64,000 nucleotides of DNA, taken from Amia ocellicauda. Its lineage: Eukaryota > Chordata > Actinopteri > Amiiformes > Amiidae. This document shows positions 1 through 64,000 of the stretch, piece after piece; the first letter of the stretch is position 1; each line of letters begins with the position of its first letter. The stretch covers positions 16,383,501 to 16,447,500 of the forward strand of contig NC_089864.1 in NCBI RefSeq assembly GCF_036373705.1, written 5' to 3'. Under the pieces are notes generated by a model. The model was not told the DNA's origin. It searched no databases and was given only the letters and a program-made list of their open reading frames with translations. The position numbers and the translations under genes are program-made.

Positions 1-404
1 ATATGTTTGTCTGAAAACAGGAGCTTTTTCTATTAAACTTTTCCAGTTGAAGTCTCTGTGGCTAAAGATCTACAACCAAGTCTACTATGATGACCCTGCA
101 AACTTTAGCTTAACAAACAGGAAGGAAATTCATTTGAAATGATAATGTAAGCCACTAGATTGGTTAAAATGAAGACACAGTCTTTAGTGAACATGGCAAT
201 ATGTAAAAACAAATCCTGCAATAAAATGCAGGAACCACCTGTTCTGCAAGTCTATTCTCAGAAGAGTCTCCTATTAACCCATCTGTTCCCAATTTTGTCC
301 CTGACATGTAACTGCAATTTATATTCCATAGGTCACCCTTTCATATAATCTAAATGAGTTTTTGTTTTGTAAAGTGAGAAGTTTGTAAAAAAGTATGTCT
401 TATT
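1..404. other. No recognised gene
   Basis: AT-rich sequence with only short open frames that resemble nothing I know. No exon with convincing splice sites or repeat was recognised. Confidence 0.5.
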
Positions 405-1403
405 GTCGGTCACAATTGTGACTGGTGGGAACAAACAGTGTCAGTACCATGTACAGTGCAAACAAACAAATAAGCTATATATTTGAGATTTCAATGTATT
501 ACAAAATATTATTTCCATTTTGAAATTAACGTCATGGAAAACATGAGCAACATCTTAACATAGTCAATCAGGAAAATACAAAAAGCAAGAAAGTATTTTG
601 TGATCAAAATTCACAGCTGATGACCTCTTTACGTAACCTGTCACAGAGACATTCTTCATGTCAGTGCACCAAAAAATACATTTTTTTAGCTCTAGAATTT
701 TCTGTTACAACATAATGCCCTTGATGTTTATATGCTATTTTGTTTACTGCACATGAAACAAAGGATATCTGTCTTCTAAATTTGTTGTCACTGAGACAAC
801 ACTGTTGTCTTTCCACCTGACAAGCAGTTTCTCTCTTTCAGTCAAATCTTCTGACGATCCTCTGGGTGTCTTCTTAAAAGTACTTAAAGGGATGTCAAAC
901 AAACAATTTGTTCTTACTGCCCCAGAGCTTCCATTTCCATGTCTAGTCATCTCTTTAAGAAGTGAAGTTGTCATGTGTGAATTTGTATCTTTGAAGTACC
1001 TCAGCTGATTCAGTGAGACCTAGAACTACACTGGGTCCTTGACCCAGTCCAGTCTGTGGAAGGAGAGTGTGGGATCCAGCATATGGTTCCATGTGGTACA
1101 TATACCCAGTCATACAGGCAAGACTCCAGAGTTTAAATCATCATGGTACCCATGGTACCCATGACACCCATAATAGGGGATCATACTTTCATCAACTGAT
1201 AACCATTCACTGAATGGCATGAGATTGTAGGAATTGTTGAGTTCTCTGAAGATTGCTCTGGATCACCAGTGACTTTGGTGTTATCAACCAAATTGATGCC
1301 ATGATCTCATCAAAGTGATTCATGCGCATGGCATCAGATATGCTTACATTGTGACCATAATGTTCTTGTTACCATGACATGTGCAAACGTCCAATAGGTT
1401 ATA

Positions 1404-2618
1404 CACTCACCTAAAGGATTATTAGGAACACCATACTAATACTGTGTTTGACCCCCTTTCGCCTTCAGAACTGCCTTAATTCTACGTGGCATTGATTCAA
1501 CAAGGTGCTGAAAGCATTCTTTAGAAATGTTGGCCCATATTGATAGGATAGCATCTTGCAGTTGATGGAGATTTGTGGGATGCACATCCAGGGCACGAAG
1601 CTCCCGTTCCACCACATCCCAAAGATGCTCTATTGGGTTGAGATCTGGTGACTGTGGGGGCCAGTTTAGTACAGTGAACTCATTGTCATGTTCAAGAAAC
1701 CAATTTGAAATGATTGGACCTTTGTGACATGGTGCATTATCCTGCTGGAAGTAGCCATCAGAGGATGGGTACATGGTGGTCATAAAGGGATGGACATGGT
1801 CAGAAACAATGCTCAGGTAGGCCGTGGCATTTAAACGATGCCCAATTGGCACTAAGGGGCCTAAAGTGTGCCAAGAAAACATCCCCCACACCATTACACC
1901 ACCACCACCAGCCTGCACAGTGGTAACAAGGCATGATGGATCCATGTTCTCATTCTGTTTACGCCAAATTCTGACACTACCATCTGAATGTCTCAACAGA
2001 AATCGAGACTCATCAGACCAGGCCACATTTTTCCAGTCTTCAACTGTCCAATTTTGGTGAGCTTGTGCAAATTGTAACCTCTTTTTCCCATTTGTAGTGG
2101 AGATGAGTGGTACCCGGTGGGGTCTTCTGCTGTTGTAGCCCATCCGCCTCAAGGTTGTACGTGTTGTGGCTTCACAAATGCTTTTCTGCATACCTTGGTT
2201 GGAACGAGTGGTTATTTCAGTCAAAGTTGCTCTTCTATCAGCTTGAATCAGTCGGCCCATTCTCCTCTGACCTCTAGCATCAACAAGGCATTTTCGCCCA
2301 CAGGACTGCCGCATACTGGATGTTTTTCCCTTTTCACACCATTCTTTGTAAACCCTAGAAACGGTTGTGCGTGAAAATCCCAGTAACTGAGCAGATTGTG
2401 AAATACTCAGACCGGCCCGTCTGGCACCAACAACCATGCCATGCTCAAAATTGCTTAAATCACCTTTCTTTCCCATTCAGACTTTCAGTTTGGAGTTCAG
2501 GAGATTGTCTTGACCAGGACCACACCCCTAAATGCATTGAAGCAACTGCCATGTGATTGGTTGGTTAGATAATTGCATTAATGAGTTAAGGTGTTCCTAA
2601 TAATCCTTTATGTGAGTG
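1404..2618 (-). mobile_element. Tc1/mariner element, DD36E type, complete (copy 1)
   Basis: The 1215-bp element is bounded by TA dinucleotides at 1402-1403 and 2619-2620. Its terminal inverted repeats begin CACTCACCTAAAGGATTATT on the left and read almost the same in reverse on the right. It contains one long transposase frame. A nearly identical copy lies at 50919-52140 and a fragment at 3156-3305. Compared with those, this copy lacks about a dozen bases next to the right repeat (near 2588) and has one change inside the repeat. Confidence 0.93.
1436..2476 (-). CDS. Tc1/mariner (DD36E) transposase, intact frame
   Basis: The 346-residue protein would cut and paste its own element through the DDE mechanism in the nucleus. 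It begins at an ATG at 2476 with no internal stop. The N-terminus has a paired-type helix-turn-helix DNA-binding region (SISQSAQLLGFSRTTVSRVY) and a basic linker (GRKCLVDARGQRR). The catalytic acids are visible in WSDESRF, FQQDNAPCH and NPIEHLW. I count 36 residues between the second D and the E, which makes it a DD36E member. Full length and an intact triad suggest recent activity. The sister copy at 50937-51992 differs at only about a dozen residues before its altered C-terminus. It is a selfish gene, not a host gene. Confidence 0.9.
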   Translation of the reverse strand: MGKKGDLSNFEHGMVVGARRAGLSISQSAQLLGFSRTTVSRVYKEWCEKGKTSSMRQSCGRKCLVDARGQRRMGRLIQADRRATLTEITTRSNQGMQKSICEATTRTTLRRMGYNSRRPHRVPLISTTNGKKRLQFAQAHQNWTVEDWKNVAWSDESRFLLRHSDGSVRIWRKQNENMDPSCLVTTVQAGGGGVMVWGMFSWHTLGPLVPIGHRLNATAYLSIVSDHVHPFMTTMYPSSDGYFQQDNAPCHKGPIISNWFLEHDNEFTVLNWPPQSPDLNPIEHLWDVVERELRALDVHPTNLHQLQDAILSIWANISKECFQHLVESMPRRIKAVLKAKGGQTQY

Positions 2619-3155
2619 TATATCTGTGACGCATAAAGTATCTTGGTAGTCATAAAGTATGTTAAATATAATTATTAGTTCTTCCTTGTTTTCCACATAT
2701 TTGTGTTTTTCAGGTTAAACAGCATAGTAATACAGTAGACAATCAAGTCATAATATTTGATTAAACAATAATTTAGCCAATCAATTGCAGGCTAGGTCAT
2801 CTTTTTTGTTCTATATTTTGATGCATTTTTAACAGTCTACTATTACATCATAAGAAATCCCACAAATGATTTGATCCCACCTGATCAGAAATATTGATTA
2901 GCTGCTCACTTGGCAGAGGGAATAGTACAAAGCTAGTGGTATTATTACTTGGTTGCATAAAGTAATTAAATACCAGTGCTTTCAATATTTACCCAAGTAA
3001 TATACAAACTATTTTACACATTTATTTCAGTTCATAGTTTGCTATATTAGTCTATAATATAGTGTATGAAAAGCTATTGCCCCTTATAGGTATCTTGCCC
3101 CTTACAGTTCCTTCCATATAACCATGTTATATTTTTAACATTAAGGATTTGTTCT

Positions 3156-3305
3156 ATTCAGACATTCAGTTTGGAGTTCAGGAGATTGTCTTGACCAGGA
3201 CCACACCCCTAAATGCATTGAAGCAACTGCCATGTGATTGGTTGGTTAGATAATTGCATTAATGAGAAATTGAACAGGTGTTCCTAATAATCCTTTAGGT
3301 GAGTG
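3156..3305. mobile_element. Solo right-end fragment of the DD36E Tc1 element
   Basis: About 150 bp match the right end of the elements at 1404-2618 and 50919-52140: the region just upstream of the transposase start plus the terminal repeat, followed by TA at 3306-3307. It carries the internal bases that copy 1 lacks, so it is not a simple local copy of that element. It lies inside the piggyBac relic. Confidence 0.85.
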
Positions 3306-3345
3306 TATGGTCTACATTATCCCACCAGTCACAACTGTGACCACT

Positions 3346-4439
3346 AAGATATGTGTATGCTTTATAAACATCATGGAATTAATGTGTTGATTATGAAAGT
3401 ATCTGTGTAATGCTAGACCCTTTAAATATTATGTTTACAAAGAAAATAGATGCATTTCTAAAAAAATAAAAATAAATGTTTGTCAGCATTTTTTTGAAGA
3501 GCTTTAATACCTCCATCATTCCTTTACAACATAACTAAGAAGTAAATGCTATGGAATGCTGTTTGAGTCAATATTAAATAAATACACATTTCAGTATTTC
3601 ATGGCAGTATTTCATAATGACACATTTCCATTCGGTATATTCAAATGAATGGGCGTGGTTTCTCACAGATTCAGACCAAAGCAGCAGCACATCGAGTCTG
3701 TATCACTGTTGTGCGGACAATACGGAGGACAGCAGAGGCTCGACATGCCCTGTTGTTCTTAGCACATCAAACTGGAAGCGTTGAATACAACACAGACGAT
3801 ATTCATTACAACATTATCTGTACTTAGAAATTAAAGAGCATCCTGCTGTAGTGCGGTGATATTTACGGGAGAGTCTAAAAGGCCTGTGCTTTACACATGA
3901 CCATTACTTTTCTAACTGTGTATGTTTACATTTGGAAACTTCCTAATGCCATCAATAAAGTATGGAGACATTTAAGTAACATTAACAATACGAGTATGAC
4001 GTTAAGCGCTGCATATATGTGAATATCACTTAATGTGGAAAGGGCTTAAGGTGGTTAACTGTACTTAAAACATAACCACGTGTTAATCCCTATTGTAACC
4101 AAGGTGAATTGTGCCTAATGTTAAATGCGGTGAATGTGGAAATAGTTTAACATGCTTTACTCTACTAACCATTGGATCCTAACTTTTCTTATGACAAGAC
4201 CCACATCTACCAGTCCTGTACAAAAGAGCAGGCACTTAACTGAACACAATCAATATCAAATGTACATTACATACGCAGTACGAAGTGCGCAGAACCTCAC
4301 AGCACCTTGCAAAATCTGGTTTAATTTTCAAAACATATCAGCAGTTCATACCCAAGCTTTATATTTGATATAACTTCGCAATACCATTCACATCAGTAAA
4401 TGGTATCATCTCTACAAGCTACATCAGAGTTACAAGGGG
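3346..4439. other. No recognised gene
   Basis: Spacer between the piggyBac relic and the L1-type LINE. The short frames at 3645-3827 and 4152-4373 have no recognisable content or splice context. Confidence 0.5.
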
Positions 4440-7400
4440 ATCGTATTAAAAGAACTTGAACTTCTGCAGTGGTGTAGCGACACCATGGCGGCCCTGGATT
4501 CTACCATCGGCAAACTCTCCACTGAAGTTCAGGGAGTTGCACTGTAATTGTGAGGACCTGGAAGGGAGGTCGAGGAGGAATAATATCATGCTGATAGGGA
4601 TAGAGGAAGGGGTGGAGGGCTCTCGTCCCGGGTAATAGATTCCCCAACTTCTACAGGATATTCTGGGCCTGGAGGTGAAGCCACTTTTAGGTCAGAGACC
4701 ACGTTCGTTTATCATTAAGGTTCATCTTTACATGTCCGAGACCAGATTCTCCGCCAGGCTAGATTGGGGGGTCCTTTGTCATTCCAAGGCAAGAGAGAGT
4801 TTATTTTCCCAGACTTCGCAATAGCTCTTCCAAAGAGAAGAGCTGCTTCTGGGGAAGTGAAACATCTGCTGCATAACATTTAGCTGTCTATATGTGTGGT
4901 TGGGACTGATGGAACATATGTTCATACTGGAAATGTAAATAGTTATTTGATTCCCAATAATAAGATTGACTTTATCAAACTTGATATAGACCATTGGAGA
5001 CTCTGTGTCTAAGAATGTTGCTCTGCACAATGCACTGTGCAAATGTTTTTGATGCTATGTGGGTTTGCTTGTACTTCCTTTGGGGAGGTACGTTGGGGGG
5101 GGGGTTGGGGGGTTTACTCTCTTCTTGAACTCTTTCTCATTGTTTTCCTTCTTTCTTTCCTTTATGTTCTTGGTCTTCATTTTGTTGTCTGAGCTGAGTT
5201 CTTATGTGACTGGAGTGAATTGTGTACTACTTTTCTGGTTCACTCATGACAACTTCTACTCTGAAGTATAATTTCCTTCTTGCATCGTTATGGCTCAAGC
5301 TGATTTTAGTGGGAGATCTGGAGGCCATTCAGTTAAGTTTACGAGCTGGAATGTGAAGGGGCTTAACCACCCTGTAAAACGAAATAAGGTATTGTCTCAT
5401 CTTCAGCAGCTTAGGATAAATATTACTTTCCTTCAGGAAACCCATCTCCGTGTTGCAGATCATATTAGAATGTGCAAGGGCTGGGTGGGGCAGCTCTATC
5501 ACTCTACATTCCATGCCAGGGAAAGAGGTGCTGCTATGTTAATACACAAATCTGTTCCTTTTGTTGTGAGTAGGGTAATGGCAGACTCAAATGGCCGCTG
5601 GTATATATTATTGTTATATAATATAACATTTTTAAGAATATATAACACCCTGTTGGTACTTGCAAATGTATATGCCCCTAACTTGGATGATCATTTTATT
5701 CCTCATTTCTTATCATCTCTACACGATCTGAATTCACATTCAATTTGATCCTGGGGGGGGACTTTAACTGCTGTTTAAACCCTGGTCTTGACCACTCTTC
5801 TACTAAAACCATCATCTAAATCTGCTCTCACCATTCAGTCTTTTCTCGATAATTTTGCCCTTTCTGACCCTTGGCCTTTTTTAATCCCACAGCCAGAGAG
5901 TATTCTTTTTCTCACATGTCCACCATACATTCTCCTCTATCAATTTGGTTTTTTTTTTTAGATAAAAAGCTTTTGCCCTCAGTTCGTACCTATTCATATC
6001 ATAGTATTGTGATTTCTGACCATGCCCCTCTTACAATGGAACTTGCACTCCCAGATCAAGTGACATCCTCTGCTCCCTGGCATTTTAACTCACTGCTACT
6101 CTCTGACCATAACTTTAAACAGTTCATTTCTGTCATGACCACGATCTAGCACTTCCACTTTTCCCCACTAGATGTCACCTTCACCCTTCCTTACCAGTCA
6201 CTTCTCCCAGCTCCCTTCCTTCAATCAGCTTTCCTGTTAACCCTTGTGCACTCCTGTGATAAACACCTGCTCCCATTCATCCTGCACCTTCCAGCCTGGT
6301 TCTCTGCTCCCTATATAAACCCCCGACCGACACTGAGTCAGCATGAAGTTTTGTCACTGTAAACTAGAATTCCAAGCTGTCTCCATGTGCCTTGTTTAGC
6401 CTTGAATTAACCATGTATCCTTGACCTCCCGCTTGACTTCCCGACCACGACTTTGCTCTTCCCGTTTGCCTGATCACCCAACCCTTGCCCGTGACCATGA
6501 CCATGGGTTCCTCTGCCCACGGTACGTTACAATTTCCTCACAGATAGACTTCTTTATTAGCACAAATGTCACTCCTGGTATCTCTTCCTCCACTTTGTGG
6601 GAGAATTTACAGGCATATCTATGAGGACAGATTATACCTTATGCTGCTAATGTAAAGAAAAAAACATACAAAAAGGTTATCAGAATTAACAACTCTTATC
6701 TTGCAATTAGACAACCTTTATACTAATTCACCCTCCCCTGCTTTATATAAACGACTTAACCTTCAAACAGAGTTTCCGCCAATCAAGCAGAAGAAATGCT
6801 TCTTAAATCACAGCATGTCCTGTATGAGCACGGAGACAGGGCCAGTAAGATTTTAGCCCACCAGCTTCGACACTTTGCTGCCTCTCACTTAATTACTCAG
6901 GTTAGAACACCATCGGGCCTAACAGTCAACCAACATGAAATCAATAATCTATTTGAACAATTTTACGCATCCCTTTGAGTCGGAATCTCCTGCTGATTTC
7001 TCTTTAATTGATTATTTCTTTCAGAATCTTAACATTCCATCTGTGGATGTCGAATCTAAAGATAGATTGGACAAACCATTTTCATCTGATGAGATAACTC
7101 AGCCTATTGCATCCATGCAGTGGGAAATGGCCTGGTTTTCCTATAGAATTATACAAGACATTTTCCCATAAACTTTGCTCTTTGCTGCTTTCTATGTTTT
7201 CAGAGTCATTTACACCATCCTCATTTCCTCAAACTCTCTGTGAGACATCCATATCTTTGATACTGATAAAGGATAAGGACCCTCTTCAATGTGGATCATA
7301 CCTGTCATCTCCGTCATCAATGTCGATGTCAAAATCCTTGCTAAAATGTTGGCACTGCATATAGAATCTACCATCTATAATCTCTCCAGATCAATCTGGA

Positions 7401-8480
7401 TCGTTTATTTTCCAACCTTATTTATATATAAATATACTCTCCTTCAACATCCCTCCTCCCAGAGGTCCTGGTCTCTTTTGATGCAGAGAAAGCTTTTGAT
7501 TGTGATTGTGTGAGATTATCTTTTTGAAACTCTACTCAGGTTTGGCTTTGATGTTAATTTTATTTCCAGGGTTAGATTACTATACTCCTCCTCACTAGCT
7601 TCTGTTTGTACTAATAACACTTATTCTGATTTTGTCCCCCTGCAGCATAGCACCAGGCAGGGCTGTCCCCTTTCTCCCCTTCTCTTTGCCATCACCATTG
7701 AGGCCCTTTAGATAGCTCTGCGGCGCAGTCAGCTCTTAAAGAGTATATTTAGAGGAGCAGCGGGTATCTCTGTATTTACATTCTCCCACTCTCCCCCCAG
7801 TCCTGTTCATCTCCTACGAGGGGGCTGCTCCCAGCATGCCTCTGTCCCTTATGCAAATGCTGGAGCAGCCCTCCTAGCAGCACAGTGTTACAAGATATTC
7901 TGGTCTTGTCCTCAGCTACCTTCTTATTGGTCCTCTATTTTTGAATCTGTATCACATGTCCTACAATTGTGCATTGAACCCATACCCCATACCCCTGATT
8001 GCTTTGTGTAGTGTTGCACCTGGCACAGTCTGTCTGTCCAAAAACACTGTGGCATTTGTAACTCTCCTGGCTAGATGTTTATTTCTATTAAACTGGAAAC
8101 AAGCTGCTCCACCTGCTTACATCTGCTGGATTAGGGATGTATTATACTTCCTCAAATTGTGAAAAATTAAATATACCCTTCGGGGTTCCACAGACACATT
8201 TTACACGGCTTGGCAACCTTATTTGTCTTACTTTAAGCACCTCCTCTTTGCCCTAATAATCCCCTGATCATTTGGTTGACGCTCTCCATACTGTTCCTTT
8301 AGAAGACCTGCTATAATTGTCTTCTTCCAACTTGTCTTTCTCTTTTCTCTCCCCTTTCTCTTCATTCTTCTTTCAATCTTTTTCCTCTTTCTTCTTTATT
8401 CCTTTACAAATATATTCCTGTAATCTGCATATTACCAATTGTGATTATCAAAAAATCAATAAACAGAATAAAAAAAAAAA
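4440..8480 (+). mobile_element. L1-type LINE remnant (ORF1 and ORF2 fragments)
   Basis: An ORF1-like piece lies at about 4470-4720. ORF2 begins near 5290 with an apurinic endonuclease domain (FTSWNVKGLNHPVKRNK, FLQETHL, 5290-5748, and SDHAPL near 6020). Reverse transcriptase pieces follow in several frames: FPIELYKTF near 7130, a stretch at 7289-7360, VSFDAEKAFD near 7480 and RQGCPLSPLLFAI near 7650. The element ends in a poly-A-like tail near 8450-8480. Many stops and shifts make it non-functional. A solo LTR interrupts it at 6131-6531. Confidence 0.85.
6131..6531. mobile_element. Solo LTR inserted in the L1 remnant
   Basis: The 401-bp segment begins TGTCATGACC and ends CGTTACA, giving the TG...CA ends of an LTR. 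It is flanked by a direct 5-bp duplication ATTTC (6126-6130 and 6532-6536). A TATA box (CTATATAAACC) lies near 6311. Removing the segment plus one ATTTC copy reconnects the L1 ORF2 frame on both sides. The parent retroelement is unknown. Confidence 0.85.
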
Positions 8481-8820
8481 TCAACTGGTCAATTACTATT
8501 CTGTGAAATGTAACATGGTTTCAATGTTTTTTTATGAAGAAAGATGAAGATTGTACACACACTTGTTTTGAGTACAACATTAACATGCATTAATTACAAA
8601 AAAGTGTGCGCCGTGTGACCTAAACCTGTCAGGAAGCATCTCGAAAGCATTTGCACTACACAGTGGATTTGTCTGCCCCCTGTTGGTCAATAGAGTAATT
8701 GTGATAAATTAACTTAATACATTTGTTCGTATTTCCCACCCATTTATTGTTGTTGTTCAGGTGAGTGTGTTTTGTCACTGTACGCGATTACGCCTATATA
8801 TATGATGGCATTCTTGAAGC
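8481..8820. other. Spacer upstream of ccdc107
   Basis: No gene recognised. It leads into a GC-rich, palindrome-bearing region from 8821. Confidence 0.4.
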
Positions 8821-8911
8821 GCAGATTGTCGCAGTTCTGCACAGAGCTGCACAATTCCACCGATCCCATTGGTGGAGCAGCGCAGCTCTGCGCAGAACTG
8901 CGAAAATCTGC
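8821..8911. repeat. Palindromic GC-rich repeat, copy 1
   Basis: An imperfect palindrome of about 91 bp centred on GATCCCATTGGTGG. The outer arms pair GCAGATTGTCGCAGTTCTGC with GCAGAACTGCGAAAATCTGC. It contains a CCAAT box in reverse and several TGCGCAGA units. Related copies are at 9034-9120, 13651-13705 (partial) and 14062-14170 (reverse orientation). Confidence 0.8.
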
Positions 8912-9033
8912 ACTTAACCATCGCGACCAGCATGCTCTGCAGGAACGCGCCCTGTCTCCTTAAGCACAGCCGCTGACGTCACTTCCGTTACAAAAAGCAA
9001 TGGCAAATGAAGGGTCGTGCTCTTGTGGCTCAG

Positions 9034-9120
9034 ACTGCTGCAGCTCTGCGCAGGTCTGCGGAATCCCCCCGATCCCATTGGTGGAACGGGGCAGATTCGC
9101 GCAGAAGGTTTGCGCAGCAG
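9034..9120. repeat. Palindromic GC-rich repeat, copy 2 (ccdc107 proximal promoter)
   Basis: The same core GATCCCATTGGTGGA is flanked by CTGCTGC and GCAGCAG outer arms and TGCGCA units. It ends about 170 bp before the ccdc107 start codon, so it probably lies in the promoter or 5' UTR. Confidence 0.7.
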
Positions 9121-9290
9121 GAAGTAAAACGTGTAAATACTCAAATAATAGAATGAGGAGTTGTGTTGTTGATGCATGCCTTCCGTGTGCCTTGTCATGC
9201 AGTAGATCTTGCGAATAACAAGTGTTGTGTTCATATCCTGAAAGTACGCCTGGCATTATCATCTGTTTCGTGTCTCCTCCGCTGGCCGCC

Positions 9291-11868
9291 ATGCTGCTCA
9301 GCTCGTCCCAGCAGCTCATGGTGCTGTTCAGCGCGGTGCTGTTTGCGGTCGTGCTTTTCCCTCGGATGTTCGGAGGCGGATCGAAGGACCCGAAGCCATT
9401 CGATCCGCATTTCAATAGGAAAGGTAACATCTGTAACAGCTGGTTAAGAGTGTTTCAATGAGACCAGCATAGGACATGGGTGCAGATGTGTATGACTTGT
9501 GTGGTGTATAATAGTTATCTAGTAATTGCTATGGTAAATAATTCAATGATTTAAGTACTGAGCAAAGTTGTTCAATTAAATGTATTTTTGTCTTTATCTT
9601 CTTTTTATAATAATAATAATAATAATAATAAAACAGTCCATCATTTAACAAATATATTTTATATCTCTAAAGTATACTGGCTTTGTATACCTTATTCAGA
9701 AGTTGTTGTGACTGTCAAGCTGTAGCAATTTCAAGCTGCAGCTATATGTATTGTTATAGTAGGTCATTTGAAATTCTCATATGTAAGTGTAACATGGTCA
9801 GTTATTATTTATAGGGGCAATATTTATCATTTTCTTCATATGCATTGTAAAACATTGAATGATTAGGGTATATATGTATGAAGCAAGTACCATATATATT
9901 GTATTTTTTGTTGTTTCTCATCCAGTAAGAGGGCCTCAGGTGAATATGAATGCAGGAGGCGCGAAGAGCCAGCCATTTGAAAACATGCAGCAAATGAGAA
10001 AGATGATGGAACAAGAGATAAAGAGCGAAAGACTCAAAGGCAATAACAAAGGCTACGTGTTTACTCTGATGCCACTGTATGCAATTGGGGTTGGTGTGTT
10101 TGCAGCATACAAGTTTCTAAAGGTAAATATTGCAAATGCATCTGCAGCTTTCATCAGATGTTTGTGTTTAATAGAGCATATTTCACAGTGAGGAGCATCT
10201 CTAAATGTTTTGCAATAGGACAAGGCAGGATGAAAGTTTCCTCCTGCAGAATGACCAGAATGAAAGTTGATTTTTGCCTTAAAATGTGAAAACTGTTCCT
10301 CACATTTGTGTGGGGAAACAAACATATGTTCTGCAGTTGTACTAATAGAACACTGTTTGTCTCGTTTGTTCTTTAAAATACAGATTAAATCAAAGGATGA
10401 ATCAAAAAATGACAAGGATAAGTGTTCTAAAGGGGCGAAAAAGTCTGATGAAACAGGTAAAGTTATTGTTATGGATTTCATTCCTTAGCTTATTTTCTAA
10501 TAAAGGGTTGTCTGCTTCAGGGTTCACTGGCATGGGTATATAGCCAAGGAAATTAAGTCAATTGAATGTTTTGTACTGAACTGCAATTCCTTGTCTATTC
10601 TCCTTCTAATCTTAGCTGAAAATCAACTGAATGAACTTGAACAACGCTTAGCACAGACCGAGAAGATGCTCAATTCAATACTGACCCAGCTGGATCCATT
10701 GACTACATGGTAAGTGAAGCCCATGGGAACTTACCTTTAGCAGGTAAAACACATTTAATGTGCCTTCATTTAAATTAATATTTAGGTTACGTGGTTTAAC
10801 TCCAGAACCTGAACTTGGCCTTCATTTTAAGTTAGAGACTGTATAATATTTAAGGACTGATTGATCTGCACTGTATTGTTTTCATTAGGTTTTTAGATTG
10901 AAAGAATAGTGCTAAAGTAATTTTTTATGGGTAATCCCCCCCTTTTGGGCATGTCATCAGATTTTGCACTTATCAGCACAAAGTTACTAAATAATATAAT
11001 ACAAATGTTTGTCATTCACAGAGGTTCAAATACTTGAACATTTATAGGAATCATGTACAAATATATATTTATGTAATGGCCAGTGTTGTTTAGTTCTCTT
11101 GTTTTCCCTAGTTGTCTGACAGTTTGTATTCTATAATATAATTTACTGCATTATAGTGTTGAATCTGTGGCCTTTGAACAGAAGAATGAAATCATGGCGC
11201 AGTTACATTCCATCAGACAGCTGATGAAGAAAAGAGGCATGGACTGCCCTCCTATGAATGCTGAAGGTGACTTTGTTTTTATTTCATATTTTTGATCACC
11301 TCAGACATACAGGCGAGGAGGCTTAGGTTTAGGTCTACACATTTCTAGAATGTTTTCTCACTTAAAAGTGTTAGTATTCAGTTCTCCCCTAGTCACACTG
11401 AAGTGTGTTGACATTGCAGAGGTGCAGGATTTGACAGCCATGTTTTACCTGAAGTAGGATCCCCACTAATTGAAAGAAAACATAAAAAAATGAGGACTTT
11501 TAAGTTTAGTAACTTTGATTTATTCCTTTGTGTATGTCTATCTATTTAATCTTTCAGAAACGGCCTGTGATAAGAAGCTTGAAGACCTGATCGAGTCTTT
11601 GACTGCCAAGGAGAGTGAGGCAGAGGACAGCTCTGCGGAAAAGCAGGACGGCACCGCAAGAGGAGGAAACGTGCAAGAGCATCTGAACCCAGACACCATT
11701 TTAGGGGAAATTGTAGAAAGTGAAGTAGATGAAAACAATGACGGGAACCTCCATACACTTACCCTGAAGATTTCATCTGAAACTAGAATTGAAGATGTGG
11801 GTGCTCTTCGGAGCATGTGTGAAGAAATTGAAGAAACGGGGTTAAGACGACGTAACAGACCTGAATGA
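9291..11868 (+). CDS. ccdc107: Coiled-coil domain-containing protein 107 (RIC3/CCDC107-type membrane protein)
   Basis: Six coding exons join in frame: 9291-9423, 9926-10122, 10384-10456, 10616-10709, 11157-11266 and 11558-11868, giving about 305 residues. All introns are GT-AG. The start ATG sits in a strong GCCGCC context. Residues about 8-25 are hydrophobic (signal or anchor), and a membrane segment spans about 88-109 (YVFTLMPLYAIGVGVFAAYK). A coiled coil follows from about 135 to 190, with LAQTEKMLNSILTQLDPL resembling mammalian CCDC107. The C-terminus is acidic and ends LRRRNRPE. The arrangement also resembles RIC3, a receptor chaperone of the endoplasmic reticulum; a similar role is inference only. 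A polyadenylation signal lies at 12595. The gene is followed by caps2 on the same strand. Confidence 0.85.
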
Positions 11869-12594
11869 ACACTTTTAAAGCAAAGCTAAATTAATGTCAT
11901 CTTTAATGTCACAGAAAGATGTAAAACACAACTTCAGACGCTTCTTTTGGCATTACTGCTGGGTGTATGCTAATGTAAAATCACAATGGCCATGTTTACA
12001 TGCATTTCAGTGCCAAATGTGCTTTAAGTCACAAGTGTAATTTGGAAAGGCACAATTAACACAGCAGTATTAAACAGACTTTTAATAGTTCCTACATCCA
12101 TAATAATTATATTTCAAAACATGAGAAAATACTAACACACAGAATGACACTGATTTATGATGAGACATATTCAAGTCGTTCCATGTAGTTTCTTCACATG
12201 GTTTTGTAATGACATTTTAATCACTCTGCTCAGGGTTAAACTAAGTCTCTAAAGCCCGGGGGTGCAGCCTTGGTAGGCAAATCTTCCCAATCTCTATCAG
12301 TTAGTAAGAGGAACCTGCATGACAAGAACAGAGTAAAGGATAGCAACACGATCTGTAAAAAAATATAGCCAGCCCATCTAAATGCAATGGTAAAGCCTGG
12401 TCTGTATTACACCACTGTTGTAAATTAGCCATAATTATTTAAACTTGTGATTTAAAACACAACATTTGGCATGACATGTAATCACCAATCATGTTTTTAA
12501 AATGTTGTTCCTTTTAAGGATCTTTCTTCCTGATTTTCATATCAATGCGATATAAATGTAAAACTGGACATTGTTATGAATTAGGCCTGGATTA

Positions 12595-12600
12595 AATAAA
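12595..12600 (+). other. Candidate polyadenylation signal for ccdc107
   Basis: This AATAAA lies about 730 bp downstream of the ccdc107 stop codon. Other candidates exist further on, near 13505, so the true cleavage site is not fixed. Confidence 0.4.
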
Positions 12601-13047
12601 AACATTAGCCCCACTCCCACAGTTCACCAGGCTCAGTTCATAGCTGCTTTCTATCTAATTGACGTGCATTTTGGAGGTGGGTTGAAGTTGTGTTTTAATC
12701 TGGTTATTATATCGAGAGTATATAAATAGTTAATTTATTTAAATGTACTGTAAGCTGTATGAGAATCGTACGTGTATGGGACCTCTTCTACATCTTGCAT
12801 GTTTTCAATGATTGTAAAAGTCTCAATTCAGTCTCCATTTTAATCACTGCTGTGTGTTAACATGTAGCTTGTTATGAGTGAAGGTGATCAGCTCTCATGA
12901 TTTAGGGTTAATTTAGAGGTTTCATTCTTTTATACAGGGGTTCTTTTCTGAGAAAACTATAATGATGTTACAGTGGTTTGTTGTTGGAACACCATTAGAA
13001 GCTTAGATAGTATTTTACATTCACCATAGTAGCATATGAGAAATCAA

Positions 13048-13050
<3 letters not shown>

Positions 13051-13079
<29 letters not shown>
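13051..13079. repeat. TA dinucleotide microsatellite
   Basis: Uninterrupted TA repeat between ccdc107 and caps2. Confidence 0.95.
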
Positions 13080-13082
<3 letters not shown>

Positions 13083-13650
13083 TATGGTGCTTCCTCTTAA
13101 CATGCTGAACATAACTGATATTATTACCAAGAAGAAAATGTGGATATTAATATTATATATTATGATGTTTTATTATTATAAAATCCTTTATGTAGTATGT
13201 TTGCATCATTTAATTCCCAGCTCAATTTTAATGAGTGGGCAAAACCTGTTGCATATACTATATAAGCCAGATAATGAAACCATTTGAAGGAATTCATACA
13301 GAATGATGCAGTTATGAAGGCTACAGTACAAACTGTAACAAGTAAATGAGCATGACATATATGTAACCTATGTTAGTGTTTGCAGAAACTTATATTTATA
13401 TTCTCTGCTCAGCATATGTTTATTGTATGCAGAAATACAAATGCTATATACATTAATAGCACAGTGGAAATGTGGGTTATAGTGCAGACATTATGAAGTG
13501 CTTCAATAAATACTTCATGCCTTACTTCAAATAAATTCAATTACGTTAATAAAAAACTAAAGCTGTGTACTGTCATGCTTTCAGACAAAATGTCAGAAAG
13601 GAAAGGTTTTCAGTTTGTTAATTCATTTGTTAGTCAATGGTGTGAGTGCG

Positions 13651-13705
13651 GGGCTGCGCTGGTCGGCTCTGCGCAGCTGCGGGCAGTTCTGCGCGGTGTT
13701 GTGCG
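13651..13705. repeat. Partial palindromic GC-rich repeat upstream of caps2
   Basis: A cluster of CTGCGC units (GCTCTGCGCAGCTGCGGGCA and following) like the arms of the palindromic repeats near ccdc107, but without the CCATTGG core. It lies about 110 bp before the caps2 start. A GC box (GGGGCGGG) follows near 13712. Both probably belong to the caps2 promoter. Confidence 0.5.
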
Positions 13706-13813
13706 TTTCTAGGGGCGGGTGATTACACGGCCCAGCTGCCTGACAACATCGACACCCACAAACACCAGCCTGACTTCTTTCTTCTTGTATTTATTGTCAA
13801 TCGGTTGATTTTA

Positions 13814-24259
<10,446 letters not shown>

Positions 24260-24430
24260 ATATTCAGAGACTGCAGTAAATGCTGAATATGGACAAGTTA
24301 TGAAACGTTTAATGTGTTTGAAGGATGTGTTCATGGTATTGGCAAACAATGAAGGGGATCCACAATATCTGGTTATTCCTAAATGCTGATAGCAATTTGT
24401 AAGATAAATAATCACTTGTAAATTGTATAA

Positions 24431-24436
24431 AATAAA
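24431..24436 (+). other. Candidate polyadenylation signal for caps2
   Basis: AATAAA 172 bp after the caps2 stop codon. It is conserved in the duplicate near 47543. Confidence 0.55.
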
Positions 24437-25081
24437 TATCATCACCACTACTTACAAAGGTCCTCATCAGGATGTCCTGAGGAAGTCAAGGCGTCCTTTC
24501 CGATTTGTTAGGTGTAAGCCTTTAATTTGGGTTTTTTACACTTTGGATTTCACTAAGTTGAATTCAGGTGAACCAACCAGACAAATGTGTTTTTTGTTGA
24601 GGTGCTGAATTATTGTAAGAGTTGTCAGGGTGGGAGAAGATGGGGTGGGAGTGCAGATTACAAATATATGCATATTAACATCTAATAAAATAAATACAAT
24701 AAATGTACTAATACTCCCACATTCCACTGAAATTAAGTAGAAAAGAAATGTAAGCTTTAAAAGCAGAAAATATTGATCTATTTCTTGCCCTTGACCATAT
24801 GTAAATATGTCAGCAGCAACATTTAAAAGATCATTATGAATTATCAATGTAATATACTGTACTGTTGTAATCTATTAGTAACACTTCGGTTTTGCACTGG
24901 TTCATTCCGAAGATATCATGCACTATGAACATAGAAATGTCTTTGAGTGTATACACATTTTAATAACTTATCTTTCTTATAAATTTTTTTTTCTGTGCAA
25001 AATACTGTTTTGGAAGAACAAATCTTCAGCAAATGCTTGAAACAATGCAACCCACTGTAACACTTCTTTTGAGACACTGTA

Positions 25082-26760
25082 TTGCAGAATAGGTTGTGTT
25101 TTGTTAATAAAACCCATTGTTGGCACTATTGCTTGCTGTTGATAGTTAGTGCCTGCAGAGGTCACTATTGTGCAACAAATGGAAGAATATTCCACATCTC
25201 TTGCTGGTAAATTGACTATTATTTTCTCTTAATTGTGGTTTGGATTTCATATTGCACACACCTTTTGAAATAACCAGTTACGGTATAAATGCAATGAATG
25301 TACATTTCATTACCTGATGTGCTTCAAGGGTAATCTTAATGCAGAAGGCTGATAACATAAATAGTCTTTTGAGGCAATTGAGTTATAATTTGGCAACGTG
25401 TCACTCCCTGTAGACCTTCCTATTAAATGCTTGAAAGTAAGCTGTAATCTTCATATAACACTCAATACCATACTCAATGATAACACACCAACAAGATGTA
25501 ATTAACTGAAGCACATATCAGTGCATGGGGTTCAATTATTTTAAATTTCAAAGTTACCACTACTGAGGCTATACAGAAGGCCGGCATAGAGAGAGATTTG
25601 TGTGGCTTAAAGTCAAAGTAATTTAATTATACAGTAGCTGCTGTAATATCTGTAACATCTCTGTTAGTGTGCCATTCTGTACAGTGAAAGTGCAGAGAAA
25701 ACATTAGACGCTGAACTGTCAGAGCCACACATCTCTGAAGACTGGGGAATGCAGTAGCTTTTCTTTTATATTGTATTTGTTTGAATAAAATGCTATTTAG
25801 TTCAAATTGTCACCTCCTTGATTACTGGCAATCACTTCCTATCCGTATGTACACTGAAACTAAGCAACTTAGTTCTTGTCTATGCTGGCCACATTTTGGT
25901 ATTAAAAAGCTTTACATTTATTGTTTATATTTCTTTCATATTGCAAGGGATCTGTGGTGGGGCAAAGGTATTTCTGAAGCAGTTTCAAGTAATAGCTCAT
26001 AGAAATCAATCCTTAATATGTAGCACTGCATCTAAAAAAATAAAACATTTCTTGATGTCACAGAAAGCATTAGAGGCACCTAAATTACAGCATTATAGTG
26101 CCCTAAGTCAAACACACCTGCAGGTCAAGGCTACCACTGGGCAGAGTGATCATACCTTGGCATCTGAAGCAAAGCCATCATACTGTAACTGTGACAAATT
26201 CAAATGTATGCATATAAATCATACAACCTTATTTTGGCAGATGTATACACAAATTCATATACCTTCATGTAGAAGACCCCCTTTATTTTTATACACAGAC
26301 TTCTCACCCTGCGTTGGTGTATTTCCCTCATGTACTGTCTTTGTGTAGAGAGAGAATTTACTTGTTCAGTGCCCGAGATCATTCAAAGCTGCATGTGCCG
26401 AGGGGGTGATATTGAGGCCCCCCTTCCTTATTTTGAAACATAAGAATATAACCGTGATATCATGTACATGATTGGGATATTGAGAACGGGAGACATGAAT
26501 CTACAATGTAAATATCCTATATCATAACCTAAACCCATTAAGACCAGTTATATATTAAAAATACCAAGGTGTTCAACTGGTAAAGTCTTTTGCCCAGAGT
26601 ACAGGATGTATCCTTGAGCTGTTTTTGGTTGGAGTTGGCAGGTTTGTTTAAGGTCACTGTGCTGCATTTATTGGGGGGGCTTGTAAGGCTGTAACCTATC
26701 AATGTGGCCTTCGACAGTTTTCTGCTGAACAGGAAAGCCCTACTGTTTATGCTATACAAA
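25082..26760. other. No recognised gene
   Basis: AT-rich spacer downstream of caps2. Open frames such as 25818-26348 show no familiar motif and no coding-like neighbours. Confidence 0.5.
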
Positions 26761-26774
26761 CACGAGTATAAAGC

Positions 26775-27350
26775 TTGAAGACCTACATACTTGTATTGGT
26801 AGTGTGTATGGAAGGTATGGAAAAGTCAAAGAGACTGGCTAGAGATGTCATGTATTGGCCAGGTATGGCAGCACAGATAGCAGACATGATAGGAAAGTGC
26901 CCCACAAGCAATATGTACAAGAGAAAAAACTCCAAGGAGCCAATGAAAGGACATTAAATACCTGAGAGGCTGTGGCAAAAAGTAGGCACTGCTTGACTAC
27001 CGTAACACTCCACTAGATGGACTGTCCTCACCAGTTCAGTCACTCATGGGAAGACGGACAAAAACTAGACTTCCTACTTCATAGAAACTCCTTCACCCTG
27101 AAACGGTGAGGGGCGTTAAACAACGACTAGAAGCCAATCAAGAACAGCAGAGACATTATTATGATAAAGGCTCAAAATCTCTGCCACCTCTACAGCTGGG
27201 GGGTACAGTGAGATTAAGAGAAGAGAGGATGTGGAGACCGGCGGAGGTCATAAAGAAAAGTACCCAGCCACGCTCAAACATTGTCGAAGCAGATGGGCAT
27301 CAGTTTCAGAGAAACAGGAAAGAGTTAAGACAACAGAAATGCACATAACT
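26775..27350 (+). mobile_element. Ty3/gypsy retrotransposon pol remnant
   Basis: 26800-26957 encodes an integrase zinc-finger-like stretch (KSKRLARDVMYWPGMAAQI, then KCPTSNMYKRKN). 27106-27348 encodes the end of pol (NQEQQRHYYDKGSKSLPPL, then LGGTVRLRE). The central integrase is deleted. No LTR pair was recognised. Confidence 0.75.
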
Positions 27351-28285
27351 GAAAGCCAGCATGTACAGACATCCCAGTGAAAAAACAGAGTGAAGGACAG
27401 TTATTTGTCAAAGAACATCAGGTTCCACACTAGACAATGGAAAGACAATATCCTAGGCGTGTTCGGAAAGCAGTAAAGAGACTTGATTTATAGGAGTGGC
27501 TTTACAGCCTGGGGCAGATAATCCCCACACAGCCAACAGTGTCAGGGTAGCCCACCCCTGCACTTACACATATTAAAGGGTAGTTATAGGGTAGATATCT
27601 ATGCTGCATCTATGTTGTACTTGAACGACTGACAACGTCACATAACCATAATATGCTAGTACAGCAAGAGAAGAAAAAAGCAGCCTGGCCATGCAAAAAG
27701 ACTGTTTAACGTGGTTATACTTAATTAATACGAATCTTTCCCGTTTAACTTTTCAAACCTGTACATTGGGATTATTTGATAAATTGTTATTCCTTGTATG
27801 CAATACTTGCGACATTATTTGAATGATTGACAAGGTAGAAATTGCAGTTTCTCTCTAATCAGATGTGGTTTGAAGAACATCTGTTTGGCCACAATTCAAC
27901 ATCTTCAGGCCGATGTCCAATATGAACTGAGAGTCCCAGCAGAAAGGAGCCTCAAGGAGGGGAAAGGCAATTGTTACAGGGTTTGGGATTTATTTTTGTA
28001 AATAGTTGACATAACGAATTAGGACTAGGACAGGCCTTTTGTACTTATGTATTTTCTACTGCCTCTTGTATGTCTCTGTGTATGTGTTAAATATTTTGCT
28101 AACATTTTCACTCAACTATATAACAATAGTTTGCCAGTCATGAACAACCTGCTGGATGACATGAAAGGGTCATTTAAAGAGCTGAAGAGTCTGCTAGCAT
28201 CAATTAACCATCAAGAGCAAAATGAGATGCTGGGCTGTCAGAGTCTACAACTAACCACATTCAGTCAACTATTTGTCCTCAACTA

Positions 28286-28880
28286 CAGTGAGGGAAAAAA
28301 GTATTTGATCCCCTGCTGATTTTGTACGTTTGCCCACTGACAAAGAAATGATCAGTCTATAATTTTAATGGTAGGTGTATTTTAACAGTGAGAGACAGAA
28401 TAACAACAACAAAATCCAGAAAAATGCATTTCAAAAAAGTTATAAATTGATTTGCATGTTAATAAGGGAAATAAGTATTTGACCCCTTCAACTTAGTACT
28501 TGGTGGCAAAACCCTTGTTGGCAATCACAGAGGTCAGACGATTCCTTACTGTTCTCATGATCATTGAAACTCCACAGATCATTGAGATGAGATCTTGCAT
28601 GGAGCCCCAGAACGAGGGAGACTGACACTTATTTTGTGTTTCTTCCATTTGTGAATAATCGCACCAACTTTTGTCACCTTCTCACCACGCTGCTTGGTGA
28701 TGGTCTTGTAGCCCATTCCAGCCTTGTGTCTACAATCTTGTCCCTGACATCCTTAGACAGCTCTTTGGTCTTGGCCATGGTGGAGAGTTTGGAATCTGAT
28801 TGATTGATTGATTGCTTCTGTGGACAGGTGTCTTTTGTACAGGTAACAAGCTGAGATTAGGAGCAGTCCCTTTAAGAGAG
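28286..28880 (-). mobile_element. Internally deleted Tc1 (DD34E) element, right end missing
   Basis: It starts after TA at 28284-28285 with CAGTGAGGGAAAAAAGTATT, the terminal sequence of the Tc1 copies at 40972 and 52346. Most of the transposase is deleted near 28540-28590. The N-terminal coding part follows in reverse (28600-28780). The element stops at 28880 in the middle of the family's palindrome, so it lacks the second half of the hairpin and the right inverted repeat. Confidence 0.88.
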
Positions 28881-29329
28881 TAATTGGTTAAAAGCTTACT
28901 GTGTGAGACATACAGCATTTAAGTGGAAACATGTACGACTGTATGTGATTCATTTGCGGTCCGGATTCTCACTGTTGAAGTCCTCAGCTACTCTCCTTAG
29001 ACTATGTGAAACACATATTAAAACGATTTTCATCCTTTTTTCTTTGCTTAAGGGGAAATTATCCTGCAATTTTCAGAAACCCCAATCTGAAACAAAACAT
29101 AAAAAGAAATTAACAATTCTCCCTATGTTAGTGGTAATTTAAAAATACCGCCCTCTGGTCGACAGCGGTGATACACAACTAGAACGACAATTTTAGTTGT
29201 CTAGTTTTTAGTAGCTATCAAGCATATACAACAAAGCTGTTCTTGACTGGAGTGGTTTCCTTGGTAAACAGGAGATCCCGAGAGCACTAAGCATCTCTTC
29301 AGCTTTGGTCTGCATGTTATTATTTATTA
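28881..29329. other. No recognised gene
   Basis: Spacer between the Tc1 remnant and the non-LTR element. Nothing was recognised. Confidence 0.4.
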
Positions 29330-31980
29330 TTATTATTTATTTATTAGCAGACACCCTTATCCAGGGTGACTTACTATCATAAGCAAATACAATTCAAGTA
29401 TCACAGTACAAGTACAGTAATACTACAATTAAGAGCAAATTAAATACAATGACTTTGGTTCAAGCAAGTACAAGTGTGACACAATACAATTCAATAATAC
29501 AGCAGACAACAGTGTCAGTGATACTTACATCAGAATATAATTAAATACAAAACACTACAGATTAAACACTTTGCAGATTACAGTACTCTGAAGTACTGGA
29601 TTAAATGCAGTAAAATAAGGGACAGATAAAAGCAAGTAAAGCGCATTTAAGGAAGGGTGATAAGTGTCCCAGGGGAAGAACAGAGGAGTTCTACAGGTGC
29701 TTTCTGAAGAGGTGAGTCTTGTGGAGGCGCTGGAATGTGGTCAGGGACTGGGCAGTCTTGAAGGTCATTCCAACACTGGAGGAGAAGGAGCGGGCTCTGG
29801 AGGCAGGGGAGCGTAGAGGAGGTAGAGCCAGTCTTCTAGTGCAGGCGGAGCGGAGAGGTCGAGTGGGGGTGTAGGGAGAGTTGAGGGTCTGGAGGTAGCT
29901 GGGTGCAGTCTGGTCAAGGCATCTGCAGGCTAGTACAAGAGTCTTGAACTGGATGCGAGTGGTTATCAGGACCCAGTGGAGTGAGCGGAGTAGTGGAGTT
30001 GCGTGGGAGAAGCGGGACAGAGAGAACACCAGGCGGGCAGCAGAGGTCTGGATGAGCTGGAGCGAACGGGTGGTGGATGCAGGGAGGCCAGCCAGGAGGG
30101 AGTTGCAGTAGTCTAGGCGGGAGAGCCAAAGCCTGGACCAGGAGCTGGGTGGTGTAGTTGGTGAGGAAGGGTCGGATTCTTCGGATGTTGCTCAGGAAGA
30201 ATTGTCAAGTGCATGCCAGTGTGGAGATGTGCTGGGATTAAGAGAGGCAGGGGTCCAGGGTGACTCTGAAGTTTTTGGCAGAAGATGAGGGAGAGAGTGT
30301 GGTAGATTCCAGAAGAACAGAAATAGAGAGATCAGAGGAGGGGAAGGAGGAAAGAAAGAAAAGGAGGTCAGATTTAGAGAGTTTGAGGTTTGAGGTTTGA
30401 GGATGAAGGGAAGTAGAGCAGGAGAAGCAGCTTGAAAGAGGTGAGTGGGGAGGGGGTCCAGGGCAAATGTGGTGGGTTTGTAACCCTGGAGCAGGGAGGA
30501 GAGGTCGGAGTCTGAGAAGGTGGAGAAGGAGGATGAATTAGTAGGGGATGCACTGGGTGTATGGTTTGGAGCAGGAGGGGGTGCGGGGGAGGGAGAGGTG
30601 TTAAATAGTTTGTGGATATCTGAGATTTTAGAAGAGAAGAAGGAGGCAAAGTCATCAGGGGAGATAGAGAAGGGAGGAGGAGGTAGAGAATAGTTTAAGT
30701 GGGTTATTAGTGGAGGCTTGGATTACAGATTGGAAAAATACATTTAGCAGAGGAGAGAGAATAGGAGGAGGAGAGGAGAGTGCAGTAAAGGTCCAGGGCA
30801 GCAGAGAGTTTGGTTCTCTTCCATTTCTTTTCAGCAGATCGCAGTGTGATTTTGGCTGAGCGGAGCGCAGAGTAGAGCCAGGGTTGGGGAGGGGAGAGGC
30901 GAGCAGGTCGGGAGGTGAGGGGACAGAGGGAGTCGAGGGAGGAGGTGAGGGAAGAGAAGAGGGTGGAGGTAGCAAAGTCTACGGAGAGTTTTGAGGAGTC
31001 GATAGGAGGGAGGTGAGAGAGAGCAGTGGAGGCAAGGACAGAGGGGGAGAGAGAGCAGAAGTTATGACGAGAGGTGACAGTTGGGGAAGGAGGAGCAGGG
31101 AGATAGGAGAGAGAGAGAGAAAAAGATGAAATAGTGATCAGAGAGGTCCAGGAGGGTAACAGAGAGGTTGGAGGGACAGCAGGTCCTGGAGAAGGTGAGG
31201 TCCATTTGACGGCCAGCTTTGTGGGTAGGAGGGGATGGAGAGAAACAGAAGTCGAAGGAGTGAAGGAGAGTGAGGAATCCAGCGGAGTGGCTGGGGTTGG
31301 AGAGATGGACGTTGAATTCATCGAACAGGACAGTTGGGGTAGACAGAGAGGGGAGGGAATAGAGGAGATAGTTGAGTTAATCAAGAAAGTGAGTGAGAGG
31401 CCCACAGGGATGGTACAGAACAATTAGCAGGAGTTGACAGGGAGAGGTGAGATGGACTGCATATAATTCAAAGGTATTAACAGAGAGTGAGGAGAGGTCG
31501 GAGGGGACAGAAAAGAATAAGGAGGGAGAGAGGAGAAGACCAGTCCCACCTCCCCATCCAGTGAGACGCAGGGTATGGAACAGGATGTAGAGAGAGGACA
31601 GGGCAGCAGGAGTTACAATGTTATCAGGGGATAGCCAGGTTTCAGTGAGAGCAAGGAAATTGAGAGAAAGTTGGGAGGCAAAGGCAGAGATGAAATCAGC
31701 TTTTTTAGCAGAAGAGTGACAGTTCTAGAGTGCACCAGAGAGTGTGCGGGACGGGGAGGAGAGGCAAAGGGATGAGGTTAGAAGGGTTGTATGAGCAGTG
31801 GCGGAGAGAGGGGACAAGGGCAAGAGGACAGAACAGGGATGTGAGAGACAGTCATAGCAGGACAGGTGAGACAAATAGGCACAGTGGGATGGCATCTTCC
31901 AGAGCACTATTAGGTTCGGATCTATTCGAACAGCGTCTCAGCGCAGGCCTCCCCTCACTGGACTCCCGGCTCTTTTGTTG
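29330..31980 (-). mobile_element. Non-LTR retrotransposon remnant, purine-rich on the plus strand
   Basis: Minus-strand pieces read in order: an endonuclease region (31423-31130), the linker after it (SALRSAKITLRSAEKKWKRT near 30850) and a reverse-transcriptase C-terminal tail (RIQFKTLVLACRCLDQTAPSY, 30029-29691). The catalytic reverse-transcriptase core is absent. The tail ends near 29340 at TTAGCAGACACCCTTATCCA, a motif I know from the 3' ends of fish retroelements. Frames are broken. A deleted relative lies at 48890-49150. Confidence 0.75.
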
Positions 31981-32041
31981 AGATTCTTCTGTTTGCTGGA
32001 GTTACTTGCTGGCACTACTTGCTGGCACAGAAATGGGCTGC

Positions 32042-32044
<3 letters not shown>

Positions 32045-32087
<43 letters not shown>
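32045..32087. repeat. AT dinucleotide microsatellite
   Basis: Uninterrupted AT repeat at the 5' side of the non-LTR remnant. Confidence 0.95.
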
Positions 32088-32088
<1 letters not shown>

Positions 32089-32876
32089 AACGTGTGGCAA
32101 AAGTACCAACTAAACTTTGTGGAAACCAATCAAATAGCAAATTAACTTCTATTCAATTAAACCACTCACCTGGTACTAATCACACACTAACTCAGCTAAT
32201 TCAATCACCACCTTACAAATTTACCAAATTTAAAATTTACTTGAAGCAGAAACTTACCTATCTTCCTCAGTCCCATGTGAGAGTAAGTGCCAGGGCTGAA
32301 CTTCCACAATCATACACTCGCTCAGACAATGCAGAGGAGAGCAGAAACAACACGATGAAGCGTTTACCGACGTCTCTGACAGAATTCAACTCCAGAACAC
32401 AATATTTTGCAAAAGCCACACAGGATATAAATGCTTTGGAGGACAGTGTGTGTTCATCCTCACCCCTCCTGAGTCAGCACAGGGGTGGAAGTGGTGAGCT
32501 GAGCCTAAAGATATTTCTGCATTTAAATTTGGGGAGAAAATAATAAAAACTAAGTGGCAATGACTGAACTAATAAAAAATAATCTGGACCTAAATGTTTA
32601 ATACAAACACAACAGTAAATGATTTTGCTTTTTAATCTTGTTTAAGCACCAGATTTCTAACCCTGCCATTTATCACAGTGCTCTGTGATTCAATTAACAT
32701 AGGCTTTAAGTGAAATTGTTTTTGCAATGCAAAGAATGACAGGTAAAGAAATGCTTCAGAGCAGATCACAGCAGAGTACAGTCTGTCTGCCTGCATTTAT
32801 AATCAAAGGGTTTCACAGCAACAGAAAGAAACCAGCAAAGCATAGCAACCTAATAGAAAAGGACAGAGCTTTAGTT
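32088..32876. other. No supported gene
   Basis: A 149-residue open frame at 32094-32543 has no recognisable domain and biased, repetitive composition. I do not call it a gene. The ENDOD1-like gene ends at 32877. Confidence 0.4.
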
Positions 32877-32880
32877 TTAT
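32875..32880 (-). other. Polyadenylation signal overlapping the ENDOD1-like stop codon
   Basis: On the minus strand the last codons read CAA TAA AAC, so the stop TAA lies within an AATAAA hexamer. If used, the 3' UTR would be only a few tens of bases. Confidence 0.3.
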
Positions 32881-35800
32881 TGTGTGCAGCAGTAATCCCA
32901 CGAACCATCTGTAGTGTAGCACCATAGGTAAGATTTCCTATAGGTGCCACACTTGTGTTCTGGTTTGCATGTTTTACCATTCAGAGCTACATAGGGATCT
33001 TTATCGGTACAACACTTACTCCAGTGGTTGGATTGATCAGTATAACACCAATGGTAGCTTTCCCCATAGGTGCTGCATTCATGGTCGTCTCGACAAGGTT
33101 CTCCATTTAAACCTACACTGTTTACAAAAGGCGGGCTGCAGTAATCCGAATCACTGTCAACCGTGTAACACCAATAATATGTCTTTCCATAAGTCCCACA
33201 TGGGTGATCTTGTCTGCATGGCTTACCACTTACAGTCACAGTGGAATACTGGGTGGAGCACCTGATTGATCGCTGTCCTGAATTGCACATGAAATCTTTC
33301 CTGGTGTGATCATACAGGCAGGGTGATGTGCAGCACTCTTTCTTCCCTTGATCAGTTGGACAGCTGCCGCTGGAACACGTCGTGCCTGCATTGCAATGTG
33401 TACCATCGGCTGTGATGACAGACTCAGGTGTAGACTTCTCTGGGATGAGTTTACAGATGTAATCGTCAAGTTTCTCAGCAGACCATGCCTTACGAAACTC
33501 ATCTCTGAAGTATGTCGGCCAGGAAGAGTGCACGTTCGACTTGGGTTCGAATATACAAGTAGTGATGGCATTGCGCTTCATGTACTCATTGTTGTCGAAC
33601 CACGCGGTCATATCCTTGTAGTTCAATTCTACCGTCATCTGAGTAATTCTGGGCTTTTTATCTGGTTCGTGACTGCCACTACGCCTCTGCCTCTTCGATA
33701 AGCTCGCAGTTAAAAGATTTTGCACATTTACATCTAAGGAAAATGCTCTTTGAAGCTGGGGGAGATGCAGTTTTGTAAAGAGTTGCTGTAGAATTTGTTT
33801 GGATTTCAGAGTATTAGAATAACAATCATCGTCAAAGATCTTCAGTTGAGGGCTGCTATATAGCTCACTCAGCCTGTCAACAAGATTAGGGATTGACATT
33901 ACTTGGATGATGGCATCTGCTTTATTCTCTCCTATGTAACCTATAGAAAATGAATCCTGCTCATCATTATGCTTAAAGCACAAAGCAGTCCACATGTGAC
34001 TGGGAATTGTAACCCTACTAAATTCCCGTTCTTCTTCAGTGGCGTCCAACCCTGGCACAGGGATTCTGTTTCTGTCACAAAATAGGGGGTTCCCTTCCAA
34101 GAAAGGTCTAGTACTATACTTCTCAAATAATCCTCATATTTTTTCCAGTGGATTCGATTGAAACACGCATCCATCGGCACAGCATTGGTCAGCGTGAAAG
34201 TGGCGACACGGCCTTCGTTACACTGATAATTATTTGGGTTTAAGTGTCCACGGTCATAGTCGGTGTGTTCATAATCCTCGTTGAGCGCTTGATTTAGTTT
34301 GATCAGGTCTTTGTTTTGTCTTGCAAGAGTCATGTCTTCTCCATCAAGGTTAGAAATCTAAAAAACAATGCATAATATATTACTGTAATACTGTACAGTA
34401 TGTGTATTTTCTTTTGTATGCGGGGCTATGTAAATCTGTATACAATACAGTACAGTATGTACTGTATGTTTATACCACGTGAAAAAAGGAAAACGAAAAC
34501 ATGAAAAAAGTCATTGCAAGCATACAAAATCAAACAATTTAAACAAAACCATTGCATTTACCTTAACCCTATCACTTAGTCACTGTCCAGTCTTGACTTG
34601 AATGACACAATAGGGTGGAATAACAGAAATACAGAATCACTGAAATAACAGTAATTTGGGTCTTGCGTAACCCGTGGAGCATCTGTATTTATTCTCAGAT
34701 AGAAAAATGTACACCTCTTCAAAAGAAACACTATGTGGGCCCTGAAGTGCAAAACGCAAAAGCAAAAGAAACATGCAACTGCAAAAAGCAGAAAGCAAAT
34801 GCAAAAAGACTTTACTATTCATAAGGTGTACAGGGCTTGGCAGAGAAAGAGTGTCTCATTCACAGTCAGTGTGCATGCAAATTCATTTGCACATGCATAG
34901 GTTTTGTTTTTGCAATTTTGCAATTTTCTCTGCTATTTCAATGAGACTTGCTAAGTTTAATGCTAAAAATGTCAATGCTAGAACTGGCTTCTATGGTGGC
35001 CCTGAATTGCAAAACACAAAAGCAAAAAGAAACATGCAATTGCAAAAAGAAAAACACAAAAACAAAAATAAAAACGCAATTGCAAAATGAGAAATGCAAA
35101 TGCATAAAGAAAAACACAAATGCAAACAGAAACATATAAACAAAAAGCACCACGCAAGTGCAAAAGGAAGAACAGAAATGCAAGAAGAGAAACACAAAAA
35201 CAAACAGCAGATTGAGGATTATTTTCTGTTCTTCCTTTTGCATTTGTTTTTGTGTTTCTCTTCTTGCATTTCTGTTCTTCCTTTTGCATTTGCATGGTGC
35301 TTTTTGTTTATATGTTTCTGTTTGCATTTGTGTTTTTCTTTATGCATTTGCATTTCTCATTTTGCAATTGCGTTTTTATTTTTGTTTTTGTGTTTTTCTT
35401 TTTGCAATTGCATGTTTCTTTTTGCTTTTGTGTTTTGCACTTCAGGGCCACCATAGAAGCCAGTTCTAGCATTGACATTTTTAGCATTAAACTTAGCAAG
35501 TCTCATTGAAATAGCAGAGAAAATTGCAAAATTGCAAAAACAAAACCTATGCATGTGCAAATGAATTTGCATGCACACTGACTGTGAATGAGACACTCTT
35601 TCTCTGCCAAGCCCTGTACACCTTATGAATAGTAAAGTCCTCAATTATTTCAGGTTATAGAGCTGTAAACACACATAGGCATGCATGTGAATAACATCAT
35701 TAATAAGAATACTGTGACTACTAATAACAACAACTAAATAGCAGTGGCGGTTCTACACCATTTCAACTGGGGGGGCCAGGCTGGGGCCAGTTGTACTATT

Positions 35801-37757
35801 AGAGGGCCCAGTTACATTAGACATTATTGTTCTCCTATTATTTTCTTCACTGCATTGCAGGCATTAATAGGCAAAAGACCATGTTTAAAATCATTCAGCA
35901 GTTTATTCTTTACATTTTCATTATATGTTAATGACTGGCTGCACTGGTGGGTCCTCTCAGGATTTGCCGATATCTGTGGAAGAAAAATAAAATCATTAAA
36001 AAGTATCTATTTGGGTAATTTGAGACACATACCATAGGAATCAGACAACTTCTGAAATCAATCAGATATATTTATCAAAAGCCCAATAGCATCTTAAATG
36101 AGATCATTCATTTGAATCATAAACCTACACATTTACATACACCATAAGAACGGACTAATTGCACTGCTTTACAAGTAACCACAGATTTATTCAACACCAC
36201 AAACCTGATGGTCCAGTGCTTGTGGACGCACATGGCTCCTCTGTTGGTGTCTCACTCTCAGCCTCTCTCTCTCCATCTGTCTCCCCTTCCTGCTCTACTA
36301 TGCCTTCACTCTCAGACTGTCCAATGGACCAGTCTTCCTGCCTTCTCTCTGCAGGCTCTTGACTCTCTCCGCACCTGAATCATTTGGCTGTCTGACTTTC
36401 TGCCTTGTCTTTTCTTTGGAAGAAGGACATTATGTCCTTTTTTCTCTTCATTTTGGTGAGAACTATAGAGCAAAAGCAATGGGGACCCAACCCATTAATT
36501 AATTTACTTAAAATAACTGACTTGCTAGGTGGCCATCTATCAAGTTTAACCGTTTAACGTTACAATGTGAATACGGAGTGTGGTTTAAGTCAAAGTACTC
36601 TCAGCACAATGGTTTTTAAAAAAAAAAAAATAGTATACACTTTTTCATATTGCCATACATTTTCGATGCCCGACTGTTATAATTAGCTACTCAAGCAAAA
36701 AACAATGCAAACGAATACACAGCCCAGGATTCCAGCCTATTAGTTAATTCATTCAAAAAGAAAATAAATGGCCAGGTTAACATGAGCTGATCTAACGTTA
36801 CACTTCTGCAATGGATTTAATAGCTAACTATGTTACAATTAAAACATATTAAACATTTTGCTCACCTTGCTTTATTTCCTTCTTCTTGGTCGCGATCGCT
36901 GTCTTGCTTGAATGATATTATTCGCGCTGAATTTCTTTCAACTTGCAGATCCATTTGTTGCGTGTTGGGATACTTTTGCGTTCCGCCTAAAGGGGTCCCA
37001 CTAGAAAATGTGCCGGGTTACTTTAGTGTTCAGCTTTGCCACTGTATAATAACGGATGTAAAAAACCCAACATGATCGCAAAAATATATTATGTGATAAT
37101 TATTTCAAACTCCGTATTTAGCGGGGCTACAAGGGGGGCCAAGCTTGTTATCACAGGGGCACTGGCCCCTCCTGGCCCCCCTTAGGACCGCCAGTCCTAA
37201 ATAGTACCTGTGGTTCAATAAACCAGTCTTCTCTTCTCTGTGCAACATTGTACAACACTGAGCAGTGATTTAATAGGCAGAGAGAGAGAGAGAGAGAGAG
37301 TGAAAGAGCAGTGATTTAATAAGCAGACAATGAGAGAGCGGTGATTAAATAAGCAGACTGAGAGTGCAGTGATTTAATAAGCAGAGAGAGAGAGCAGTGA
37401 AACTTTATATGAAACTTACATCTAATATAACTGTGACTACTATTAACAACAACAAGTAAATAGTACCTGTGGTTCAATAAACCAGACTTCTCTTCTCTGT
37501 GCAACATTGTCTCTGCAGGTAAAGTGAAAATTGTAGGCACTGTACACTGGTATCCGATGACTTTTGGAATACAGGGATGCGTAGTAGTAGAAACGTTTTT
37601 TCTGGCAGATTTTTGCAGCATTCTGATCTATACCTGTGGGTTCAGTGTTTTCGTAAAAGAATTCCTTACACAATGAAAAGTCGTCAACCACATGAGCTTC
37701 CAAGCCAAGAGGCCAAGCAGCAAGTGCTGAAATGAGAAACAGAACCATAGGAGCCAT
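32877..37757 (-). CDS. ENDOD1-like secreted DNA/RNA non-specific endonuclease with Cys-rich repeats; one frameshift
   Basis: Exon 1 (37757-37467, 97 residues) begins MAPMVLFLISALAAWPLGLE, a signal peptide, followed by ENDOD1-family sequence (TEPTGIDQNAAKICQK, RIPVYSAY). It ends at a GT donor. Exon 2 (34357-32877) carries the nuclease motif DRGHLNPNNYQ (residues about 132-142), whose histidine is catalytic in this family, and FTLTNAVPMDACFNRIHW. Near 34075 (residue about 192) the frame breaks: one missing base separates the nuclease frame from the downstream frame, which continues IPSHMWTALCFKHND. With that base counted the protein is about 590 residues. The C-terminus has a Cys-rich region and three tandem repeats of the form GxxCxxxHxCxTYxxSYxWCYT. 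The intron (34358-37466) holds a large palindrome and a hAT insertion. The break may be a sequencing error, an allele or pseudogenisation. The substrate and exact orthology are unknown. Confidence 0.85.
34736..34807. repeat. Partial copy of the palindrome-core repeat
   Basis: A-rich sequence starting GGGCCCTGAAGTGCAAAACG that resembles the start of the core at 34999. It abuts the left arm of the large palindrome. Confidence 0.6.
34808..35639. repeat. Large palindrome (about 0.8 kb) in the ENDOD1-like intron
   Basis: The left arm starts GACTTTACTATTCATAAGG at 34808 and the right arm ends with its reverse complement at 35639. The arms of about 400 bp match almost base for base around a short centre near 35223. 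An inner A/T-rich part (about 34999-35452) is bounded by TGGCCCTGAA and TTCAGGGCCA and built of GCAAAAAGAAA-like units, as in a foldback or MITE. The outer arms are more complex sequence. Confidence 0.9.
35742..37196 (-). mobile_element. hAT transposon, non-autonomous, with 8-bp target duplication
   Basis: It is bounded by the direct repeat CTAAATAG (35734-35741 and 37197-37204), the 8-bp size typical of hAT. The ends are CAGTGGCGGTTCTA on the left and TAGGACCGCCAGTC on the right. The minus strand near 36450-36180 encodes a typical hAT transposase N-terminus (KRKKDIMSFFQRKDK, then acidic Ser/Glu-rich sequence). The catalytic part is missing. Confidence 0.87.
37205..37410. repeat. Local duplication of the exon-1 donor region and short GA-rich tandem units
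   Basis: 37205-37251 (TACCTGTGGTTCAATAAACC...) repeats the end of ENDOD1-like exon 1 with its splice donor (37463-37511). The preceding 35710-35741 repeats the adjoining intron, so one duplicate was split by the hAT element. 37258-37400 holds several GCAGTGATTTAATAAGCAG units and a GA microsatellite; a related unit occurs near 38605. Confidence 0.7.
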
Positions 37758-38340
37758 TGAGAAAGAGTAAACCCTGTGCCTGCTTGTCATACTGACACAA
37801 CACTTCATATCTGTAGGCACTCAGTACCCCACATAGGATGGCCTTGATTTTCAATTATTGTATAACTTTGTCAAAGCTGACTGGTTAGACATGTGTTTAT
37901 TCTCGTTTGTTAGTAGTTATGTAACTGATGCATTTGGCCAAGAATAACATGAAAACACAAATAAATGGTCTAAAAACTAATTTGCTGAGGCAGCAAAATC
38001 AAGAAACTCTCCCAAACAGCCTTGCCTCTTAATCAGCCTGTACCTCACTTTCTCTCTGCTGGCTGGATCCACCATGATCAGTTTGTCCGAGGAGAAGTGT
38101 GGAGAACGGGGCTGCATCAAAACTACATATTAAAAGACAAAACAAAGTGACAACAACTCTTTATGATTGTTCATGGAATTGCAATACAGAAATTTAAAAC
38201 TATCTCTGCAGCAATTGAGAGAATAAAACAAATATCTATAGAGTTCTGTATAGGGTTAGCAAAATCCCTATAGAATACAAAATAATGTCAATGAAGTTCT
38301 ACAGACAACAGCTCTATAGAATGCAAAAGAATACTATACA
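37680..38340. repeat. Tandem duplication unit of the ENDOD1-like 5' region (source)
   Basis: The signal-peptide part of exon 1 and about 580 bp of its upstream flank match 40800-43040 once the Tc1 there is removed. Long shared blocks include the region around GCTGGCTGGATCCACCATGA. Confidence 0.85.
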
Positions 38341-39072
38341 ATCCTACGGGACTGCTTCACAGAGCTAATTCCTGATACAACCCCTGCTCCATCATAGACA
38401 TGTGTGCATCTGTGTTATTAACCCCCTTGCATTGTCCATTGGCTGCGTTTGATTTTTACTGTTTTTATACACAGTGTATCATTGGCAATTCATTACCAAA
38501 AAGCATTTTTATTTAGGTTTGTGTATGTTCAATTGTGAAGAAACTCCTTAAATTGACCTTAGGTAAAACTACTTATATACAAAACGTTAGTGTTAGCAGT
38601 GAGAGTGCAGTGATTTAATAAGCCATGAGTGAGAGAGCAGTGAAACGTCAGTTGTTTACATGAAAGCAAATGCAAGATGATTCAATAGTAAGCTGTTTTA
38701 ACCGTTTACAGCAGACAGTATTTCCATGGCTGTCTTCCATGAAACTGTTTTCCCCGATGGATTTATGACCTGTGAATAAAACATCAAAGCAATCTTGTTC
38801 TGGGTCACTTTAAGGGATGAAAGGTGAATAACCAAACCTTTATTAAAATGCTGTGTGTTGGGAGTGACAGGATATTGCTCATTGTTTAGGTGTCATAGCA
38901 GATAGCGCAGAGTCACTGGGAATGAGAAGCAGCATGCTAGTTTTTGCCCATTTCTAATGTATTTTCCATTCTACTTCAAAATAAGTTTTCAATTTTTGAG
39001 AAACATGTCTACTAAAATAATCTTCAGCTATATGAAACACAGCTTCATGTAGTTATATTTGGACCTGCTATA
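38341..39072. other. No recognised gene
   Basis: Spacer with one short unit (near 38605) like the tandem units at 37300-37400. Confidence 0.4.
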
Positions 39073-40284
39073 CACCGATCAGCCATAACATTATGACCAC
39101 CTGCCTAATATCGTGTAGGTCCCCCTTTGGCCACCAAAACAGCCCTGACCCCTCGAGGCATGGACTCCACTAGACCTCTGAAGGTGTGCTGTGGTATCTG
39201 GCACCAAGACGTTAGCAGCAGATCCTTTAAGTCCTGTAAGTTGCGAGGTGGGGCCTCCATGGATCTGACTTGTTTGTCCAGCACATCCCACAGATGCTCG
39301 ATTGGATTGAGATCTGGGGAATTTGGAGGCCAAGTCAACACCTTGAACTCATTGTTGTGTTCCTCAAACCTTTCATGAACCATTTTTGCTTTGTGGCAGG
39401 GCACCTTATCCTGCTGAAAGAGGCCAATGCCATCGGGGAATACCATTTCCATGAAAGGGTGTACATGGTCTGCAACAATGCTTAGGTAGGTGGTATGTGT
39501 CAAAATAACATCCACATGAATGGCAGGACCCAAGGTTTCACAGCAGAACATTGCCCAAAGCATCACACTTGCCTTTTTCCCATAGTGCATCCTGGTGCCA
39601 TGTGTTCTCCAGGTAAGCGACTAACATGCACCCAGCCATCAAGTTAACATGATGTAAAAGAAAATGTGATTCATCAGACCAGGCCACCTTCCTCCATTGC
39701 TCCATGGTCCAGTTCTGATGCTCACGTGCCCATTGTAGATGCCTTCGGCAGGGGACAGGGGTCAGCATGGGCACCATGACTGGTCTGCGGCTACGCAGCC
39801 CCATGCGCAACAAACTGCGATGCACTGTGTGTTCTGACACCTTTCCATCAGAACCAGCATTCACTTTTTCAGCAATTTGAGCTACAGTAGCTCGTCTGTT
39901 GGATCAGACCACACGGGCCAGCCTTTGCTCCCCACGTGCATCAATGAGCCTTGACCGCCCATGACCCCGTTGCTGGTTCACTGCTTTTCCTTCCTCGGAC
40001 CACTTTTGATAGGTACTGAACACTGCAGACTGAGAACACCCCACAAGAGCTGCAGTTTTGGAGATGCTCTGACCCAGTCGTCTAGCCATCACAATGTGGC
40101 CCTTGTCAAAGTCACTCAATCCTTACGCTTGCTCATTTTTCCTGCTTCTAACACATCATCTTGGAGTACAAAATGTTCACTTGCTGCCTAATATATCCAA
40201 CCCACTGACCGGTGCCATGATAACGAGATTATCAGTGTTATTCACTTCACCAGTCAGTGGTCATAATGTTATGGCTGATCAGTG
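39073..40284 (-). mobile_element. Second-family DD36E Tc1/mariner element, broken
   Basis: The 1212-bp element is flanked by TA (39071-39072, 40285-40286). Its inverted repeats begin CACCGATCAGCCATAACATT on the left and CACTGATCAGCCATAACATT in reverse on the right. Transposase pieces lie on the minus strand in at least three frames (40119-39904, 39864-39538, 39590-39105). WSDESHF, FQQDKVPCH and NPIEHLW are still readable. I again count 36 residues between the second D and the E. Frameshifts make it inactive. Confidence 0.92.
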
Positions 40285-40799
40285 TATATAGCAGAATAGA
40301 AACTAGGCAGAGACTTTATAAATATCCCGGAATGGAGGCTGGCTTGTTGGAACAAGATATGTTATGAATCATTATATAGTGGGATGGTTTTAGTAATTGT
40401 AAAATTACCCTTAGTAGATAAAACCACCCAAGAGTGATACCCTATGGACAGCCATTACACATGTTGTGTCGCACTAGCTAAATTAAGATTATATGATTAC
40501 ATAACTAGTAATCTTCATCTATCACTTGATTTATTTTTGTTTTACCATGAGAGTTTGCCTCACCTAAACCCTTCCTGAAAAACAGTGCTTGAATTTGCTC
40601 CATTGCAAAAGTTGGTAATCTATCCTCTACAGTGATGGCCATGGGTATTGAAGCACCTTATAATTTAACATACTCACAAGCTATTATTGATACGTTTACT
40701 TTAAAGTCATGCTGGTAAACTAAACAAGACAGTATCAATACTTTTGGCTCAGCTGGTTGAAAAATAGATGGCTGCAGATTAAGTATTACTGCATTACCA
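40285..40799. other. No recognised gene
   Basis: AT-rich spacer between a Tc1 element and the duplicated ENDOD1-like 5' end. Confidence 0.4.
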
Positions 40800-40971
40800 A
40801 ACCACTTCAAACCATGAGGCCAACCAACAAGTGAAACAGACCATAGGAGCCATTGGGAAAGAGAAAACCATGCACTTGCCTATCATATTGACAATACTTC
40901 ATATTTCAAACCCTGTGCTTGCCTATCATACTGACACACTTTATATCTGTAGTCACTCGGTACCCCATATA

Positions 40972-42536
40972 CAGTGAGGGCAAAAAGTATTTGATCCCCT
41001 GCTGATTTTGTACGTTTGCCCACTGACAAAGAAATGATCAGTCTATAATTTTAATGGTAGGTGTATTTTAACAGTGAGAGACAGAATAACAACAAAAAAA
41101 TCCAGAAAAATGCATTTCAAAAAAGTTATAAATTGATTTGCATGTTAATGAGGGAAATAAGTATTTGACCCCTTCGACTTAGTACTTGGTGGCAAAACCC
41201 TTGTTGGTAATCACAGAGGTCAGACGTTTCTTGTAGTTGGCCACCAGGTTTGCACACATCTCAGGAGGGATTTTGTCCCACTCCTCTTTGCAGATCCTCT
41301 CCAAGTCATTAAGGTTTTGAGGCTGACGTTTGGCAACTCGAACCTGAAGCTCCCTCCACAGATTTTCTATGGGATTAAGGTCTGGAGACTGGCTAGGCCA
41401 CTCCAGGACCTTAATGTGCTTCTTCTTGAGCCACTCCTTTGTTGCCTTGGCTGTGTGTTTTGGGTCATTGTCATGCTGGAATACCCATCCAAGACCCATT
41501 TTTAATGCCCTGGCTGAGGGAAGGAGGTTCTCACCCAAGATTTGACAGTACATGGCCCCGTCCATCGTCCCTTTGATGTGGTGCAGTTGTCCTGTCCCCT
41601 TAGCAGAAAAACACCCCCAAAGCATAATATTTCCACCTCCATGTTTGACGGTGGGGATGGTGTTCTTGGGGTCATTCCTCCTCCTCCAAACACGGCGAGT
41701 TGAGTTGATGCCAAAGAGCATCTCACCACAACACTTTCACCCAGTTCTCCTCTGAATGTTCATTGGCAAACTTCAAACGGGCCTGTACATGTGCTTTCTT
41801 GAGCAGGGGGACCTTGCGGGCGCTGCAGGATTTCAGTCCTTCACGGCGTAGTGTGTTACCAATTGTTTTCTTGGTGACTATGGTCCCAGCTGCCTTGAGA
41901 TCATTAACAAGATCCTCCCGTGTAGTTCTGGGCTGATTCCTCACCGTTCTCATGATCATTGAAACTCCACGAGGTGAGATCTTGCATGGAGCCCCAGACC
42001 GAGGGAGACTGACAGTTATTTTGTGTTTCTTCCATTTGCGAATAATCGCACCAACTGTTGTCACCTTCTCACCAAGCTGCTTGGTGATGGTCTTGTAGCC
42101 CATTCCAGCCTTGTGTAGGTCTACAATCTTGTCCCTGCCATCCTTGGACAGCTCTATGGTCTTGGCCATGGTGGAGAGTTTGGAATCTGATTGATTGATT
42201 GCTTCTGTGGACAGGTGTCTTTTATACAGGTAACGAGCTGAGATTAGGAGCTCTCCCTTTAAGAGAGTGCTCCTAATCTCAGCTCGTTACCTGTATAAAA
42301 GACACCTGGGAGCCAGAAATCTTGCTGATTGATAGGGGATCAAATACTTATTTCCCTCATTAACATGCAAATCAATTTATAACTTTTTTGAAATGCATTT
42401 TTCTGGATTTTTTTGTTGTTATTCTGTCTCTCACTGTTAAAATACACCTACCATTAAAATTATAGACTGATCATTTCTTTGTCAGTGGGCAAACGTACAA
42501 AATCAGCAGGGGATCAAATACTTTTTTCCCTCACTG
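40972..42536 (-). mobile_element. Tc1 element, DD34E type, complete ends, broken transposase
   Basis: The 1565-bp element is flanked by TA (40970-40971, 42537-42538), with long inverted repeats beginning CAGTGAGGGCAAAAAGTATT. The transposase frame starts at 42169 ([20 protein letters not shown]). It is interrupted at about 41725 by a stop and a 14-bp deletion that removes the SDETKIE segment holding the first catalytic aspartate. It then continues to 41179 with HDNDPKHT and NPIENLW (34 residues between D and E). The insertion site is empty in the source duplicate near 37835. Confidence 0.93.
42212..42308. repeat. Perfect 40-bp inverted repeat carrying two TATA boxes, inside Tc1
   Basis: The arms 42212-42251 and 42269-42308 are exact reverse complements around a 17-bp loop. 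Each arm contains TATAAAAG facing outward. The left arm's box points at the transposase start 45 bp away, so it probably serves as the promoter. The copy near 53472-53568 has two mismatches. Confidence 0.85.
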
Positions 42537-43040
42537 TAGGATGGCCTTGATTTTCGGTTATTCTATAACTTTTTCTAAGGTGACTGGCTTAGACATGTTT
42601 ATTCTAGTTTGTTTGTAACTCACACATTCTGCCAAGAATAACATGAAAACATAAATAAACGAATTTGCGGAGGCAGCAAAAGCAAGAAACTCTCCCAAAC
42701 AGCCTTGCCTCTTACTCAGCCTGTACCTCACTTTCTCCCTGCTGGCTGGATCCACCATGATCAGTTTGTCCGAGGAGAAGTGTGGAGAACGGGGCTGCAT
42801 CAAAACTACATATTAAAGACAAAACAAAGTGACAACAACCCTTTATGATCTTTTATGGAATTCCATACAGAAATGTAAAACTATCTCCATAGAGCTATAC
42901 ATTTTCAAAAAAATATCCATTTCATTTTAGAGAATAAAAACAAATCCATAGAGTTCTAGGAGATTAACAATCAGTATATAATTCTATAGAGTACAAACTA
43001 ATGTAAATTGAGTTCTACAGAGGATGATACATTTCCATAG

Positions 43041-44344
43041 AGAATGTAAGATTTAGTAGAATTGTAACATCTCTGTTTCTACAGACTCTATAAAGAGTTC
43101 AGGCATTTGCAAAATCCATATAGATTTCTAGAATATCACGCATATTGAGAGGAACAGTAGTGAAACTACCGAGATTCTCTATACAACTCTAAGGGTTTAG
43201 CGGTTTTTACCTTGTTGCAGATGCAAAACTAAAATCACTTAGAATTACCATCTATACCAGCAGCAAAAGTCCTTTACCTCAAAAACGTACATACCTCTTA
43301 TACACAATGAGATGTCGTCAAACTCAGTTGAAATCTCTGATAAATTGTAGTTCCTCGTTTAATTACAAATAAAGGAATGATTTGGTAGGAATAAATGCAT
43401 GGTTTAAATAAATGCATAGAGGAATAAATACATTTCAATACGGTGACTGTTATACCCCTTCCCGTGATAAACCAGGTGGAATTGCGTGGAATGAGCCGAG
43501 ACTGTGATTCTTTTTTTGTAACCATAGGGAGCCGAGCTGTGGCAGGACGCAGTCTCTTCTACCCGGTTATTGTCTACTACGCCACTTTGGGAATTTCACC
43601 CAAATACATACTTAAAGCTAAAGATCAATTCCCCAATGCAGGCCCCCCTTAAACAAATAACAGTAAGCAAAGACGTGCAAATAACAGACAGTAACAGTTT
43701 ATTCCGTATATGACAGGACTAGTTAAAAATATTAAAAACTAATTACAAGTGTTGTAACCAATAAAAACCCATACAGAGATACAAACATTAAAACAAAACA
43801 TACCTCTAAGCAAATCGCGATCACCTCAAGCGCCCTGGCATAAGGGAAGGTAGAGACTTGCTCCCCACACTAGGAAGCTCATTTCTATATCCCATTAAAC
43901 CCATTAAAGAAGTTACCTGCACCAGCTGCATTTAATAATGAGGACCAATTAACCTCAGTGGGTACATTTTGATAGATCAATCAGTTTGACTATGCAGTAA
44001 ATCTTTGTAGGGACCAAAATCTTGAATCTTTTTTCAGCTATCAATGGGACCGGGACAGAGACTCGTGACATTGATTTAAACTTTTTTAGTTTTTAGTTTT
44101 TTGTTTTCTCTTGCATACCAAGATTTCGAGCTGGTCGCGTTGGACAAGTAGTTGCACCACAATTTAGTGGACTTTATTCAATTGTTCTGCCAAATACTGA
44201 TCTTATCTGTTCAGTAAAAATGTGTGCTAAGTATGCTATCCTGTGCTAACTAGATGAGCAGGAATAAGGAATACTGTGTTGTAACTGAAGTTTTTATATT
44301 TTAAAGAATTTTCTGTACTAAATAAAGCCTATTTATAATCGTAT
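43041..44344. other. No recognised gene
   Basis: Spacer with a 69-residue open frame (43443-43652) of unknown nature. Nothing else was identified. Confidence 0.4.
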
Positions 44345-46850
44345 CTTGTGTTGTGTGGTCCTGGGATAAAAAAAAAGAACCTGCAGAGAAGGATTTGGAT
44401 CAAAGTTTATTAAATATTGCATCTAATCATTAAAGTATATTCATATTTCGAGACCTGGTGACTGTATATTCCGCCATGTGGTGTAGTCCTTTAGTAATTA
44501 AAATAATTATATTTGCCTTTTGATTTAATTGTCCTCTGTGACCTATGCTCAAAACCTTGTTCTCAATTATACACTTTTGCCAATATACCCTAGCATTCTG
44601 TTTGGATGGAGAAAGTGAGGAGTCCACATAGACTCCTAGGTCTTTCTCATGCATTACTTCATCTAGTTCCATTCCTCACATAGTTAATTATAGTGGACAT
44701 GTTTGTTACCTGCATGTAATACCTTGCACTTGTCCACATTGAATTTAATCTGTCAGGTGTCGGCCCACAACTGAATATTATCTAAATCCCTTTGAATAAC
44801 CTGTACTGCAGAGATTGTATCTGCTGAGCCACCTATCTTAGTATCATCTGCAAATTCCAGATCATTAATATAGATTAGAAAAAGCAAAGGTCTAGTACTG
44901 ATCCCTGTGGAACTCCACTAACAACCTCACTTCAGTTAGAAGCAACTCCTCTAATCGACACCCTCTGTTTCCTAGACATCAACCAGTTCATAATCCATCT
45001 ACTTACATTACCCTGAATGCAATTTGATGATCAGTCTTTGGTGTGGAACCTTATCAAAAGCTTTTTGGAAATCTAAGTATATCAGATCATATGCTTTCAC
45101 GTGATCTACAGCTGCAGTTGCATGTTCAGAAAATTCTAATAAATTAGTAAGACATGATCTGCCTCGTCTAAATCCATGTTGACTATCTCCAAGAATATGG
45201 TTTTCATTAAGGTACTCCTCTATTTTCTGTCTAATCATTTTTTCCAACATTTTACAGGTGATGCAGGTGGGACTGATTGGTCTATAATTTCCTGGTTCAG
45301 TTTTGTCCCCTTTCTTGTGGATTGGTTTGACATTTGCTGTCTTCCAGTCAGTTGGCACATCACCTGTTCTAAGTGTCATTTGGAATATTTGAGTTAGAGG
45401 CCTATAAATCATTTCCCTAATTTCTTTAAGTACTGTTGGAAATATCCCATCTGGCCCAGGTGATTTGTTTGTTTTTAATTCTGCTAGTGCCTTTAGTACC
45501 TCCTCCTCATTTATCCTGATCTCTCTTAGGGTTTGATGTCTTTTCTTTTGTAAAAACTTCTGTGAAATACTCATTTAGAACATTTGCCATTTGTTGTTCA
45601 TTTTCCAAGATACTTCCATTTTTGCTCTTTATCTGTTTCACTTCATGTAGACCATTGTTTTTGACTTGTTTTAGTCCTTGTTTTTTTTAAAGTATGCCTC
45701 AAAGCTAACTATATTGTGATCACAGTTTGCCATTGGTTCATTGTCCCTCTGACTCTATCTTGGTCATTTGAAAAGATCAAGTCAATGCATGCGCTCTCTC
45801 TGGTTGGTTCCCTGACAAATTGAGTTAGAAAGCAGTCATTTACCATCTCAACCATTTCCATTTCTGCTTCTGTAGTCCCGACTGGTCTTTCCCAGTCTAT
45901 GTTTGGGAAATTGAAATCCCCCATTATAACAGCCACATCCTTGCTACATGCAGTCCTGATTACACTGTACAGTGCAACATCTTGCTGAATATCTGAGTTG
46001 GGTAGTCTGTAACACACTCCTACCACTAATCCTCCAGATCTCTTGTTCAACAGCTTAACCCCCAAAGATTCTGACTGTCTGGTTTGCACAGGTCCCATCT
46101 ATCCCAGAAGAAAGACCAATGCTCCATACATCTAAAACCCTCTTCCCTACACCAAGGTTTCAACCATGTGTTAAACTTTCTAATCTCAGCCTGTTTCCCT
46201 GGCCATGCACATGCTACATGATGTATTTCGGAGAAAACTACTGTGGAGGTTCTGCTCTTTAGTTTCTTTCCTAACTCTTTATATTTGTCTTGCAGAACCT
46301 CTGCCCTCCCTTTTCCTATGTCATTGGTTCCAATGTGGACCATGACCAGTGGATTCCCCCCGGCTTTGGCCAGTAGCTCGTCTACTAGTTTAGGGAGATC
46401 TGCAACCTGAGCACCAGGCAGGCAAGATACCATGTGGGTCTCCTTATCACTAGAACAGACGGTGTGATCTACACCTGTAAGAATCGAGTCTCCTACTATA
46501 ACTACCTCCTTGGTGCTCAACTGCCCTCCCATCACCCTCTGAGCTGTCACTGTCCAACCAGCAGTTGGAACCTGTTGGGCAATTCTAGCTCTTGGGATGT
46601 CTCTAAGAGATGTGCACGCCTTTTTCGGCAGTTACGACCTACTGTAACCCAGCAGTTCTATATGCTTTTCTGCTCTAAGGTCTCAACTCTCCTGGGTTTT
46701 GGCGTGCACACCATCTCTCTCATGGGCTGATTGACTAATGCTTCCATATCACTAATACAGCGCAGATCAACAAGCTGAGCCTCAAGATCACGAACCTTGA
46801 TCTCTAGGACTTCAACATGCTGACAACATTCACAAATGACCTGCACATAA
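44345..46850 (-). mobile_element. CR1-type LINE, longer copy (ORF1, endonuclease, reverse transcriptase)
   Basis: On the minus strand: an ORF1 N-terminus (46846-46658), an SGNH esterase domain (46550-46080) with GDSIL and GTNDIG but lacking the DGLH box because of a roughly 0.4-kb deletion near 46075, endonuclease (46098-45709), reverse transcriptase (45574-45008) with NKSPGPDGI, NYRPIS and HGFRRGRSC, and the C-terminal tail (44672-44430, EKDLGVYVDSSLSPSKQ). Frames are broken, so it is inactive. The portion right of 45775 belongs to the caps2 duplication. Confidence 0.88.
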
Positions 46851-48191
46851 CAAATCTACATGTGACAGCAAACAACAAGACCACCACACTGCATTTCATT
46901 ACTTGATGTATTATTAAAACAAAGCATAGCACACTCATTATAATAAAAATAACAATTGATAAGATAAGAGAGAGTATGAAAATAATAAAGAGTATAACAC
47001 TCTATGAAAAGATCAGCAATGTTCATAAATGTGGCAGTACAGCCAGTCCAACATGAGTTTCTGAGTCTTTTCTCAGTAGTTTAGTACAAGTTCAGTTAGC
47101 AAGTGGTGAACTCGGCCTGCTGAGAAATTCATAAACCAGGATATTCATGGTTCTGTCTCGCCATTGTAACATACATGCCACATACATTGATGCAGGTGAA
47201 GCCACTGAGGAGCAGCTGAGGACTGGGTTCGTGGAGACGCTGCAGGGAGCTTGCAGAGACCCCAGGGAAGTCTCATACTGTGAGTTTGAAGACTATTATG
47301 AAGGACTAAGTATTGGAATAGCTGCCGATGAAGACTTTGCCAATGTCTTGAAGAATTCATGGGGGATTTAAATATTCAGAGACTGCAGTAAATGCTGAAT
47401 ATGGACAAGTTATGAAACGTTTAATGTGTTTGAAGGATGTGTTCATGGTATTGGCAAACAATGAAGGGGATCCACAAAATCTGGTTACTCCTAAATGCTG
47501 ATAGCAATTTGTAAGAGAAATAATAGCTTGTAAATTGTATAAAATAAATATCATCACCACTACTTACAAAGGTCCTCATCAGGATGTCCTGAGGAAGTCA
47601 AGGCGTCCTTTCCGATTTGTTAGGTGTAAGCCTTTAATTTGGGTTTTTTACACTTTGGATTTCACTAAGTTGAATTCAGGTGAGCCAACCAGACAAATGT
47701 GTTTTTTGTTGAGGTGCTGAATTGTTGTAAGAGTTGTCAGGGTGGGAGAAGATGGGGTGGGGGTGCAGATTACAAATCTATGCATATTAACATCTAATAA
47801 AATAAATACAATAAATGTACTAATACTCCCACATTCCACTGAAATTAAGTAAAAAAGAAGTGTAAGCTTTAAAAGCAGAAAATATTGATCTATTTCTTGC
47901 CCTTTTTGACCATATATAAATATGTCAGCAGCAACATTTAAAAGATCATTATGAATTATCAATGTAATATACTGTACTGTTGTAATCTATTAGTAACACT
48001 TCGGTTTTGCACTGGTTCATTCCGAAGATATCATGCACTATGAACATAGAAATGTCTTTGAGTGTATACACATTTTAATAACTTATCTTTCTTATAATTT
48101 TTTTTATTTATTTTTCTGTGCAAAATACTTTTTTGGAAGAAAAAATCTTGAAACAATGAAACCCACTGTAACACTTCTTTAGAGATACTGT
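45775..48191 (+). repeat. Segmental duplication unit B (copy)
   Basis: Matches 22250-25081 in the same orientation. It includes LINE sequence, the intron 17 end, caps2 exon 18 and the 3' flank. It has a roughly 0.4-kb internal deletion near 46075 and a few small indels. It ends exactly where a Tc1 fragment begins. Confidence 0.93.
47196..47371 (+). pseudogene. caps2 (exon 18 copy): Duplicated last exon of caps2
   Basis: The 176-nt exon, with its AG acceptor, stop codon and downstream polyadenylation signal, is identical to 24084-24259 as read base by base. It encodes the degenerate last EF-hand and conserved C-terminus of CAPS2. No other caps2 exon lies nearby. It is on the same strand, about 23 kb downstream of the real exon, with the ENDOD1-like gene between on the other strand. 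It is probably an orphan exon, though use as an alternative terminal exon is conceivable. Confidence 0.9.
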
Positions 48192-48763
48192 AGTAGTCAG
48201 GATTGAGGGAAAGATGAATGCAGCAATGTACAGAGACATCCTTGATGAAAACCTGCTCCAGAGCACTCTGGACCTCAGACTGGGGCGAAGGTTAATCTTC
48301 CAACAGGACAACGACCCTAAGCACACAGCCAAGATAACAAAGGAGTGGCTACAGGACAACTCTGTGAATGTCCTTGAGCCCAGACTTGAACCCGATTGAA
48401 CATCTCTGGAGAGATCTGAAAATGGCTGTGCACTGATGCAAAAAGAATGGGAGAAACTGCCCAAAAATAGGTGTGCCAAGCTTGTAGCATCATACTCAAA
48501 ACGACTTGAGGCTGTAATTGGTGCCAAAGGTGCTTCAACAAAGTATTGAGCAAAGGCTGTGAATACTTATGTACATGTGCTTTTTTGTTTTTTATTTTTA
48601 ATAAATTCGTAAAGATTTCAAACAAACTTTTCATGTTGTCATTATGGGGTATTGTTTGTAGAATTTTTAGGAAAATAATTAATTTAATCCATTTTGGAAT
48701 AAGGCTGTAACATAACAAAATGTGGAAAAAGTGAAGCACTGTGAATACTTTCCGGATGCACTG
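48192..48763 (+). mobile_element. Right half of a Tc1 (DD34E) element of another subfamily
   Basis: The plus strand encodes the C-terminal half of the transposase ([33 protein letters not shown]) with frameshifts. It ends with TTTCCGGATGCACTG before TA at 48764-48765. The left half is missing, cut where duplication unit B ends. Confidence 0.88.
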
Positions 48764-48774
48764 TATGTAAAAAG

Positions 48775-48870
48775 GGAGAATATTACACTAGCTTTAACAA
48801 TGCTGGTCAACTGGTGCCTCTGTGAAATCATACTATCCTTCACAGAATTCTTTAATTCATTAGATATTTA
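48775..48870. repeat. Fragment resembling the UMODL1-like gene 3' UTR
   Basis: Blocks such as ATATTACAC, CTTTAACAATGC, GAAATCATAC, TATCCTTCACA and AATTCATT occur in the same order and spacing as at about 56527-56625, just downstream of the UMODL1-like stop codon. It is either a shared dispersed repeat or a relic of a duplicated gene end. Confidence 0.6.
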
Positions 48871-48889
48871 TTTTTATATATTTATATTT

Positions 48890-49150
48890 ATTTTTTGAGA
48901 AGTGGGATCACAGCAGCTTGTTTGAAAGCAGAGAGGAAACAGCCAGAGAGGAGGGAGGAGTTGAGGAGAGACTAAATGAAGGGGAGTAGATCAGGAAGTC
49001 GCTTGGAGGAGGCGAGTGGGCAGAGGGTCCAGGGAAAACGTCATGGGTTTGTGACCTAAGAGGAGATGGGAAAGTTCAGTGTCAGAGAGAGGTAGAGGTC
49101 GAGGGCAGCAGGTAGTTTGGACCTCTTCCACTTCTGTTCAGCAGCACATG
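48890..49150 (-). mobile_element. Deleted fragment of the 29330-31980 non-LTR family
   Basis: GAGTGGG...GGGTCCAGGG and the GGGCAGCAG...CTTCCA(C/T)TTCT(G/T)TTCAGCAG blocks match 30440-30840 with the intervening part deleted. Confidence 0.6.
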
Positions 49151-50918
49151 GTTTATACCTGGTTTCTTACATCAAGGTTGTCTTGGAGGGATGTTTGTGA
49201 ACCAATGGTCACCTGGCAGAAGTAGGCACTATTTTTATGGGTCATGGAGTCCTGGCCCACATCTCCCCTTACCTTATTATGCAGTAATGTGCAGAAAACC
49301 TTAAAAAAGACAAGGGTTCATTGAGGCAAAAAGGGCAGTTTTCAACCATCACATTTGTGAATGAGGGCCATTTGGGGCCCCTTCCTCTTTTTCCCCATTT
49401 TAGGGGTGCAGGTATTGAGTCTCCTCAGACATGGAACAGCTGGCACTAGAGGTATTGAGAGGGAGACTTGGTCACGGCCAGGGGGTTTTCCTCAATCACG
49501 ATGAATACATTGCTTTTCCTAGGAAGTGCATGTATTTGTACTGTACTTTTCTCTCTAGGCGCTACCAGCCCCCGGCACTGAACACAGGGGAGACGGGGTT
49601 AGGTTGGGCTGGGAGATGGGTTTCTCGTCTCCTCCCTTTAGCAGCTAAGGTTGCAGTATGCTCCTATTCTCCCAGTGTAATGCGGATTGTGTCGTGGTTT
49701 AAGAGAAGATTCAGATCTGCTACACAGCTTTCAAATTGAAGGATCTTTGTATTTAGGGCAGGATAACTGGATGTGCTCCTCTGTCTTCTTTGGCCATCCA
49801 GGACAGTTTCTATGGCCACGCTGTGGTCACTGAGTCAGTACTAGGTCAGGATCTGTCAATGTCTTGTTTTTTTTAACCCTTACCAGATATGGTGCAAGGG
49901 TGAATTCTTTGTTTAGGACCAGATAGCATTGCAGTTTGTTTTATTTCATTTTTCCAATGTAGTTTATAATTGTCTTTCAGATCCAGATCAATGTGTTTCA
50001 TTGTTTGTGCTGGGAGTCTTTTGCTGGTGGTGTCAAAGAACATAAAAATAATGTACAATACCTGCAGGGTGGAAACAATAGGCAGGGGGCTTAATAATAT
50101 TTGAATCTCTACTTCTTGCATTGTATAAAATTAAATGTTCTATGCAATTGGATTTTTTTTCTCTCCAGTAGGCGCACATCACCTGACCAGTAGAATGACA
50201 GGGACACTGAATACTTAATCTTCTGATTACTAATAAGCTGTACATAGTTAATGCATTGTTAGAGTGTATTTGAAATCACAAATGTGGTTTATGTTCATTA
50301 TTTAATTAACCTCAATTAATCATATTTAACTATGACATATTTACCAGCTACCTTACCTAAATTAGCATAACAAATTTTTTAATAAACACAATCCAGGACT
50401 TTATGTATGTCTAACACCAGGGAGACATGATTAATGAACATTGTATTAATATATAAATTCAATAAATTATTCATTTCTTCAATATGTGGTTGTATGGCAA
50501 AAAAAAGTGAAAACATGCTTTACCAAGAACAAAAAGTGCTAAAATGTATCAATAACAAGAAAACAATCAGAAACCTTGGTGCCTTTAAAGGACCAAGGAC
50601 TGCTTTTATTCTTGGAATGCTATTTTTTCTCTGTTTGTTTTGTGTTGATCAAGTGTTGCTATACCCTGCATAATTATCATTTTGTTCTTATTGTGCCTTG
50701 GTCCCTGTATATGTGCGTGTTTACAAAAATGTATGGCTTGCTTGGTGTCTTCATCCATGGACGCTCTGAACCCTAAGCGCTTCGATGCCCACCGAGTTCA
50801 ACTGCTGAAACAACGAAATAACATGTAATGAACACTGGAAATTGACTCTGTCTTCCCGGCCAGTTGATGGAAGCTGATGGACCACAATGAAAGAACAATC
50901 ACCAGCAATATTAATATA
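49151..50918. other. No supported gene
   Basis: Open frames at 49431-49739 and 50434-50673 show no recognisable domain. Nothing else was identified. Confidence 0.4.
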
Positions 50919-52140
50919 CACTCACCTAAAGGATTATTAGGAACACCATACTAATACTGTGTTTGAAACCCCTTTCGGCTTCAGAACTGCCTTAATTCTA
51001 AGTGGCATTGATTCAACAAGGTGCTGAAAGCATTCTTTAGAAATGTTGGCCCATATTGATAGGATAGCATCTTGCAGTTGATGGAGATTTGTGGGATGCA
51101 CATCCAGGGCACGAAGCTCCCGTTCCACCACATCCCAAAGATGCTCTATTGGGTTGAGATCTGGTGATTGTGGGGGCCAGTTTAGTACAGTGAACTCATT
51201 GTCATGTTCAAGAAACCAATTTGAAATGATTCGACCTTTGTGACATGGTGCATTATCCTGCTGGAAGTAGCCATCAGAGGATGGGTACATGGTGCTCATA
51301 AAGGGATGGACATGGTCAGAAACAATGCTCAGGTAGGCCGTGGCATTTAAACGATGCCCAATTGGCACTAAGGGGCCTAAAGTGTGCCAGGAAAACATCC
51401 CCCACACCATTACACCACCACCACCAGCCTGCACAGTGGTAACAAGGCATGATGGATCCATGTTCTCATTCTGTTTACGCCAAATTCTGACTCTACCATC
51501 TGAATGTCTCAACAGAAATCGAGACTCATCAGACCAGGCAACATTTTTCCAGTCTTCAACTGTCCAATTTTGGTGAGCTTGTGCAAATTGTAGCCTCTTT
51601 TTCCTATTTGTAGTGGAGATGAGTGGTACCCGGTGGGGTCTTCTGCTGTTGTAGCCCATCCGCCACAAGGTTGTACGTGTTGTGGCTTCACAAATGCTTT
51701 GCTGCATACCTCGGTTGTAACGAGTGGTTATTTCAGTCAAAGTTGCTCTTCTATCAGCTTGAATCAGTCGGCCCATTCTCCTCTGACCTCTAGCATCAAC
51801 AAGGCATTTTCGCCCACAGGACTGCCGCATACTGGATGTTTTTCCCTTTTCACACCATTCTTTGTAAACCCTAGAAATGGTTGTGCGTGAAAATCCCACT
51901 AACTGAGCAGATTGTGAAATACTCAGACCAGCCCGTCTGGCACCAACAACCATGCCACGCTCAAAATTGCTTAAATCACCTTTCTTTCCCATTCAGACAT
52001 TCAGTTTGGAGTTCAGGAGATTGTCTTGACCAGGACCACACCCCTAAATGCATTGAAGCAACTGCCATGTGATTGGTTGATTAGATAATTGCATTAATGA
52101 GAAATTGAACAGGTGTTCCTAATAATCCTTTAGGTGAGTG
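50919..52140 (-). mobile_element. Tc1/mariner element, DD36E type, copy 2
   Basis: The 1222-bp element is flanked by TA (50917-50918, 52141-52142), with the same terminal repeats as 1404-2618 and only scattered differences. Unlike copy 1 it keeps the full sequence next to the right repeat. Confidence 0.93.
50937..51992 (-). CDS. Tc1/mariner (DD36E) transposase with altered C-terminus
   Basis: A 351-residue frame from an ATG at 51992. It keeps the helix-turn-helix and all three catalytic motifs (WSDESRF, FQQDNAPCH, NPIEHLW). A small indel near 50965 replaces the normal last residues (KGGQTQY in copy 1) with KGVSNTVLVWCS. The catalytic core is intact. Whether the altered tail matters is unknown. 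It is a selfish element gene. Confidence 0.87.
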   Translation of the reverse strand: MGKKGDLSNFERGMVVGARRAGLSISQSAQLVGFSRTTISRVYKEWCEKGKTSSMRQSCGRKCLVDARGQRRMGRLIQADRRATLTEITTRYNRGMQQSICEATTRTTLWRMGYNSRRPHRVPLISTTNRKKRLQFAQAHQNWTVEDWKNVAWSDESRFLLRHSDGRVRIWRKQNENMDPSCLVTTVQAGGGGVMVWGMFSWHTLGPLVPIGHRLNATAYLSIVSDHVHPFMSTMYPSSDGYFQQDNAPCHKGRIISNWFLEHDNEFTVLNWPPQSPDLNPIEHLWDVVERELRALDVHPTNLHQLQDAILSIWANISKECFQHLVESMPLRIKAVLKPKGVSNTVLVWCS

Positions 52141-52345
52141 TATGTTTACAGAATCTGATCAAGAGGGCTTAATTTGTGATTAACATGTCCAAAATATCTG
52201 TTTATAGAACACAATTTTACGGAATTAATGTAACATGTTTATATTTTATTAAAGAGGGCAACTGTTGGGGTAAAATTGTCCCCTATGAAGTATATATCCA
52301 CTCTGCATGTTGGGAGAACAGAGTACAAGAGTACATATTCTACTA

Positions 52346-53621
<1,276 letters not shown>

Positions 53622-53623
53622 TA

Positions 53624-56447
53624 ACTGGTAGGAATTATTAAGTTTTGTTCTGTTATTATGTATGCATAGTGATTATTTAACCTACTGTAACCATGTAACT
53701 CATTGTATGTCCTGACCCATTATGATGACTTCTGACATGTGTGCTGTTGCAAAAATGAACTGAAGACAAACTATCTAGTATTATGTCGGTGACTTTTTTC
53801 TTCCCGAGCTCATCTCGTGTGGAGGATGCACCATCCTGCACTGACGGCACTGGGTTATCCTAGTCCAGGGAACCTGAAAGGTTCACTTAAGGTGTAGTGG
53901 TTATACATTAACTAGCAATTTAGTATTAGTTTTCACACAATTGTTTTTTTAAATAAACTGATGCATGTAAAGAACATTAACAAAACACAATATGAAAGTA
54001 TATTTCAACACTATAACAAGGTAAAATAGTAAAAATATTAAAACTAGGAAGAAACAATAACAACTAAACACTAGTGATCTGAGCAGGATTGAGAATATTT
54101 CCAGAATAGATTGCACTAGAGCTCTGCTGTGACCCTCGCCTGTCTGCTGTAGCCACGCTGCAGCTCCCCTCTGCTCTCCTCTCAGCCAAACCATTTTCTT
54201 CATCTGAAGAGAAGTCTGACTCACAGCCAAGTAAAAAATCATCCAGTGCATCTTCCAATTACCCTAAACCCACATTTTCTTCAAAGAAAATGTCTAAAGA
54301 ATCAAGTTGATTTTCTGGACAGAAATTTCTCCCAAAATCACCTCCAACAAATCACATCTTTTCACTGCCATTTCATATTCTACCTTCTCACTCATACTCT
54401 CCCTTCTGCCAATCAGGAATGATCTGTTCTTTTTCAATGACTGTATTGAATGACCAAGATTAACAGCATTGCAGAACTGTTAAAGCAGCAACTCCTCCAT
54501 CTTTTTAGACATTTCAACCATTCGATATTGCATAGGCAAGGACCTTCTCTGCAATAATGTTTTCAACACGGTTGCCATTTGGAATAAAAAAAAATGGACT
54601 TCACTGACAGTTTTCAGCTTGAGGGACTTGTTCCAACTTCAGAGTCGTTTGCCAGTACATGGCAACTTCAACAACATTAGTCATCACCTCACCCAGTTGG
54701 TCACATGGCGAATGAGATTAATCTTTCGTTCATACAAGAGATTCCCTCTTGACAAATAACTGTCCAGTGAAAGAGTCTCTTTTGCCATCTCATGTAACCA
54801 GTAAGGCAAGGGCTACAAACATGGCTGCTGACAAGTGGAATCTGTTGGACGTTGACAATCCAACAGATTAAGCCGGTAAATAAACATTGATTGCATTATT
54901 GTATGAGTAAGTTATCAGCAATTATACGATAGTGAATATTATCAAAATGTTACAATAGCACCGCAAGAGTAGGCTAGATTAACTATTAGGCTAGATCTTG
55001 TAACTTGCCGTTAACAGTTCTGCTGCCTGAGGAGTCTGAGTGGGTTTGTAGTCTACTGAAGGAAATTTTCATTAGTACCGAAGAACTTGCTAAGCACTGA
55101 ACGAACTGGTGAATTAAATCAGTGAACAAATCTTTATAGTAAGCACAGTCAAATGATGGAAAAAAAAAAGGCAAATCCTGGACAAACCAAAAATCCCACC
55201 ACTACTCCCTTCATGTCTCACCCTTGTGTTTCTTTAGTAAACTGCCTCAATTAAATAAATGCATCCTGATTGGTCTTTACAGACGTCATTAATTTATGAA
55301 TGACCAATAGTTGTTCAAAAGGGCTTAAAAAAAGGCAAACCAATCACCATACATATCATTCATATTTGTTCGAATTGTAGCGCTGCTGGAGTGGAAGGGT
55401 AAACACACAACGGGAATTGTACTTCAGTGCTGGAAAAGGGACGAGTAAGGCAAATCCTGGACATTTAAAAAATCCATCTGGAATGAGGAGATTAAAAGGG
55501 GCAGAAAGACTTTTTTTTTTTTTTTTCCTTCCAGACATATGGTAACCCTATGTAGTAGGACTCTGCCAGAATGCTTTCCATTATCACCCCCTCAATACGC
55601 AGACCTTGGGGGAAATATTAACATGTTGACACATGCACAGGTTATTTTTGACCCCGAAAATCAACGTGGAGGCCAAGAGGCTGTGACTCTTACCTTGTCT
55701 GTTCACCCTGGCTGAGCCAAGTCTTCCTCACCATAGGTCTTTAATCTAGTACCAGCCTTTTGTCCTTGTCAGGACAGTTCCCTAGTTCCCTAGTCCAGAC
55801 TGTTAGGATATAATTTAATACTTCGCACAAACAATTTGTTATACACAGACATGTACAAAGAGAAGCCTCCTCAACCCATTACATCATGAGAGCCAATATC
55901 ATGATCACAAATGTTTAACAACTAATGCATTAACATATGTAAAAAAAATAAAAAAAATTAACTTGACAGTGGGACTTCAAAAATCAGTGGAGCTGGCCAT
56001 CTTGAGCATAGACATTAATATAGAATTAAATTAGAAGTTGAAGTCAATGTAAATCCATTCCACAAGATCTGTGCACTCATGTTGATAAGAGTTTTACAAA
56101 AATGTTTAATGAATTTGTAATGTCGTGCGACTATAGTAATGCGATTGAAAGTAAATTTGTCTATTCACATAACCTTAATACACATATGAACATACTGTAT
56201 TTATGCAGGGATCTTTTTTTAACACATATGAATGTGTAAAAAAATGAATATTCATCACTCCAATTTGGCATCATATTTACCAATTCTATTTTTTGACTAA
56301 TGAATTACAGTAGATGCACATTTGTATTAGTTGCATATCTGACAAGTCTATTTTAGAATGTTGCCTAGAAACAGTTCAGGATACTGAAACACTGAATTTA
56401 GTTTAAAGCAAGGATACCACACTTTCTGTAAACATTAATTTTGTGGC
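53624..56447. other. Spacer without a supported gene
   Basis: A minus-strand stretch at about 54900-54060 reads as a decayed coding sequence with several stops. Its 54258-54064 part (FLLGCESDFSSDEEN) resembles the acidic N-terminus of DNA-transposon proteins, but I cannot assign it. Two related motifs GGCAAATCCTGGACA occur near 55171 and 55449. No host exon was recognised. Confidence 0.45.
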
Positions 56448-56453
56448 TTTATT
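56448..56453 (-). other. Candidate polyadenylation signal of the UMODL1-like gene
   Basis: AATAAA on the minus strand about 245 bp after the stop codon at 56697-56699. Confidence 0.5.
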
Positions 56454-56696
56454 TGTAACATTTTCAATAAAATCTTCCAACATATGCATCAGTATAAATC
56501 CTCAACATTGAAGAGAAGTAGCAGGTTATCTTCAAATGGAGGATATTACACCAACTTTAACAATGCACGTTAATTAATGTCACATTCCTTGAAATCATAC
56601 ATTATCCTTCACAAAATTGTTGAATTCATTCGACTTTCTGAAAAAATATTCACATTAATAAGATCTATAAAAACTAATAGGGGGAAAAAAAAAATC

Positions 56697-59600
56697 TCAT
56701 CGAATCTCTTCTTGCTTTTTTGAAGTGTGTTTCAAAATGCTCTTTATTATAATAATTCCAAGCAAGATTAAAACCAGGAAGGCAGTTGTCCCACCAGCAA
56801 TGGTCATCAAATTTTGGAGCTGAACCCCTAGGACAGAAAATTAGGTTTTGTAAATTCTGAACGCCTACAATTTTAAGCAAACACTATCCCCTGGTGGTAA
56901 ATGCCAATAGCTGAACTCGGAAGATTCATAAATAGTGCTTTGAAAAACATTCCAGACAAGCCACATGCAGAATGCCAATAGCTGCACATTTCACAGCTAC
57001 TAGAAAATATAAGTTTGGGAAACTAACATTTAACTAAAGTATTTCTAGTAGATCTCAAAGAAAATCTTTAGGATTCATTTTCCACTAAAGGAATTAGTAT
57101 TTCTTATGAATAGTGATGACATTGTATATAAAATCAAAATATTATGCTGCACATTCATGGAAACTTCTTTAGGAATCCTAAAAAAGCATGAAGTGTCCCT
57201 AAATATAATGGGCTGAAGTTTTAAAAACTCCAAAATGGGAACAATAATTCAACTGGAACGTAAGTGCATTAAATGAGAAATCTATATAAATAGATTTTGG
57301 CACAGTTACTTACAGTGGGATTGCTTTGCCTCAAATGTCATGGTATGATTACTTGCAATGATGGGCCCAGCAGAAAGAACTGCTGTGAGTTGTCTATTTA
57401 GATCTCTTCTTCTTTTTTCAGTTCTCTTTGCTGAACACATCTGAAAAAAAAAGTGTGCAGAAGGAAGGGCATATTGATAAAAGGAAATCATTTTGATGAT
57501 GTCTAGTCAGCTCATTGTTAGATGACAAGAAAAAGAAAATTAACATTTTGTTCTGTAGAGCAATATGTTTTACGTTTTCACTTCACATTTACCGTTGAAC
57601 AGTTTTCCTTTTCCTTCTGTGTGCATATCTTTGTCATGCAGTGTACATGGATAGGTTTCTGCGGGTTGATGGAGAATATCTGCACAGAAAATCTACTTAT
57701 CTGCTCCAATCCATTGGCAGTGTACCACCTAAAAGTGTCATCAACAGCACAGCTGAAAGAAGAATACAGATTGGTGTTCAGGAAGTAAAGTCACTAGTAT
57801 AATAGAAGTATACACTGAGTGACAAATTAAATGATTGTCCCAATATTATTTTTTCAAGCTAAAAGTATTCACTTGGTTTGTGTATAAAATTATGCAATAC
57901 AAGTTCAACAAGAAAACAATGGTACCAAAAACTCTTGACCTATGCAAATGCATAGTGTAACTTACCTGTCATTCAAGAAGAATGCTTTGGGCTTTCCCTC
58001 AGGGTTGGAGGTCTCTGTTGCCCAACAGGAGACCACTTCCAACACAAAGTCAAATGCCAAGGTGCCCAGAACATGAAGTGAGACCTCAAAGAAGAGATGA
58101 TCATCAATGTTCAACTGCATTGGGATTGAGTAGCTGGACTTGAAAGAGTCGTTGTTGTGAAGGGTCATGCTCAATTCGAGAATCCGGCTGCTGTTCTGCT
58201 GGATCAGTATCAGGGACTGATGCCTTTTGAAAGAAGGGAAAAACAGTCTGGTGAATTTAATTGAAATTATCACTGACAAAATCAAAGCGCTACCATGAGA
58301 AACTGCCTGCAAGTACAATGACCATTTGGAACAAAGAACGTCCCAGATCAAATAAACAGGGCAAACCTAGAAGTTACTCTTAATACATCCAAATTCATCA
58401 TTGCAGTTTGAGCCACCAACAGCATGATAGGATATACAATAAATAGTGCATTTTTAAAAGCTTCATATTACCCTGCCCCCCACTTACCACTCCATGGGAT
58501 CTTCCCCCAGGTCTGCCTGGCTGAGGTACTCTCTGGAATAGATGCATTTCCACACCACTTGAAGGTCCCTCCGAGTGATCACTTTATCAGTGCTAGCAGA
58601 GACGTGGAGAACATTCTTAAACACAATGTGGGTTTCGTTCACCTGTTTAACAAATAATAAACGTTTTATTTTCTCCTCTCTTCAAACCACCAAAGCATTA
58701 AAACCATTAGATACTTCCCAAAATTCTTGCTCCACAGTAGACATGATTACTAAGTATGGAGGAGTAATAATACTTCTCGCTTTCTTTAACACGACAGCTT
58801 CCATCATTCAAAACGACGTTCACCTCCCCACCAAAGCGGCTTCTTAAAAACTGCTTGGAAATTCCAGTTTTTATCTGGCCCACCGTGCACTGAGTAAACA
58901 TGCCATCCTCTGTTGGAAAGAAGGACATTATTACAAATCAACTTCACGAGCACACCAAGTCTACAGCAGGTCAAACAGCTGCAGATTTCATTAAGAAAAT
59001 TCAGAAGTGCACAACTTTCTTTAAAATTTTTGTCCAGCAGTCGTCATTCAGGAGGGACCACATTATTGCATCATATCGTAGTAAAGTAACAGCATTTAAG
59101 CTTCGGGATTCAAACCTTTAAAGAATGTATAAAAGCATTAATAAAATAAAGCTTCAATACTATCCATCTTTCTTTGCCACACAAAATAACGTTCCTACCA
59201 TCACACGTAGAGCGCCGAGGGCTGATGGCATCGCTCACATCGTAGTATCCTTCATGACACACGCAGGTGTAGGAGTCCAGAGTATTAATGCAATAGGAAT
59301 TTTTACTGCAGTCATTCAAGACCACGGAAGAACATTCATCTTGGTCTACATTAAAGAAAAGTAAAGACAATTTGAAAATATATGTAATGCTATATCTAGG
59401 TTTATCACCCAAGAAATGTTTTAGACTATGGATTGGTCTCCATCATTTAATTGAGGAATTCCATCTTTATGTTGTGAATGTTGATAAGATCCCAATCATA
59501 TTAAGTTAAATTTACTTCATCTAGAACTAAAATGCAAACATTGAAACACTGGTAATTTATTTTTTTTAAACAAGAAAAGCAGAACAAAATACTCAGAAGT

Positions 59601-62600
59601 CATGGAAAGTCATTCAAAAGAGTAAAATGTGAAATATTATTTTTGCCTGTAAACAACCGAGTGGGGTTGGTTTACATTAGCAGTAGCCAAAATCGGTGAA
59701 AAGGTTCACGTCTCCCACCTGGTCCAATCACAGCGCACTTGGCAAGTTGCCTTTTCCCTTTCCATTGCTCAAGACTGTTGAAATGGAACACTGATATGCA
59801 CTGATGGCTATGGCATATTTCACGTTTACAAGTATTGTCCTTATATTATACAGTTATAGGAGATCAAACCATTTTACCAGAAGGCATAAAAGACATACAA
59901 CTGACTTACCATCCAAGGATATCCCACCGTTTGAAAATGTGAGGTTAGGGTAGGTGTGGGACTGAATATAATTGGTTAGTTGTGCTGGAGACAACAGCAC
60001 TTCGATTTCTTTTTTGGAAACGTCATAGATTTTAAAAGTTATCTTCGTTTTGTATTTAGCCGATTCAAATGCTACCAGTACAGCTTTTACTCGACCTGGA
60101 TATTCTTTGAAGATATCCTCCAACTACAAACACAAAAAGACACAGAAGCAATCATAGAAGGATAGAATCATACAGATTGAAAACAAGCTTATAGATTTGT
60201 AATTTTGCTTACTTTGTTTTTTACAAGAAGATTCAGTTCAATTCGAGCTTTTGAGGTCAAATTCTTGAGATAGGGTGGCAATGCCCATGGCACAATAAGA
60301 AAAAGGTATGAAAGAGCAAATTGTATATTTGTATCTTAAGAAAAAACAAAAACAAAAAGTTGGTTAATCCAAGACTGCCATTAAGTTTCAAAGGTCTTGA
60401 AAATATACAATGCATAGAATACTGAAGAGAAACCACAAACCTTCAGAGGGCCTGATCATGGTCCTCATGGGAGCTTGTGTGACTGTGACATTCTGGGCCA
60501 AAGACTGGACAGTGCTGCCCTCAAGGCTGCCAGGGGGGTCCATTTGGGTCTTGTTAGGGAAGTCATATGCTGGGGAGAGCCTGGCCTCTGTAACAAACTC
60601 CAAAAACACAGAACTGCCATGCTCACCAAAACACTCCTCAGTCAACTCCAGCTGATAGTGAGTTCTGGGTTTCAGATCGGAAATCTCCAGCACAGGACTG
60701 CTAAGCTTCCCACCCTCAACCACTGTCCAGTTTTCATCATACAGCTCGTAGACAAAGGTTGCAGTGGATCCAGACTTGGTGGTCCAGTACACCTTGGAGT
60801 CCTGAATTTGGATTTGCAATTGCGATACAGTACCAGGGCCTGGTGGAGAGGTAACATTAATTTGTAAGGAATGCATCCAATTCTGTATTAAGAGGCTGTG
60901 AATAGATCAAACAGGATTACTTCATAGAATAATGCCAACACACAACAGTTCTATCCACAGAGAAAAACAATTATGGAGCATTGAAGCTGATGAAGAATAA
61001 AAATAGTATGTACATATAAAAACATCTGGAAGAGAAACATGCAGTAATACACTTCCAAAATTACTGTACAAGATCTGCCCCATCTCCCAGTAGCCCTGAT
61101 CCAACAGGTCTCAAGGAATTACCCGTTGTGGCCTGGATGGACATTACACTCATCACAACATCCTCTCCACACACAGCCTCCACTTTGGCGTTATACTGGT
61201 GGCACGGCTGCAGTCCAGTCACTGTGTAATTGGTATCGGTGGTGATATTCTGCAAAACGTCATCGTTGTACACTCTGAACATAGAAATAGAGGAGTCATT
61301 CCTCACAAACCACGTCAGGGTGTAGCTGACATTTGTGGCCGCTGCTTGACGGACATCTTTCAACTCGACATTTGCTGAGGAAAAGAAAGCGGTGCATTAC
61401 TTAAAACGGCATTATTTTAAATAACTTTCCACAAAAAGTTGGAGAACATGGCAACCACTGACAGATGGTGTACCCTAGTAAATTCAGCATTTAGGACTGG
61501 AATTAAGTAAGTGATGTATTGAACTAGCGATCATTTCTTTCCATAGAATGGCAGATTAACTGACAACATAGATATTAAATATAAATCAGACACGGGGAAG
61601 TGACCATATTTTACCTGCATTGCCATCGATAAAGATCTTTTCACTGCTCCGTGTTTCGTCACTCTCGCACACCGTCTGCAGGGCGAGTTGCACTTTACTG
61701 CACACAGGCAGGTTGCGGACTGTGAACTTCAACTCATCCTGCTCGTGCCTGTAAGACTCCTCCAAGATTAGCTGACCAGTGGAGTTGAGGTGAAGCACCG
61801 AGACCGTGAACAAGGTGTACTCCTGATTCAGGGGGCAGTCCCAGGACACTGCAATGCTGCTGCCGTTTAACGCGGTGACTCTGAAGTCCCTGGGTACATC
61901 GGGATCTGGACATTTCCAGATGAAAAGAACATGACACCTTTAGCTCAGTTAAGGGTCGCAAAGCCTACACAGAATGGATGCTAAGCAATAGAGATCGCTA
62001 CAATTCAATCTGTAAGTTTTGCTGAAATTTGCACACTCGGGCATCTGCCAGCTTTACCTGTGAGGGCTTTTACACACACAATGGAGGGATTATCCGCCAT
62101 CTCCACACAGGCCACATAATCCTTACAGGAGTCCAGGTTATTAAATCTGTAGTATGAGGTTAGAACAGAATCCACAGTCACCAGATTAACAGAATCATCA
62201 TCGGGCTCGTACAAAGTGACCTTGTGCTCTTGATCTCCGGGCAGAGAATAAGGGCCGTTCCAGGAGATGAGCAGTGAGGAGATGCTCCTGGATTCGACAG
62301 TGAGGGGGAAGCGCTCAGTGTAACCTAGGAGAGACTTGCATCATCAGAAACATGCTGAGGAGACATTTACTTTATGACAAGAGTTTTTTGTTTTTTTTGT
62401 TAAAGATTGCTACACAGTTTCTTAAAGTATCTCAGTGTAATAAAATATACATCTTTTTGACATTTTAAAATTGTTTGGGTAACTCATTTTGTAAGTATTA
62501 CCAAACAGGTTACAATAAGACACTTTACCCATTTTATAACACGCATTACCCTTCCTCAAACAGGAGCTGGGATTCACATGGAGAATGTTTAATAAGATCA

Positions 62601-63380
62601 AGGCTTACCAACTGCAAAGATGAGATCTGCCTCTTGGCGCAGGTAAAGAGTTCTGTTTTCACATGCAAAAACTAGACCAGAATTTAAAGATTTCAAAGCT
62701 TCCTGTTGAACAAAGAGAACCCAAAGAAGCCATTGAATGCATCCAGCAGGGAGTAAAGTATTATGCATCACTACGCCCTTAATTCAACTCAGGCATAAGT
62801 GATGTGAGACACAAGACACACACTACTAATCTCATGGTCTTGTATTCTGATTTATGGCAATACCATTGTGCATTAAATACTATGCTCAGTCCTAAAGATC
62901 CATTTATAATCACAGTTATTCATCGAATCACCATAAAATCCTACATTTTACAGTATAAATAGACTAAGGATATGTAGAGTAACCTTTCCAGAAAGAAGAA
63001 AAAACGTTGTTCATGATTCAGGAATACCATGAATAGGCATTTATTTGAGGTTTAGATTCAGTCATCACCACAAGAGGGCGCATTTGTGCAAACTAAATTA
63101 TGTTTGCATTTAATACTACCTACAGCAAATAACTACATCAAAATAGCTAATTGTGGGCATTTTAATCTAATATTAAACTCAAATTTATTTGTATTCCTGT
63201 GCCAGGCCAAAGGGGTAATCAATGTCCAGGACTTGAAAAGCATAAAGGGCCATTTAAAAATCTGGACATGGTCAGCTCTTTTATAGAAAGCCTAAACTAT
63301 ATAAATAACACTCACCAGCGTGCTGTTAATGGGGTGATCTTTGACTTCATGATCACTTCTCACAACAACAGGGGATGAAC
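56697..63380 (-). CDS. UMODL1-like ZP-domain membrane glycoprotein (3' part of gene)
   Basis: Fifteen exons join in frame on the minus strand: 63380-63316, 62702-62609, 62324-62058, 61905-61615, 61374-61123, 60839-60441, 60334-60213, 60123-59910, 59345-59199, 58909-58731, 58642-58488, 58223-57966, 57752-57593, 57440-57314 and 56827-56697. They encode about 952 residues; the 5' end is outside the window. In order these are a short Cys-bearing segment, four FN3-like domains (one exon each, mostly phase 1 with paired cysteines), a SEA-like domain (60334-59910), a calcium-binding EGF domain (DQDECSS...), a ZP domain (58909-57593), a basic cleavage site (TEKRRRDL), a hydrophobic patch AVLSAGPI like uromodulin's polymerisation control, and a membrane anchor (FLVLILLGIIII) with a short basic tail. 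The order matches UMODL1-type proteins, which are secreted or surface filament formers. The exact orthologue is uncertain. The intron after 58731 begins with GC. Confidence 0.85.
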
Positions 63381-64000
63381 CTTGAAATAAGCATTTTTCA
63401 TTTAAAAAAAAGAGTTGTATATTCCCAAGCAAATCCTGTCATGTCCTTATGTAAGCAGGATGCCTCCATGTGTGAACACTTAATTCCACTAAGGAGTGTA
63501 ATGTTATGGGAGCTATAAACAACACAATGCAATAACTAACTATGGCAATTCCATTTTATATAATCTATGATACATCGATCTGTTTCTTTGAACTATAAAA
63601 ATCAGTCTACATTGAATTATTATCGGTCAACATTTGTACAACTACATCCAGAAATAACCGAACTGCAACATTAAAAGCAGAATGTACATGTATAAACATT
63701 ACCAGTCATATGTAAATTACTATGAATATTTAATACATTCAAAAAACCAAGTTTGCCAAGGTTAATTTAAGGTTGCACATAATTTAAAATCTTTACTGAA
63801 ATAATTTTTCCCTATTTTCAAGATTGTAAAGTAATAAATGGAAAATTACAACATTACAAAGTTACAAAGTTACTTTACAAATTGTTTAAACATTCAACAT
63901 CAAAATGTGGACAGGCCAAACCTAGAAAGTTAGAAACTTTTTACATAATGAAATTACGTTAATTGATTTCCCAAGTTAAAACATTGACATTCTTAATGTC
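63381..64000. other. Intron of the UMODL1-like gene
   Basis: AT-rich sequence upstream of the first visible exon. No further exon was recognised before the window edge. Confidence 0.6.

Follow-up and report, generated by a model that had tools for sequence, protein, structure and literature searches.

The last exon of caps2 in Amia ocellicauda is present a second time 23 kb downstream of the gene, and we regard this second copy (c2), with a probability of roughly 0.78, as a dispersed partial duplicate of the gene's 3' end, DNA-mediated in origin, drifting and non-functional. The window analysed comprises 64 kb of contig NC_089864.1 (positions 16383501-16447500; 39% GC, no N), a contig of 31.2 Mb. 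Copies of the exon were searched across the whole genome (988 Mb), and a closer comparison was made in the 323 kb round the locus. The gene's own last exon is designated c1, and two older inverted fragments are designated A and B. According to the preferred reading, a 2.1-kb stretch would have been copied from c1 to its new site, carrying the 5' part of a CR1-like LINE in antisense orientation, the end of the last intron, the last exon, the 3' UTR and some flank, and would have landed with a LINE on one side and a fragment of a DNA transposon on the other. The most likely route of copying, in DNA rich in repeats, is template switching or the repair of a break.

The 3' end of the gene exhibits a penultimate exon (exon 17) at 21263-21359 on the plus strand, followed by a donor GT at 21360 and in frame with the last exon, whose coding part and stop codon, supported by a four-way alignment, occupy 24084-24259 on the plus strand, with an AATAAA signal at 24431. 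The joined translation of these two exons matches calcyphosin 3e3r over residues 1-89 of 90 (E 3e-14) and the Pfam family EF-hand_7 (E 9.4e-08). Judged from these matches, they are the C-terminal EF-hand region of a member of the calcyphosine family, which we take to be CAPS2 as opposed to another member. The orphan exon c2 is located at 47196-47371, also on the plus strand, with its AATAAA at 47543. As the first-pass annotation had stated, the 176 nt of the exon, stop codon included, show no difference between c1 and c2, so that c2 would encode the same 58 residues as c1, and the acceptor and the polyadenylation signal of c2 are intact as well: the 50 nt upstream of the acceptor and the neighbourhood of the AATAAA are identical in the two copies.

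The duplicated sequence itself falls into two blocks. In a BLASTN comparison of the window with itself, the main block at 22962-25081 matches 46073-48192 in plus/plus orientation with 96.6% identity counting gaps over 2,140 columns, and a small block at 22253-22548 matches 45778-46073 in the same orientation with 94.9% identity. The source block, on the plus strand, comprises the 5' part of the LINE, the end of the last intron, the last exon, the 3' UTR and about 650 bases past the AATAAA. Base by base, 34 of 2,100 aligned bases of the main block are substituted (1.6%; 18 transitions and 16 transversions), with five indels accounting for 40 gap columns, and 15 of the 296 bases of the small block, which consists of LINE sequence, differ (5.1%). 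The recent duplication proposed in the first-pass annotation is thus real, as is the same orientation of the repeat, which had been given as 22250-25081 against 45775-48191; it is not unbroken, however, since copy 2 lacks 413 bases of minus-strand LINE sequence that copy 1 has at 22549-22961, the gap lying at 46073 between the two blocks. A single large tandem duplication can be dismissed, as the other repeat pairs of the window have different offsets; several of these pairs resemble DNA transposons by eye.

The complete identity of the exon is no more than weakly unexpected at this level of divergence and amounts to a mere hint. Under an even distribution of the 39 events along the block, the probability of an exon without any event is 0.032 and that of an identical run of 347 columns, the longest between c1 and c2, 0.039; when substitutions only are counted, these values become 0.050 and 0.072. 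As the exon and its borders lie within this longest run, there is room for selection or conversion. Nevertheless, values of 0.03-0.07 are too weak for the identity to serve as proof of function.

The presence of a CR1-like LINE beside the exon is corroborated by the reading frames found on the minus strand. Copy 1 exhibits one frame for a GDSL esterase and one for an endonuclease, the latter in a piece at 22253-22548 (Exo_endo_phos_2, E 3.3e-08) that is cut off at about 22250, where the LINE ends. In copy 2, the LINE extends leftward to about 44.5 kb: the element left of the c2 block spans 44433-46073 on the minus strand and contains a reverse transcriptase frame (RVT_1, E 2.9e-16 for 45011-45574). 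The order GDSL-esterase, endonuclease, reverse transcriptase fits that of CR1-like LINEs. Apart from the copies at c1 and c2, no further copy of this LINE was found within the 323 kb. The left LINE piece differs at 15 of 296 positions, the LINE portion of the main block at 10 of 774 (Fisher p 0.0009); when the five differences clustered next to the 413-base gap are omitted, the left piece shows 10 of 267 (p 0.018). Given this higher divergence of the left piece, the duplicated unit possibly results from more than one event. The left piece may be part of another LINE insertion, which would make 46073 the true left border of the duplication, or copy 1 may subsequently have lost the remainder of its LINE, with mutation of the junction.

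At its right end, c2 is abutted by a DNA-transposon fragment at 48193-48765 on the plus strand, which is similar to another element of the window and which we presume to be Tc1-like; its translation has no Pfam match. A Tc1-like element split by the arrival of c2 was considered and rejected, because the window, with up to 3 mismatches allowed, yielded only one of its ends. Likewise, for the transposon end that borders copy 1 at 21971, the window contains no partner. A DNA transposon that carries a long open frame is found at 1400-2621 and 50915-52143 and at many places in the 323 kb, where its copies are 97-98% alike. One copy lies within B, inside its last caps2-like intron, and the equivalent target position in c1 (21970) carries, by eye, a different transposon end. 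Between c1 and c2 lies a minus-strand gene with an Endonuclease_NS domain (Pfam), presumably endod1-like. The stretch just upstream of this gene recurs as an older repeat at 37837-38305 and 42540-43021 (87% and 72% identical), the second copy starting directly beside a DNA transposon at 40970-42539. Elsewhere in the window, minus-strand frames at 59113-62340 contain an EGF domain (EGF_CA, above the cut-off) and, below the cut-off, a stretch resembling fibronectin III, and perhaps belong to a uromodulin-like gene. Plus-strand frames at 9859-11865 resemble what we take to be part of ric3, with no Pfam match for 11494-11865.

The first-pass annotation implied two copies of the exon. Both are present, but the genome search recovered the last exon four times on a single chromosome, in a span of 202 kb: c1, c2, B (16299137-16299310, minus strand) and A (16228741-16228893, minus strand, with the exon match cut short). 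The exon DNA used as query gave four matches among four candidates scored, and the 58-residue query gave four among nine, at the same places. In tblastn searches of the 323 kb, exon 17 was recovered in each of c1, A and B, exon 15 in c1 alone, and neither was found near c2, which thus holds only the last of these three exons. Fragments A and B align with c1 in two stretches, 21228-21974 and 23970-26100, with 80-84% identity, except for one piece of A at 96.6%. The two fragments are themselves near-identical, and between them lies a tandem array (16246772-16288592 of NC_089864.1) with a unit of 8.59 kb, whose four full copies start at 16254244, 16262832, 16271412 and 16280001 and are 99.6-99.7% alike, with one partial copy at 99.1%.

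These older fragments make it possible to tell the original from the derived copy. The homology of c2 ends at the base equivalent to 25081, whereas c1, A and B remain homologous to one another beyond it. As A and B are homologous to c1 on both sides and share its surroundings past this point, where c2 does not, c1 is the original site and c2 the derived one, in agreement with the direction from gene to downstream copy assumed in the first-pass annotation. The longer LINE beside c2 had suggested that c2 could be the original exon, and the shared flank rules this out. With A and B as outgroup, which are older fragments of the same genome and not an outside species, the 22 differences between c1 and c2 from 23900 onward are distributed as 11 on c1, 8 on c2, 1 ambiguous and 2 at positions without outgroup. 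Neither copy clearly decays faster.

The divergence between c1 and B is markedly mosaic: both exons and the adjoining noncoding sequence are 0-5% different, and the remainder 14-15%. In the intron directly beside exon 17, differences occur at 0 of 34 and 2 of 42 sites; there is 1 in the 92 bases before the last exon, 3 in its 176, and 17 in the 342 sites of 24260-24660. The outer parts show 76 differences in 548 sites (21402-21974) and 186 in 1,236 (24661-26100). The best segment, 23992-24611, with 16 differences in 561 against a mean of 11.2%, surpasses all 5,000 column permutations, and the outcome is the same with both exons removed, although this test is blind to uneven rates, and 24661-25081 (93/391) is indeed more diverged than 25082-25560 (43/461). 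A and B differ from each other at 1 of 422 and at none of 461 sites in the 3' flank and at 7 of 341 in the core, where most differences adjoin a deletion in A. The mosaic is suggestive of past gene conversion between c1 and A/B, without amounting to proof; uneven substitution rates may also produce it, as may selection on A or B. The suggestion that the orphan exon serves as a gene-conversion partner thus gains some weight from the gene and its older fragments, but the identical stretch between c1 and c2 is borderline.

Copying by the LINE machinery would be a different origin for c2. It could have arisen by 5' transduction, with an antisense RNA that extends from near 25081 across the exon and into the LINE, or because the LINE reverse transcriptase switched template at 46073 to an RNA of this kind. 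The 5' side of the LINE does face the exon, the leftward continuation of the LINE is present only in c2, and the greater divergence of the LINE left of 46073 is what a jump between two LINE templates predicts. However, no convincing target-site duplication is observed, the longest match between 48178-48230 and 43500-44760 being 8 bases, and the 3' end of the LINE was not found; the reverse transcriptase end also appears to be missing, judged against CR1 proteins. We consider this origin unlikely. That c2 is actually used is likewise unlikely. It could serve caps2 as an alternative last exon, as the first-pass annotation proposed, or could terminate another transcript and give it a different 3' UTR, and its acceptor, open frame, stop codon and AATAAA, all identical to those of c1, would permit this; its exon is also free of any substitution. 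Nothing found supports the first possibility. A caps2 transcript would have to pass the acceptor and poly(A) signal of c1 and then a further 23 kb that includes the minus-strand gene. Because c1 comes first with the same signals, the opposite-strand gene intervenes and the residues are the same, c2 is probably non-functional, unused in transcripts and free to drift, the absence of differences in its exon being borderline. Short reads from the last caps2 exon have no unique placement in this genome.

An assembly artefact, with two alleles placed in series, is the least probable of the explanations considered. A divergence of 1.6% would fit alleles in some outbred species, and the region is a hard one, with near-identical 8.6-kb tandem repeats in the same 323 kb. 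In contrast, c2 ends sharply in unrelated sequence and lacks the 413 bases, and the window contains no N and belongs to a long contig.

The preferred reading, a partial duplication through DNA, places c2 in a known kind, as partial gene duplicates are well described (PMC3449122). In the DNA-mediated duplicates presented there, part of a gene is likewise copied elsewhere together with intron and flank, and the ancestral copy is longer. c2 comprises the last exon, more than 100 bases of its intron, LINE sequence and flank; it differs in carrying only the last exon, without promoter or start codon, and shows no sign, short of a systematic search, of a new open frame formed with neighbouring sequence. 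The relation of c1 to A/B resembles interlocus gene conversion in its near-identical tracts, some 200 and 600 bases long and partly noncoding, within more diverged homology; unlike in that system, the partners are exon fragments and not whole genes, and the conversion, seen in one genome, may no longer be ongoing. LINE 5' transduction and template-switch chimeras are also known, a U6 case among them, and in such chimeras too single-copy sequence beside the 5' side of a LINE is moved along, whereas c2 has neither a recognised target-site duplication nor a LINE 3' end. Literature searches on CAPS2, partial duplication, conversion, fish LINE transduction and duplicated terminal exons brought up nothing on this locus.

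Taken alone, c2 carries little weight: it is an ordinary partial gene duplication that probably does nothing, such duplications are common, and it would add no new residues. A wider picture can be drawn tentatively, and we hold it to be possible rather than probable: the 3' end of caps2 would be a repeatedly exported module, giving rise to an inverted two-exon fragment (A, B) and later to c2, and its orphan exons would keep exchanging with the gene by conversion. If this exchange is true, the exons and their noncoding borders would remain near-identical while the remainder decays, and, if the wider picture is right, the locus, with its four exon copies in 202 kb and their conversion-like mosaic, would offer a compact natural case for how long orphan exons exchange with a working gene.
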